Part shown: positions 1 through 51,389 of the stretch, in pieces
How positions within the stretch are numbered: the stretch's first letter is position 1
How the letters are laid out: each line of letters starts with the position of its first letter
Assembly (NCBI RefSeq): GCF_900609055.1
Contig: NZ_UXAW01000066.1
Span: 1-51,389 of the forward strand
DNA: 51,389 nucleotides
From: Pseudogemmobacter humi
Lineage (GTDB): Bacteria; Pseudomonadota; Alphaproteobacteria; Rhodobacterales; Rhodobacteraceae
Direction of reading: 5' to 3'
Position numbers and translations under genes: made by a program
Notes under the pieces: generated by a model
Told to the model about the DNA's origin: nothing
Seen by the model: the letters and a program-made list of their open reading frames with translations, nothing else
The model's database searches: none

Positions 1-183
1 GGCCAGGGGCGGGCAAGGGATCAGGCTGCCGCTCCTTTGCCGGGCGCGGGCGGGGAAAAAAGCCCCGGTCTGCCGCTGGCGGCGCAAAGAGGCGCGCAAG
101 CGGGCCGCCCCAAAAATCTGGACGCTCCGAATACCATCGGCGGGAACCTTTCCTGTCAACAGATCCCGCAGCCACAGGGACAT
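1..183 (-). CDS. Possible partial CDS running off the left edge, function unknown
   Basis: An ATG at 183 (minus) follows a purine-rich AAGGGTG stretch by a normal spacing and opens a frame of 61 codons without a stop to the window edge. An EcfG-type promoter (230-254) points at it with a leader of about 45 nt. The predicted start is MSLWLRDLLTGK, followed by an Arg- and Pro-rich stretch that matches no family I recognise. In DNA this GC-rich a 61-codon open frame is weak evidence alone. The promoter plus ribosome-binding site is the main support. Confidence 0.3.
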   Translation of the reverse strand, partial: MSLWLRDLLTGKVPADGIRSVQIFGAARLRASLRRQRQTGAFFPARARQRSGSLIPCPPLA

Positions 184-229
184 ATTCACCCTTCCCGCGC
201 CACGGGGATCTTGCCGTTTTCGCTGCGTT

Positions 230-254
230 AACGCGACCTCCGCCGCCCGGTTCC
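230..254 (-). promoter_or_regulatory. EcfG-type general-stress promoter pointing left
   Basis: On the minus strand GGAACC (254-249) is followed by CGTT (233-230), with 16 nt between GGAAC and CGTT. This matches the alphaproteobacterial EcfG consensus GGAAC-N16/17-CGTT and has the same geometry as the phyR promoter in this window. It would drive a gene starting near 183 or beyond the left edge. Confidence 0.5.
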
Positions 255-384
255 CTCGTCATCGGAAAATAATCACTGTCACAGTTGTTTTCTTCACAAG
301 GGGTTAATGCCGGATGGAACGCCCGCGAGCGGCGATGCCGGCCCGGTCTGCCGCCCGGCCTGCCTTTTGCCGCAGCGTCATTCA

Positions 385-409
385 GGAACCATCCGCTGTC
401 TGCTGCGTT
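385..409 (+). promoter_or_regulatory. EcfG-type promoter of the 470-2119 operon
   Basis: GGAACC at 385-390 and CGTT at 406-409 give GGAAC-N16-CGTT, identical in spacing to the phyR promoter at 4752-4776. It lies about 60 bp upstream of the first ATG (470), a normal leader length. It places the downstream envelope-protein operon under the general stress sigma factor encoded at 3949-4566 (inference). Confidence 0.6.
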
Positions 410-469
410 TCAGCTTTTGCGGTGCGGCGCAAAGTCGCGTCATGAACGGGGAAATCAGGAGAGAGAACC

Positions 470-907
470 ATGGCGGTTTCCACCAAAAAGCCAGCGAAGC
501 ATCTGGAACAGGCTGGCGAGGAACTGCGCGAAGCCGCCTCGTCCGCGGTCGGGGCCGCGCGCGACGCGGGCGCCGAGGCGACACGCCGCGCGGCGAAGAT
601 CCGCGACAAGGCGGTAGATAAGGCCGAAGAGGCGCGCGACGCGCTGGAGGAAACCGGCGAGCGGCTCTCTGATCGGCTGCGCGAGGCGGCGGGCCGCGCG
701 CGAGACAGCGTGCAGGCGGTGCCGGAACGCCTGGCCGAGGGCCTGTCGGTCGCGGTGGAGCGCGTGCGGGACGGCAGCCTCGCGGATGTGGCCTCGGACA
801 TGCGGCATATGGTGCGTAAGAATCCGGGGCTGTTCATGGCAGGGGCGGCGCTGGCGGGCTTTGCGCTGGCGCGGATCCTGTCGGCGCGCACGGGCCGCGA
901 CGATTGA
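470..907 (+). CDS. YqjD/ElaB-like (DUF883-type) membrane-anchored coiled-coil protein
   Basis: A 145-aa protein with a long Ala/Arg/Glu-rich amphipathic helix (about residues 10-110) and a single hydrophobic C-terminal anchor (LFMAGAALAGFALARIL, about 123-139), preceded by a basic KNPG turn. That layout, helical rod then KNP-G then C-terminal membrane segment, is typical of the YqjD/ElaB/DUF883 group, stress- and stationary-phase-induced inner-membrane proteins that associate with ribosomes in E. coli. The ATG follows a purine-rich GGAGAGAG ribosome-binding site. It is the first gene of a three-gene operon with a holin-like and a DUF3618-like protein, the usual partners. An EcfG promoter at 385-409 suggests general-stress control. 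The family call rests on architecture; the exact function is not known. Confidence 0.75.
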   Translation: MAVSTKKPAKHLEQAGEELREAASSAVGAARDAGAEATRRAAKIRDKAVDKAEEARDALEETGERLSDRLREAAGRARDSVQAVPERLAEGLSVAVERVRDGSLADVASDMRHMVRKNPGLFMAGAALAGFALARILSARTGRDD

Positions 908-1350
908 GCCGGGATCCGCAAAGCGGCCCGGGGGTCAGTGCCCTGATCCTTCAGATCCTGGGTGGGGCCCTGCGTCTGATGGGCGGCGAGATCGCGCTGG
1001 CGCGGGCAAGCGCGCGGCGGGCGGTGGCGCTGGCGCTGCGGGGGCTGGTGCTGCTGGCGCTGGCGCTGGTGCTGGCCTCGCTGGCGCTCGGACAACTCGC
1101 GGATGCAGGCCATGCGGGGCTGGTGGCGGCCGGGCTCGGTCCGCTCGGGGCCTCGCTTACGCTCGGTCTGGGCCTTTTGCTGCTGGCCGGACTGCTGGCC
1201 TGGCTGGGGCTGCGGCTGATCCGCGCCGCGCCGCACGAGCCGCGCCGCAGCTTTTCCAGCCTGAGACGCGACATTCAGACCCTGATGGACCGGGAAACCC
1301 GCCCGGAAACCGATGCTTCCGAAGGAGCGAGAGATGACCGACGCGCGTGA
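904..1350 (+). CDS. YqjE/holin-superfamily-like membrane protein
   Basis: A 148-aa protein with two strong hydrophobic segments (about residues 43-65 and 78-105) separated by a short loop, and a charged C-terminal tail. This fits the phage-holin-superfamily III / YqjE group that regularly sits beside YqjD-like genes. The chosen start is a TTG at 904 whose TTGA overlaps the stop of the preceding gene, which implies translational coupling since no clear Shine-Dalgarno precedes it. The end overlaps the next gene by 17 bp. The role is probably in envelope stress tolerance, together with its operon partners (inference from context). Confidence 0.65.
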   Translation: MSRDPQSGPGVSALILQILGGALRLMGGEIALARASARRAVALALRGLVLLALALVLASLALGQLADAGHAGLVAAGLGPLGASLTLGLGLLLLAGLLAWLGLRLIRAAPHEPRRSFSSLRRDIQTLMDRETRPETDASEGARDDRRA

Positions 1351-2119
1351 CCACGATCACCCCCGCCGGATCGAGGCCGATCTGGCCCGCGAACGCGACG
1401 AGCTGGCGCTTGCGCTGGCGGCGCTGCGCGAACGGCTGCGGCGGCCCGCCGAACCCGCCCGCAACGGCTTTGCCGCCACGGCGGCGCCGGTGGCGAAAGC
1501 CGCAGTCCGCGCGGCGCAAACCTGGCCGCTGGCCTCGGCCGTTGCGGGGGCCGGGCTGGCCTGGCTTGGCTGGCGTGCGGTGAACGGCCTGCGTGGGAAA
1601 GACGCCGATTCAGCGCCGGAATGGCTGGTCGAGGCCGGGGAACTGCATGATCGCGCCGCGAAACTGCGCGCGCGGATCGAAGAGGCCGCAGCGGCGGGGG
1701 GTCTGGACGAGGCCGGGGCGCGCGACAGTCTCGCGGAGGTGGACGAGGCGCTGAAGAAAGAGGTGCGTCGTCTGATGGGGCGTGGTCTCGACGGGCTGGA
1801 GGCCGAGGCGCGTGCCGCCGCTCTGGCCGCGAGGGAGGAGGTCTGGCAGGCGAAATACGGCGGCGGGCGCCCGAAGATCGCGGCGCTGCTGACCTCTGGT
1901 CCGGTGCTGGCGCTGGCCGGGGCGGCGCTGGCCGCGGTTATTCCGCGTGCCTCTGCGGCGAAAGACACCGAGCAGGCCGCGCGCGATGCGGTCGAGGCGG
2001 CGCGGCAGGTGATCGGGGAGGAGGCCGACCGCCTGACCGCCCTGGCGGAGGAGCTGAGCCGCAGTCTGCGCGAGGCGCTGGATGCCGCAAAGACGGGGGA
2101 CGAGACCACGCGGCGCTGA
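1334..2119 (+). CDS. DUF3618-like membrane protein
   Basis: A 261-aa protein. The N-terminus (about residues 8-35, RRIEADLARERDELALALAA) resembles the DUF3618 helix found next to YqjD/YqjE-type proteins in alphaproteobacteria. A hydrophobic segment lies near 62-78, a helical charged region follows, and a second hydrophobic patch (about 180-200) precedes another amphipathic helix. ATG 1334 is chosen over the in-frame ATG at 1313 because AAGGAG precedes it at ideal spacing. It overlaps the holin-like gene by 17 bp and is the last gene of the operon. No enzymatic motif was seen. A structural or membrane-stress role is inferred. Confidence 0.6.
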   Translation: MTDARDHDHPRRIEADLARERDELALALAALRERLRRPAEPARNGFAATAAPVAKAAVRAAQTWPLASAVAGAGLAWLGWRAVNGLRGKDADSAPEWLVEAGELHDRAAKLRARIEEAAAAGGLDEAGARDSLAEVDEALKKEVRRLMGRGLDGLEAEARAAALAAREEVWQAKYGGGRPKIAALLTSGPVLALAGAALAAVIPRASAAKDTEQAARDAVEAARQVIGEEADRLTALAEELSRSLREALDAAKTGDETTRR

Positions 2120-2131
2120 ATCCGTTCCCTG

Positions 2132-2171
2132 CCCCCGTGCCGGTGCCCCCGTGCGATCCCCCCGTGCCGGT
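2132..2171. repeat. Three short direct repeats (CCCCCGTGC) between convergent genes
   Basis: CCCCCGTGC occurs three times at about 13-bp steps between the stops of the 1334-2119 gene (plus) and the kinase-like gene (minus). Two copies extend to CCCCCGTGCCGGT. No hairpin terminator is obvious here. Confidence 0.5.
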
Positions 2172-3952
2172 CAGGCGATGGCATCCGCCTTTTGCGGGGC
2201 GGGGGCCGGGTCGGGATCGTCGCGGTTGTGGCTGATGGTGAAGGTGATCATCACCGTTATCCGCGGCCCCTGGTCCTCGACCGCCATGGTGGCGGAAAGC
2301 TGGTTGACGAAGCCGCGGATCAGCCGCGCGCCGATCACCGCCGGCGCGCCGGCATGTTCCCCGGTGGCATATTCGCCGGTCAGCCGCGCGCGCGCCGCGG
2401 CCGGACCCGAGACCTCCAGCCGGGCGGTGTTGCCCGCGCCGGGCACCGGGCCGAGGCGGATCAGGATCGGCGGACCCGCTTCACCGCCCGAGGGGAAGCA
2501 CGACAGGATCTCGGCCAGCAGCAGCGCAAGCGGCACCGCCTGGGCCGAGCCCAGCACCAGCGGATGCAGGTCGGCGGTGATCGCATCCTTGTGGCCGGAG
2601 CGGCCGTAGATCTGATCGACGCGGCCGATCACCTCGGCCATCAGCTGATCCACCTCGACATCGGCGCCCCCGGCCATGCGGTAAAGCCCCAGATGAACGG
2701 TGGAGAGCGACATCACCCGGTTGTGCAGATCGTCGAGCACGGCGCGGATGTTCTCTTCCTCGGTCTCGCGCCGGTGCATGCGCAGGAAAGAGGCGATCAG
2801 CTGAAGGCTGTTGCCGGTGCGGTGATGCACCTCGCGCAGGAGCCCCGCCTTCTGGCGCAGCAGGTTCTCCAGTTCGGCCTCGTCGCGCAGGATGGTCGCG
2901 GTCATGGTGCGATAGGCCTCGGCGAGGCTGGCGATCTCGGCCGGCGGGTTGTCGAGATCCAGTTCCGGCATGCTGCGGCTGTCCGAGCCGAAGGCGCGCA
3001 TCGCTTTGGCAAGGCGGCGGACGTGGCGCGTGACCAGCCGCTCGACGCCGAGGAAGGTCACGCCCACCCCGGTCAGCCACATCAGCGCGGGCAGCAGATA
3101 GGCGAGGGCGTTGCGCCCCAGAAAGCCGCCGTCGCGCGGCAGCGGCCAGACCCCGAGCAGGTGAAGATCATGCGTCAGCGGAACCGAGGCGAACATCCGG
3201 CGCATGCCGTCGGGGGTGGTGTCGGCGAAGCTCTGCGGCGGCGCGCTGTTGATCCGGGCCAGATCGCGGGTCGCGGGCAGATAATCCGCCGCCGCCGCGA
3301 TACCCACCGAGGCATAGACCACCTCTCCGGCGCGGTTGCTGGCGATCAGCGCCAGCGGCCTCTCCGCCCCGCCCCGGGCGCTCATTTCACCGCCGGTCAT
3401 CGCCGTTTCGGGCAGCGAGATCAGCACGAAGCCCATCGGCTCACCCGTGGCGGTGGCGACGGGCGACACCACCGAAATCTCGACTGCGCCCGATGAGGAC
3501 CAGCCGGGGTCGCTGAAGATCTGCGGCGCGCGGGCGTCGCGCATCCGGGCGAAATGGGCAAGCCCCGTGAAATCCTGGGCCGAGCCGTCGGAGCTGCATT
3601 CCATCCGCCCCGACAGCGGCACGAAGGCGGCGCGGGCGATCCGCGGATCGGCGGCGGCATAGCTGGCCAGATGGGTGCGGCAATGCGCCATGTCGTCGCG
3701 CAGGACCGAGGCCAGAAGCTGGGCGGTGATCTGGCTGGCGCGGATCAGCCGCACCTCGCCGAGCGCCTCCTGAAGCGTGCGCCCGATCGAGGCCGCCATC
3801 GCCGTCTCATCCGCCTGGCGCTGGCTTTGCCGTGCCTGGGCCAGCGCCAGCAGGCCAAGCGGCAGCAGCGCGACCAGGATCATCGCGGCAAGCCGCAGGC
3901 CGAGGGCCGAACCGGAGCCCGCAGCAGACCCTCTGCCGGCCGCCGCGCTCAT
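2171..3952 (-). CDS. Sensor histidine kinase-like protein of the general stress locus, with degenerate ATPase domain
   Basis: A 593-aa membrane protein: TM1 about residues 18-42, an extracytoplasmic sensor region to about 280, TM2 about 285-305, a HAMP-like linker, then a HisKA_2-type dimerisation segment with EVHHRTGNSLQLIASF (phospho-acceptor His near residue 375). That pattern is typical of the HWE/HisKA_2 kinases that control PhyR. The ATP-binding half looks broken: the N-box position reads LAEILSCFPSGG without the conserved Asn, and the DxGxG box is replaced by a segment containing SGPAAAR. The late glycine-helix (GARLIRGFVNQLS) survives. It is last in the nepR-ecfG operon, its ATG overlapping the ecfG stop by 4 bp. 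It may act as a sensor scaffold or phosphatase rather than an active kinase (inference). Confidence 0.8.
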   Translation of the reverse strand: MSAAAGRGSAAGSGSALGLRLAAMILVALLPLGLLALAQARQSQRQADETAMAASIGRTLQEALGEVRLIRASQITAQLLASVLRDDMAHCRTHLASYAAADPRIARAAFVPLSGRMECSSDGSAQDFTGLAHFARMRDARAPQIFSDPGWSSSGAVEISVVSPVATATGEPMGFVLISLPETAMTGGEMSARGGAERPLALIASNRAGEVVYASVGIAAAADYLPATRDLARINSAPPQSFADTTPDGMRRMFASVPLTHDLHLLGVWPLPRDGGFLGRNALAYLLPALMWLTGVGVTFLGVERLVTRHVRRLAKAMRAFGSDSRSMPELDLDNPPAEIASLAEAYRTMTATILRDEAELENLLRQKAGLLREVHHRTGNSLQLIASFLRMHRRETEEENIRAVLDDLHNRVMSLSTVHLGLYRMAGGADVEVDQLMAEVIGRVDQIYGRSGHKDAITADLHPLVLGSAQAVPLALLLAEILSCFPSGGEAGPPILIRLGPVPGAGNTARLEVSGPAAARARLTGEYATGEHAGAPAVIGARLIRGFVNQLSATMAVEDQGPRITVMITFTISHNRDDPDPAPAPQKADAIA

Positions 3953-4566
3953 GCGGCGGTGACGGCGGACCGGCTCAGAACCGCTGCGGTCATGGTGTCG
4001 GTGCCCGAGAACAGATCCTCGCCCTCGGCCAGGCCCATAAGCTCGGCCAGGCGCGCGCGGGCGCGGCTGGCGCGGCTTTTCACCGTGCCGACCGCCACAC
4101 CCATCATCCCGGCGGCCTCTTCGCAGGAATAGCCCGAGGCGCCGATCAGGATCAGCACCTCGCGGTGCTGCGGCGAAAGCTGGTCGAAGGCGCGCTGAAA
4201 ATCGCTGTAGGCGAGGCGGCCGTCATGGGCGGGCTTTTCGAACATCTTCGCGGCATAGGTGCCGTCGCTGTCCTGCACCTCGCGGCGGGTCTTGCGCAAA
4301 AGCGAGTAATAGGTGTTGCGCAGGATGGTGAAGAGCCAGGCCTGGAGATTGGTCGCGGGATCGAACTTGTCCAGATTGGACCAGGCCTTGAGGATCGTTT
4401 CCTGCACGATGTCGTCGGCCATCGCCACATTGCGCGACAGGCTGATCGCGAAGGCGCGCAGACCGGGCAGGAGCGTGGCGATCTGGTCGCGCGGATCGGG
4501 GGGAGGAGCGTCATCCGCACCATCCGGCGATCCGCCCCCGGCCGCCGGTTTGCCGCGCGGGTTCAT
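3949..4566 (-). CDS. ecfG: EcfG-family RNA polymerase sigma factor (general stress response)
   Basis: A 205-aa ECF sigma factor. Region 2 (about residues 30-95) contains MADDIVQETILKAW and the LQAWLFTILRNTYYS stretch. Region 4 (about 125-180) contains LSPQHREVLILIGASGYSCEE and the helix-turn-helix GVAVGTVKSRASRAR. These are hallmarks of the EcfG group that directs the alphaproteobacterial general stress response from GGAAC/CGTT promoters. Its N-terminus carries a Gly/Pro/Asp-rich extension of about 25 residues. The ATG overlaps the nepR stop by 4 bp (ATGA), so anti-sigma and sigma factor are translationally coupled. Five promoters of the matching type occur within the first 6.3 kb, including its own. 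Confidence 0.93.
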   Translation of the reverse strand: MNPRGKPAAGGGSPDGADDAPPPDPRDQIATLLPGLRAFAISLSRNVAMADDIVQETILKAWSNLDKFDPATNLQAWLFTILRNTYYSLLRKTRREVQDSDGTYAAKMFEKPAHDGRLAYSDFQRAFDQLSPQHREVLILIGASGYSCEEAAGMMGVAVGTVKSRASRARARLAELMGLAEGEDLFSGTDTMTAAVLSRSAVTAA

Positions 4567-4733
4567 TTTGCGGCCTCACCGGCCTGAAGCCGGGCCAGAA
4601 GTTCCTTGAAACGGTCGGGCACTTCCTCGGTCAGAACCTCATCATAGACCCGCCGGAGATTCTCGTCGATCTGCGCCCTTACCGCTGAGCGATCCTTTGC
4701 CCGCCCGGGGTTGCCTGATAGCATCTTGCTCAT
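4563..4733 (-). CDS. nepR: NepR-family anti-sigma factor
   Basis: A 56-aa protein beginning MSKMLSGNPGRAKDRS and containing the NepR core QIDENLRRVYDEVLTEEVP followed by DRFKELLARLQAGE. In the known partner-switch, NepR holds EcfG inactive until phosphorylated PhyR captures NepR through its sigma-like domain. The start is the ATG at 4733 on the minus strand, downstream of the EcfG promoter at 4783-4758. The TGA overlaps the ecfG ATG by 4 bp. The length is normal for the family, and its smallness makes it easy to overlook. Confidence 0.93.
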   Translation of the reverse strand: MSKMLSGNPGRAKDRSAVRAQIDENLRRVYDEVLTEEVPDRFKELLARLQAGEAAK

Positions 4734-4751
4734 AGTCCTGCCATTGGTTCG

Positions 4752-4776
4752 GGAACCAACGTCGCTTGCGCGCGTT
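4752..4776 (+). promoter_or_regulatory. EcfG-type promoter of phyR
   Basis: GGAACC (4752-4757) and CGTT (4773-4776) give GGAAC-N16-CGTT directed at phyR (ATG 4815, about 39 bp after the -10). It overlaps the opposite-strand nepR promoter, so its -35 lies inside the other promoter's -10 region. The -35 also forms part of a near-palindrome, TTGGTTCGGGAACCAA (4744-4759). Confidence 0.75.
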
Positions 4777-4783
4777 CGGTTCC
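4758..4783 (-). promoter_or_regulatory. EcfG-type promoter of the nepR-ecfG-kinase operon
   Basis: On the minus strand GGAACC (4783-4778) and CGTT (4761-4758) are separated by 16 nt (17 counted from GGAAC), the EcfG consensus. The nepR ATG is 25 bp beyond the -10. It is interleaved with the phyR promoter, so both arms of the regulatory loop are predicted to be autoregulated from one 32-bp segment. Confidence 0.75.
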
Positions 4784-4814
4784 GCAGCGAGCGCGCATAA
4801 TGGAGAATTTTTTT

Positions 4815-5621
4815 ATGACCGATTCCAGGGCTTCCGCATTTTCACAATCGGTGGCCAGAGAGCTTCCCTGCCTTCGCCGCTACGCCCGCGCGCTGACCGG
4901 CAGCCAGACCAGCGGCGACAGCCATGCCCTTGCCGCGCTTGAGGCGGTGCTCTCCGATCCTTCGGCTGTTTCCGGGGCGCCTTCGCCGCGCATCGGTCTT
5001 TTCACCATCTTCCATCTGGTCTGGCAAAGCGCCGATTCCCCGGTGAGCGGCGGCGACAACCGGCTTGCCGCGGCGGCGCAGGTCCATCTGTCGCGGCTGA
5101 CCCCCAATTCGCGCGAGGCGCTGCTGTTGCAGTCGATCGAGGGCTTCACCCTGGCCGAGATCGGGCTGATCCTCGGCACCGGCGAAGAGCGCGCGGGTGA
5201 TCTGGTCGAGCGCGCCCTGCACGAGATGGAGCAGTCGATCCTCGGCAAGGTGATGATCATCAAGGACGAGGCGATCATCGCCATGGATCTCGCCGCCATT
5301 GTCGGCCTCATGGGCCATCAGGTGACCGGCGTTGCCCGCACCCGCGACGAGGCGGTGGCGCTGGCGTCAGGGATCCGGCCGGATCTGATCCTCGCCGATA
5401 TCCAGCTTGCCGACAATTCCTCGGGGATCGACGCGGCGAACGACATTCTCGCGCGGTTCGAGGTGCCGGTGATCTTCGTCACCGCCTTCCCCGAACGGCT
5501 GCTGACCGGAGAACGGCCCGAGCCGGCCTTCCTGATCAACAAGCCCTATACCGAGGAACAGGTACGCTCGGCGGTCAGCCAGGCGATGTTCTTCTCCTCG
5601 ACCGAGACGCTGAACGCCTGA
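4815..5621 (+). CDS. phyR: PhyR response regulator / anti-anti-sigma factor
   Basis: A 268-aa protein with the PhyR layout: an N-terminal sigma-like domain (about residues 8-140, opening VARELPCLRRYARALTGSQ and including LTPNSREALLLQSIEGFTLAE) and a C-terminal receiver (about 148-262). The receiver has the phospho-acceptor Asp near residue 195 (ILADIQL), the Thr (VIFVTAF) and the Lys (FLINKPY). The acidic pocket reads KVMIIKDEA, with Lys150 where an acidic residue is expected. Phosphorylated PhyR binds NepR and frees EcfG. ATG 4815 is preferred to ATG 4800 because GGAGA at 4801-4806 is well placed for it. The gene is divergent from nepR, is followed by a strong terminator and is predicted to be EcfG-dependent. 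Confidence 0.93.
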   Translation: MTDSRASAFSQSVARELPCLRRYARALTGSQTSGDSHALAALEAVLSDPSAVSGAPSPRIGLFTIFHLVWQSADSPVSGGDNRLAAAAQVHLSRLTPNSREALLLQSIEGFTLAEIGLILGTGEERAGDLVERALHEMEQSILGKVMIIKDEAIIAMDLAAIVGLMGHQVTGVARTRDEAVALASGIRPDLILADIQLADNSSGIDAANDILARFEVPVIFVTAFPERLLTGERPEPAFLINKPYTEEQVRSAVSQAMFFSSTETLNA

Positions 5622-5627
5622 AACGGG

Positions 5628-5656
5628 CCGGGCGCGGTGTTCCGCGCCCGGTTTCT
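5628..5656 (+). terminator. Rho-independent terminator after phyR
   Basis: CCGGGCGCGG (5628-5637), loop TGTT, then CCGCGCCCGG (5642-5651), followed by TTTCT. The 10-bp stem is perfect. It lies between convergent stops (phyR 5621 and the minus-strand gene at 5662). A weaker TTT tract on the other strand could let it serve both directions. Confidence 0.75.
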
Positions 5657-5661
5657 CCGCA

Positions 5662-6159
5662 TCACTTCAGATTGCGCACCACGTGGTCGGCGAAAGTGTC
5701 GATCATCGCGCGATAGACCCGGGCGGTGTCGATATCGGCGGCGGTCAGGTCGAAGCCCTCGCCCAGGGCGGGCATGCTGGCCTTCACATCGACCGTCAGT
5801 TCATAGCTGTCGCCCCGGCCCGGCTGCGGCGGGTCGCTGACCTTCACCAGCCCGCTCAGACGGGTGTCGGCGATGCCGATGGCCTCGGCGAAGCCGCTGG
5901 CCAGCGAAACCTCGTCGATATCGACGGTGATCATGGCGCCTTCCTCGGCGGTGCGGTCGGCCACCCGCGACAGGATCGCGGTTTCCAGATCGTTCTCCAG
6001 CGTGCCCCAGTATTCGGCGGCGGCAGCGTTCTGCACGGCGGCGATATCGACGGACACGTCGATCGACTGCACCGCATCGGCCCGGTCCTGGGCGAAGGCG
6101 GGCAGGGTCATCGCGCTGGCGGCCAGCGCGGCGGCAACGATTCGGGTAAAACGGTTCAT
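5662..6159 (-). CDS. Periplasmic protein of unknown function, predicted EcfG target
   Basis: A 165-aa protein with a clear Sec signal peptide (MNRFTRIVAAALAASAMTLPAFA, cleavage about residue 23) and an acidic mature domain rich in alternating beta-type segments (ITVDIDEVSLAS, YELTVDVKASM) ending in VVRNLK. There are no Cys residues and no catalytic motif I recognise. ATG 6159 is chosen because GGAGAC lies just upstream and the signal peptide starts there; the frame extends further upstream but reads as non-protein. An EcfG-type promoter (6241-6216) precedes it, so it is probably part of the general stress regulon. It converges on phyR. Confidence 0.75.
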   Translation of the reverse strand: MNRFTRIVAAALAASAMTLPAFAQDRADAVQSIDVSVDIAAVQNAAAAEYWGTLENDLETAILSRVADRTAEEGAMITVDIDEVSLASGFAEAIGIADTRLSGLVKVSDPPQPGRGDSYELTVDVKASMPALGEGFDLTAADIDTARVYRAMIDTFADHVVRNLK

Positions 6160-6215
6160 CCGGTGTCTCCTTGATCCGGGCGCCGCGAAGAAGGCGGCGC
6201 TTGCAATGCCGGGAC

Positions 6216-6241
6216 AACGCGGGCGCGGCGGGCGCGGTTCC
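6216..6241 (-). promoter_or_regulatory. EcfG-type promoter of the 5662-6159 gene
   Basis: Minus strand GGAACC (6241-6236) then CGTT (6219-6216), 17 nt between GGAAC and CGTT. The -10 is about 57 bp from the ATG at 6159. Consensus match and spacing agree with the other EcfG sites in this window. Confidence 0.6.
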
Positions 6242-6420
6242 TCTGCCGGGCGGCACCAAAAAGCCCGGGAACCGTGGAGCGTGTTTTGCATCACATTGAA
6301 AGATATGAACTTATCGGGAAGATCCTGCCGATGCGGGCCGGGCGCATCCCGTCGCTCTGCCGCTTTATTTGCGAAAACCTGCCGGAATCGCCGGACTCCC
6401 CTGGCGAATTCCCGCCGGTT

Positions 6421-7407
6421 TTAGCGCAGCCAGAGCCCCTCGCGTTTCAGCGCGTTGCGGATCATCTGTTCGCGCCGGGGCAGATCGTTGCGGTCGAACA
6501 GCGCGCGCGCCTTCCGGCCGCGGTTCTGATAGACCATCTGCTTCACCTGCGGCCAGTCGCGCAGGATGCGGCGGTTCTCCTTGTCGCCCGCCACCGCCTC
6601 CAGCATCGCCACCGCGGCGTCTGATTCCCGCGCATACAAGAGCGGCAGGCTGCGGTAATGGCAGGTGACATCGCGGTCCAGCCCCGCCAGTTCCGGCCCC
6701 GGCCGCCCGCCCCCGAACGAGGCGATCACCAGCGGCAGCGCGATCTGGTCGAGCCAGGGCCAGAGCTCCTGGCACACCAGTTCCGGCGGGCGGTTCTTGT
6801 GGATGTCGGTGGCATATTCCAGGAAACGGCTGCCGAAGGCGCGCGGGCTTTTGTGGAAGAACCAGCCCGCGTTGAAATACATATAGCGCTGCCAGTATTC
6901 GTCGGGCCAGGACAGGTCCAGCGAGGCCTGGAAATCCAGCCCGTAGCGGCGGTAGAGCGCGCCCCAGGTCTCGGCATAGCCCGGGCCGTAAAGCTCGATC
7001 TGCGGCCAGGTTCCCTCGCGCCGCATCGAGGCGGCGGGGCGGTCGAAATCGCAGGGCAGGGCCGAGACCGCGCCGGTGATCAGCGTATCGGTGTCGAGGA
7101 ACAGGAAGGGCTCGTCCGGCAGCGCCGCCAGCCCCTCGATCTTGTTGCCATAGGCATAGGGCTCGCCGAAGATCCTGCTCTCGAACGGCACGAATTCGGC
7201 GCCGAGCGCGGTGAGCCGCTCGCGCAGCCCGCCCTCGGGCAGGCGGGGATCGTCGGGCCAGAGCCGGCCGGGCTGCGGCTCCATCAGCAGCAGGCGGCCC
7301 CGGAACCCCGGATCCGCGCGGCGCAGCGAAGCGGCCAGCAGCAGCGCCTCGAACCCGAGGCGGCCGCGCTGCACCACCGCGGCGATGTTGAAGGGGGCCG
7401 GTGTCAT
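6421..7407 (-). CDS. Glycosyltransferase-like protein (GT-A type, DxD motif)
   Basis: A 328-aa soluble protein. The N-terminus (FNIAAVVQRGRLGFEALLLA) is a Rossmann-like first strand and helix. A DxD-type motif appears as PFLFLDTDTLITGAV near residue 105, and an aromatic acceptor-like region follows (QRYMYFNAGWFFHKSP). This resembles the GT8/GT-A fold that transfers a nucleotide-activated sugar, but donor and acceptor cannot be read from the sequence. Its ATG overlaps the stop of the upstream dimethylargininase gene by 4 bp (ATGA), so the two are co-translated. The biological link between them is unclear. Confidence 0.6.
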   Translation of the reverse strand: MTPAPFNIAAVVQRGRLGFEALLLAASLRRADPGFRGRLLLMEPQPGRLWPDDPRLPEGGLRERLTALGAEFVPFESRIFGEPYAYGNKIEGLAALPDEPFLFLDTDTLITGAVSALPCDFDRPAASMRREGTWPQIELYGPGYAETWGALYRRYGLDFQASLDLSWPDEYWQRYMYFNAGWFFHKSPRAFGSRFLEYATDIHKNRPPELVCQELWPWLDQIALPLVIASFGGGRPGPELAGLDRDVTCHYRSLPLLYARESDAAVAMLEAVAGDKENRRILRDWPQVKQMVYQNRGRKARALFDRNDLPRREQMIRNALKREGLWLR

Positions 7408-8198
7408 CGGGCCGGGGTAAAGCGCAAAGACAGGCAGGACATGCCGCCGTCAATCTTCGCGCATTCGGAATTGCCGATCTCGGTCAGGTCGTAGCCCGCC
7501 TTGACCAGACGGTCGCGGGTGCGCGGGAAACCGGCGGGGAACAACACCTTGCCGTTGAAGCGGATCGCATTGGCCGCAGCTTCCTCGCCCGCGGCGACCG
7601 GGATCACCCGGTAGCCGGCAAAGCAGCCCGAGGCGGCCAGCCGGTCGGTGGCCAGCACGGTTTCCTCGTCCATCAGCGAGCAGTCGGTCTTGAAATGCAG
7701 GACGCCCGGCGGGGTATGGACCTCATGCACCCTGTGGCCCCAGTCGGCGGTCAGCCGTGCCAGTTCCGCCACTCCGGCGGCATTGGTGCGCGCCGAGCGG
7801 CCGACGAGGATCCCGGTCTCGGTCATCAGGATGTCGCCGCCCTCGATGAAACTGTCCTCGCCTTCGATCCGGCGCAACTCGCCGTAGAGCGCGGCCAGAT
7901 GCGGCGCCATTTCCGCGGCCTCGCCCAGACGGCTGGGCGCGCCGGGGCGCATGATCACCGCCCCTTCGGGCAGGCAGAGTGCGGTATCCTCGACGAAAAC
8001 GCTGTCGGGATACTCCTCCAGCGGCGCGAGTTCGATCACCTCGGCCCCGGTCGATTTCAGCGCCGCGACATAGGCCGCGTGATGGTCGAGCATCAGTGCC
8101 AGATCCGGCGCCCCGGTGTCCACCGCGCGCAGCCCGTCCACGATGGCCGCCGAGGGCCGGCGGGTGATCGCATGGGTGAAAGTGTAGGAACGCGGCAT
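7404..8198 (-). CDS. Dimethylargininase (DDAH-type, NG,NG-dimethylarginine dimethylaminohydrolase)
   Basis: A 264-aa guanidino-group-modifying enzyme. Substrate-binding EYPDSVFVEDTAL (about 62-74) and FIEGGDIL (about 117-124) are followed by the catalytic His168 in GVLHFKTDCS and the nucleophilic Cys255 in DGGMSCLSLRF. It is expected to hydrolyse methylated arginines (or a related arginine analogue) to citrulline and an amine in the cytoplasm. Length and motif order match bacterial DDAH. A GGAGAGA sequence precedes the ATG. It overlaps the downstream glycosyltransferase-like gene by 4 bp. Arginine deiminase is less likely because the protein is much shorter than that family. Confidence 0.87.
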   Translation of the reverse strand: MPRSYTFTHAITRRPSAAIVDGLRAVDTGAPDLALMLDHHAAYVAALKSTGAEVIELAPLEEYPDSVFVEDTALCLPEGAVIMRPGAPSRLGEAAEMAPHLAALYGELRRIEGEDSFIEGGDILMTETGILVGRSARTNAAGVAELARLTADWGHRVHEVHTPPGVLHFKTDCSLMDEETVLATDRLAASGCFAGYRVIPVAAGEEAAANAIRFNGKVLFPAGFPRTRDRLVKAGYDLTEIGNSECAKIDGGMSCLSLRFTPAR

Positions 8199-8858
8199 CG
8201 TCTCTCCTGCGGCAGGGCCGCTTCATGGCTAGCCTGGAACCGGCCCGGGCGAAAGGGTTTGCTCTCTCGCGCGCGCCCCGCGGGGATCGGGCGTATGCCG
8301 CTGGCGGGGATTTTCGGAGATTGCCGCGTAATTTTTCAGATCGGTGTGGCAGGGGCGCAGAAGTCGGGCGTTTCTTTCTCCCGGCCGAATTCATGCCATT
8401 GGCCCGCCAGACCAGAAGCGAGCCTCGTCGCTTCAGCGCGTCGTTGCAGGATTTGCGGTTCGCCGTAGCTGTAGCGGGCAGGCTCAGGCTTACACCTGCC
8501 AGATACCCGAGAACATGGATCCGCAGCGGGAAGCCTGCCGACGCGCAATTTCTACACCAACGCCCCTCTCTGTTTCAGCCTGGCGGAATGCAGGTCGCCC
8601 CGTTCTTCGCATGATTGCGACGCATCTCGTCTCCGGCCCCCGCCGTCAGGCCGCAAGGCCCGGGTCATCGGTCGGCGGGGCAGCGGGCCTGATGCAGGCC
8701 TCTGCCATATGCGCCGGAGCCCGTCCGCGATGCCCCCAGGGCGCGCTGCCGGCGGGAAGAGGGGTCACGGCCCTTCCGGCCGCCCCTTCCCTTGTGCCGC
8801 CACATCGGCAAGACTGTGTTCCGGTAAGGCCCGGTCAGAGGAAGGAGGGTTGCATCAG
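8199..8858. other. 660-bp intergenic stretch without a recognised gene
   Basis: It lies between the dimethylargininase start (minus) and the ribbon-helix-helix gene (plus), so it should hold two divergent promoters. I see no tRNA, no EcfG-type promoter and no frame with both a ribosome-binding site and coding character. Only short GC-rich inverted repeats are visible. Confidence 0.5.
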
Positions 8859-9155
8859 ATGTGTGAACTTTTTGCGAAGCAGGATCCCGCCCGCTATGTG
8901 CCGGTCACCCGGCGGATCCGGCTGAACGGGCAGAGCACCTCGGTCCGGCTTGAGGCCGCCTTCTGGACGATTTTGGATGAAATCGCCCGCGAGCAGGGGG
9001 AATCCACCGCGGCTTTTCTCTCGACGCTGCACCGCGAAGTGCTGGAATTCCATGGCGAGCCGGTGAATTTCGCCTCGCTTCTGCGCTGCACCTGCCTTGT
9101 GCGGCTGGAAACCGGACGTGCGGCGACGCCCCCGGCGCTGCGCGCCATCGCCTGA
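8859..9155 (+). CDS. Ribbon-helix-helix domain protein
   Basis: A 98-aa protein starting MCELFAKQDPARYVPVTRR. The core RIRLNGQSTSVRLEAAFW followed by TILDEIAREQGESTAAFLS matches the alphaproteobacterial RHH_4-type fold: one beta strand for DNA binding, then two helices. The C-terminal part (about 60-80) includes NFASLLRCTCLVRLE. ATG 8859 is chosen because GAAGGAGG lies 9-10 nt upstream, although the frame is open further upstream. It is probably a small DNA-binding regulator; the target is unknown. It lies just upstream of dld, but the intervening operator suggests dld has its own promoter. Confidence 0.8.
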   Translation: MCELFAKQDPARYVPVTRRIRLNGQSTSVRLEAAFWTILDEIAREQGESTAAFLSTLHREVLEFHGEPVNFASLLRCTCLVRLETGRAATPPALRAIA

Positions 9156-9172
9156 GGGCGCGTGACGGCGAA

Positions 9173-9189
9173 TGTAGCATGATACTACC
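9173..9189. promoter_or_regulatory. 17-bp near-palindromic operator upstream of dld
   Basis: TGTAGCATGATACTACC is the reverse complement, with one difference in 17, of GGTAGTATCATGCTACC at 14053-14069. The half-sites GTAG/CTAC flank a central ATGATA. It ends 46 bp before the dld ATG, where a promoter would be. No regulator gene for it was identified in the window. Confidence 0.65.
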
Positions 9190-9235
9190 CGCAGGCGTCT
9201 GAACTGTCGCAGTTTTCAGCCAACCGGGGGAGAGC

Positions 9236-10966
9236 ATGACGACAGAACGCGGAGAGGGGCCGGCGGTCAGCGCGGGCGCGCTGCTGGTGGCGATGCGGCG
9301 GATCGTCGGGCGCAATCACGTGCTGACCGGCGCGCGGGCCACGCGGCGCTATGCGACGGGGATCCGTTACGGCGGCGGCCCGGTCGAAGCGGTGGTCCGC
9401 CCCGGATCGCTGGTCGAGATGTGGCGGGTGCTGAACCAGGCCATCGCGGCCGGGCGGGTGGTGATCTTCCAGGCGGCGAATACCGGGCTGACCGGCGGCT
9501 CGACGCCCTGGGGCGCGGATTACGGGCGCCCGGTCCTGCTGATCAATGTCCTGCGGCTGACCGGCATCCATCTGCTGGGCCGGGGCCGCCAGGTGGTCTG
9601 CCTGCCCGGTGCCACGCTCGACCGGCTGGAGCGCCGTCTGAAACCGCTGGGACGAGAGCCGCATTCGGTGATCGGCTCAAGCTGTATCGGCGCTTCGGTG
9701 CTGGGCGGGATCTGCAACAATTCCGGCGGCGCGCTGATCCGGCGCGGTCCCGCCTATACCGAAATGGCGCTTTACGCCGAGGTGCGCGCCGACGGCTCGG
9801 TGGCGCTGGTCAATCACCTCGGCCTCGATCTGGGCGAGGATCCCGAAACCATTCTCGCGCGGGTCGAAGCCGGGGACCTGCCGGCGCCGGGGGCCGGGGG
9901 GGCCTGGGCCTCGGATCATGATTACGCGGCCCATGTCCGCGATGTCGAAGCCGCGACACCCGCGCGCTTCAACGCCGATCCGCGCCGCCTGCACGAGGCT
10001 TCGGGCTCGGCGGGCAGGGTCGCGGTCTTTGCCGTGCGGCTGGATACGTTCGAGGCCGAACGCGAGACGGCGGTGTTCTGCATCGGCAGCAACGATCCCG
10101 CCGAGCTGACACGGATCCGCCGCGACATGCTGACCGGCTTTGAAAACCTGCCGGTGGCCGGGGAATATATCCACCGCGAGGCCTGGGACATCGCCGCGCG
10201 CTACGGCAAGGATACCTACCTTCTGATCCGCTGGCTGGGAACGCAGCGCATCTCGGCCGTCTTCGCCCTGAAGGCGAAGCTCGATGCGCTGACCGAACGG
10301 CTGGGGCTGGGCGCCGCGCTCACCGACCGGATCGCGCAGGGTCTGTCGCGGCTGCTGCCGCAACATCTGCCGCGCCGGATGCAGGCGTTCCGCGACCGCT
10401 ACGAGCATCACCTGTTCCTGCGGATGGGGGGCAGGGGGATTGCCGAGGCGCGGGACTATCTGGCGCGGTTCTTCCCCTCGGCCAGTGGCGACATGTTCGA
10501 GGCCACGCCCGCGGAAGGCGCGGCCGCCTTCCTGCACCGTTTCGCGGTGGCGGGCGCCGCCAACCGCTACCGCGCCATCCATTCCCGCGAGGTCGAGGAC
10601 ATCGTCGCCCTCGATATCGCTTTGCGCCGAAACGACCGCGACTGGGTCGAGGCGCTTCCCGCCGAAATCGACGGGCAGATCCTGAGGAAACTCTATTACG
10701 GGCATTTCTTCTGCCATGTGTTCCACCAGGATTACGTGGTGCGCAAAGGCACCGACTGTCTTGCGCTGGAACATGCGATGTGGGCGCTTCTCGACCGGCG
10801 CGGGGCGCGATACCCGGCCGAGCACAATGTCGGCCACCTATACGAGGCCGCGCCGGAGCTTGCGGCGTTCTACCGGCGGCTCGACCCGACCAACAGCCTG
10901 AACCCGGGTATCGGCCAGACCTCGCGCCGCCCGCATTGGCAGGATGATTGCGGCTGCCCGCCTTAA
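9236..10966 (+). CDS. dld: Quinone-dependent D-lactate dehydrogenase
   Basis: A 576-aa FAD enzyme of the E. coli Dld type (571 aa there). The FAD-binding PCMH half (about residues 25-230) contains FQAANTGLTGGSTPWG and GGICNNSGGALIRRGPAYTE. The second half holds the membrane-associated D-lactate dehydrogenase domain, with RYEHHLFLRMGG and HFFCHVFHQDYVVRKG. It oxidises D-lactate to pyruvate at the inner membrane and reduces quinone. The end carries a short CGCPP tail. A GGGGGAGAG ribosome-binding site precedes the ATG. The operator at 9173-9189 is shared with the glyoxalase I operon, which fits clearance of D-lactate formed from methylglyoxal. Confidence 0.93.
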   Translation: MTTERGEGPAVSAGALLVAMRRIVGRNHVLTGARATRRYATGIRYGGGPVEAVVRPGSLVEMWRVLNQAIAAGRVVIFQAANTGLTGGSTPWGADYGRPVLLINVLRLTGIHLLGRGRQVVCLPGATLDRLERRLKPLGREPHSVIGSSCIGASVLGGICNNSGGALIRRGPAYTEMALYAEVRADGSVALVNHLGLDLGEDPETILARVEAGDLPAPGAGGAWASDHDYAAHVRDVEAATPARFNADPRRLHEASGSAGRVAVFAVRLDTFEAERETAVFCIGSNDPAELTRIRRDMLTGFENLPVAGEYIHREAWDIAARYGKDTYLLIRWLGTQRISAVFALKAKLDALTERLGLGAALTDRIAQGLSRLLPQHLPRRMQAFRDRYEHHLFLRMGGRGIAEARDYLARFFPSASGDMFEATPAEGAAAFLHRFAVAGAANRYRAIHSREVEDIVALDIALRRNDRDWVEALPAEIDGQILRKLYYGHFFCHVFHQDYVVRKGTDCLALEHAMWALLDRRGARYPAEHNVGHLYEAAPELAAFYRRLDPTNSLNPGIGQTSRRPHWQDDCGCPP

Positions 10967-11360
10967 GCGCCCCGGATCGCACAGCGCCCTGCGCGCGCGG
11001 GCCGCCGGAGAGGCGCATGAGGCACGGAGCCGCAAAGTTCCTCTCGTCCTTGCAGGACGTCCCGCCTCGGCGGCGCCCGTCGAAGGCGATGCGGAGAACG
11101 GCGGGAAGGGGGTGAGGAAATGCCGCGCCTGTCCTGCGCCGCGGAAAGCCAGCCCGCCCCTGTTCGGCATCGGACGGCGCCCTGGTCGAAGGCCAGGGGC
11201 GGGGAAGGCCATATTCGGGCGCCGGAAGAGACCGACGCCTTTCCCCGAGGCGCTGCGGCAGGGCCCGCCGGGAAACAGGACGGCCTTTGCCGGGCTGACG
11301 AAACCTGAGGAACGCGCCTGTCTGCCGGGGTTTCTGGCGACGCGGAAGCCTTGACAGGAC
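10967..11360. other. Intergenic stretch downstream of dld, no gene seen
   Basis: About 390 bp between the dld stop and the terminator at 11361. The open frames here have no ribosome-binding site and arginine/proline-rich translations typical of GC-rich non-coding DNA. No recognised RNA or repeat. Confidence 0.5.
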
Positions 11361-11393
11361 AAAAGGGGCGGAACTTTCGTTCCGCCCCTTTTT
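11361..11393. terminator. Bidirectional Rho-independent terminator
   Basis: AAAA then GGGGCGGAAC (11365-11374), loop TTTC, then GTTCCGCCCC (11379-11388) and TTTTT. The perfect 10-bp stem is flanked by A and T tracts, so it works in both directions. On the minus strand it ends the gloA-GMC operon (stop at 11411). Confidence 0.9.
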
Positions 11394-11410
11394 CGTGGCC
11401 GGCCCCTCGC

Positions 11411-12982
11411 TCAGAGGTTCTGCCGGCTCAGCTCGCCCGCGATGAATTCGGCCTGGCGGATCGCCAGCGCCACGATGGTCAGCGTCGGGTTTTCCGCCGC
11501 GCCGCTGGTGAACTGGCTGCCGTCCGAGACGAAGAGATTGGCGATGTCATGGCTCTGGCCATGTTTGTTCACCACCCCGTCGCGCGGGTTTTCCGACATC
11601 CGGTTGGTCCCCAGGTTGTGGGTCGAGGGATAGGGCGGCGTCGGGAAGGTGCGGGTCGCGCCCGCCGCGCGGTAGATCGCCTCGCCAAGCGCATAGGCAT
11701 GGTTGCGCATCGCGACATCATTGGGGTGATCGTCGAAATGCACGTTCGGCGCCGGCAGGCCGAACTGATCGGTCGCCGTGGCCGAAAGCGTGATGCGGTT
11801 GGTTTCCTGCGGCATGTCCTCGCCCACGATCCACATCCCGGCCATGTTCTCGTAGCCGTCCAGCGCCGAGGTGAAGCTGCGGCCCCAGCCACCGGGATCG
11901 AGGAAGGCCGCCATGAACGGCAGGCCAAGCGCCAGCGTCTCCAGCTCATAGCCGCCGACGAAGCCGCGCGACGGATCGAGGCGCGCCTCGTCCTGGACGA
12001 TCCCGGCCATGGTGGTGCCGCGCCACATCTTCACCGGCTTCTCGAACACGCCATAGACCGAGCCGGTGACGTGCCGCATGTAGTTGCGCCCGACCTGGCC
12101 CGAGGAATTGGCCAGCCCGTCGGGGAACATGGCCGAGGCCGAGTTCAGCAGGATCCGCGGGCTCTCGATCGAGTTCCCGGCGACGCAGACCACGCGGGCC
12201 TTCTGGAAATGCTGGTTGCCGTCCTTGTCGGCGTAAAGCACGCCGGTGACGCGGCCGGTGTCGTCATGCTCGATCTTCAGCGCATGGCAGCGCTCGCGCA
12301 CTTCCAGGTTGCCGGTGGCCTCGCCCTTCGGAATGTCGGTATAGGCCGCCGACCATTTGGCGCCCCATTTGCAGCCCTGGAAGCAGAAGCCGGTCTGCTG
12401 GCAGGCGAGGCGGTCGTCGTAATCGACCGAGTTGATCGCCATCCGGCCGGTCGAGACCTCTTTATAGCCAAGCGCCAGCGCGCCCTTCTCCAGCACCTTG
12501 TAATTGTTGTTGCCGGGCAGGCCGGGGCGGTCGCCGGTGCGGGTCACGCCCAGCTTGGCCTCGGCCAGATCATACCAGGGCGCCATCTCGGCGCCGTCGA
12601 TCGGCCAGTCGAGCAGATTGGCGCCGCCGACCTGGCCGTAATTCGTGCGCGCCTTCCATTCGTGCTCCTGGAAACGCAGCGACGCCCCGGCCCAGTGGAT
12701 CGAGGTTCCCCCCACCGCCTTGACGATCCAGGCCGGCAGGCCGGAGAAATCCTTCGCCACCCTCCAGTCGCCCGAGGTGGTGCGGTTGTCGAGCCAGGCA
12801 AGCTGGCCGAAACTGTCCCATTCGTCGTTGAGGTAATCCTCGGGCAGATAGCGCCCGCCCGCCTCAAGCGAGACCACCTTGACGCCCCGTTGCGCCAGTT
12901 CGTTCGCAAGCACGCCGCCGCCCGAGCCGGTGCCGATGATCAGGACGACGGAATCGTCATTAAGGTCGAATTTCGCAACCAT
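11411..12982 (-). CDS. GMC-family oxidoreductase, FAD-dependent dehydrogenase large subunit
   Basis: A 523-aa protein. The FAD dinucleotide motif IIGTGSGGGVLANELA is near residues 15-30. The GMC signature region is AVGGTSIHWAGASLRF (about 89-104). The C-terminal catalytic pair is represented by STHNLGTNRMSENP and AENPTLTIVALAIRQ. A cluster CQQTGFCFQGCKWGAKWS (about 194-211) resembles the iron-sulfur cysteine motif of gluconate- and glucose-dehydrogenase large subunits. It lacks its own signal peptide. It is encoded 14 bp after a Tat-signal small subunit of the gluconate 2-dehydrogenase subunit 3 type, so the complex is probably exported together. No cytochrome subunit gene follows. The substrate (sugar, polyol or other alcohol) is unknown. 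Confidence 0.85.
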   Translation of the reverse strand: MVAKFDLNDDSVVLIIGTGSGGGVLANELAQRGVKVVSLEAGGRYLPEDYLNDEWDSFGQLAWLDNRTTSGDWRVAKDFSGLPAWIVKAVGGTSIHWAGASLRFQEHEWKARTNYGQVGGANLLDWPIDGAEMAPWYDLAEAKLGVTRTGDRPGLPGNNNYKVLEKGALALGYKEVSTGRMAINSVDYDDRLACQQTGFCFQGCKWGAKWSAAYTDIPKGEATGNLEVRERCHALKIEHDDTGRVTGVLYADKDGNQHFQKARVVCVAGNSIESPRILLNSASAMFPDGLANSSGQVGRNYMRHVTGSVYGVFEKPVKMWRGTTMAGIVQDEARLDPSRGFVGGYELETLALGLPFMAAFLDPGGWGRSFTSALDGYENMAGMWIVGEDMPQETNRITLSATATDQFGLPAPNVHFDDHPNDVAMRNHAYALGEAIYRAAGATRTFPTPPYPSTHNLGTNRMSENPRDGVVNKHGQSHDIANLFVSDGSQFTSGAAENPTLTIVALAIRQAEFIAGELSRQNL

Positions 12983-12996
12983 ATCCCGGTCCTCCC

Positions 12997-13536
12997 TTAC
13001 AGCCAGTTGATGTCGTCGAAGCCGCGGTGCAGATAGCCGCCCTGGCTGAAGGACTCGCCCTCGTAGCCGAACAGCGGCCAGACCGCCTTCTGGTTGTAAA
13101 GGCCGGTGACAAGACCGCCCCGGATCTGCTGGAAGAAGGCCGAGTTCTCCATCGCGCGCAACAATGCCACGCGGTCGTCCTCCCAGCCGATGGCGAGGTA
13201 ATTCGCATGGCCCGCGCCTTCGGCCGCGGCGTTCAGCGCGGCGATCCCGGCCTCGATCCCGGGCGCGGCCTCGGGTGTGTCGTAGCCCTTGACGGCGATG
13301 ACGTAGAATTCGTCCGCGATCCGGTCGTGCGGGTAGATGTCGCGCGCCATGCGGATCAGCGTCGCCATGGTCTCGGGTTTCAGCGCGGTGGCCTCATAGG
13401 CCCAAGCCGCATCGGGGGCGGCGACAAAGCCCGCGCCGACGATCATGCCGGCGGTTGCGGCGAAACTGCGGGAAATCAGCTGGCGGCGGGTCAGGGTCTG
13501 ACGGCTCGGGCCGCGCCCCTCATACTGGGTGGTCAT
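12997..13536 (-). CDS. Gluconate 2-dehydrogenase subunit 3 family protein (Tat-exported small subunit)
   Basis: A 179-aa protein with a twin-arginine leader (LTRRQLISRSFAATAG, cleavage about residue 47 after AAWA) and the subunit-3 body: LKPETMATLIRMARDIYPHD, then FFQQIRGGLVTGLYNQ and PLFGYEGESFSQGGY. In this family the small subunit carries the GMC large subunit across the membrane through the Tat system. The ATG follows GGAGGAGA. It sits between gloA and the GMC gene, in the same direction. The pairing with a glyoxalase instead of a cytochrome c gene is unusual. Confidence 0.85.
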   Translation of the reverse strand: MTTQYEGRGPSRQTLTRRQLISRSFAATAGMIVGAGFVAAPDAAWAYEATALKPETMATLIRMARDIYPHDRIADEFYVIAVKGYDTPEAAPGIEAGIAALNAAAEGAGHANYLAIGWEDDRVALLRAMENSAFFQQIRGGLVTGLYNQKAVWPLFGYEGESFSQGGYLHRGFDDINWL

Positions 13537-13608
13537 AGTCTCCTCCTTGCTGCTTTATCGGCTGGGAGTCCCCGCCCGGCTCCTCTTCCGCGCGGGGGAG
13601 CCGGGTCT

Positions 13609-14004
13609 TTAAAGGTAGCGGCCTGCGCGTTGCAGCACCTCGATCTGATAGCCGTCGGGATCGGCGATGAAGAAAAAGCGCGCGATCACCGCGCCGCCGG
13701 GGGCGAAATCCACCAGCTTGCGCGGGCCAAGCCCGGCGGCGTCCAGCCGGGCGTGTTCGGCATCCACATCGGCGACGGAAAACGCCAGATGGCCGTAGCC
13801 ATCGCCGAGGGCGTAGGGTTCGGTGCGGCCCTTGTTCACGGTCAGCTCCAGCTCGAAGCCGGTTTCCGTATTGGCCAGATAGATCAGGGTGAAACTCTCG
13901 AAATCCAGCCGCTCGACGATCTTCAGCCCGAAGGCCTTGTCGTAGAATGCGACCGAGCGCTCTTCCTCAAGCACCCGAATCATCGAATGGATCATCTTTG
14001 CCAT
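13609..14004 (-). CDS. gloA: VOC-family glyoxalase I (lactoylglutathione lyase-like)
   Basis: A 131-aa single-domain VOC protein with paired beta-alpha-beta-beta-beta units. The candidate metal ligands are where glyoxalase I has them: His6 (KMIHSMIRVLEEE), Glu in GFELELTVN, His in GDGYGHLAFSVADVD and Glu in GYQIEVLQR. The opening ERSVAFYDKAFGL is typical of the family. It would isomerise the glutathione hemithioacetal of methylglyoxal to S-lactoylglutathione, later hydrolysed to D-lactate. It heads an operon with the Tat/GMC dehydrogenase pair. A 17-bp operator 48 bp upstream is shared with dld. Another VOC lyase function cannot be excluded. Confidence 0.82.
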   Translation of the reverse strand: MAKMIHSMIRVLEEERSVAFYDKAFGLKIVERLDFESFTLIYLANTETGFELELTVNKGRTEPYALGDGYGHLAFSVADVDAEHARLDAAGLGPRKLVDFAPGGAVIARFFFIADPDGYQIEVLQRAGRYL

Positions 14005-14052
14005 GTCTGCTCCTTGCCTTTCGGTCAGGAGACGGCAGTTTCCGGCGGCCGG

Positions 14053-14069
14053 GGTAGTATCATGCTACC
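14053..14069. promoter_or_regulatory. 17-bp near-palindromic operator upstream of gloA
   Basis: GGTAGTATCATGCTACC is palindromic at all but one of its eight base pairs around a central C. Its reverse complement matches 9173-9189 at 16 of 17 positions. It ends 48 bp before the gloA ATG on the minus strand, the same distance as the dld copy to its ATG. The TAG-N7-CTA core also fits a T-N11-A geometry. Confidence 0.7.
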
Positions 14070-14434
14070 GGCACGCGATTTAGGGGCATTTTATCTTGCC
14101 GGCCCCGGTCCTGCGGCAAGGCCCGGAGCCGTCTGCGAAGCGCGGCCCCTGGCAGCCCCCGCGTGCCGCCGGGTTGTGGGCCCGGTCGCCTCTCGTTTCT
14201 TCCGGGGGCGCGAGGCTCTTTCCCGCGCCGGACGCAGGCCTGGCCGGTCCGCCCTGCGCGACCCATTGCCCGAGGGCTTGCTGCCGCTCCTCTCCCCTGA
14301 AGTCGTCGAAGAGATCTCCGCAAGGCATGGGGCGGCTCAGACCCCCGGATGGATGGCCCGACCCAGGCGGGCCGGAGGCGCCCCGCCCTTGCCTTAAGGC
14401 CCGGCCATTCGTGCAGCACGGGCTGTGTCGCGGT

Positions 14435-14461
14435 GGAATGGTGCGGCTGATGCACCATTCC
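14435..14461. promoter_or_regulatory. LysR-type operator, copy A, upstream of the ABC importer operon
   Basis: A perfect inverted repeat: GGAATGGTGC (14435-14444), 7-nt spacer GGCTGAT, then GCACCATTCC (14452-14461). It contains TGC-N7-GCA, a T-N11-A LysR box. The same element recurs at 19730-19756 and 26964-26990. It lies about 87 bp before the binding-protein ATG. The remaining part of 14070-14548 shows no gene. Confidence 0.7.
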
Positions 14462-14548
14462 GCCTGCCGGAAACTGCTTGTTTACGACCTGTCGCAGCCT
14501 AGGCTCCGGGCAGAAGAAACGATACGAATTCCAACAGGAGAAGTTACA

Positions 14549-15577
14549 ATGCAAAGCATGACGCGTCGTTCTCTTTTGTCGGTCGGCGCCGCTGCGGGCG
14601 TGGGCGCGGCACTGGGAATCCGTCCGGCCCTGGCCGGGGACTCTGCGCTTTACGAGGCGGCGAAGGCCGAGGGCGAACTGAACCTTTACTGGGGATCCTA
14701 CGAGCAGAAGACGATCGACGAGCTGATCGCGGCCTTTACCGCCCGATATCCCGGGATCGGTGTCAATCTGTTGCGCCAGGCCTCGCAGACCGTCTACACC
14801 CGGCTGCGGCTGGAGATGGACAATGACGCGGTGCAATGCGACTCGCTCGGCACCACCAATGTGCTGCATTACAACGAACTGAAATCGCTCGATGCGCTGC
14901 GCCCCTACAAGCCGGCCGCGGCGGAGATGATCCCCGAGGCCTTCCGCACGCTCGACCCGGACGGGCTGTTCCATGTCGGCGCGATCAGCCTGATCTGCAT
15001 CAACCGCTCGGCTTCGGTCGAGGGGCCGAAATCCTGGGCCGAGATGGTCGGCGGCGGTTTCGCCGGCGAGATTTCCTGCGGCAGCCCCGCCCATTCCGGC
15101 GATGTGGCGCATTGGACGGTGGCGATGCTGGCGAAATTCGGCGAGGATTTCCTGCGCGATTTCGCGGCGCAAAAGCCGAAGATCGGCCAGTCCAGCGTCG
15201 ATTCCGTCACCGACATCCTGGCAGGCGAGCGCACCGTCGGCGCCAGCGCACCCTACAGCTATACGCTGACCCAGAAAGCCGCCGGCAATCCGATCGACGT
15301 GACGATGCCGTCGGACGATGCGATCCTGAACCTCGGGATCACGGGAATTCCCGCGAAGGCGCCGCATCCCAACGCGGGCCAGCTTTTCAACGAATTCCTC
15401 TATTCGCCGGAAGCCTCGCAGGTTCTGGTCGCCAACAACTGGCCCAGCCTGCGCAGCGATGTGCCCTGGGCCGGCGGGCTGAGCCTCGATCAGATCGGCT
15501 GGTATCGCAATCCCGCCGAGGGCCTGACCGAGGCCATGGCGGAGGCGATCGAAAAGTGGAAAGACATCGTGGCCTGA
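14549..15577 (+). CDS. ABC importer periplasmic substrate-binding protein (Fe3+/AfuA-type family)
   Basis: A 342-aa protein. It starts with a Tat-like leader (MTRRSLLSVGAAAGVGAALG, cleavage about residue 29 after ALA), then LYEAAKAEGELNLYWGSYEQ, the typical opening of the AfuA/PhnS/SBP_bac_6 type. Further parts include LGTTNVLHYNELKSLDALRPY and SAPYSYTLTQKAAG. Family members carry ferric ions or small organic and phosphonate solutes; the regulon context here (CoA-ligase, thiolase) argues for an organic acid rather than iron (inference). ATG 14549 follows AGGAGAAG at good spacing. It is first in an operon with permease, ATPase and MFS genes, behind LysR-type operator copy A. Confidence 0.88.
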   Translation: MQSMTRRSLLSVGAAAGVGAALGIRPALAGDSALYEAAKAEGELNLYWGSYEQKTIDELIAAFTARYPGIGVNLLRQASQTVYTRLRLEMDNDAVQCDSLGTTNVLHYNELKSLDALRPYKPAAAEMIPEAFRTLDPDGLFHVGAISLICINRSASVEGPKSWAEMVGGGFAGEISCGSPAHSGDVAHWTVAMLAKFGEDFLRDFAAQKPKIGQSSVDSVTDILAGERTVGASAPYSYTLTQKAAGNPIDVTMPSDDAILNLGITGIPAKAPHPNAGQLFNEFLYSPEASQVLVANNWPSLRSDVPWAGGLSLDQIGWYRNPAEGLTEAMAEAIEKWKDIVA

Positions 15578-15589
15578 CCACGGCGCTAT

Positions 15590-15648
15590 GGCCGCCGGGC
15601 CCATACCGGCGGCCGCGAAATCCGGCGACCCGGGCGGCAGCGCCCGGG
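15590..15648 (+). repeat. Two strong hairpins between binding-protein and permease genes
   Basis: Hairpin 1: GGCCGCCGG (15590-15598), 7-nt loop, CCGGCGGCC (15606-15614). Hairpin 2: CCCGGGCG (15629-15636), loop GCAG, CGCCCGGG (15641-15648). Neither is followed by a clear T tract. Such structures after a binding-protein gene commonly stabilise the upstream message or lower transcription into the permease genes. Confidence 0.6.
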
Positions 15649-15689
15649 CTTCGCCCCTTTGCTGCCCGACCGTTCCGCGAGACCCCGAG

Positions 15690-17432
15690 ATGACCTCACA
15701 GCCCCGCCCGGCCCTGTCCGGCATCATCGGCCACAACCTGCCGCGCTGGCTGGTGCTGACGCTGGTGACGCTGGCGCTTTTGCTTCTGGTTGCCCATCCG
15801 CTTGGCTGGATTCTGTGGAACAGCTTCCACGATGACAGCACCAAAGAGCTGACGCTCGGCAACTACCAGCGGATGTTCACCCGTCCGTCGCTCTGGATTC
15901 CCATCGTCAACTCTCTGCTGCTGGCCTTTTCGGTCGCCTTGTTCTCGACGCTGATCGGAGTGCCTCTGGCCTGGCTGGTCGCGCGCACCGACATGCCCGG
16001 GCGGGGGTTCATCCGGGCGATGACGATGACCGCCTTCGTGACCCCCTCGTTCATCGGGGCGCTCGGCTGGATCCTTCTGGCGGCGCCGAGGGCGGGCTGG
16101 CTGAACGTGGGCTGGCGCAACCTCACCGGGGCAGAGGGGCAGCTTCTCGACATCTACACCATGACGGGGACGATCTTCGTCTGCGCCATCTATACCGTGC
16201 CCTATACGTTCGCTCTGGTCGCCAGCGCCTTCGACGAGATGGCGGTCGAGCTGGAGGACGCCGCAACCACGCTTGGCGCGGGAAAATGGCGCACGATGCT
16301 TTCGATCACCGTGCCGCTGGCAAGCCCGGCCTTCCTTGTCGGCTTCATCCTGTCCTTCATCCAGGGCATGACGCTGTTCGGCGTGCCGGCCTTTCTGCTG
16401 ACCCCTTCGGGCACACGGGTCGTCACCACCCAGCTTGCGGAATTCTATCAGCTTTTCCCGCCCGAGATCTTTCTGGCCGCGGCCTATTGCATGCCGCTGC
16501 TGATCGTGACGGCGGGGCTGTTCTGGATCCGCCGCCGTATCCTCGGGCGCCGCCAGTTCACCACCATCGGCGGCAAGACCCGCCGCACGCGGCGGATCGC
16601 ACTGGGCGCGCGGGCACGCTGGCTGGGCTTCGCCTTTGCCATGATCGTGCCGGTCACCGCGGTCATCCTGCCCTTCGCCGCGCTGCTGCTGGTGTCCCTG
16701 TCGAAAGCCTGGGGGATGGGGCCGGTGTCGGGGAATTTCACCCTCGACTGGTATCGCTGGGCGCTGCTGGAAAACGGCGAGACGCAACGCGCCATCGTCA
16801 ATTCGCTGCTCTATGCCGGGATAGCCGCCTCGGTCTGCATGCTGCTTGGCGTGGTTGTCGCCTATATCTCCGAGCGCCGGCTGTTCAGCGGCGCCGCCAT
16901 CCTCGGCGCGCTGGCGACCACGCCGATCATCATCCCGGGGATCGTGCTCTCGGTCGGCTTCTTCTCGGCCTATACCCGCCCGCCCTTCGGTTTCTATGGC
17001 TCGGCCGTGCTGGTGATCGCAGCCTTCGTCGCGACCTTCCTGCCGATCGCCTATTCCCAGGGCACCACCACGATCAAAGGCATCAGCCCCGATCTGGAAC
17101 GCGCCGCCCGCAGCGTGGGCGCCGGAGAGATCCGCACCTTCCTGTCGATCACCGCGCCCCTGATGCGGACGGGCCTCGTCTCGGGCTGGCTTCTGGTCTT
17201 CATCCCGATCATGCGGGAACTGTCGGTCGCGATTTTCCTCGTCTCGCCGAAAACGAATGTGATGACCACGCTGATCTACAATTACAAGGACGGCGGCAAT
17301 TACGAGGCCGTGGCAGCGACCAGTGTGGTGCTGCTGGCCGGAACCCTGGTGATCGTGCTTCTGGCCCGGCTTCTGGTCGGTCAGGGCAGCCGCCGCACCC
17401 GCAAAACCCCGACCACGGACTCTGCCGCATGA
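15690..17432 (+). CDS. ABC importer permease, two fused transmembrane domains (FbpB/AfuB-type)
   Basis: A 580-aa membrane protein with about 12 transmembrane segments and two binding-protein-dependent transport domains in tandem. Each has the cytoplasmic EAA loop that docks the ATPase: AVELEDAATTLGAGKWRTM (about residue 190) and DLERAARSVGAGEIRTF (about 468). The fused layout is usual for ferric and AfuB-type importers. ATG 15690 is chosen since the preceding residues read as non-protein and a GAGA sequence lies before it. The stop overlaps the ATPase ATG by 4 bp. It is part of the operon under LysR-type operator copy A. Confidence 0.9.
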   Translation: MTSQPRPALSGIIGHNLPRWLVLTLVTLALLLLVAHPLGWILWNSFHDDSTKELTLGNYQRMFTRPSLWIPIVNSLLLAFSVALFSTLIGVPLAWLVARTDMPGRGFIRAMTMTAFVTPSFIGALGWILLAAPRAGWLNVGWRNLTGAEGQLLDIYTMTGTIFVCAIYTVPYTFALVASAFDEMAVELEDAATTLGAGKWRTMLSITVPLASPAFLVGFILSFIQGMTLFGVPAFLLTPSGTRVVTTQLAEFYQLFPPEIFLAAAYCMPLLIVTAGLFWIRRRILGRRQFTTIGGKTRRTRRIALGARARWLGFAFAMIVPVTAVILPFAALLLVSLSKAWGMGPVSGNFTLDWYRWALLENGETQRAIVNSLLYAGIAASVCMLLGVVVAYISERRLFSGAAILGALATTPIIIPGIVLSVGFFSAYTRPPFGFYGSAVLVIAAFVATFLPIAYSQGTTTIKGISPDLERAARSVGAGEIRTFLSITAPLMRTGLVSGWLLVFIPIMRELSVAIFLVSPKTNVMTTLIYNYKDGGNYEAVAATSVVLLAGTLVIVLLARLLVGQGSRRTRKTPTTDSAA

Positions 17433-18502
17433 GTGATATCCGCATCAAAGGGCTGAACAAGACGTTCGGCACCTATCAGGCCCTGCGCAATCTGAACCTG
17501 GACCTTGCCGACGGGCATCTGCTGGCGCTGCTCGGCCCTTCGGGCTGCGGCAAATCCACCACCTTGCAGATGCTGGCCGGGTTCGAGGCGCCGAGCAGCG
17601 GCGAGATCTGGGCGGGGGACCGGCTGATCTCAAGCCCCACCTCGGTGGTGCCGCCCGAGAAGCGCGGCATCTCGCTGGTGTTCCAGAACTATGCGGTCTG
17701 GCCGCATATGACGGTGGCGGAGAACATCGCCTTCGGTCTGAAGATCCGGCGGCTGTCGCGCAGCGAGGTGGCCGAGGGAACCAGGGCGGCGCTGGATGCG
17801 GTGCGCCTTGGCCAGCTTGCCGACCGCTACCCGTCCGAGCTTTCGGGCGGTCAGCAGCAGCGCGTGGCGCTGGCGCGGGCGCTAGCGGTCCGGCCCGGCA
17901 TCCTGCTGCTGGATGAGCCGCTGTCGAACCTGGACGCCGCCCTGCGCGACGAGATGCGCTTCGAGATCCGTCGGGTGCATGACGAGCTGGGGATCACCAC
18001 CGTCTATGTGACCCATGACCAGTCCGAGGCCCTGGTGACGGCGGACCGGATCGCGGTGATGAAACTGGGCGAGCTTCAGCAGCTCGGGGCGCCCGAAGAG
18101 GTGTTCGACCGGCCGGCAAATGAATTCGTCGCCTCTTTCATCGGCAACAACAACACCGTTCCGGGCATAAGCGCCGGCAAGGGTGCGCTCAGGTTCGGCG
18201 GCGAGACCGTCACCGCACTTGATCGCAGCGGGGCGGGTGAGGGGGGCGGGGCCGTTCTGATCATCCGCCCCGGCAAGATCCGGCTGTATGAGGAGGGAAC
18301 CGCGCCCGCCGGTCTGGCGAACGCCCTGCCGGCGACGGTGCTGCGCTCGGCCTATCTGGGCGAGAGCCGCGATATCCTCGCCGAACTGGCGACCGGGGCC
18401 ACGATGCGGGTGCTGGTGCCGCCGGAGCAGCGCCCGGCGCCGGGCGACAGGGTGGTCCTCGAACTGCCGGCCGCGCATTGTCAGATCCTGCCGGGAGGCT
18501 GA
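17429..18502 (+). CDS. ABC importer ATP-binding protein (FbpC/PotA-like)
   Basis: A 357-aa ATPase: Walker A GPSGCGKSTT (about residues 35-44), Q-loop LVFQNYAVWPHM, signature LSGGQQQRVALARAL (about 136), Walker B ILLLDEPLSNLD, and the switch His in VYVTHDQSEA. A C-terminal TOBE-like domain (about 250-355, VLIIRPGKIRLYEEG) is typical of MalK/PotA/FbpC-type ATPases. It energises import by the fused permease. The ATG overlaps the permease stop (ATGA). The gene's 3' end overlaps the MFS gene by 25 bp. Confidence 0.92.
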   Translation: MSDIRIKGLNKTFGTYQALRNLNLDLADGHLLALLGPSGCGKSTTLQMLAGFEAPSSGEIWAGDRLISSPTSVVPPEKRGISLVFQNYAVWPHMTVAENIAFGLKIRRLSRSEVAEGTRAALDAVRLGQLADRYPSELSGGQQQRVALARALAVRPGILLLDEPLSNLDAALRDEMRFEIRRVHDELGITTVYVTHDQSEALVTADRIAVMKLGELQQLGAPEEVFDRPANEFVASFIGNNNTVPGISAGKGALRFGGETVTALDRSGAGEGGGAVLIIRPGKIRLYEEGTAPAGLANALPATVLRSAYLGESRDILAELATGATMRVLVPPEQRPAPGDRVVLELPAAHCQILPGG

Positions 18503-19680
18503 TCCGGCCGCAGGACGAGGCGGCGGCCACCGGGCGCCAGTCCTGGCGGCTCGGCCAGTTCTACGCCGTCAGCATCCTGGCGCGCAGTCTGCTGATCGCG
18601 GTCATTCCCGCCATCGCGCTGTTGCGGCTCGGGGACGCGGGCCTCGTCAGCGCGGTCTATTTTGCGTCGAGCTGCCTGACGTTCACGATCAGCCTGGCGC
18701 TGCCGCGGGTGCTGCACCGGCTCGGGCTGCGCGGGATCCTTGCCGCGGGCACCCTAAGCGGGGTGCTCTGCGGTCTTTCCTTCCTGCTGCCGGGCCTTGC
18801 CGGTCTGGTTCCCGGGCTGACGCTGCATGTGCTGATGGTGCTTTGCTTCGAGAATGCCAGCAATCTCGCGGCTTTGCGGCTGATCGCCCGCCGCGATCAG
18901 CCCGCGTTCGAGGCCCGCCGCGTCATGCTGGCCGCCCCCGCCTATATGCTGGGCCCGGTGATCGGCACCGCCTTGCAGGAGGCGGGACTGGTGGGGCTGG
19001 TCTTTGCGGCGGCCGCGCTTTGCGCCTGTCTTGCGCCGCTTCTGGTTTTCATGGCCGGGCGCGGGGCCGCCGCCGTCCGCCCCGCCCCGGCGGCGCCTGC
19101 CGCAAGCGGTTTCGCGCTGCGCGGCTTCCTGTCTGCGCCGCGTTTGCGGGCGGCATGGCTGCTGGCCGTCGGCCGGGCGATGTGGTGGCAGATGCTTTTC
19201 GTCTACACCCCCCTGATGGCGCTGTCCCTTGGCGAGGGGCTGGCGCAGGCCGGGATCGTCGTCTCGCTGGCTTCGGCGCTTTTGCTGAGCGCGCCGCTCT
19301 GGGCGCGGCTGACCCGGCGGATGGGTCTCAGGCGGTTCATGATCGCCGCCTATATCCTTTGCGGGCTCTTCGCCTGCCTTGCCGGCGTGCTGGCGCAGTA
19401 TTCCTTCCCGCTTTTCGCCGCCGCGATCCTGCTCTCGGCGCTTGGCGTAAGCGCGATCGACAGCGTGGCCAATACGCCCTTCCTGCGGGCCGTGCGTCCG
19501 CGAGATGCGGCGCGGATGGTTCCGATCTACAACACGTTCCGCGAAGTGGCGCAGATCGTGCCGGCGGGGGTCTATGCGCTTCTCCTGCTCTTCGCCGAGA
19601 TCCGGCACATCTTCATCCTGACCGGGCTGAGCCTTGCCGCCTTCGCCTGGTTCTGCCGGTTCCTGCCGCGCCGGGGCTGA
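18478..19680 (+). CDS. MFS transporter
   Basis: A 400-aa membrane protein with 11-12 hydrophobic segments, two halves separated by a cytoplasmic loop near residues 195-215, and MFS-like basic loops such as WARLTRRMGLRRFMIAA. I cannot name the substrate. The start is taken as TTG 18478 because the frame needs an N-terminus before GRQSWRLGQFYAVS and no ATG or GTG fits. This gives a 25-bp overlap with the ATPase gene, so translation is probably coupled and the start uncertain by some residues. As the last gene of the importer operon it may export a product or import a related substrate. Confidence 0.8.
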   Translation: MSDPAGRLIRPQDEAAATGRQSWRLGQFYAVSILARSLLIAVIPAIALLRLGDAGLVSAVYFASSCLTFTISLALPRVLHRLGLRGILAAGTLSGVLCGLSFLLPGLAGLVPGLTLHVLMVLCFENASNLAALRLIARRDQPAFEARRVMLAAPAYMLGPVIGTALQEAGLVGLVFAAAALCACLAPLLVFMAGRGAAAVRPAPAAPAASGFALRGFLSAPRLRAAWLLAVGRAMWWQMLFVYTPLMALSLGEGLAQAGIVVSLASALLLSAPLWARLTRRMGLRRFMIAAYILCGLFACLAGVLAQYSFPLFAAAILLSALGVSAIDSVANTPFLRAVRPRDAARMVPIYNTFREVAQIVPAGVYALLLLFAEIRHIFILTGLSLAAFAWFCRFLPRRG

Positions 19681-19729
19681 TCCTGCCTTCGCCACGGCGG
19701 CCCGGGAGGGCGTCTCATCCCGTTTTGCC

Positions 19730-19756
19730 GGAATGGTGCCTTTCCCGCACCGATGC
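19730..19756. promoter_or_regulatory. LysR-type operator, copy B, upstream of the CoA-transferase operon
   Basis: GGAATGGTGC (19730-19739), 7-nt spacer CTTTCCC, then GCACCGATGC (19747-19756). The left arm is identical to copy A and the right arm keeps GCACC and the TGC-N7-GCA core. It lies 190 bp before the CoA-transferase ATG (19946). The rest of 19681-19945 shows no gene. Confidence 0.6.
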
Positions 19757-19945
19757 CGCAGCGAATAACTGATTGTTTGCAAGGTGGTTATGTGGAGCAA
19801 TGACGCGAGGAAAACGGCGGAGGATCCGCCGGGAAATCCACGAGACAACCCTTTCGCACCCGCCGGTTGCAAGCCCCTATCCCGCGCGCCCTCTCCGGCG
19901 CGTGAAAAGGGCCACGTCGCGGGGGCGTTATCGCCAGAGGCCGAA

Positions 19946-21151
<1,206 letters not shown>

Positions 21152-21177
21152 GAATACCGCAGGCAGAGGAACCGAAA

Positions 21178-22692
21178 TTGACCAATCTTGTCGAGGCTTT
21201 CGATCTGGCGGGCCGGGCCGGGCGCCCGGTGCTGATCCCTTTCGCGGGCGGTGTCGGGCAGACCGCCGTCACCTGCGGCGATCTGCGGGCGCTGGCCGCC
21301 CGCTTCGCCGGAGTGCTGGACGAACTGGGCCTGGTGCCCGGCGACCGGGTGGTGGTCCGGGTCGAGAAAACCGTGGCCAATCTGGCGCTTTACCTGGCCA
21401 CCCTGCAAAGGGGCGCGGTTTTCGTGCCGCTCAACACCGCCTATCGGCCGCAGGAGGTGGAGTATTTCCTGCGCGACACGTCGGCCCGGCTGGTGGTCTG
21501 CGACCCTGCCGATGCAGAGGTCATCCGCCCGGTGGCGGATGAGACCGGCGCCCGGGTGCTGACGCTCGATGCCTTTGGCGAAGGCAGCCTGACCAGGGCC
21601 GCGGGCAATCCGCAGCCCGCGATCGTGGCGCGGGACGATGACGATATCGCGGCCATTCTCTACACTTCGGGCACCACCGGAAAGCCGAAAGGCGCGATGC
21701 TGAGCCATGGCAACCTGCGCTCGAACGCCATGGCGCTGCGCGATCTGTGGCAGGTGACGGGCGATGACGTGATGCTGCACGCGCTGCCGGTCTTTCATGC
21801 GCACGGGCTTTTCGTCGGCTGCAATGTCATGCTTCTGGCCGGGGCGCAGATGCTGTTCCTGCCGAAGTTCGATCTGTCCCTTGTGCTGGACCTGCTGCCG
21901 CGCGCCACGGTGATGATGGGCATCCCGACCTTCTACACAAGGCTGCTGGCCGATCCCCGGCTCGACCGTGAAAAGGTGCGCGGGATGCGGCTTTTCACCT
22001 GCGGCTCGGCGCCGCTGCTGGCCGAGACCCATCGCGAATGGTCGGCGCGGACCGGAACCGCGATCCTCGAACGCTACGGCATGACCGAGACCGGGATGAA
22101 CACCTCGAATCCCTATGAGGGCGAGCGCCGCCCGGGCAGCGTCGGCCCGGCCCTGCCGGGCGTATCGGTGCGCGTCACCCGTCCGGGCAGCGCGGAGGTG
22201 CTGCCCCCGGGCGAGATCGGCATGATAGAGGTGAAGGGGCCGAATGTCTTCCGCGGCTATTGGGGGCTTCCCGAAAAGACCGCGGCCGAATTCCATCCCG
22301 GCGGCTGGTTCATCACCGGCGATCTCGGCTTCATCCAGGAGGACGGTTATGTGCAGATCGTCGGGCGCGGCAAGGATCTGGTGATCACCGGCGGCTTCAA
22401 CGTCTATCCCAAAGAGGTCGAGACCGAGATCGACGCGCTGGAAGGCGTGGCGGAAAGCGCGGTGATCGGCCTGCCCCATGCCGATTTCGGCGAGGCGGTG
22501 ACGGCCGTGGTCGTGGCGCAGCCCGGCGCCGCGATCAGCGAGGCCGCGATCCAGGCGGCGCTGCGCGAGCGGCTTGCCGCGTTCAAACTGCCGAAGAAGG
22601 TGATCTTCCTGCCGGAACTGCCCCGCAACACCATGGGCAAGGTGCAGAAGGCCCAGCTTCGCGAAATCTATCGCGGGCTTTACTCCGCCTGA
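21178..22692 (+). CDS. matB: Malonyl-CoA/methylmalonyl-CoA synthetase-like AMP-forming ligase (MatB family)
   Basis: A 504-aa adenylate-forming enzyme very close to alphaproteobacterial MatB. P-loop YTSGTTGKPKGAMLSHGN (about residue 161), HALPVFHAHGLFVG, ERYGMTETGMNTSNPYEGER, hinge GRGKDLVITGGFNVYPKE, and C-terminal catalytic Lys in RNTMGKVQKAQLRE. MatB ligates malonate or methylmalonate to CoA using ATP. The start is a TTG at 21178 (AGAGGAA upstream), giving MTNLVEAFDLAG. No malonyl-CoA decarboxylase (matA) or malonate carrier is nearby, so a different short dicarboxylate or a methylmalonate-type substrate is possible. It is co-transcribed with the CoA-transferase. Confidence 0.9.
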   Translation: MTNLVEAFDLAGRAGRPVLIPFAGGVGQTAVTCGDLRALAARFAGVLDELGLVPGDRVVVRVEKTVANLALYLATLQRGAVFVPLNTAYRPQEVEYFLRDTSARLVVCDPADAEVIRPVADETGARVLTLDAFGEGSLTRAAGNPQPAIVARDDDDIAAILYTSGTTGKPKGAMLSHGNLRSNAMALRDLWQVTGDDVMLHALPVFHAHGLFVGCNVMLLAGAQMLFLPKFDLSLVLDLLPRATVMMGIPTFYTRLLADPRLDREKVRGMRLFTCGSAPLLAETHREWSARTGTAILERYGMTETGMNTSNPYEGERRPGSVGPALPGVSVRVTRPGSAEVLPPGEIGMIEVKGPNVFRGYWGLPEKTAAEFHPGGWFITGDLGFIQEDGYVQIVGRGKDLVITGGFNVYPKEVETEIDALEGVAESAVIGLPHADFGEAVTAVVVAQPGAAISEAAIQAALRERLAAFKLPKKVIFLPELPRNTMGKVQKAQLREIYRGLYSA

Positions 22693-22707
22693 GACCGGAC
22701 GGAGCGG

Positions 22708-22735
22708 AAAGGCCGCGGTGCGCGCCGCGGCCTTT
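22708..22735. terminator. Bidirectional terminator between matB and the thioesterase gene
   Basis: AAAGGCCGCGG (22708-22718), 6-nt loop, then CCGCGGCCTTT (22725-22735): an 11-bp perfect stem with A/T ends between convergent genes. The terminal T run is short (TTT). Confidence 0.75.
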
Positions 22736-22749
22736 CGCAGGTGCTGCGC

Positions 22750-23214
22750 TCACATCAGCGCGGCCAGCCTTTCGCGCGTCTCCGGCGGGAAAACCGCGGC
22801 GCGGCGGGTTTCGAGACTGGCGCAAAGCGAGGTCTGGGCCATCGTCGCCGCCAGATAGCCCTGCCGGGCATGGTGCATTTCCATCTGCGCGAACAGCCTT
22901 TTGTCGTCGTGATGCGTCAGCGAGAGGGTGACGCGCAAAGGATCGCCCTCGCGCAGCTCGCGGCGGAAGTCGATGCCCGCGTGGACGGTGAACAGCCCGA
23001 GCCGGGTCTGCCGCGTCCAGTCGGCGCCGATGCCGCAATCGCCGAAGATCTCATGTCCCAGAAGATCGAAGACCATCGCATAGCAGGCCATGTTCATATG
23101 GCCGTACAGATCGATCCAGCCGGGCGCGACGCGGCAGATGCGGTAATTCCCGCGCCAGTGCTGCGGGCGCGGGTCGGGGCCCCCGGATGGGAGGCCCAGG
23201 GTGATTTCCTGCAT
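22750..23214 (-). CDS. 4HBT-type acyl-CoA thioesterase
   Basis: A 154-aa hot-dog protein. The helix segment GWIDLYGHMNMACYAMVFDL (about residues 32-51), with Asp35, His39, Met40 and Asn41, is the active-site motif of 4-hydroxybenzoyl-CoA-type thioesterases. A following strand reads HAGIDFRRELREGDPLRV. It is predicted to hydrolyse an acyl-CoA in the pathway and recycle CoA. It is the last gene of the six-gene minus-strand operon that starts with the thiolase, 19 bp after the crotonase gene. Confidence 0.85.
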   Translation of the reverse strand: MQEITLGLPSGGPDPRPQHWRGNYRICRVAPGWIDLYGHMNMACYAMVFDLLGHEIFGDCGIGADWTRQTRLGLFTVHAGIDFRRELREGDPLRVTLSLTHHDDKRLFAQMEMHHARQGYLAATMAQTSLCASLETRRAAVFPPETRERLAALM

Positions 23215-23233
23215 ATTCTTCTCCGCTGCGGCC

Positions 23234-24082
23234 TCAGCTTCCTTTGAAAACCGGCTTTTGCCGGGTGGTGAAGGCCGTGATGGCGGTATGGTAGTCTTCG
23301 GATCCGTAACAGGCCATCAGCACGTCCTCGTCTTCCACCGCTGCGATCGCTGTGTCGCGCATCCGCCGCAGGATCTCTTTGGTGCCCCAGAGCGTCAGCG
23401 GCGCCAGCGCGGCCATTTCTTCGGCGATCATACGGGCGCGGGGCAGCAGCGACGCCTCGTCGTCCGTCACCTCGCGCAGCGCCCCGGCTTCGGCCAGCGC
23501 GCCGGCGGGCAGCAGGCGGGCCGAAAACACCATCTCTTTCGTGCGCGCGGGTCCGATCAGCGCCGTCAGCCGGGCGAAGTTCCGGGCCGAGAGGCAATTG
23601 CCCACTGTGCGCGCGATGGGAAAGCCGAAGCGCAGCGAGGGCGTGGCGATCCGCACGTCGCAGGCGGCGGCGATCAGGGCGCCCATCCCGATGCAGGGCC
23701 CGGCCATGGCGGCGATGGTGGGCACCCGCAGCGCTTCGAGCCGGGTGGTCACCTCTTCGGCGCTGGCCTCGGTCGCCAGCACGTCGCGGGGCGTCGCCAC
23801 GGCGCCCAGGTCCGCCATATCGCCCCCGGCCATGAACGAGGGCCGGGCGCCGGGCATCCCCGTCAGCACCAGCCCGCGCAGATCGCGGTCGGTTTCCAGC
23901 TCGCGGAAAACCGCGATCATCGCGGTTTCCATCGCATGGGTCATCGCATTGAGCGCGGCCGGCCGGTTGAAGGCCAGCCATTCCACGCGGCCGGTCCGCA
24001 GGCGCAGGATCTCGCCGCCGGCCAGTTTTTCGCCCGCCGCCAGCATGGCTTCGGTCATCGGGGGGGTATTCTCTTCGGTCAT
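23234..24082 (-). CDS. Crotonase-family (enoyl-CoA hydratase/isomerase-like) protein lacking both catalytic glutamates
   Basis: A 282-aa crotonase-fold protein. The CoA-binding and oxyanion region is present (PSFMAGGDMADL and GPCIGMGALIAAACDVR). The two Glu residues that do hydration in classical crotonase are missing: the position in GGGCEL reads GMGALI, and FGQPEI reads FGFPIA. It may therefore be an isomerase, a decarboxylase of the methylmalonyl-CoA type or a thioester hydrolase rather than a hydratase (inference). ATG 24082 is used, 14 bp after the SDR stop, with GGAAG upstream. The MaoC protein in the same operon could supply hydratase activity. Confidence 0.85.
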   Translation of the reverse strand: MTEENTPPMTEAMLAAGEKLAGGEILRLRTGRVEWLAFNRPAALNAMTHAMETAMIAVFRELETDRDLRGLVLTGMPGARPSFMAGGDMADLGAVATPRDVLATEASAEEVTTRLEALRVPTIAAMAGPCIGMGALIAAACDVRIATPSLRFGFPIARTVGNCLSARNFARLTALIGPARTKEMVFSARLLPAGALAEAGALREVTDDEASLLPRARMIAEEMAALAPLTLWGTKEILRRMRDTAIAAVEDEDVLMACYGSEDYHTAITAFTTRQKPVFKGS

Positions 24083-24096
24083 TCCGGTCTTCCGTC

Positions 24097-24840
24097 TCAG
24101 AAATCGCCGGTGGTGGCGCCGCCATCCGCGATCAGGGTCTGGCCGGTCACATAGGACGCGTCGTCCGATGCAAGGAACGCCACCACCGCGGCGATCTCGG
24201 CCGGGTCGCCGAAACGGCCGGCAAGGATCTGGCCGGTCCATTTCGCGCGGATTTCCTCGGGCACCGCCATCACCATCGGGGTTGCGATCACCCCCGGCGC
24301 CACCGCATTGACGCGGATGCCGCGCTTTGCCCCTTCGATGGCGGCGGTGCGGGTCAGGCCGGTGATCCCGGCTTTCGCCGAGGAATAATTCGCCTGGCCG
24401 AAGGTGCCGAAGATCGCGGTCGAGGCGATGTTGATGATCGCGCCGCCCCGGTCCTGCTGAGCGAAAAGCCGGAAAGCGGTCTGGCAGCCAAGCCAGGTGC
24501 CGCGCAGGTTGACGTTGATCACCGCCTCCCAGTCCTCGTCCTGCATCCTGAGAAGCGAGCGGTCGCGGGTGATGCCGGCGATATTCGCAAGGATCGAGAT
24601 GTCGCGGAAATCCGGGGGCAGGTTTTCGGTCAGCGCTTCCCAGCTTGCGCGTTCGGCCACATCCAGCGCCATCGCGATGGCCGGGCCGGACAGGCCGGCG
24701 GCCACCTGCCGCGCGGTTTCAGGATCGCGGTCGGCCACGATCACCCGCCCGCCCTCATCGGCGAGGCGGGCGGCCACCGCGCGCCCGATGCCGCCGGCGC
24801 CGCCGGTGACGAGGGCGGTTTTCCCGGAAAGTCCGCGCAT
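24097..24840 (-). CDS. Short-chain dehydrogenase/reductase (FabG-like 3-hydroxyacyl-CoA dehydrogenase candidate)
   Basis: A 247-aa classical SDR. The cofactor motif TGGAGGIG is near residues 12-19, Asp37 in VIVADRD suggests NAD(H), NAG-type motif ANIAG follows, and the catalytic Ser, Tyr and Lys lie in INIASTA and ANYSSAKAG. The C-terminal TGQTLIADGG is typical. In this operon it should oxidise a 3-hydroxyacyl-CoA made by the MaoC hydratase, giving the 3-ketoacyl-CoA for the thiolase (inference). It starts 3 bp after the MaoC stop, so it is tightly coupled. Confidence 0.9.
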   Translation of the reverse strand: MRGLSGKTALVTGGAGGIGRAVAARLADEGGRVIVADRDPETARQVAAGLSGPAIAMALDVAERASWEALTENLPPDFRDISILANIAGITRDRSLLRMQDEDWEAVINVNLRGTWLGCQTAFRLFAQQDRGGAIINIASTAIFGTFGQANYSSAKAGITGLTRTAAIEGAKRGIRVNAVAPGVIATPMVMAVPEEIRAKWTGQILAGRFGDPAEIAAVVAFLASDDASYVTGQTLIADGGATTGDF

Positions 24841-24843
24841 GGC

Positions 24844-25290
24844 TCAGCCCTCCGCCCGGCGTTCGACCAGAAAGACATCCTCGCCCTTCTGCGGCACGCT
24901 GCCGTCCTGCTTCACCAGTTCGATCCCGACCCGCACCACGCCGCGGTCGGGTTTCGAGCCCGAGGGACGTTTTTCGAGGATCGTCGCGCGGTATTGCACG
25001 GTGTCGCCGATCAGAAGCGGGGCGGCAAAGCTGCGCGAGGTTTGCAGAAAGGCCATGATCGCCCAGTCGTCGATCCCCGAGCGCAGCCCGGTCGAAAGCG
25101 AGTGGCCCAGCATTCCATGGGCGATGCGGCGCCCGAAACCGTTTTCCCGGGCGGCGGTCTCGTCCATATGCAGCGGGTTGAAATCGCCGGTCAGCCCCGC
25201 GAAGGTCACGATATGGCTTTCGGTGATGGTGACGCGCGACGAGGAATATTCCGCGCCCTCGGTGATATCGTCAAAAAAGATCTGGTTCAT
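24844..25290 (-). CDS. MaoC-family enoyl-CoA hydratase (hot-dog fold)
   Basis: A 148-aa single hot-dog domain protein. The hydratase-2 motif is intact: TGDFNPLHMDETAARENGFG followed by RRIAHGML (about residues 34-61), with the Asp/His dyad used to hydrate enoyl-CoA. It is shorter than two-domain eukaryotic forms, normal for bacterial R-hydratases and itaconyl/mesaconyl-CoA hydratase relatives. The neighbouring CoA-transferase, SDR and thiolase suggest a beta-oxidation-like step on a short acyl-CoA. It lies between the DUF35 and SDR genes with short gaps. Confidence 0.88.
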   Translation of the reverse strand: MNQIFFDDITEGAEYSSSRVTITESHIVTFAGLTGDFNPLHMDETAARENGFGRRIAHGMLGHSLSTGLRSGIDDWAIMAFLQTSRSFAAPLLIGDTVQYRATILEKRPSGSKPDRGVVRVGIELVKQDGSVPQKGEDVFLVERRAEG

Positions 25291-25331
25291 TGGGGTTCCT
25301 TTCGGGCAGCGGGCCCATTGCGGATGCCGGA

Positions 25332-25709
25332 TCAGACGGGACGGAACACCGGCAAAGCGGTCTCTTCGTCCAGGGGCTCGAAATCGACCCGCAGCTTCAG
25401 GCCGATGCGCATATCGGCCTCGTCGATTCCGCGCAGCGAGGACAGCATGATCACGCCTTCATCAAGCCGGACCATCGCGCAGTTGTAGGGCGGCCGTCTG
25501 GTGTTGCCGCGGTGGATCACGGTGAAAGAGAACAGCTCGCCGGTGCCTTTCGCCTCGACCCATTCGGGAGTGGCAGAGGGATCATGGATGGAATGGCCGC
25601 GCGGATACCATTGGTAACGGCCGGTCGAGGGGCAGCGCTGAATCAGCAGCCGCCCCTGTTTCAGCCCCTCCCAGAACGGGGCGCTGTCGTTGTCGGGAAC
25701 GGGTTTCAT
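25332..25709 (-). CDS. DUF35 OB-fold protein, thiolase partner, with reduced zinc ribbon
   Basis: A 125-aa protein: an N-terminal helix (NDSAPFWEGLKQGRLLIQRC), a remnant zinc-ribbon stretch CPSTGRYQWYPRGH and a C-terminal OB fold (GTGELFSFTVIHRG, then YNCAMVRLDEGVIML). Family members form complexes with SCP2-type thiolases or retro-aldolases, as in steroid side-chain degradation. Only one of the usual four zinc cysteines is present. The gene begins 12 bp after the thiolase stop, supporting a complex with it. Confidence 0.85.
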   Translation of the reverse strand: MKPVPDNDSAPFWEGLKQGRLLIQRCPSTGRYQWYPRGHSIHDPSATPEWVEAKGTGELFSFTVIHRGNTRRPPYNCAMVRLDEGVIMLSSLRGIDEADMRIGLKLRVDFEPLDEETALPVFRPV

Positions 25710-25721
25710 CGCGGAGTCTCC

Positions 25722-26888
25722 TCAGACCGTCAGGATCGCGGTGGACGAGGCGCAGAACGTGCCGCCCAGCCCGTGGATCAGCGCCGTCTGCGCGCCTTCG
25801 ACCTGCACGCCCGGCCCGTCGCCGCGCAACTGGCGGGCGCCCTCGATCAGCGCCAGAAGGCCGCGTTTGCCCGGATGGTTCGACGACATGCCGCCGCCAT
25901 CCGTATTGCAGGGCAGGGCGCCGCCGATCCCGAGATTGCCGTCCGAGACGAAGGCCCCACCCTCGCCGCGCGGGCAGAACCCCAGGTCCTCCAGCGCAAG
26001 AAGCGGCGTGATGGTGAAGGCGTCGTAAAGCTGCGCGACATCGATATCCGCGGGGCCGAGCCCCGCCATGGCGAAGGCGCGCTGCCCCGAGATCACCGCG
26101 GGCGTCGAGAGATCCTCGGGGATCTGGCTGATCTGGGTGCGCCGCACGGCGGCGCCGAAGCCGGAAAGCAGCACCGGCCTGCGGCGCAGATCCCGGGCGC
26201 GTTCGGCGCTGGTCATCACGATGGCGCCGCCGCCGTCGGTGACGAGGCAGCAGTCCAGCCGCCGCAGCGGACTGGCGATCAGCGTCGAGCCGAGCACATC
26301 TTCGACGCTCAGCGGGCTGCGCATCTTCGCCTGCGGGTTTTCGGCGGCATGGCGGCGGAAGGTGACGGCGATTTCGGCCAGCTGCGCGGGAGTGGTGCCG
26401 TAATCCGCCATATGGCGCTGCGCCATCAGCGCATAGGCCGAAATCAGCGTCGGATCATAGGGAAGCTCGTACTGGCCCGGCCCGGCCGGAAGGACGAAAG
26501 GGTCGAAAGAGGGCGTGGTCAGCGGCCACCAGCGCGGGCAGGCGGCATAGGCGATCACCACGACTTCGGCCATGCCGGTGGCGATGGCCGCGGCGGCATG
26601 GCCGGCATGGACCAGGTAGGAACATCCCCCCACATCGGTGCCGTTGAACCAGGTGGGGGTGATCCCCGCGTAATCCGCGAATTCGGTGACGCTTTCGACC
26701 GCGCCGCCCTCGGCCCAGTCCCCCGAGGCGATGCAAAGCCCGTCGACATCCTTCAGGTGGAGCCCCGCGTCATCCAGCGCCGCAAGGATGCTGTCCATCA
26801 TGATGCGGAACGGGTGAATCCCCGGCGCATCGCGCAACGGCGATTCATGCAGGCCGACGATCGCCGCCTTGTTTCGGATGCCCGGCAT
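25722..26888 (-). CDS. SCP-x/SCP2-type thiolase (acetyl-CoA acyltransferase-like)
   Basis: A 388-aa thiolase-fold protein of the SCP2/Ltp2 type. Candidate nucleophile Cys in DVGGCSYLVHAGHAA (about residue 84). The family motif YDAFTITPLLALEDLGFCPR is near 290, followed by NTDGGGMSSNHPG with the catalytic His and GLGGTFCASSTAIL with a C-terminal Cys. It would cleave a 3-ketoacyl-CoA or, with DUF35, act as a retro-aldolase. ATG 26888 is chosen with AGAGGG upstream; the longer open frame is rejected because it would run into the regulator's promoter region. It is first in the operon, divergent from the LysR gene, next to operator copy C. Confidence 0.88.
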   Translation of the reverse strand: MPGIRNKAAIVGLHESPLRDAPGIHPFRIMMDSILAALDDAGLHLKDVDGLCIASGDWAEGGAVESVTEFADYAGITPTWFNGTDVGGCSYLVHAGHAAAAIATGMAEVVVIAYAACPRWWPLTTPSFDPFVLPAGPGQYELPYDPTLISAYALMAQRHMADYGTTPAQLAEIAVTFRRHAAENPQAKMRSPLSVEDVLGSTLIASPLRRLDCCLVTDGGGAIVMTSAERARDLRRRPVLLSGFGAAVRRTQISQIPEDLSTPAVISGQRAFAMAGLGPADIDVAQLYDAFTITPLLALEDLGFCPRGEGGAFVSDGNLGIGGALPCNTDGGGMSSNHPGKRGLLALIEGARQLRGDGPGVQVEGAQTALIHGLGGTFCASSTAILTV

Positions 26889-26963
26889 CTGGCCCTCTTT
26901 GGTTCTTGCGCTTGCCGCAGGGTCGGCAGGAAGGGCTCTTTCCACAAGCAGTTTGACGGCGGC

Positions 26964-26990
26964 AAAAAGTTGCATAAAATGCACCAATCC
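26964..26990. promoter_or_regulatory. LysR-type operator, copy C, between thiolase operon and regulator gene
   Basis: AAAAAGTTGC (26964-26973), 7-nt spacer ATAAAAT, then GCACCAATCC (26981-26990). The right arm matches copy A at 9 of 10 positions and TGC-N7-GCA (T-N11-A) is kept; the left arm is weaker. It sits in the 157-bp divergent intergenic region, where a LysR regulator normally controls itself and its target. Confidence 0.65.
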
Positions 26991-27045
26991 GGCCGCCGGT
27001 CCGGCCAGCGCCGCCCGGCTGCACCAGAGAAGGAACCAGAGCCAG

Positions 27046-27939
27046 ATGAACGAGCCGCGCAACATTCCGCCGCTGATCTCGCTCCGGGCCTTTGAGACCT
27101 ATTCGCGCCATGGCCTCGTGCGCGAGGCGGCCGAAGAGCTTTCGATCTCGCATACGGTGGTGTCGCGCCATATCCAGAATCTGGAATATTTTCTCAAGGT
27201 AAAGCTGGTGCGCAAAAGCGGCCGCAACCTTGTGCTGACCCGCGAGGGCGAGCGTTACGCGGAACAGATCCGCCGGGCGTTCGGCATCATCGCATCGGCC
27301 TCGGGCGGGCTCAGACGGGGGACCGAAAGCGCCCTGCATATCTCCTGCATGCCCGGGCTGGCGACGCGGCGGATCCTGGGGATGCTGTCCGAGATCGAAA
27401 GGACGATCCAGGTCGGCAACCTCACCTTGCAGCCGCAGCTTCTGGGCGCAGAGATGCTGAAAGGCGGCGCCGATGTCGAGCTGACCTACAGCGAGACCGT
27501 GCCGGCGATCCCGGGGCTGAGCGCCGAGATCTTTGCAAGCCCGCGGATCATCCCGGTCGCCAGCCCCGAACTGCTGGCGTCGGCGGGCGGGGTGAGGACG
27601 CTGTCCGATCTGACCCGGCTGCCGCTGATCCATGAGAAGACCTCCAGACAGTGGGAGGACTGGCTGACCAAGGCCGGCATGGTCGAGATCCCCGAACTGC
27701 GCGGCGTCAAGCTCTGGCAGGGAAACCTTTCGATCGAAGGGGCCCGGCTCGGCCAGGGCGTCGCCCTCGTCAGCACGCTGATCGCCAGACCCTCGCTGGA
27801 GCAAGGCGAGATCGTCGAGGTCCTGCCCAGCAATGTGCGGCTCGGGGATTATTACATGCTGGCGTCGGACCAGACCTGGAAACGGGCCGAAGTGCAGAAG
27901 CTGCGGGACTGGCTGCGCGCGGTCTTTGCCGGCGAGTGA
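27046..27939 (+). CDS. LysR-family transcriptional regulator (GcvA-like)
   Basis: A 297-aa LTTR. The N-terminal winged helix-turn-helix (about residues 8-66) contains LISLRAFETYSRHGLVREAA and LSISHTVVSRHIQNLE; the opening PPLISLRAFE is typical of the GcvA-like branch. The C-terminal effector domain follows from about residue 90. ATG 27046 has AAGGAA upstream; the long frame before it would overlap the operator and lacks coding character. It is divergent from the thiolase operon and is the likely binder of operator copies A, B and C (inference from position and T-N11-A geometry). The effector is probably the substrate or a CoA ester of it. Confidence 0.92.
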   Translation: MNEPRNIPPLISLRAFETYSRHGLVREAAEELSISHTVVSRHIQNLEYFLKVKLVRKSGRNLVLTREGERYAEQIRRAFGIIASASGGLRRGTESALHISCMPGLATRRILGMLSEIERTIQVGNLTLQPQLLGAEMLKGGADVELTYSETVPAIPGLSAEIFASPRIIPVASPELLASAGGVRTLSDLTRLPLIHEKTSRQWEDWLTKAGMVEIPELRGVKLWQGNLSIEGARLGQGVALVSTLIARPSLEQGEIVEVLPSNVRLGDYYMLASDQTWKRAEVQKLRDWLRAVFAGE

Positions 27940-28462
27940 GGTCTGGCGGAACATGCGCGGGCATGGGCCGGCCTGGCCGCGCCCTGCCCATGCCGCTGCG
28001 ATGCGGGGACGGCCCCGGCTCTCCCGGCGCCGGGCAGAGCTTCTTTTGCGCCGTGCGGGCGGAACGGTCCGGCCTTTTCCGGTTGGACATCCGGTATCTG
28101 CGGCGAGATCTGCGGCAGGGCAGGGCAGGGCAGGGCAGGGCAGGGCGCGCGGCGGTGGAAATCCGGGCCATGGCAGGATTTTCTGGCGGGCGCTCGTCAT
28201 ATCCCTTTCGGGTAGCGTTCGCCTTGCCGCTGAGCCATGGCTCCGGGGCGTCTTGCCGGCCCCCGCGTGAACCGTGCCGCGGCGATCCCGGCCTGTGTGT
28301 GGGCCATTTCGCGAAAGCCCGCGATCCCCGGGCTCTGCGCAATTCCCGCATTACCCATGGCATTCCGGCCGTCTTCGGCGCCGGGCCCCGCCGCTGTCAG
28401 GCAGGCCGCACAGGGCCGACAACTGGCGAAAGCCCCGGGCCTGAACCCTCGCCCGGCGCGTG
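27940..28462. other. 523-bp intergenic stretch with a pentanucleotide repeat, no gene seen
   Basis: It lies between the convergent LysR gene and ychF. The sequence is GC-rich without a supported frame. The only notable element is the CAGGG tandem repeat at 28116-28145. Confidence 0.5.
28116..28145 (+). repeat. (CAGGG)x6 tandem repeat
   Basis: Six perfect head-to-tail copies of CAGGG in non-coding DNA. Pentanucleotide tracts can change copy number by slippage. No gene start or promoter is close enough to suggest phase variation. Confidence 0.85.
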
Positions 28463-29560
28463 TCAGCCGCTGAACAGGAAATGCAGCACGTCGCCGTCCT
28501 GGACCTCGTAGCCCTTGCCCTCGACGCGGAACTTGCCCGCCTCTTTCGCGCCCGCCTCGCCCTTGCCGGCGACATAATCGTCATAGGCCACGGTTTCGGC
28601 GCGGATGAAGCCCTTCTCGAAATCGCCGTGGATCACGCCCGCCGCCTGGGGCGCCAGCGTGCCTTTGGTGATCGTCCAGGCCCGCGCTTCCTTGGGGCCG
28701 ACGGTGAAATAGGTTTGCAGGCCCAGAAGCTCGTAGCCCGCGCGGATCAGCCGGTCGAGCCCCGCCTCGTGCAGCCCCATCTCTTCGAGGAACACCGTGG
28801 CATCCTCGGGCGGCAGCTGCGCCAGTTCCTCTTCGATCCGGGCCGAGATCACCACCGTGCCCGCGCCCTGTTTGGCCGCCATCTCCGCCACCCGGGCCGA
28901 CTGGCCGTTGCCCCCGGCGGCCGAGCCTTCCTCGACATTGCAGACATAGAGCACCGGCTTCGCGGTCAGAAGCTGCAACAGCCGCCAGGCGCGGAGGTCA
29001 TCGGCCGCGACCTGCACGGTGCGGGCGGGCTGACCGGCCTCCAGCGCCTTTTGCGCCAGCGCGAGCAGCCGGTCCTGATCGGCGCTTTCCTTGTCGCCGC
29101 CCTTCAGCTTGCGCGCGAGATTCGCCCGCCGCCGCTCGATGGATTCGAGATCGGCGAGCATCAGCTCGGTCTCGATGGTCTCGGCATCGGCCACCGGGTC
29201 GATCTTGCCTTCGACATGGGTGATGTCGTCATCCTCGAAACAGCGGAGCACATGGGCGATGGCGTCGCATTCGCGGATGTTCGCGAGGAACTGGTTCCCC
29301 AGCCCTTCGCCCTTCGAGGCGCCCCGCACGAGGCCCGCGATATCGACGAAGGTCATCCGCGTCGGAATGATCTGCTTCGATCCGGCGATTTCCGCCAGCT
29401 TGTCCAGCCGCGCGTCGGGCACCGCCACCTCGCCCACGTTGGGCTCGATGGTGCAGAAGGGGAAATTCGCGGCCTGGGCCGCCGCCGTCCGGGTGAGCGC
29501 ATTGAAGAGCGTGGATTTCCCCACGTTCGGCAGACCCACAATCCCCATCCTGAAGCCCAT
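28463..29560 (-). CDS. ychF: YchF/OLA1-family redox-regulated ATPase
   Basis: A 365-aa P-loop protein, normal family length. G1 [17 protein letters not shown] (about residues 6-22), switch region with [13 protein letters not shown]3 [17 protein letters not shown], and NVEE in place of the GTPase NKxD, which gives ATP preference in this family. The C-terminal TGS-like domain (about 280-365) contains [18 protein letters not shown] and [19 protein letters not shown]. It is a ribosome-associated stress-related ATPase. ATG 29560 is chosen because the P-loop must lie at the N-terminus; the longer frame is not conserved in style. Confidence 0.95.
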
Positions 29561-29624
29561 GACGCCCTCCATTCGCTGATCCGGCCCTCTTAGGGGGCGA
29601 AAGGCCAGGTGGCAAGAAGCCAGC

Positions 29625-31205
29625 TCAGTGCGAACCCTCCCACAGCCGGCCGAACATCGCGACATTGCGCCGGATCAGCCGGTCGAGCCGGTCCTGACCG
29701 AATTCCGCCACCAGCGAGGGGCCCGCGTCTTCTGTAAGAAGCGAACGTCCCAGCCCCGCGCGCACATCGGAAGGCGCGAAGCCGAGCCAGGCGAGAAGCG
29801 TCGGATAGACATCCATCATGCTGCCGGGGGCTGCGATCTGCTCCCCCGCGCCGGGCCCGCCGATCAGCAGCACGAGATTGCGTTGCCGGTCGGCCATCCT
29901 GGGCAGTTCCCTGCGTCCGTGGTTCAGGTGGTCGGACTGGACGATGATGCGCAGCCCGTTCGGCCGCCCCGAGGCGCGGTGCATCGCCTGAAGATCGCCG
30001 ATCAGCTCTTCGGTCAGCACCGCGAGACATTCGGACGCCGGAGCGATGGTGGTATGCTCTGCCCGGCCCGAGGCGGCGCAGGCAGAGGACAGGTAACTCG
30101 GCACCCCATGCGGCCCGATGGTCGCGATCACCATCGCGAAAGGCGTGGGATCGAGCATATCCGCCGCGAACCTCTGCCGCGCCAGATCATAGACGATCCC
30201 GTCGTCGGCAAGGATCGGACCGAGGCGGGCGCGGGCGATCTCGGCCGCGGTGAAATGATCCGCGAGCGACTCGTAGGTCAGCACGCTCTCATGGCCGTGG
30301 GTGCGGAAGAAGGCCGCCGTCCCGGCAAAGGCGTCGCTCGCGCCCATCAGAAAGCTGGTCCGGTAGCCGCGGCGCGACAGCTCGTCCCCGAGGCAGTCCA
30401 CCCCGGGCATGAACCTGCCGCCCGTGGTCTCGACCACCGAGAAATCGACCAGGCCGCGCGGAAGAAGCGGCACACCGCAATGCGAGGCCACCATGCCAGC
30501 GATGGTCCAGCCGGTTCCCGCGACCTGACGGATGCCGGTCAGGCTGAGCGCCCGGGCCTCAAGCGCGGCCAGCGCGCGGGCGCTTTGCGGCGCCTCGGGA
30601 AGGGCGAGGAAGCGCCGGTCAGTGCCTTCGAGAAAGATCTGCACGATGTCCGGCGCCGGTCCGTCCGTCGGCGTGAAGTGGGGGGATTCGAGGCGCGTGG
30701 TCAGATCCAGACCGGCGGCGGGCGAGAGCAGCCCGGCGGCGGCGAAAAGCACCGCCGGATTGAGCAGCACGAAAGCCGCGCCGAGCGCGGCGGGCAGACG
30801 GCGCAGCCCCGGCAGCGCCGAAAGCGCCCATCCCCCGGCCAGCAGGCAGAAAAGTGATGCGGCGACCTCGGCGATCTGGCCGATCACCGTCATCGGGCCG
30901 ATCCCGGTGATGCCTTCCTGCATGTGGAACAGGAAGGAGATCATGTCGACCTCGCCGAAGGTCCGGTAAACCGTGGCGAAAGGCAAAAGAAACAGGGCCG
31001 CCGCCAAAGCGAGCCAGAACCCCGCACGGGGCCGGCGCAGCACCCGCCGCCCGATAAGCCAGGCCCCGATCGCCATCGGCGCGGGCTGAAGAAAGATCAT
31101 CTGGCCGATCCAGTAAGAGGGCAGCATCAGCACCGCCGCGGCGGTGGCCATCGGCAAGAGGATCAGAAGAAGGGCGATCTGGTCTTTTCGTCTGTCGGAA
31201 ATCAT
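29625..31205 (-). CDS. Membrane sulfatase-fold protein (OpgB/phosphoglycerol transferase-like)
   Basis: A 526-aa protein with about five N-terminal transmembrane segments (residues about 9-170) and a periplasmic alkaline-phosphatase-superfamily domain (about 190-500). The nucleophile Thr is probably in VAGTGWTIAGMVASHCG, and metal ligands in IVQSDHLNHGRREL and DVYPTLLAWLGFAPSD. This matches LTA-synthase/OpgB-like phosphoglycerol or phosphoethanolamine transferases that decorate periplasmic glucans or lipids. The acceptor is unknown. No strong ribosome-binding site precedes ATG 31205. It lies between ychF and trpA without obvious functional linkage. Confidence 0.8.
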   Translation of the reverse strand: MISDRRKDQIALLLILLPMATAAAVLMLPSYWIGQMIFLQPAPMAIGAWLIGRRVLRRPRAGFWLALAAALFLLPFATVYRTFGEVDMISFLFHMQEGITGIGPMTVIGQIAEVAASLFCLLAGGWALSALPGLRRLPAALGAAFVLLNPAVLFAAAGLLSPAAGLDLTTRLESPHFTPTDGPAPDIVQIFLEGTDRRFLALPEAPQSARALAALEARALSLTGIRQVAGTGWTIAGMVASHCGVPLLPRGLVDFSVVETTGGRFMPGVDCLGDELSRRGYRTSFLMGASDAFAGTAAFFRTHGHESVLTYESLADHFTAAEIARARLGPILADDGIVYDLARQRFAADMLDPTPFAMVIATIGPHGVPSYLSSACAASGRAEHTTIAPASECLAVLTEELIGDLQAMHRASGRPNGLRIIVQSDHLNHGRRELPRMADRQRNLVLLIGGPGAGEQIAAPGSMMDVYPTLLAWLGFAPSDVRAGLGRSLLTEDAGPSLVAEFGQDRLDRLIRRNVAMFGRLWEGSH

Positions 31206-31407
31206 CGCAGCACATCTGTTCGCAATAAGCCGGGGCCGTCACGGCATCGGGCCGGGGGCAGCGGCGGGGAAGGGGTCCGCGCCTGCTCTGCCATGGCTTC
31301 GTGACCCGCCCGGGGCGGGATCGGGGCCTGATCGGGGCATAGGCCATTGCTTTTCCGCCGCGGCTTCGGCAAACCGTGCGGCAGGCTAGGGGCGCAAGAG
31401 GAAGCAC

Positions 31408-32199
31408 ATGACACGGATCGACGATACTTTCGCGCGGCTGAAGGCCGAAGGGAAGAAAGCCTTCGTCGCCTATATCATGGGCGGAGACCCGGATGCGGAA
31501 ACCTCGCTCGCGCTGATGCGGGGCCTCCCCGGCGCCGGGGTGGATGTCATCGAACTCGGGATGCCCTTCACCGATCCGATGGCCGACGGACCGACGATCC
31601 AGGCCGCGGGCCAGCGCGCGCTGGAAGCCGGCATGACGCTGACGAAGGTGCTGGACATGGCGCGCCGCTTCCGCGAGGGCGACCATAAGACGCCGATCGT
31701 GCTGATGGGCTATTACAACCCGATTTATTCGCGCGGGGTGGACCACTTCCTGGCGGAAGCGAAAGAGGCCGGGATCGACGGGCTGATCGTGGTCGATCTG
31801 CCGCCCGAGGAGGACAGCGAGCTCTGCATCCCGGCGCAGAAGGCCGGGCTGAACTTCATCCGTCTCGCGACACCCACCACCGACGCGCGGCGCCTGCCGA
31901 AGGTGCTGCAAAACACCTCGGGCTTCGTCTATTACGTCTCGATCACCGGGATCACCGGCGCCGCCAGCGCCGAGGCGGTCAATGTCGGCCCCGAGGTCGC
32001 CCGGATCAAGGCGGCGACCGACCTGCCGGTGATCGTCGGCTTCGGCATCACCACGCCCGAAAGCGCGAAGACCATCGCCAGGGTGGCGGATGGCTGCGTT
32101 GTCGGCTCGGCCATCGTGAAGAGCGTGGGCGAAGGCAGGCCGGTCGCGGAGATCCTCGCCCAGGTCGCGGCGCTCGCGGGCGGCGCGCATTCGGCCTGA
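31408..32199 (+). CDS. trpA: Tryptophan synthase alpha subunit
   Basis: A 263-aa TIM barrel that splits indole-3-glycerol phosphate to indole and glyceraldehyde 3-phosphate. The catalytic Glu is in [19 protein letters not shown] (about residue 50) with the Asp in the same segment. Phosphate-binding loops appear as [12 protein letters not shown] and [10 protein letters not shown]. The sequence [13 protein letters not shown] is a family signature. An AAGAGGAAG ribosome-binding site precedes the ATG. trpB is not adjacent within the window, so the trp genes are split at this locus. Confidence 0.96.
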
Positions 32200-32285
32200 G
32201 GGCCGCGCCCCGCGGAGATGCTGCGCGCGGAAGCTGGCCGAATACCTGCCTCCTGCCGGCCGTGGCGCCCCGGGTTTGCGTCCGA

Positions 32286-32319
32286 TGCCTCCGGCGGGGG
32301 TATTTAAGTCAGGATGAAA
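32286..32319 (+). repeat. Dispersed intergenic repeat, copy 1
   Basis: Contains CCTCCGGCGGGGGTATTTAA then GTCAGGATGAAA. The inverted partner is at 32465-32498. Other copies are at 37275-37306, 46964-46998, 49565-49590 and 49596-49630. Similar elements are common between genes in Rhodobacteraceae. The 345-bp gap between trpA and the glutamine synthetase-like gene holds this pair and no gene. Confidence 0.75.
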
Positions 32320-32464
32320 TGGCTTTTCCCTTTGCGGTTAAAAGACCGCAGGCGCGCGCCTGAACTTCCCCCTGCGACCCTGGGGGCTTTTCCGTAAGCG
32401 CGGACTCGGATTCGCTGCCGCGAAACCCGTTGCTCCGGCTTGCCCGGGGAAAAGCCCTTATGGC

Positions 32465-32498
32465 TTTCACCCTGATTTAAATACCCCGGGGGTGAGGC
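32465..32498 (-). repeat. Dispersed intergenic repeat, copy 2 (inverted)
   Basis: Starts TTTCACCCTGATTTAAATAC and continues with CCCGGGGGTGAGGC: the reverse-complement form of copy 1, with some changes in the GC block. The pair could form a long cruciform or stem in RNA around about 145 bp. Confidence 0.65.
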
Positions 32499-32544
32499 CG
32501 CAGGCCGAGGGGGCTGGCCCCCTCTCTTGCGCCCTCTCCGCCAG

Positions 32545-33933
32545 TCACACCGTATGCAGATAGAGGTCGAAATCGACCTCGGACACCCTGCGCATCACCC
32601 GGGCATATTCCGCCGCTTTGATCGCGGTGAAGGTGCGGTGCATGTCGGCCCCGAGCGCGTCCCGCAGGAAGGCCGAGCCTTTCGCGGCTTCGATGGCCGA
32701 GCGCCAGTCGGGCGGGATGTCGCTGTCGCCGCCGTCCTCATAGCCGTTTCCGGTGGTTTCCGGCCCCGGGTCGATGCGGTTCTTCAGCCCGTGGCGGATG
32801 CCCGCCAGCACGGTTGCCGCCACCAGGTAGGGGTTGGCGTCCACGCCCGAGGGGCGGTGCTCGATCCGCCGCGCGCGGATGTCGCCCGCGGGGATCCGCA
32901 GGGCCACCGAGCGGTTGTTCACCCCCCAGCTCGGCGAGACCGGCGCGTAGCTCTGCGAGGCGAAGCGGCGCCAGGAATTGGCGTGGGGGGCGAAGACCAG
33001 CATGGATTCCGCCATGGTCTCGCGCAGCCCCCCCAAAGCGTGGAGGATGGTCTCGGACCACTCGCCCTCGCGCTCTTCCATGAAGACGTTGCGCCCGGCC
33101 TCGTCCTGCATCGAGACGTGGAAATGCATCCCGGATCCGGCGTAATCCTCATTGGGTTTCGCCATGAAACAGGCCGTCACCCCATGCGCCCGCGCCTGCG
33201 CCCGCACGATCCGTTTCAGCCGCACCAGATCGTCGGCGGCGCTCAGTACGTCCTCGCGGTAATGCAGCGTCAGCTCATACTGGCCGGGGGCGTATTCCGA
33301 GATCATCGTCTCGGCACTGATCCCCGCCGCCTTCGCCCCCGCGTAAATGTCCGAGAACAAGGGCAGCATCCCGTGCAGGTGATCGACCGAATAGACCTCG
33401 GTCTTGTGGCTCTTGCGGCCGTCGAGCACGTCGCGCGCGGGCTGCATCCTGCCATACTGGTCGCGCTCGTTGTCGAGGAGGAAGAACTCCAGCTCGAACG
33501 CGCCCGCCGGGCGCAGCCCCCCGGCGGCCAGCGCCTCAACCTGGGCGGCCAGAGCATGGCGCGGGTCCGAGGTCATCGGCGCGCCGTCGAGCGTATACAT
33601 CGACATGAACACCTCGCCGCGCGGCGGATGGGTGCCGTGCAAAGGCACCAGAGTGCCCGGGATCGGCCAGGCGCGCAGATCGCCGTCGCCCTGATCCCAG
33701 ATCAGCCCGGTCTCGTGCACATCCTCGCCGCAGATGTCGAGGCCGAGGATCGAGATCGGCAGATGGCGGCCGGATTTGTAGAAGCTCAGCAATTCGTGGC
33801 GGCGGATGATCTTGCCGCGCCCGATGCCGTTGGCATCGTGCAGGATGATGTCGAAGGCTTCTATCTCAGGATGCGCCGCGAGAAAGGCTTCGGCCTCGGC
33901 GATGGTCGAGCCCGAGGGGCTGCAATCGGTCAT
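32545..33933 (-). CDS. Glutamine synthetase-family ligase (PuuA/gamma-glutamylamine synthetase-like)
   Basis: A 462-aa type I glutamine synthetase fold. The beta-grasp N-domain is followed by metal and substrate ligands in GAFELEFFLLD, ISEYAPGQYELTL and GSGMHFHVSMQD, then nucleotide/glutamate Arg motifs NNRSVALRIP and RRIEHRPSG. It lacks the GlnA adenylylation-site context. Relatives join glutamate to amines (polyamines, ethanolamine, isopropylamine). It begins 1 bp after the aminotransferase stop, so they form an operon, probably for catabolism of an amine via gamma-glutamylation (inference). Confidence 0.88.
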   Translation of the reverse strand: MTDCSPSGSTIAEAEAFLAAHPEIEAFDIILHDANGIGRGKIIRRHELLSFYKSGRHLPISILGLDICGEDVHETGLIWDQGDGDLRAWPIPGTLVPLHGTHPPRGEVFMSMYTLDGAPMTSDPRHALAAQVEALAAGGLRPAGAFELEFFLLDNERDQYGRMQPARDVLDGRKSHKTEVYSVDHLHGMLPLFSDIYAGAKAAGISAETMISEYAPGQYELTLHYREDVLSAADDLVRLKRIVRAQARAHGVTACFMAKPNEDYAGSGMHFHVSMQDEAGRNVFMEEREGEWSETILHALGGLRETMAESMLVFAPHANSWRRFASQSYAPVSPSWGVNNRSVALRIPAGDIRARRIEHRPSGVDANPYLVAATVLAGIRHGLKNRIDPGPETTGNGYEDGGDSDIPPDWRSAIEAAKGSAFLRDALGADMHRTFTAIKAAEYARVMRRVSEVDFDLYLHTV

Positions 33934-33934
33934 G

Positions 33935-35317
33935 TCAGGCCCTTTCAGGCGGGAAGAGGTCGGCGAGCACCCCGGTGAAATTCGCCACCAGCCGGTCGAT
34001 CTGCGCGCGGCGCGTGACCGGGCTGACCAGCATCATGTTGTGGAACGGCGCAATCAGGCTGCCCCGGTTCAGGAGGGCCACATGAACCGCGGCCTCGACG
34101 CGCGGGTGATGCGCCATCCCGGCCTCGGTGCCGTTTCTCAGCGGCTCTGGCGCGCAGATGAATTCGACCCGGGCGCCGACCCGCGCCACATGCCAGGGCG
34201 CGCCCGCCCGCGCGATGGCGCGGGCAAGGCCAACCGCCAGACGCGCCGCGCCCTTTTCCATCTTCGCATAGGCCGCGGGCGTCATCACTCCGGACAGATT
34301 GGCGACGAGGCAGGCGAATTGCATCGGATTGGCCGAAAGCGTGGTGCCCATGCCGGAATGGCCCGGGGGGCGCGCGGCATTCGCCCCGGCGTAGCGCTGC
34401 GCGACCGCTTCGGTCATCCCCCAGGCCGCCGTCGGCATCCCGCCCGCCACGCATTTGCCGACCACGAACATATCGGGCTTCAGCCCATGCACGCCGGTGT
34501 AGCCGCCCAGACCCGAGGAAATCGTATGGGTCTCGTCGATCATCAAAAGCGCGCCGTATTGGCTGGCGAGCCGCCGCAGCCCGTCATGGAAGCCCGGCGC
34601 GGGCAGCACCATACAGGAGTTGGTCATCACCGGCTCGGTCAGGATCGCGGCCACATCGCCCGCCGCCAGCGCCGCCTCGACGCCCGCCAGATCGTTGAAC
34701 TCGCAGGCCACCGCGCCCTGCGCCAGATCCGCGACCTGGCCCAAAAGGCCCGCGCGGGTCTGCGTGCGGCCGTTCACCAGTTCGACCATCACATCGTCCA
34801 CCGTGCCGTGGTAGCAACCGCTGAACACGAGGATCTTCGGGCGCCCGGTCACCGCCCGCGCCACGCGGATCGCGAAACGGTTGGCGTCGGTCGCGGTGGT
34901 GGCGATCTGCCAGCGCATCCGGCCGAAGCGTTCCGACAACAGCCGCCCGGCTTCCGCCGCCGCGTCCGAGGGCAGCATATAGGTCAGCCCGCGGCGCGCC
35001 TGGTCGCGGATCGCGCGGGCGACCGGGGCGGGCGAATGGCCGAACATCGAGCCGGTGTCGCCCAGACAGAAATCGTCGATCTCATGGCCGTCGATGTCGC
35101 GGATCACCGCGCCGCTCGCGCGTTCGATCACCGCCAGATGCGGCATCGGCCAGTCGCTCATCCAGTGCATCGGCACGCCGGCCAGCCAGTCGCGCGCCAT
35201 CCCGCCCATCGCCGCGGCGGATTTCGGATTGGCCTCGGCAAACCGCTCCGCCTCGCGCGCGGCGAAGCGTTCCAGAAGATCGGCGCGGACCCCCGCGATG
35301 GTGGCACTCTCCGGCAT
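33935..35317 (-). CDS. Class III PLP-dependent aminotransferase (glutamate-1-semialdehyde aminotransferase-like)
   Basis: A 460-aa fold-type I enzyme. Cofactor-binding features: TATDANRFAIRVARAVTGRP, FSGCYHGTVDDVMVEL, the Asp in LLMIDETHT, and the Schiff-base Lys in MFVVGKCVAGGMPTA (about residue 290). ATG 35317 is chosen because AGGGAG sits 7 nt upstream; upstream in-frame starts at 35341, 35350 and a TTG at 35368 would include or touch the TTTGATCAAA palindrome. It is co-directional with the glutamine synthetase-like gene (1-bp gap). The substrate is unknown. Confidence 0.88.
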   Translation of the reverse strand: MPESATIAGVRADLLERFAAREAERFAEANPKSAAAMGGMARDWLAGVPMHWMSDWPMPHLAVIERASGAVIRDIDGHEIDDFCLGDTGSMFGHSPAPVARAIRDQARRGLTYMLPSDAAAEAGRLLSERFGRMRWQIATTATDANRFAIRVARAVTGRPKILVFSGCYHGTVDDVMVELVNGRTQTRAGLLGQVADLAQGAVACEFNDLAGVEAALAAGDVAAILTEPVMTNSCMVLPAPGFHDGLRRLASQYGALLMIDETHTISSGLGGYTGVHGLKPDMFVVGKCVAGGMPTAAWGMTEAVAQRYAGANAARPPGHSGMGTTLSANPMQFACLVANLSGVMTPAAYAKMEKGAARLAVGLARAIARAGAPWHVARVGARVEFICAPEPLRNGTEAGMAHHPRVEAAVHVALLNRGSLIAPFHNMMLVSPVTRRAQIDRLVANFTGVLADLFPPERA

Positions 35318-35352
35318 GGCGGCACTCCCTGTCACGGGCATATCGCGCATAA

Positions 35353-35362
35353 TTTGATCAAA
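35353..35362. promoter_or_regulatory. TTTGATCAAA palindrome upstream of the aminotransferase operon
   Basis: A perfect 10-bp palindrome within AATTTGATCAAAAATC, about 36 bp before ATG 35317. The same core lies at 43921-43932 upstream of gap. It stands out as AT-rich in GC-rich DNA and may be an operator or part of a promoter. Confidence 0.4.
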
Positions 35363-35381
35363 AATCAAGAGCCGAGGCGCG

Positions 35382-36545
35382 TTACCGCCAGTCGCCCGCG
35401 AAATCCTTCGGCACCAGCACGTTCTGCGGCCCGAAATCGCGGATGTCGCGCTCGCCGCACAGCGCCATGGTGATGTCGATCTCGTTCCGGATCACGTCCA
35501 GCGCCTTCGACACCCCGGCCTCGCCCATGGCCCCGAGGCCGTAAAGCCAGGCCCGGCCGATCATCGTGCCACTCGCCCCGAGCGCCAGCGCCTTCAGCAC
35601 GTCCTGGCCCGAGCGGATGCCGGAATCGAGCCAGATTTCCGTCTGCCCGCCGACCGCCTCCACGATCCCCGGCAGCGCGCGGATGGTGGACAAAGCCCCG
35701 TCAAGCTGCCGCCCGCCGTGGTTCGAGACCACGATCGCATCGGCTCCCGCATCCACCGCCATCCGCGCGTCGTCAGGATCGAGAATGCCTTTCAGCACGA
35801 ATTTCCCGCCCCATTTGTCGCGGATCCGCGCGACCATCGACCAGTCGAGCCGCGGCTCGAACTGCTCATTGGTCCAGGCGTTCAGCGAGGCGAGATCGCC
35901 CACCCCCTTCACATGGCCGATGATGTTGCGGAAGGTGCGCCGCTTCGTCCCCAGCATCCCGCGGCACCAGCGCGGCTTTGTCATCATGTTCAGGATGTTC
36001 GGCAAAGTCAGCCGCGGCGGCGAGGAGAGGCCGTTCTTCAGATCCTTGTGACGCTGGCCGATGATCTGCAAATCCAGCGTGACCACCAGCGCCGAACAGC
36101 CCACCGCCCGCGCCCGCTCGATCACCGCATCGGTGAAACCCTCGTCGCGCATCACGTAAAGCTGGAACCAGAACGGATCGGGGCTGGCCTCGTGCACATC
36201 CTCCAGCGAGCAGATCGACATGGTGGAAAGCGTGAACGGAACGCCAAAGCGCGCCGCCGCCCGCGCCGCCTTGATTTCGCCATCGGCCGATTGCATGCCC
36301 GTGGAGCCGACCGGAGACAGCGCGACCGGCATCGCCACCTTCTGCCCCAGCATCTGCGTCTCCAGCACCCGCTCCGACAGATCGCGCGCCACCCGCTGGC
36401 GCAGGCGGATCTGCGCGAAATCCGCGCTGTTGTCGCGGAAGGTCTGCTCGGAATAGCTGCCGCTTTCGCAGTAATCCCAGAACATCCGCGGCGCGCGGGC
36501 GCGGTGCAGCTGCCGCAGATCCTCGATACAGGTGATGACGGGCAT
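35382..36545 (-). CDS. lldD: FMN-dependent alpha-hydroxy-acid dehydrogenase (L-lactate dehydrogenase LldD-like)
   Basis: A 387-aa TIM-barrel flavoenzyme. The N-terminal RAPRMFWDYCESGSYSEQTF contains the active-site Tyr. Further motifs are ALSPVGSTGMQSADGE, WFQLYVMRD, the catalytic HGGRQLDGA (His and Arg near residue 273), FMN-binding DSGIRSGQDVLKALALGA and GRAWLYGLGAMGE. It oxidises L-lactate or a similar 2-hydroxy acid to the 2-keto acid at the membrane. ATG 36545 follows GGAGG by 7 nt. It lies upstream of the aminotransferase pair; the gap of 64 bp contains the palindrome, so it is probably a separate unit. Confidence 0.9.
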   Translation of the reverse strand: MPVITCIEDLRQLHRARAPRMFWDYCESGSYSEQTFRDNSADFAQIRLRQRVARDLSERVLETQMLGQKVAMPVALSPVGSTGMQSADGEIKAARAAARFGVPFTLSTMSICSLEDVHEASPDPFWFQLYVMRDEGFTDAVIERARAVGCSALVVTLDLQIIGQRHKDLKNGLSSPPRLTLPNILNMMTKPRWCRGMLGTKRRTFRNIIGHVKGVGDLASLNAWTNEQFEPRLDWSMVARIRDKWGGKFVLKGILDPDDARMAVDAGADAIVVSNHGGRQLDGALSTIRALPGIVEAVGGQTEIWLDSGIRSGQDVLKALALGASGTMIGRAWLYGLGAMGEAGVSKALDVIRNEIDITMALCGERDIRDFGPQNVLVPKDFAGDWR

Positions 36546-36573
36546 GGCGCGGCCTCCGGGCTTTCCCGAAGGC

Positions 36574-37308
36574 TTAGCGCCCGGGCGGGGTCGCGGCAAG
36601 ACCCGCGCCTTCGCGGATCAGCCCGGCGATCAGCGCCGGGATCTCCGGGTGCAGCCCGAGCGCGGGCAGGATGCGGCCGGGGAAACCGGCCTCGCGCAAG
36701 GCTTCGGGCAGATCATGGGTGACATGGCCGCCGGACATGGCGAAGAACGGCAGGCAGACCGCGCCCGCGTCCCAGCCGGAGACCTGGTTCAGCCAGGGCG
36801 CCTGTTCGATGAAGGCGGCCTCGGCGCGGGCGACACCCGCCTCGCGCCCGATCCGCTCGGCCACACCCCGGGCCACCGCCGCCGGCGCGGGCGAACGGCC
36901 GCCCGAGCCATGCGCGGCGACCAGCACCTGATCCGCGCCGCTTTCGCGCACGATCCGCACCGCCAGATCCTGCACCGGACCGGCGCAGCCCATCGGCTCC
37001 AGCATCCGCCAGCCCTCCAGCCCGGCCTCGGCCATCCGCGCGGGCACCGCCACCCGGGTGAACCAGCCCGCCGCCATGAACACCGGAAACACCAGCCCCG
37101 GCGCCATATCGCCGCCCACACGCGACAGCGCCCCGGGCTGCGCCAGCGTCGCCGCCCGCAGATCCCAGCCCGGCAGATGTGCCGCCACAAGCGCCGCCAG
37201 CGCCTCCAGCTCGCGCGCCGCCGGATCGGGGTCCGAGGGCTGACCATGCGCCAGGATCAGCGCAGACTTCGCCCTTTCACCCTGATCCAAATACCCATTC
37301 TCCGCCAT
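36574..37308 (-). CDS. CbiX/SirB-like chelatase-family protein
   Basis: A 244-aa protein with two similar halves. The first half has ALILAHGQPSDPDPAARELE, the second has QVLVAAHGSGGRSPAP, and a late segment reads LPFFAMSGGHVTHDLPEAL. The histidine-bearing LxxAHG motifs resemble CbiX/SirB sirohydrochlorin chelatases that insert cobalt or iron into a tetrapyrrole. No cobalamin or siroheme genes adjoin it, so the role is uncertain. The start (ATG 37308) lies at the edge of a dispersed intergenic repeat, so the first residues (NGYLDQGER) are encoded by repeat sequence, an odd feature. Confidence 0.72.
   Translation of the reverse strand: MAENGYLDQGERAKSALILAHGQPSDPDPAARELEALAALVAAHLPGWDLRAATLAQPGALSRVGGDMAPGLVFPVFMAAGWFTRVAVPARMAEAGLEGWRMLEPMGCAGPVQDLAVRIVRESGADQVLVAAHGSGGRSPAPAAVARGVAERIGREAGVARAEAAFIEQAPWLNQVSGWDAGAVCLPFFAMSGGHVTHDLPEALREAGFPGRILPALGLHPEIPALIAGLIREGAGLAATPPGR
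37275..37306 (-). repeat. Dispersed repeat, copy 3, overlapping a coding start
   Basis: TTTCACCCTGATCCAAATAC on the plus strand, a diverged copy of the 32465-32498 element. On the minus strand it is read as codons 2-12 of the CbiX-like gene. Confidence 0.6.
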
Positions 37309-37324
37309 CCGCCCGGCACCGCCC

Positions 37325-37966
37325 TCAGCCGGCCCAGGCCCGGACCGCATCCGCGAAAGCGCGGGCAAGGACCGGCGCGGCGCTTTCCTCGTAATGGATC
37401 CCGTCCACTTCCGAGACCGCGACCAGCCCGGCCAGATCGACGAAGGGCAGGCCGCCCCGCGCCGCCACCGCCGCGATCTCCTGGCCGAGGCGCTGCGATT
37501 TCGCCTCCCCGCCCTCGAACACCGGGCCGAGGCAGCCCAGTTCCCGGATCGGCGGCGGCGCAGCCAGCAGCACGCCGGGCGCGCCGCCCATCGGCCCGGC
37601 ACCGCTTGCGCGGATCACCCGCACGAGACGCTCCAGCGACAGCGCGATGTCGGTGGGCGTCACGCTGAACCGCGCCTTCAGATCGTTGGTCCCCAGCATC
37701 AGCAGCACCAGATCCACCGGCCGATGGCTTTCCAGAATCGCGGGCAGTATGCTCAGCCCGTTGCGGTGCGGCCCCTCGACCGGATCGTCGTGGAGCGTGG
37801 TGCGGCCCGGATGGCCCTCAGGGATCACCTCCCAGCCCGGCAGTTCCTGCGCCAGCAGCGAGGTCCAGCGGTGGCGATGCGCATAGCGCCCGCGCGCGCC
37901 GATCTGATGCACCGGCATGGTGCCATGGGTGTTGGAATCGCCGTAGCAGAGCAGGGTCCGGGTCAT
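37325..37966 (-). CDS. SGNH/GDSL-family hydrolase
   Basis: A 213-aa hydrolase with the SGNH blocks: block I LCYGDSNTHGT (nucleophile Ser11), block III LLMLGTNDLK with the Asn, and block V VDGIHYEESA with the Asp/His pair near residue 190. No signal peptide, so cytoplasmic. Similar proteins act as arylesterases or acyl hydrolases; the natural substrate is not known. Its ATG overlaps the stop of the upstream ArsC-like gene by 4 bp (ATGA), placing it in an ade-distal cluster. Confidence 0.87.
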   Translation of the reverse strand: MTRTLLCYGDSNTHGTMPVHQIGARGRYAHRHRWTSLLAQELPGWEVIPEGHPGRTTLHDDPVEGPHRNGLSILPAILESHRPVDLVLLMLGTNDLKARFSVTPTDIALSLERLVRVIRASGAGPMGGAPGVLLAAPPPIRELGCLGPVFEGGEAKSQRLGQEIAAVAARGGLPFVDLAGLVAVSEVDGIHYEESAAPVLARAFADAVRAWAG

Positions 37967-38367
37967 GGCGCCTCCAGGACGGCGCTGCCGTCGGCTTTCA
38001 CCGTCACGCCCGGCGGAGGGGTCTCCAACAGCTCCAGCACCCGCCCCGAGGGGCGGCAGAGCCGCGCCCCCTTCGGCGTGGTCACAAAAGGCCGCTCGAC
38101 CAGCACCGGATGCGCGACCATCGCGGCAAGGATCGCCTCGTCAGAAACGGCGGGATCGGTCAGCACAAGCTCGGCCGCCGGAGTGCCCTTCACCCGCAAA
38201 GCCTGGCGCGGCGTGACGCCCGCAGCCGCGAACAGCGCGCGCAACTGATCCGCGCTCCAGCCGGCTTTCAGATAGTCCACCACCTCGACCGGCCCGGCCG
38301 CCCGCAACACCGCCAGCACATTGCGCGAGGTGCCGCAGCCCGGGTTGTGGTAAATGCGCGCGCTCAT
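37963..38367 (-). CDS. arsC: ArsC-family glutaredoxin-dependent arsenate reductase-like protein
   Basis: A 134-aa thioredoxin-fold protein with the catalytic Cys in [17 protein letters not shown] (Cys11) and the ArsC arginine region [18 protein letters not shown] (about residues 90-107). It would reduce arsenate with glutathione/glutaredoxin. It is not next to arsB or arsR, and such ArsC-like proteins often sit in unrelated operons, so arsenate may not be the main substrate. ATG overlaps the adenine deaminase stop (ATGA) and its stop overlaps the SGNH gene start, a tightly coupled trio. Confidence 0.85.
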
Positions 38368-40061
38368 CCGATCACCTCGAATTTGTCGACATCCACAAGG
38401 CCATGATCGGTGATCTTCAGATGCGGAATCACCGGCAGCGCCAGAAACGCCAGTTGCAGGAACGGCTCTTCCAGCGTGACCCCCAGGCCCCGCGCGGCGG
38501 CCCGCAGGGCGACCAGATCCTCGCGCACCCGCTCGAACGGCTCAAGGCTCATCAGCCCCGCCACCGGCAGCGGCAGCTCCGCCAGCACCCGCCCGCCTTC
38601 GGCCACCACGAAACCGCCCTCGATCTGCGACAGCCGGTTCGCCGCCAGCGCCATGTCAGCGTAATCCGCCCCGACCACCGCGATATTGTGGTGATCATGG
38701 CAGACGGTCGAGGCGATGGCGCCGTGCTTCAGCCCGAAGCCCTTCACGAAGCCGGTGGCGCGGTTGCCGTTCTTGCCGTGGCGCTCGATCACCGCGATCT
38801 TGACCAGATCGCGCGACAGATCCGGGCGCTTGTCGCCGTCCTCGGGTGCAATGTCATAAGTCAGATGTTCGGTGATGATCTTGCCGGGCAGGATGCCGAT
38901 CACCGGCGTTTCGGCCCGGTTCCCGGCGGTGCGGAAATCGCGCGCCGTCACCTGCGGCGCCCTGACCGAGGCCCGCGCGACCGGAGCCAGCACCTCGCGC
39001 GCGGCGAAGGCATCGGGCGTCAGCTCCACGCCCCCCGCGAACACCCTTTGCGCCCGGCAGCTTTCCAGGCTGTCGATCACCGCGATATCGGCGCGCTTTC
39101 CCGGCGCGATCAGCCCGCGATCCTTCAGCCCGAAGGCCTCGGCCGCCGACAGGCTGGCCGCGCGGTAGACCGCCAGCGGCGATGAGCCGAGCGCGATGGC
39201 GGTACGGATCATATGATCGAGATGGCCATGTTCCGCGATATCCAGCGGATTGCGGTCGTCGGTGCAGAAACAGAGGTAAGGCGAATGCCGCTCGGTCAGG
39301 ATCTCTGCCAGCGCATGCAGGTCTTTCGAGACCGAGCCCTCGCGGATCAGCACCCGCATCCCCTTGCGCAACTTCTCCATCGCCTCGGCGGCCGAGGTCG
39401 CCTCATGTTCGGTGCGGATCCCGGCGGCGAGATAGCCGTTCAGATCGCGCCCCGACAGCAAGGGCGCATGGCCGTCGATATGGCGGCCGCGGAAGGCGTC
39501 GAGCTTGGCGAGACAGCCGGGATCCTCCATCAGCACCCCGGGGAAATTCATGAATTCCGCAAGGCCGATGACCTTGGGGTGATCCATCAGCGGCACCAGA
39601 TCCGCCGCCTCCAGCCGGGCGCCCGCGGTCTCCATATGGGTCGAGGGCACGCAGGAGGAAAGCTGCACCCGCAGATCCATCAACAGATGCCCGGCGCAGT
39701 CGAGGAACCAGCGGATCCCTTCCAGCCCGCAGACATTGGCGATCTCATGCGGGTCGCAGATCGCGGTGGTGACGCCCCTTGGCCCGACGCAGCGGTCGAA
39801 CTCAAACGGCGTCACCAGCGAGCTTTCCACATGCAGATGGGTGTCGATGAAACCCGGCACCAGGATCCGGCCGGACACGTCGATCTCGCGCGCGCCCTGA
39901 TATTCCGCCTGGATGCCGACGATGGTGTCGCCGCAGATCGCCACATCGGTCGCGGTCAGATCGCCGGTCACGAGGTCGAACACACGCCCGCCCTTCAACA
40001 CCAGATCGGCGGGCGCGACGCCCCGGCCCTGGCGGATCATATCGGACAAAGATCGTTGCAT
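38364..40061 (-). CDS. ade: Adenine deaminase
   Basis: A 565-aa amidohydrolase. Metal-binding [17 protein letters not shown] (about residues 70-86), then [24 protein letters not shown], and [13 protein letters not shown]; later [15 protein letters not shown] and the C-terminal [14 protein letters not shown]. It converts adenine to hypoxanthine and ammonia for purine salvage. Length and motif order agree with bacterial Ade. ATG 40061 follows GGGGAAG. It is first in an operon with arsC-like and SGNH hydrolase genes, joined by 4-bp overlaps. Confidence 0.95.
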
Positions 40062-40179
40062 CGGCTTCCCCTTTCGCCCGAGGAAACCGCGAAACCGCGC
40101 GGGCGTCCAGTGCCATTCCCCGCAGGTCTTGCCCCATCCGCCCCGGCGTGATCTGAAAGGGGGAACGACAGGAGAGCCC

Positions 40180-41103
40180 ATGCGCCCCTTGCGCGGTATC
40201 GGTTACAAACTGGGATCGGTCCTTGTGTTCATCGTGATGTCGGCGATGATCAAGGCGACCTCGGACCATGTGCCCGGCGGCCAGGCGGTGTTTTTCCGCT
40301 CGTTCTTCGCGATTCCGGTGATCGTGGTCTGGCTGGCCCTGCGCCATGAGTTGCGCACCGGATTCTACACGAAAGACCCGCTCGGCCATGCCTGGCGCGG
40401 ATTCGCGGGCACGCTGGCGATGGGGCTGGGCTTTGCGGGGCTGGCATATCTGCCGTTTCCCGAGGTGACGGCGATCGGCTATACCGCGCCCCTTCTGACG
40501 GTGATCTTCGCCGCGATGTTTCTGGGCGAGCAGGTGCGGCTGTTTCGCGTCAGCATGGTGATGATCGGCCTCGTCGGCGTTCTCATCGTGATCGCGCCGC
40601 GGCTGTCGGTGTTGCAGGCCGGCGCCGGAGACCACGCGGGGGCCTTCGGCGCGGCGCTGGTGCTGGGCGGCGCGGTCTTTGCCGCGCTGGCCCAGGTCTT
40701 CGTGCGCAAGCTGGTGCAGACCGAGCGCACGGCGACCATCGTCTTCTGGTTCTCGCTCACCGCGACGGTGCTCTCGCTGTTCACCATCCCCTTCGGCTGG
40801 GTGCGTCCGACGATGGAAGAGGCCGCGCTGCTGGTCGGCGCCGGGATTCTGGGCGGGATCGCGCAGATCCTGCTGACCTCGGCCTATCGCGAGGCCGATG
40901 CCTCGCTGGTCGCGCCGTTCGACTATGCCTCGATGATCTTCGCGCTGCTGATCGGCTGGTTCGTGTTCTCGGAGGTGCCGACCTGGACCATGCTCGGGGG
41001 GGCGGCGCTGATCATCCTTGCCGGGATCATGATCATCTGGCGCGAGCGGCGCCTCGGGCTGGAGCGCGCGCGCCAGCGCAAGGCGATGACGCCGCAGGGC
41101 TGA
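40180..41103 (+). CDS. EamA/DMT-family transporter
   Basis: A 307-aa membrane protein with ten hydrophobic segments in two EamA repeats. [20 protein letters not shown] opens the first, ending at [20 protein letters not shown], and the second ends at [21 protein letters not shown] short basic tail ([13 protein letters not shown]) follows. ATG 40180 has AGGAGAG upstream. It is probably a metabolite or drug exporter; the substrate is unknown. It is divergent from ade. Confidence 0.9.
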
Positions 41104-41107
41104 GGGT

Positions 41108-41132
41108 CAAATTCCTTGCAGAAAGGAATTTG
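41108..41132. repeat. Perfect inverted repeat after the EamA gene
   Basis: CAAATTCCTT (41108-41117), loop GCAGA, AAGGAATTTG (41123-41132), only 4 bp after the stop. AT-rich arms make it stand out. It lacks a T run, so it is either an imperfect terminator or a regulatory/dispersed hairpin. The rest of 41133-41338 shows no gene. Confidence 0.6.
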
Positions 41133-41338
41133 GCTCCAGCACCCACCGGCGCGAGAGGGGCAGCCCGCCGGGGCCGGAAGGCGCCCTTTGTGGCGCCGAG
41201 GGCGGCTGCGGCGCATCGTCGCGAGATGGCGCCCGGGACCGGGGGCAGGCGCCCGCCCTGCCGGATCCGGTTGCGCGGGCGCGGAATTTCCCCATTATCC
41301 CAGAGCGTAACCGCGCGCGCCATGAGAGGTAAGCCCCG

Positions 41339-42868
41339 ATGTCCCCTGCGCTTCTGGTCCTGACCCCCTTCCTTGCGCCGCTGCTGATATGGCCCGCGCG
41401 GCGGGCGGGGCGCGGGGCGACGCTTCTGCTGGCGGCGGCGGCGCTGATCGCCTGTCTTGCGGGTCTTGCGCTGCATCTGCCCGCGGTGCTGGCGGGCGAG
41501 GCGGTGCGCAGCCAGACCCCGTTGCCCGGCGGCCTGTCGTTCAGCCTGCGACTGGAGGCTGCGGGCTTCGTCTTCCTGCTGGCGCTGCTGGTCGGTGCGC
41601 TGGCCGCCGCGGTGCAATCGCGGCTGGTGTTCGAGCGCGGGCCGGTTCAGGCGCGGTTCCTCTCCGTGCTGCTGCTGATGACCGGGGCGGTGAGCGGGCT
41701 GATCCTCGCCGATACCGTGGCGCTGGCGGGGGTCTGCTGGGCGCTGGCGGCCCTGCTGGCGGCGCTCATGATCGCGCGGGCGGGCGATGTTCGGGCGGGC
41801 TGGGGCGCGGCGGGCCCGGGGCTGGCGATCACGCTGGCGGGCGGCGCGGCCTTCACCTTCGGCCTTGCGCAACTGGGCGGGCTGGCCGGCAGTTCCGGGA
41901 TCACCATGATCGCGCATCGCGGCAAGGAGATCGCGGCGGCGGGCGGTGGGGGTATCGCCGTCGCGCTGATCCTTGGCGGAGCCATCGCCGCCGCCGGGCT
42001 GGTGCCGTTCCGCATCGGTCAGACCCGCGCTTTGCCCGCCCCCGCGCCGGCCGCCGGTTTCGTCCTGCTGGCGCTGCCGCTGGCGGTGGCCTGCCTGCTG
42101 TTGCGCCTTGCGCCCGCGCTGGCCGAAGGCCTGCTCTGGACCCCGGTTCTGGTGGGGTTCGGCCTTGTCTCGTGGCTTGCTGGCGCAATCTCGGCCCGGC
42201 GGCGTCATGGGCTTGCGGGGGTTGCGGCGGCGCTGACCGGTGCGCAGATCGGGCTGATCTTCCTGCTGACCGGGCTTGCGGCCGGAGAGGCGGTGGTGCC
42301 GGTCGTGGCGGCGCTGATCCCTGCCTCGCTGGTGCTGCATCTGACCGCGGGGCTGATCCGGCGCGAGACCGGAAGGGGCTCGCTGATCCTTCCCGGCGGG
42401 CTGATCAACCGGATGCCCTGGACCGCGCTTGCCGCCCTGATCGCGGCTCTGTCGCTGGCCGCGATCACGCCGCTTGCGGGGTATCACGCGCTGTTGGGCG
42501 CGCTTGAGGTCGCGTCCGGCTTTCCCCAGGCCCCGATGCGCTGGCTGAGCGGCGCGGGGATCGCGCTCGGGCTCGCGCTGAGCGTGGCGGCGGGGCTGAA
42601 CGCCCTGCGCCTTGCCGCCGCGCACCCCGAGCCCGAGGCCGGGGCGCCGGTGATCCGCGACCCGCGCTGGCCGTTGCTGGCGGTGCCTTACGCGCTGGCG
42701 GCCCTGCTGGTGGTCACGGGGATCCGACCCGCGCTGATCCCGCTGGGGCAGGGGCCGTTCTGGCCCGGACCGGAAAACCCCGCGGCCTGGCTCTGGCTGG
42801 CAGCTCTGGGCCTTGGCTTCCTCCTCGACGGGCTGCTGCCGCGCCGCGCGCTGCCTGAGGCGGAGTGA
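41339..42868 (+). CDS. Degenerate NuoL/MrpA-like (proton-conducting transporter family) membrane protein
   Basis: A 509-aa membrane protein with about 14 transmembrane segments. It aligns by eye with the antiporter-like core: LLLMTGAVSGLILADTVALAG (TM4-5 region) and LVPFRIGQTRALPAPAPAAG (equivalent to the PFhxWLPxAMxAPxPVSA loop). Key residues of active NuoL/MrpA are missing: WELTS reads WALAA (TM5 Glu lost), and the Lys before PF and the His after the AP-PVSA loop are absent. It may be a non-conducting paralogue. ATG 41339 is preceded by GAGAGGTAAG. Its TGA directly abuts the stop of the convergent gap gene. Confidence 0.65.
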   Translation: MSPALLVLTPFLAPLLIWPARRAGRGATLLLAAAALIACLAGLALHLPAVLAGEAVRSQTPLPGGLSFSLRLEAAGFVFLLALLVGALAAAVQSRLVFERGPVQARFLSVLLLMTGAVSGLILADTVALAGVCWALAALLAALMIARAGDVRAGWGAAGPGLAITLAGGAAFTFGLAQLGGLAGSSGITMIAHRGKEIAAAGGGGIAVALILGGAIAAAGLVPFRIGQTRALPAPAPAAGFVLLALPLAVACLLLRLAPALAEGLLWTPVLVGFGLVSWLAGAISARRRHGLAGVAAALTGAQIGLIFLLTGLAAGEAVVPVVAALIPASLVLHLTAGLIRRETGRGSLILPGGLINRMPWTALAALIAALSLAAITPLAGYHALLGALEVASGFPQAPMRWLSGAGIALGLALSVAAGLNALRLAAAHPEPEAGAPVIRDPRWPLLAVPYALAALLVVTGIRPALIPLGQGPFWPGPENPAAWLWLAALGLGFLLDGLLPRRALPEAE

Positions 42869-43849
42869 TCAGCCGCACATTAGCCGCGCCACGTCCAGCA
42901 TCCGGTTGGAAAAGCCCCATTCGTTGTCATACCAGCCGAACACCCGCAAAAGGCCCTGAGGGGTGCGCCGGGTCTCGGGGCAGGCCATGACGATCGACTC
43001 GGGGCGCGCGCGCAGATCGCTTGACACCAGCGGCCGGTCGGTCGCGCCGATCACGCCGCCCGCCGCCGCGCGGAAGGCGGCATTGACCTCTTCCACCGTC
43101 ACGCTCTCGCGCGTGGTCACGCAAAGATCGACGCAGGAGACGCTTGCCGTCGGCACCCGCACCGCCGAGCCCTGCATCCGCCCGGCGATCTGCGGCAGCA
43201 CCCGGTCCACCAGCCGCGAGGCGCTGGTGGTGGTGGGCACCATCGACAAGGCCGCCGCGCGCGAGCGGGCGTAATCCGCGGCGGGCGCATCCACCGTGGG
43301 CTGGCTGCCGGTGTAGCAATGCACCGTGGTCATCGAGCCGGTGACGATCCCCCAGGCGTCGTCGATCAGCCGCGCCAGCGGCGCCAGCGCATTCGTCGTG
43401 CAGGATGCGTTGGAGACCACCGACTGCCCGTTCAGCCCGGCCTCGTTCGCGCCCAGAACCACGGTGTAATCGGCGCTGTCCGAGGGGCCGGAGATCAGCA
43501 CCCGGCGCGCGCCGGCCTGGATCCCGCGCTCGGCCACGCTGCGGTTGCCGCCCATGCCGGTGCATTCCATCACCAGATCGACGCCGTTCAGATCCAGCGT
43601 GGTGATGTCGGGCGTGCGGTGCAGCGGGATCGCATGACCGGCCAGCACCAGCCGCCCGCCGTCCAGCGCGACGCCGCCCTTCAGCGGGCCAAAGACGGAA
43701 TCATATTCCAGCAGATAGGCGCACATCCCGGCATCGGCGATGTCGTTGATTCCGGCGATCTCCAGCCCCGGCCAGCGCTCTGGCGAGGCCAGCCAGGCCC
43801 GCAGCACCGAGCGCCCGATCCGGCCGAATCCATTGATGAAAACCCGCAT
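42869..43849 (-). CDS. gap: Glyceraldehyde-3-phosphate dehydrogenase, type I
   Basis: A 326-aa enzyme. The NAD-binding INGFGRIGRSVLRAW opens the protein and INDIADAGM supplies the Asn-Asp pair. The active site Cys is in SNASCTTNALAPLARL (about residue 150), and the C-terminal signature VFGWYDNEWGFSNRM is intact. It phosphorylates and oxidises glyceraldehyde 3-phosphate; an erythrose-4-phosphate dehydrogenase role is possible. ATG 43849 is chosen as the start of the Rossmann strand; the longer frame is not protein-like. An ATTTGATCAAAT palindrome lies 72 bp upstream. The stop touches the stop of the convergent NuoL-like gene. Confidence 0.92.
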   Translation of the reverse strand: MRVFINGFGRIGRSVLRAWLASPERWPGLEIAGINDIADAGMCAYLLEYDSVFGPLKGGVALDGGRLVLAGHAIPLHRTPDITTLDLNGVDLVMECTGMGGNRSVAERGIQAGARRVLISGPSDSADYTVVLGANEAGLNGQSVVSNASCTTNALAPLARLIDDAWGIVTGSMTTVHCYTGSQPTVDAPAADYARSRAAALSMVPTTTSASRLVDRVLPQIAGRMQGSAVRVPTASVSCVDLCVTTRESVTVEEVNAAFRAAAGGVIGATDRPLVSSDLRARPESIVMACPETRRTPQGLLRVFGWYDNEWGFSNRMLDVARLMCG

Positions 43850-43920
43850 TGCGCGCCGCGCTCCCTGTTTTGTGCGCAGTCTGACCATGGGGGCGCGGCG
43901 CTGACAATCCATGTCATAAA

Positions 43921-43932
43921 ATTTGATCAAAT
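43921..43932. promoter_or_regulatory. ATTTGATCAAAT palindrome between gap and the M3 peptidase gene
   Basis: A perfect 12-bp AT-rich palindrome in the 152-bp divergent region, about 72 bp from gap and 70 bp from the peptidase ATG. It shares its 10-bp core with 35353-35362. Confidence 0.45.
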
Positions 43933-44001
43933 CCGGGGGCGGCCTTGCGCCTGCCTCGCCTGCCCCTATGGTCGGCTGGCGGATCGAAGGAGAGCCACCG
44001 A

Positions 44002-46011
44002 ATGAACGTCTTGCTGGAACCCTGGGACACACCCTTCGGCCTGCCGCCCTTCGCGCGCATCCGCGACGAGGATTTCGCCCCCGCTTTCGACGAGGCGCTG
44101 CGCCTCGCCCGCGCCCGCATCCATGAGATCGCCACCGGCGACGGCGCGGATTTCGACGCGGTGATCGGCGCGCTGGAACTGGCCGAGCGTGAACTCGATC
44201 AGGTGGCGGGGGTGTTCTACAACCTCTCCGGCGCCGATTCCAACCCGACGCGCGAGGCGCTGATGCGCGATCTCGCCCCGAAGATGAGCGAATTTTCCAG
44301 CGAGATCACCAACAACAAGCCGTTGTTCGCGAAGATCGAAACGCTCTGGCAGGCCCGCGAGAGCGCGGGTCTGAACCCCGAACAACTGCGCGTGCTGGAG
44401 CTTTACCGTCGCATGTTCCTGCGCGCAGGCGCCCAGCTTGAGGGCGCGGCGGCGGAGCGGCTCACAGTTGTGAAATCGCGGCTGGCGAGCCTCGGGACGA
44501 CATTCAGCCAGAACCTGCTGGCCGATGAGCGCGACTGGTTTATGGAACTGGCCGAGGCCGATCTGGAAGGATTGCCGGATTTCGTCACCTCGGCCGCCCG
44601 CGCCGCCGGGGCCGAGCGCGGGCTCGGGCCGGTGGTCACGCTCAGCCGGTCGCTGATCGTGCCGTTCCTGCAATTCTCGCCCCGCCGCGCGCTGCGTCAG
44701 AAGGCTTACGAGGCCTAGACCGCCCGCGGCGCGAACGGCGGCGCGACTGACAACCGCGCCATCGCCGCCGAGACGCTGGCCTTGCGCGAAGAGCGGGCGA
44801 AGCTGCTCGGCTACCCCGATTTCGCCCATTTCAAGCTGGAACCCGAGATGGCGAAAACGCCCGAAGCGGTGCGCGACCTGCTCATGCGGGTCTGGGAGCC
44901 CGCGAAGCGCAAGGCGCTGACGGACGGCGCGGTGCTGGAGGCGATGCTGCACGCGGACGGCATCCCCGGCCCGCTGGAACCCTGGGACTGGCGCTACTAT
45001 TCCGAGAAGCGGCGCCGCGCCGAGCATGACCTCGACGAGGCGGCGCTGAAACCCTACCTGTCGCTAAACGCCATGCTGGGCGCGATGTTCGACTGCGCGG
45101 GCCGGCTGTTCGGGCTGGAATTCCGCGAGATCGACGGCCCGTTCTACCATGCGGATGTGCGCGGATGGGAGGTCACCCGCCAGGGCCGCCATATCGCCGT
45201 GTTCCTCGGCGATTATTTCGCCCGCGGCTCGAAACGCTCGGGCGCCTGGTGTTCGGCGATCCGCAGCCAGAGGAAACACGGCGGCGACACCCGCCCGGTG
45301 GTGGTCAATGTCTGCAACTTCGCCAAAGGCGAGCCGTGCCTTCTGTCTTACGACGACGCCCGCACCCTGTTCCACGAATTCGGCCATGCGCTGCATCAGA
45401 TGCTGTCCGATGTGACCTATGGCTTCATCTCGGGCACCTCGGTCGCGCGCGATTTCGTTGAACTGCCGAGCCAGCTTTACGAGCACTGGCTTGAGGTGCC
45501 TGAAGTGCTGGAGCGCCACGCCCGTCACTATGAGACCGGCGCGCCGATGCCCGCAGACCTGCGCGAGCGGCTGCTGGCGGCGGCGACCTGGGACCAGGGC
45601 TTCGCCACGGTCGAGTTCATCGCCTCGGCCATGGTGGATCTGGAGTTCCACTCGGGCCCCGCCCCCCAGGATCCGATGCAGAAGCAGCAGGAGGTGCTGG
45701 CGGCGCTCGGCCTGCCTCAGGCCATCCGCATGCGCCACGCCACGCCGCATTTCGCGCATGTGTTCTCCGGGGACGGCTATTCCTCGGGCTATTACAGCTA
45801 CATGTGGTCCGAGGTGATGGACGCCGACGCCTTCGCCGCCTTCGAGGAAACCGGCGATGCGTTCGACCCGGAGACGGCGGAGCGGCTGGAACGCTTCATC
45901 CTCTCGGCGGGGGGCTCGGAGGATGCGGAAGTGCTTTACCGCAAATTCCGCGGCGCCATGCCGGGGGTGGAGGCGCTGCTGAAGGGCCGGGGCCTCATGG
46001 AGCCCGCGTAA
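44002..46011 (+). pseudogene. M3-family oligopeptidase (OpdA/Dcp-like) interrupted by an in-frame amber codon
   Basis: One continuous frame of 669 codons broken only by TAG at 44716-44718. Before it the protein reads ...RALRQKAYEA, and directly after it TARGANGGATDNRAI, both conserved M3 sequence; the family usually has Trp here, so TGG to TAG is the simplest explanation. The C-terminal half keeps the zinc site HEFGHALHQ (about residue 459) and the distal GDGYSSGYYSYMWSEVM. ATG 44002 follows AAGGAGAG. With 239 codons before the stop and no ribosome-binding site for the downstream TTG at 44782, no active peptidase is expected unless the stop is suppressed or a sequencing error. Oligopeptidase A versus Dcp cannot be separated here. 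Confidence 0.88.
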
Positions 46012-46067
46012 CGCCGTGCGCAGGGGAGGTTGCCATCCCCGCCGGTTTTGTGCATTGAGAAGGCGAC

Positions 46068-46144
46068 GGTCCCGTGGCTCAACTGGATAGAGCAGCCCCC
46101 TCCTAAGGGGCAGGTTACAGGTTCGAGTCCTGTCGGGATCACCA
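46068..46144 (+). tRNA. tRNA-Arg (anticodon CCT)
   Basis: A 77-nt cloverleaf: acceptor GGTCCCG/CGGGATC, D arm GCTC/GAGC, anticodon arm GCCCC/GGGGC with loop CTCCTAA (anticodon CCT at 46102-46104), T arm ACAGG/CCTGT with loop TTCGAGT, discriminator A and encoded CCA. It reads AGG codons, rare in this GC-rich genome. T6 follows at once. Confidence 0.96.
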
Positions 46145-46150
46145 TTTTTT
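46145..46150 (+). terminator. T-tract ending the tRNA transcript
   Basis: TTTTTT directly after the CCA end of tRNA-Arg. The acceptor/T-arm structure itself can act as the upstream stem. Confidence 0.4.
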
Positions 46151-46962
46151 CAATGACTTACGGTGTTTCGCGGGTTTTCCCTCTGGTTCGGTGAACCAAT
46201 CCCACTCCCCCGGTCTCCAGCGAGCCCGCCGCTTTGCGCAGATGGTCCGGTAAGAATCGAGCGCAGGTGCTGCAGGTGACATTGGGTTTGCGGCGCCGTT
46301 GAGGCGCTTCTCAACACCAGGCGGGTGCAGGTCCGGGTTCTGGCACGCCCGCCCCCCGGCTGGTTTGGCAAGATGGCGGCATCTGCGAGCATCGGCGCGT
46401 CCGCCTTCGCTGCGGTTAACGCGATCCGGGGCGCGGCGGCAGTGGCGCATCCTCAGCAGCCCCGGCTGAAGGCATCTCCAGGGGGCAGAGCTGGCATAGC
46501 GAAGGCCAGGTCACCGGTCAGCAGATCACAGAGAAAATGTTCACCTGGATCAACCAGGGCATCAGGGAAGGCTGGCTCTCTGGCCCAGAGCGATGCTCAG
46601 ACGCTCGCGGCGCCGATCGCGCATCAGGATGCCGGCGGTGATTATCCTCGCGCGCGGCATCGCGGGCGGCTGGTCACCTGTGGACTGGCCGCCGCGCCCG
46701 AGGCGGCGCAGATGGAGCCGGGTCTGGTGCTGATGACCGGCGCAGGCATTGCAGCCCCGAGCGGGGCGCCTGTGCGCTCGCCCGGAAGTTCGGTGGACGA
46801 CCTGATCGGCTGGCTGGCCAAGTCATCGCATGGATCGCCACCAGCCGCTCCGGTCGCAGCTCTCGACGCGGAGCGCGACCGACAGGAGGTCGGGGATAAA
46901 ATCGACCAGTATCTTATTGCGACACAATGGGTTGCGCTTCAAATAGGGCGATCCCGCGTAGG
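46151..46962. other. Gene-poor, lower-GC stretch downstream of tRNA-Arg
   Basis: About 810 bp with no supported gene. The first 170 bp are visibly less GC-rich than the flanks. Coherent short peptides appear in changing frames, e.g. ITEKMFTWINQGIREGW around 46530-46580 (plus) and PGEWDWFTEPEGKPAKHRK around 46150-46215 (minus), which suggests decayed genes. A tRNA 3' end is a usual integration site, but I found no repeated tRNA end or integrase here. Confidence 0.45.
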
Positions 46963-46963
46963 G

Positions 46964-46998
46964 TCATTTTCTGCCCTTAAATATCCCCGCCGGAGGCA
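46964..46998 (-). repeat. Dispersed intergenic repeat, copy 4
   Basis: TCATTTTCTGCCCTTAAATA then TCCCCGCCGGAGGC: the reverse form of the 32286-32319 element, placed just after the end of the NYN-nuclease gene. Confidence 0.7.
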
Positions 46999-47030
46999 GC
47001 CGACGCCGGGGCCGGGCGCGTCGTGTCCGG

Positions 47031-47537
47031 TTATCGCCTCCCCTGGGCGTTTTGCGGCAGGTCCAGCCACAGTGCGCCGTCGCGCCAGCCGCCGCGGATG
47101 ATCCGCCCGGGCTGCGCAAGGTCGGGATGATCGGCGATCCGGTCGCGGAAGCGGTCGTTGCTGACGATCACCGCGCGGTTCGCGCTGGCATAGCGCAAAA
47201 GGAACGGATCCGCCTGCTGGCCCTTCGGCACCACCATCACCCGGTCGCCGCGCAGGTTCAGCGCCTTGCGGAAATGATGGTCGTGCATGTAGCGGCCCGC
47301 CAGCAGATGGCCGGCATTGGCGTCGAAGATGATGCCCGCGTCATAACCCCTTGCCTCGACATGCCGCAGCACCTCGGCAAGGGTCTCGAGTCTGGGCTTG
47401 CCGTCCTTCCAGTGCATGACGTTCGAGCCGTCCAGCACCGCCAGCGGCCGGCGCTGTCGCGGCCAGAGGGCGAAGACGAGCGCCGCCAGCGCCAGGACGG
47501 CCAGCGCGATCATCAGGGCGGCGGGCAGTCCGGTCAT
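47031..47537 (-). CDS. Membrane-anchored NYN/Zc3h12a-like ribonuclease domain protein
   Basis: A 168-aa protein: one N-terminal transmembrane segment (about residues 6-26, LMIALAVLALAALVFALW), then a PIN/NYN nuclease fold with acidic residues in LAVLDGSNVMHW (Asp36), IIFDANAGHLL (Asp72), GQQADPFLLRY (Asp110) and IVSNDRFRDR (Asp128), the expected metal-binding set. This resembles the RNase domain of Zc3h12a/N4BP1-type proteins. RNA cleavage at the inner face of the membrane is predicted (inference). It follows plsY by 7 bp. Confidence 0.8.
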   Translation of the reverse strand: MTGLPAALMIALAVLALAALVFALWPRQRRPLAVLDGSNVMHWKDGKPRLETLAEVLRHVEARGYDAGIIFDANAGHLLAGRYMHDHHFRKALNLRGDRVMVVPKGQQADPFLLRYASANRAVIVSNDRFRDRIADHPDLAQPGRIIRGGWRDGALWLDLPQNAQGRR

Positions 47538-47544
47538 CGGAGAC

Positions 47545-48159
47545 TCAGCCCTTCTTCGCGCCGATCTTCGGCTCGGTCCCGGCGCGGATCCGCACCAGAT
47601 TGGCCCAGTGGCGGATGTAGATCAGCAGCGTCAGGAGCAGGACCAGAAACAGCATCCGCCCGCTGTCGAAGACCAGGAGCCAGGCCGGCACGGTGGCCGC
47701 CGCGACCAGCGCCGCGGCCGAGGAGATACGGATGACGAGCGCCGCCGCAAGCCAGGTCGCGCAGGCCGCCAGCCCCACCGGCCAGGACAGGGCGATCAGC
47801 GTGCCGAGAAAGGTCGCCACCCCCTTGCCGCCTTTGAACTTCAGCCAGACCGGGAACAGATGGCCGATGAAGGCCGCAAGCCCCGCCAGCTGCATCGCGT
47901 CGGGCGCGCCCACCAGCCAGCGCGCCAGCAGCACCGCCACCGCGCCCTTGGCGCCATCGAGGATCAGCGTCGCCAGCGCCGCCCCCTTGCTGCCGGTGCG
48001 CAGCACATTGGTCGCGCCGATATTCCCCGATCCGATCCGGCGCAGATCGCCAAGGCCCATGCCCTTGGTGATCACCACCCCGAAGGGCACCGAGCCGAGC
48101 AGATAGGCCAGCAAAGCGGTAAGGATCAGCGTGTTCGCGGGCGTGATCAGTTCCGGCAT
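47545..48159 (-). CDS. plsY: Acyl-phosphate:glycerol-3-phosphate acyltransferase PlsY
   Basis: A 204-aa integral membrane enzyme with five to six transmembrane segments and the three PlsY motifs: GSVPFG and IGSGNIGATNVLR, FKGGKGVATFLG, and the C-terminal LIYIRHWANLVRIRAGTEPKIG. It acylates glycerol 3-phosphate from acyl-phosphate as the first phospholipid step. It starts 1 bp after the pyrC' stop, an arrangement common in related bacteria. Confidence 0.95.
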   Translation of the reverse strand: MPELITPANTLILTALLAYLLGSVPFGVVITKGMGLGDLRRIGSGNIGATNVLRTGSKGAALATLILDGAKGAVAVLLARWLVGAPDAMQLAGLAAFIGHLFPVWLKFKGGKGVATFLGTLIALSWPVGLAACATWLAAALVIRISSAAALVAAATVPAWLLVFDSGRMLFLVLLLTLLIYIRHWANLVRIRAGTEPKIGAKKG

Positions 48160-48160
48160 C

Positions 48161-49438
48161 TCAGGCCTCCGCCCGGAAGACTTCGCGCCCGCCGACCCAG
48201 GTGGCGAGCACCCGCCCCTCCATCCTTGCGCCGTCGAACGGGGTGTTCTTCGATTTCGAGCGCAGCGCGAAACGGTTCATCAGGAAGGGGGCATCCGGGT
48301 CGAACAGCACCAGATCGGCGGGCGCCCCTTCGGAAAGCCGCCCCTGGGAAAGGGAGAGCCGGTTCGCCGGGTTCAGCGCCAGGGCGCGGAACAGTTGCGG
48401 CAGGCTCAGATGGCCGCCGTGGTAAAGCCGCATCGCGGCGGGCAGCAGCGTCTCCAGCCCCACGGCGCCGGGGGCGGCTTCCTCATAGGGCAGGCGCTTC
48501 GATTCCTCGTCGGCCGGGGTGTGGAAGCTGGAGATCACGTCGATCAGCCCGTCGGCGAGCGCGGCGATCATCGCCTGGCGGTCGTCTTCGGCGCGCAAGG
48601 GCGGGGTCAGTTTGAAGAAGGTGCGGTAGTCGCCCAGATCCAGCTCGTTCAGCGTCAGATGATGGATCGAGGTGCCCGCGGTGACATCCAGCCCCGCCGC
48701 TTTGGCCCGGGCGAGCGCCGGGAGCGCATGGGCGGTGGTGATCTGATCGGCATGCCAGCGCGCGCCGGTCATCTCGACCAGCGCGAGGTCGCGCTCCAGC
48801 CCCATCCGCTCGGCGATCGGAGAGACCGCCGGGATGCCGCGGAAGGCGGCGAATTTACCGCTGGTCGCCGCGCCGCCTTTTGAGAGGACCGGCTCCTGCG
48901 GGTGCCCCACCACCAGCGCGCCGAGCGAGCGGGCATAGGTCAGCGCCCGCGACAAGGCCCGCGTGTCGGTGGTGACGGCGAAGACATCGGTGAAGGCCAG
49001 CGCGCCCGCGTCGAGCAGAAAGCCGATCTCGGTCATCTCGCGCCCCTCGCGGCCCTTGGTCAGCGCGGCCATATGGCGGATGCGGACCGGCGCGGATTCG
49101 GCGGCGCGGCGGGTGACGAATTCCAGCGTCTCGGGCGTGTCGATGGCGGGCAGCGTGTCGGGCCGGGCGATCAGCGTGGTGACGCCCCCGGCCGCCGCGG
49201 CAAGGCCCGCGGAGCGGAAGCTCTCGCGGTGGCGCTCGCCCGGCTCGCCGATCTTGACGCCCCAGTCCACGATCCCGGGCGCAAGGCATTTGCCGCCGCA
49301 ATCGACCACCACGGCGCCTTTGGGCGGCTTCTTCGCGGTCTCGCGGATCACGCCGTTCCCGACGGTCAGGCTGCCCGGGGCGTCGGTCAGGGTTTCGGGG
49401 TCGATCAGGCGGGCATTGGTGAAGTGAACGAGGGTCAT
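48161..49438 (-). CDS. pyrC': Dihydroorotase-like protein without catalytic metal site (PyrC'/PyrX)
   Basis: A 425-aa amidohydrolase-fold protein aligned with dihydroorotase throughout. The metal-binding motif that should read DxHxH is PGIVDWGVKIGEPG, so both His are lost; the later catalytic Asp region reads VISSFHTPADEESK without the Asp. Some surrounding residues remain (AGTSIHHLTLNE). In Pseudomonas and relatives such PyrC' proteins are inactive and needed to assemble aspartate carbamoyltransferase. pyrB lies about 920 bp upstream on the same strand, which supports that role. A true pyrC is expected elsewhere. Confidence 0.88.
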   Translation of the reverse strand: MTLVHFTNARLIDPETLTDAPGSLTVGNGVIRETAKKPPKGAVVVDCGGKCLAPGIVDWGVKIGEPGERHRESFRSAGLAAAAGGVTTLIARPDTLPAIDTPETLEFVTRRAAESAPVRIRHMAALTKGREGREMTEIGFLLDAGALAFTDVFAVTTDTRALSRALTYARSLGALVVGHPQEPVLSKGGAATSGKFAAFRGIPAVSPIAERMGLERDLALVEMTGARWHADQITTAHALPALARAKAAGLDVTAGTSIHHLTLNELDLGDYRTFFKLTPPLRAEDDRQAMIAALADGLIDVISSFHTPADEESKRLPYEEAAPGAVGLETLLPAAMRLYHGGHLSLPQLFRALALNPANRLSLSQGRLSEGAPADLVLFDPDAPFLMNRFALRSKSKNTPFDGARMEGRVLATWVGGREVFRAEA

Positions 49439-49564
49439 GGGGATCCATAGCCGGGCAGGAAAGCGCCTGCCCGGGTGTAGGGCGCGCGCGGCCTTCTGTC
49501 CACTGGATTGCGGGTGCGGAGGAAGAGGATTCCGCGAGGCGGGCCTCGCGGAATGGCGCGCCGC

Positions 49565-49590
49565 GCGGGGGTATTTGTATCAGGATGAAA
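49565..49590 (+). repeat. Dispersed intergenic repeat, copy 5
   Basis: GCGGGGGTATTTGTATCAGG then ATGAAA, followed 5 bp later by the inverted copy 6. The 226-bp gap between pyrC' and the 40-aa gene holds this pair and no gene. Confidence 0.7.
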
Positions 49591-49595
49591 AGCCC

Positions 49596-49630
49596 TTTCA
49601 CCTTGACTTAAATACCCCCGCCGGAGGCAT
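49596..49630 (-). repeat. Dispersed intergenic repeat, copy 6 (inverted)
   Basis: TTTCACCTTGACTTAAATAC then CCCCGCCGGAGGCAT. It forms an inverted pair with copy 5 with only a 5-bp loop, so the transcript could fold into a stem of about 25 bp and act as a terminator or RNA-stability element between the pyrB and pyrC' units. Confidence 0.7.
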
Positions 49631-49664
49631 CCGTCCGAAGCCCGGGGGCGCCACGCCGGGAGGG

Positions 49665-49787
49665 TCAGCCCATCAGCACGAACCCAACGGTGAACAGGAT
49701 AAGGAAGACCAGCACGGCGGTTGCGACCATGCCACCCTGGCGCGTCTCGGATTTTGTCGGTTTGCGGTTCGGATCGGGGGTGGTCAC
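49665..49787 (-). CDS. Small single-pass membrane protein, 40 aa
   Basis: It starts at GTG 49787 with AAGGAG 7 nt upstream and overlaps the stop of the PH-domain gene by 4 bp (GTGA). Sequence outline: a polar N-terminus ([18 protein letters not shown]) and one hydrophobic segment MVATAVLVFLILFTVGFVL near residues 21-39. The strong ribosome-binding site and coupling argue for a real gene. No function is known; association with the adjacent membrane protein is a guess. Confidence 0.65.
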   Translation of the reverse strand: MTTPDPNRKPTKSETRQGGMVATAVLVFLILFTVGFVLMG

Positions 49788-50368
49788 AGGAAGGCTCCTT
49801 CCGGCAAGGCGGCACGCAGCGCCTGCCGGTTCTTGCCGCCGAAGACGAATATGATCCATGTGCCGTCCGGGCTGCGAACTGTCAGCCGCGCCTGGCCGGA
49901 CCGATGCACCCGCAGACCGTCAAGCGGAATGATCCGGCGCTGTCTGTGCGCCAGCAACCGACCCTCGATGATCAGCGCGTTTTCGGTCAGCCGGTATTCT
50001 ATCGCGATGCCGCCAAAGGGAATGACCAGCAGCAGGAACAGCAGCATAAGGCCCATCACGGCCCCGAAGGATACGAGGGCGATGAGGATGAAACTCGCCG
50101 CGATACCGTCGGGCAGTTCGCCGGTGACGATACGTCTGATCATCTGCGGAAGCGCCAAGACAGATCCGGGCACGAAGATCAGGGCAAGAAGGAACGCGGT
50201 CAGCCAGCCGGCCAGGGGCGATATACGGGCCTGCCAGACGGGCGGAGCCTCTGATCCCTCCGGCCCAGGACCGCCGTGCCGCGCCAGGCCTTGCCCGGTG
50301 CTTTGCGCGGCGCTCTGTCCCGGCGTGCGCATTCCGGATGCGGGTTTTGCGGAGCCCGCCTCAGACAT
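49784..50368 (-). CDS. PH-domain-like membrane protein
   Basis: A 194-aa protein: a disordered Gly/Ser/Pro-rich N-terminus (to about residue 45), two transmembrane segments (about 50-73 and 90-120), and a bacterial PH-like domain with [32 protein letters not shown] and [18 protein letters not shown]. This layout is like the bPH2-type (YdbS/YdbT-related) proteins. It overlaps the pyrB stop by 8 bp and the 40-aa gene by 4 bp, so all three are co-translated. The role is unknown. Confidence 0.7.
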
Positions 50369-51323
50369 AGCTGTCCATCAGCCTGCGGCCGCGCTCGGCC
50401 CGCAGGTTGCGCGCGAGCAGGTCCATGCAGGCCATGCGCACCGCGACGCCCATCTCGACCTGGTCCTGGATCACCGAGCGGTTGATGTCGTCGGCGATCT
50501 CGCCGTCGATCTCGACGCCGCGGTTCATCGGGCCGGGGTGCATCACGATGGCGTCGGGCTTCGCGAAGGCCAGCTTTTCCGCGTCCAGCCCGTAGCGGTG
50601 GTAATATTCCCGCATCGAGGGCACGAAACCGCCGTCCATCCGTTCCTTTTGCAGCCGCAGCATCATCACCACATCCGCATCCTTCAGCCCCTCACGCATG
50701 TCGCCGTAGATCCCGGCGCCAAGCTCGGCGAAGCCCGGGGGCATCAGCGTCGGCGGCCCGATCAGCCGCAGATTGTTGCCCATCTTGCCCAGAAGGATCA
50801 GGTTCGAGCGCGCCACCCGGCTGTGGGCCACATCGCCGCAGATCGCCACGGTCAGCCGCTCGATCCGGCCTTTCGAGCGCCGGATGGTCAGCGCATCGAG
50901 CAAAGCCTGGGTCGGGTGCTCGTGCCGCCCGTCGCCGGCGTTCAGCACCGCGCAATCCACCTTCTGCGCCAGCAGATTGACCGCCCCCGAGGCGCCGTGC
51001 CGCACCACCAGGAGATCCGGGTGCATCGCGTTCAGCGTCATCGCGGTGTCGATCAGCGTCTCGCCCTTTTTCACGCTCGACGTGGCCATATTCATGTTCA
51101 TCACATCGGCGCCGAGGCGTTTGCCGGCGATCTCGAAGCTCGACTGGGTGCGGGTCGAGTTCTCGAAGAACATGTTGATCTGGGTCATCCCGGCCAGCGC
51201 GTCGGATTGCTTGACGGTGCGGCGGTTGAGATCGACATAGCGGTCGGCGAGATCGAGGATGGTGGTGATCTCAAGCGCCGAGAGCTGCTCGATCCCCAGA
51301 AGATGGCGGGCGCGGAAGGCCAT
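50361..51323 (-). CDS. pyrB: Aspartate carbamoyltransferase catalytic subunit
   Basis: A 320-aa enzyme of pyrimidine synthesis: carbamoyl-phosphate binding [20 protein letters not shown] (about 52-71), the flexible-loop Ser/Lys in [45 protein letters not shown], and aspartate-binding [11 protein letters not shown] and [12 protein letters not shown]. The ATG follows AAGGGGATC. It leads an operon through the PH-domain and 40-aa genes; the non-catalytic dihydroorotase pyrC' follows further on. No regulatory subunit (pyrI) is seen, fitting the pyrB-pyrC' class of enzyme. Confidence 0.96.
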
Positions 51324-51389
51324 GGGCGTGATCCCCTTCGGATGTTCCCCGCTTATGGCAAAGGGCGGGGGGCGGGGCAAGCGGGCGCC

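What the first reader, a model, noticed from the sequence alone, without database searches (positions are those of the whole stretch)
14435..26990. Three copies of one T-N11-A palindrome define a predicted LysR regulon
GGAATGGTGC-N7-GCACCATTCC is perfect at 14435-14461 and recurs with the same 7-nt spacer at 19730-19756 and, weaker, at 26964-26990. Copies sit before the importer operon, before the CoA-transferase/matB operon, and in the divergent thiolase/LysR region. TGC-N7-GCA is a LysR box. This links 12 structural genes and one regulator (27046-27939) in a coherent, apparently undescribed regulon. What I see is the repeats and their placement; that the local LysR protein binds them is inference.
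Basis: partly seen in the sequence, partly recalled or inferred. Interest (0 to 1): 0.78.

Follow-up and report, generated by a model that had tools for sequence, protein, structure and literature searches.

The report
Conserved LysR-type regulon of acyl-CoA genes
Three copies of one control sequence sit before three neighbouring gene groups that probably take up and break down an unknown organic acid, and the same sequence, spacing and neighbouring regulator gene recur in distant bacteria, so this is very probably a real, seemingly undescribed regulon of a well-known kind.

Summary
GGAATGGTGC-N7-GCACCATTCC is perfect at 14435-14461 and has weaker copies at 19730-19756 and 26964-26990. In the host's 4.47 Mb genome the composite pattern has only three matches with at most one mismatch, and they are these three. 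The cluster with its LysR gene recurs in Roseovarius, Azospirillum, Bosea, Ancylobacter and Pseudomonas (27 of 80 fetched loci). All 28 clusters, window included, carry a site before the thiolase-like gene, 24 of 24 before a separate CoA-transferase gene, 3 of 3 before a separate importer operon. A matrix trained without the window's family ranks the three window sites first (42.2, 39.7, 29.6; next 12.3). The palindrome would lie about 64 nt before a predicted transcription start, the usual place of a LysR recognition site. It is a new member of a known kind: the regulator resembles GcvA but its predicted DNA motif differs.

The parts
14435..14461 (+). Site 1: perfect palindrome GGAATGGTGC-N7-GCACCATTCC, predicted LysR recognition site of the importer promoter (centre 14448)
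14474..14481 (+). CTGCTTGT element at +26..+33 from the palindrome centre; overlaps the predicted -35 hexamer TTGTTT (14478-14483)
14500..14505 (+). Predicted -10 hexamer TAGGCT, 16 nt after the -35 hexamer
   Evidence: inference
14549..15577 (+). ABC importer substrate-binding protein (SBP)
   Evidence: Pfam SBP families
15588..17432 (+). ABC importer permease (two BPD_transp_1 stretches)
17429..18502 (+). ABC importer ATPase (ABC_tran + TOBE_2); start codon chosen by overlap with the permease gene
18478..19680 (+). MFS-type membrane protein; also in Roseovarius (L027), not found in L026 or in the other lineages
19730..19756 (+). Site 2: palindrome before the CoA-transferase operon (centre 19743)
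19769..19776 (+). CTGATTGT element of site 2, same spacing
19943..21151 (+). CoA-transferase family III; start codon probably 19943 or 19916
   Evidence: start inferred
21178..22692 (+). Malonyl-CoA synthetase (MatB-like)
   Evidence: NCBIfam PRK07514 above cut-off
22750..23214 (-). 4HBT-type thioesterase
23234..24022 (-). Enoyl-CoA hydratase (start codon approximate)
24097..24840 (-). SDR dehydrogenase, FabG-like
24844..25290 (-). MaoC-like hydratase
25332..25709 (-). zf-ChsH2 + OB-fold (DUF35-type) protein
25722..26888 (-). Thiolase-like protein, first gene of the minus-strand operon
26964..26990 (-). Site 3: palindrome between the thiolase-like and LysR genes (centre 26977)
26944..26951 (-). 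CTGCTTGT element of site 3, same spacing, towards the thiolase-like gene
27046..27939 (+). LysR-type regulator, GcvA-like subfamily

Best explanation
The three sequences are LysR-type activator promoters. Each holds one palindromic recognition site centred about 64 nt upstream of the predicted transcription start, and a CTG(C/A)TTGT element 26-33 nt downstream of the palindrome centre that overlaps the -35 hexamer. The divergently encoded LysR protein (27046-27939) most likely binds all three, activates the importer, CoA-transferase/MatB and thiolase-like operons when its inducer (the substrate or a pathway intermediate) is present, and represses its own gene through site 3. Shown: the sites, their spacing, their specificity in the genome, and their conservation together with the regulator gene. 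Inferred: binding, direction of control, autoregulation and inducer.
For: The composite pattern has three matches within 1 mismatch in 4.47 Mb, all in this cluster. In 23 relatives' genomes, 33 of 34 matches within 1 mismatch lie at the cluster, and each of the 23 has at least one there. All 28 clusters carry a site before the thiolase-like gene, 24 of 24 before a separate CoA-transferase gene and 3 of 3 before the separate importer operon of the window's family. TGC-N7-GCA and TTGT at +30 are exact in 55 of 55 sites. With sites chosen by the palindrome alone, a top-scoring palindrome has TTGT at +30 in 54 of 55 promoters; top scores were tied in 17. Leave-one-clade-out matrices put the expected sites first in 22 of 22 loci. 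TANNNT, a -10-like hexamer, stands at +52 in 3 of 3 importer and 21 of 28 thiolase-like promoters. A LysR orthologue is in 28 of 28 clusters and its predicted recognition helix is the same in 20 of 20 aligned. T-N11-A near -65 is the usual LysR site (passages of PMC8407307, and PMC4834489).
Against: No binding, transcript or start-site data exist here. No second palindrome was found on average between +14 and +50, so a palindromic activation site is not shown. The element is exactly CTG(C/A)TTGT in 40 of 55 sites; all 14 Azospirillum-type CoA-transferase promoters and one thiolase-like promoter (L036) differ before TTGT. TANNNT at +52 is absent in 24 of 24 CoA-transferase promoters and in 7 of 28 thiolase-like ones, the window's among them. 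The sites were first picked with up to 3 mismatches to the composite, which favours agreement. The composite also occurs without the cluster: 33 matches within 1 mismatch, three of them exact, in 30 of 387 other family genomes; and at up to 2 mismatches the 23 relatives' genomes show no excess over the reversed control (144 against 160, my sums). Where MatB or the thioesterase gene stands apart in other lineages, only weak sites or none precede it. The three outgroup regulators share SHTVISRH of the helix segment, so that segment is not unique to this group.
Confidence: 0.88

Rival explanations
1. The sites are real promoter operators, but another regulator, not the neighbouring LysR, binds them.
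For: Binding was not tested. The genome has 48 first-look candidates for LysR homologues, 23 of them scored. Flanks of the clusters were not searched systematically for other regulators; one AraC-type neighbour was seen in L052.
Against: LysR is the only regulator among the window's cluster genes and is in 28 of 28 clusters. Regulator and site stay together across two classes while the operons are rearranged. The core fits the LysR T-N11-A box at the usual distance. Three 3.9-kb loci around more distant LysR homologues (38-42% identity) show no such site, though their targets may lie elsewhere.
Confidence: 0.07
2. Chance or composition: GC-rich palindromes that happen to sit in intergenic regions.
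For: The palindrome core alone is as common as its control in the genome.
Against: The composite within 1 mismatch is confined to the cluster in the genome, recurs at fixed spacing in 28 clusters, and is predicted by matrices built without the window's family. In 72 background loci not fetched by the pattern (909,369 bases) the highest score is 23.1, below all three window sites.
Confidence: 0.01
3. The palindromes act as RNA hairpins or terminators rather than protein-binding sites.
For: Site 1 could form a hairpin.
Against: No run of T follows. The sites lie upstream of the predicted -35 region and keep a fixed distance to it; site 3 has imperfect arms while the core is kept. No fold calculation was run.
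Confidence: 0.02

Closest known systems
GcvA (site data from Escherichia coli; solved chain 8y6u_H, species not shown by the call)
   Same: Best solved relative, matched over residues 5-296. Divergent arrangement and a first palindrome near -65 (section 6 of PMC5002191).
   Different: GcvA palindromes are ATTAG-N5-CTAAT, with a second one at -43. Here the core is GGTGC-N7-GCACC and no second palindrome was found on average. The NCBIfam GcvA model scores 184.1 against a cut-off of 288.
ThnR tetralin regulon (LysR-type, at least four promoters including two close divergent ones)
   Same: One LysR-type regulator acting at several promoters, each with its own primary site; close divergent promoters (passages of PMC4834489), as in the Azospirillum clusters.
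   Different: ThnR needs the co-activator ThnY and one of its primary sites is centred at -75. The pathway differs. Here the downstream element is conserved, whereas PMC4834489 describes the secondary contacts of LysR proteins as falling on non-conserved sequences.
Sal-Shy and Ltp2-ChsH2 side-chain retro-aldolases
   Same: Thiolase-like protein, zinc-ribbon/OB-fold partner and MaoC hydratase encoded together. The thiolase-like protein matches chain 6ok1_A, a 'Lipid-transfer protein' that I recall as Ltp2, and shares its LYD-FT motif.
   Different: The best match is thiolase 4u4e_A, and the protein just passes NCBIfam PRK06158, named acetyl-CoA acetyltransferase (422.1 against 421). MaoC and OB-fold parts are separate genes. 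No steroid link was sought or shown and activity is untested. Comparison with Sal-Shy rests on the abstract of PMC11321319.

Membership tests
LysR-type transcriptional regulator | N-terminal HTH_1 and C-terminal LysR_substrate domain | tested here: met
   Pfam scores 54.1 and 66 against cut-offs 26.6 and 28
LysR-type transcriptional regulator | T-N11-A palindrome near -65 of the target promoter | tested here: met
   TGC-N7-GCA in 55 of 55 sites; about -64 if the start is 7 nt after TAGGCT at 14500-14505. The start is predicted, not mapped
LysR-type transcriptional regulator | Activation-binding site at the -35 region | tested here: inconclusive
   TTGT at +30 in 55 of 55 sites and CTG(C/A)TTGT in 40 of 55, but no second palindrome on average
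LysR-type transcriptional regulator | Specific DNA binding and inducer-dependent activation | not testable with these tools
   Needs binding assay and transcript data
GcvA | Passes the NCBIfam GcvA model | tested here: not met
   184.1 bits against cut-off 288
GcvA | ATTAG-N5-CTAAT sites, two per promoter | tested here: not met
   Core is GGTGC-N7-GCACC, one palindrome per promoter on average
Ltp2/Sal-type retro-aldolase | Thiolase-family protein encoded with an OB-fold/DUF35 partner | tested here: met
   Sequence families only
Ltp2/Sal-type retro-aldolase | Retro-aldol activity | not testable with these tools
   Needs enzyme assay
Malonyl-CoA synthetase | Passes the NCBIfam PRK07514 cut-off | tested here: met
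   764.8 bits against 558

The most novel reading that the evidence does not exclude
The roughly 60-bp promoter (recognition palindrome plus rigidly placed -35 element) behaves as a cassette that is gained when the core cluster is split into more transcription units: one strong copy in Pseudomonas, two in Azospirillum, Bosea and Ancylobacter, three in the window's family. It would govern an uncharacterised pathway for an imported organic acid with a retro-aldol cleavage by a thiolase-like/OB-fold pair.
Probability: 0.35. Interest if true: 0.55.

Novelty: new member of a known kind. Interest (0 to 1): 0.45.

Why it matters
It gives a precise regulon prediction for a cluster that carries only generic product names even in Azospirillum brasilense Sp7, where both predicted sites are present. 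Because targets, sites and spacing are fixed, one deletion and one binding assay can test it, and the regulon gives a handle on the unknown substrate. The conserved element at the -35 position is also a good case for studying how a LysR-type protein and RNA polymerase share a promoter.

Tried and rejected
Palindrome core alone as a genome-wide predictor: rejected, 438 matches against 428 for the control. The other exact core match in the genome (C101:100850) was judged by eye to lie in a coding stretch.

Second palindrome as in GcvA: the only positions between -6 and +51 with a mean of 4 or more complementary pairs of 10 were the palindrome itself (6.29) and +4 (4.06), which overlaps it. One locus, L047, does have a second palindrome of its own.

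More distant LysR homologues (L106-L108, 38-42% identity) as members: no matching site in their 3.9-kb loci, best palindrome scores 3.6, 10.4 and 8.9.

Extra sites before MatB or the thioesterase in other lineages: weak candidates (held-out matrix scores 13.8 to 19.7; sequences), not counted in any total.

The background scan looked bad (11 scores of 28 or more) until one search showed that all 11 lie in loci fetched by the composite pattern itself; the one checked is COX15-CtaA coding sequence.

Substrate: ten flanking proteins from L027, L040, L043, L047 and L052 showed no extra gene common to them; solved relatives of the binding protein are weak and mixed. Literature: nine searches were answered; their listings showed no description of this cluster or motif. 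One search searched GGTGCA and TGCACC with LysR; its eight papers were judged by title and start of abstract. Papers: PMC8407307, PMC4834489, PMC5343134, passages; PMC5002191, passages and section 6; PMC11321319, abstract and outline. In PMC5343134 the passages name HmgQ and MetR as LysR regulons, and thiolase and CoA-transferase do not occur in its main text. Subscription journals and RegPrecise itself were not searched.

Rows dropped: of 80 loci, 53 lack the cluster and were left out of cluster counts. The matrix used 22 of 28 clusters; six near-duplicate Azospirillum loci (L029, L033, L034, L035, L037, L039) were left out. One search used 23 of the 27 relatives with the cluster. One search aligned 20 of 28 cluster regulators plus three outgroups. 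The thiolase-like alignment used 15 of 28. One search used 16 of 28.
Full report
Observation. Site 1 (14435-14461) is perfect; site 2 (19730-19756) differs at three right-arm positions; site 3 (26964-26990) keeps 15 of 20 arm positions. The pattern with up to three mismatches matches twice in the window and never in 100 shuffles. The core alone is not specific: TGGTGC-N7-GCACCA with up to two mismatches has 438 matches in the 4.47 Mb genome and the reversed control has 428.

A second element. Reading from each palindrome centre towards the gene, CTGCTTGT (sites 1 and 3) or CTGATTGT (site 2) lies at +26 to +33. The composite GGTGC-N7-GCACC-N17-CTGNTTGT has 0, 0 and 1 mismatches at the three sites. 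In the whole genome these are the only matches within one mismatch; the next four have two; with up to three the counts per strand (28 and 23) approach the reversed control (24 and 16). In the window three matches within two mismatches compare with a shuffle mean of 0.01.

Genes. Plus strand: substrate-binding protein, two-part permease, ATPase and an MFS-type protein; then CoA-transferase family III and a malonyl-CoA synthetase. Minus strand: thiolase-like protein, zinc-ribbon/OB-fold protein, MaoC hydratase, SDR, enoyl-CoA hydratase and 4HBT thioesterase. The LysR gene is divergent from the thiolase-like gene.

Relatives. A search with the CoA-transferase gave 80 named loci. Of these, 27 carry the cluster (one Rhodobacteraceae MAG, Roseovarius confluentis, 14 that are Azospirillum or labelled Roseomonas, seven Bosea/Ancylobacter, four Pseudomonas), and in 53 no LysR, thiolase-like, OB-fold, binding-protein or permease gene matched at E 1e-10. 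The cluster is sporadic near home: 1 of 12 sampled congeners has the LysR orthologue (G010, 91% identity), and of 394 family genomes sampled only the host matched at E 1e-60.

Placement across relatives. Gene order differs. In Pseudomonas the genes from the thiolase-like gene through the importer to the CoA-transferase run in one direction; in Azospirillum, Bosea and Ancylobacter the CoA-transferase is separate; in the window's family the importer is separate too. The number of strong sites follows: one, two and three. A site lies before the thiolase-like gene in 28 of 28 clusters, before a separate CoA-transferase gene in 24 of 24 and before a separate importer in 3 of 3. This does not extend cleanly to MatB and the thioesterase, which in some lineages stand apart with weak sites or none. 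All 55 sites keep TGC-N7-GCA and TTGT at +30 exactly; the full CTG(C/A)TTGT is kept in 40 of 55. Since these sites had been picked with up to three mismatches to the composite, I repeated the choice with the palindrome alone, from 260 nt upstream to 40 nt inside each gene: 54 of 55 promoters have a top-scoring palindrome with TTGT at +30, though top scores were tied in 17. The miss is the L039 thiolase-like promoter, whose site centre is 256 nt upstream, so that its palindrome runs beyond the stretch scanned.

Held-out test. A 50-column matrix built from Azospirillum, Bosea/Ancylobacter and Pseudomonas sites alone gave 42.2, 39.7 and 29.6 for the three window sites and 12.3 for the next place in 51 kb. 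In 22 of 22 loci, each with its own clade held out, the expected sites came first. Twenty single-base shuffles of the window reached at most 15.0. In 72 background loci not fetched by the pattern the highest score was 23.1, in an Anaerovirgula contig. Higher background scores, up to 37.2, came only from loci that the composite pattern itself had fetched; the one checked is COX15-CtaA coding sequence.

Other genomes. In 23 relatives' genomes, 34 matches within one mismatch were found; 33 lie at the cluster and one (G792:C8) elsewhere. With up to two mismatches the totals (144, my sum) do not exceed the reversed control (160). In 387 other family genomes there are 33 matches within one mismatch, three of them exact, in 30 genomes, at most two in any one genome.

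Regulator. The LysR protein has HTH_1 and LysR_substrate domains. Its best NCBIfam match is the GcvA model, at 184.1 bits below the cut-off of 288, and its best solved relative is GcvA (8y6u_H). Outside the window's family the cluster regulators are 62-67% identical to it in the first 90 residues and 43-48% in the rest; SHTV(V/I)SRHIQN is the same in 20 of 20 aligned, and three outgroups share its first part.

Mechanism. LysR-type proteins usually bind a T-N11-A palindrome near -65 and a second region at -35 (passages of PMC8407307, and PMC4834489). At site 1 the hexamers TTGTTT and TAGGCT are 16 nt apart; with a start 7 nt after TAGGCT the palindrome centre is at about -64 (inference). TANNNT stands at +52 in 3 of 3 importer and 21 of 28 thiolase-like promoters, but in 0 of 24 CoA-transferase promoters and not at sites 2 and 3 of the window. 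No second palindrome was found on average. GcvA in contrast has ATTAG-N5-CTAAT palindromes at -65 and -43 (PMC5002191 section 6). The likely scheme is inducer-dependent activation of three operons and repression of the regulator's own gene through site 3, whose centre lies 69 nt before its start codon. In Azospirillum the LysR gene follows the CoA-transferase gene on the same strand, so it may there be activated with its targets.

Pathway. The chemistry is inferred. MatB passes the malonyl-CoA synthetase cut-off. The thiolase-like protein matches 4u4e_A best and the lipid-transfer protein 6ok1_A (recalled as Ltp2) third, and just passes a model named acetyl-CoA acetyltransferase. By eye, the position of the nucleophile cysteine of classical thiolases (recalled) holds glycine, with a conserved cysteine next to it; the Tyr of QLYDAFT and the NHPG motif are the same in 15 of 15 proteins compared. 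With the OB-fold and MaoC genes beside it, a hydration and retro-aldol step is plausible, an ordinary thiolase step not excluded. The substrate is unknown.

Verdict. The finding is right and stronger than its author could know. Nine literature searches showed no description of it; it is of a known kind.

Noticed in passing
window 25722-26888: Thiolase-like protein seems, by eye, to lack the classical nucleophile cysteine and sits beside OB-fold and MaoC genes, suggesting a retro-aldolase; the motifs are conserved in 15 of 15 proteins compared.
   Followed up: partly
window 19784-19943: The longest CoA-transferase ORF starts upstream of the predicted transcription start; the true start is probably 19916 or 19943.
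   Followed up: partly
L047 just downstream of 19020 (minus strand), Ancylobacter sonchi: A second full palindrome GGTGC-N7-GCACC lies between the -35 and -10 positions of the thiolase-like promoter, possibly a second regulator site.
   Followed up: no
L040 9843, L044 296, L045 9745 (minus); L041 12074, L043 19993, L047 20036 (plus); L054 1133 (minus): Weaker composite-like sites before MatB or thioesterase genes in lineages where these stand apart; for L044 the gene itself lies beyond the contig end.
   Followed up: partly
L153-L180, several family genomes: A coding string that mimics the composite motif recurs in several family genomes; the one checked, L166, is COX15-CtaA. A trap for motif scans in this family.
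   Followed up: partly
L181 (Azospirillum brasilense Sp7 plasmid ABSP7_p2): The cluster lies on an 819-kb replicon with only generic product names; both sites are present.
   Followed up: partly
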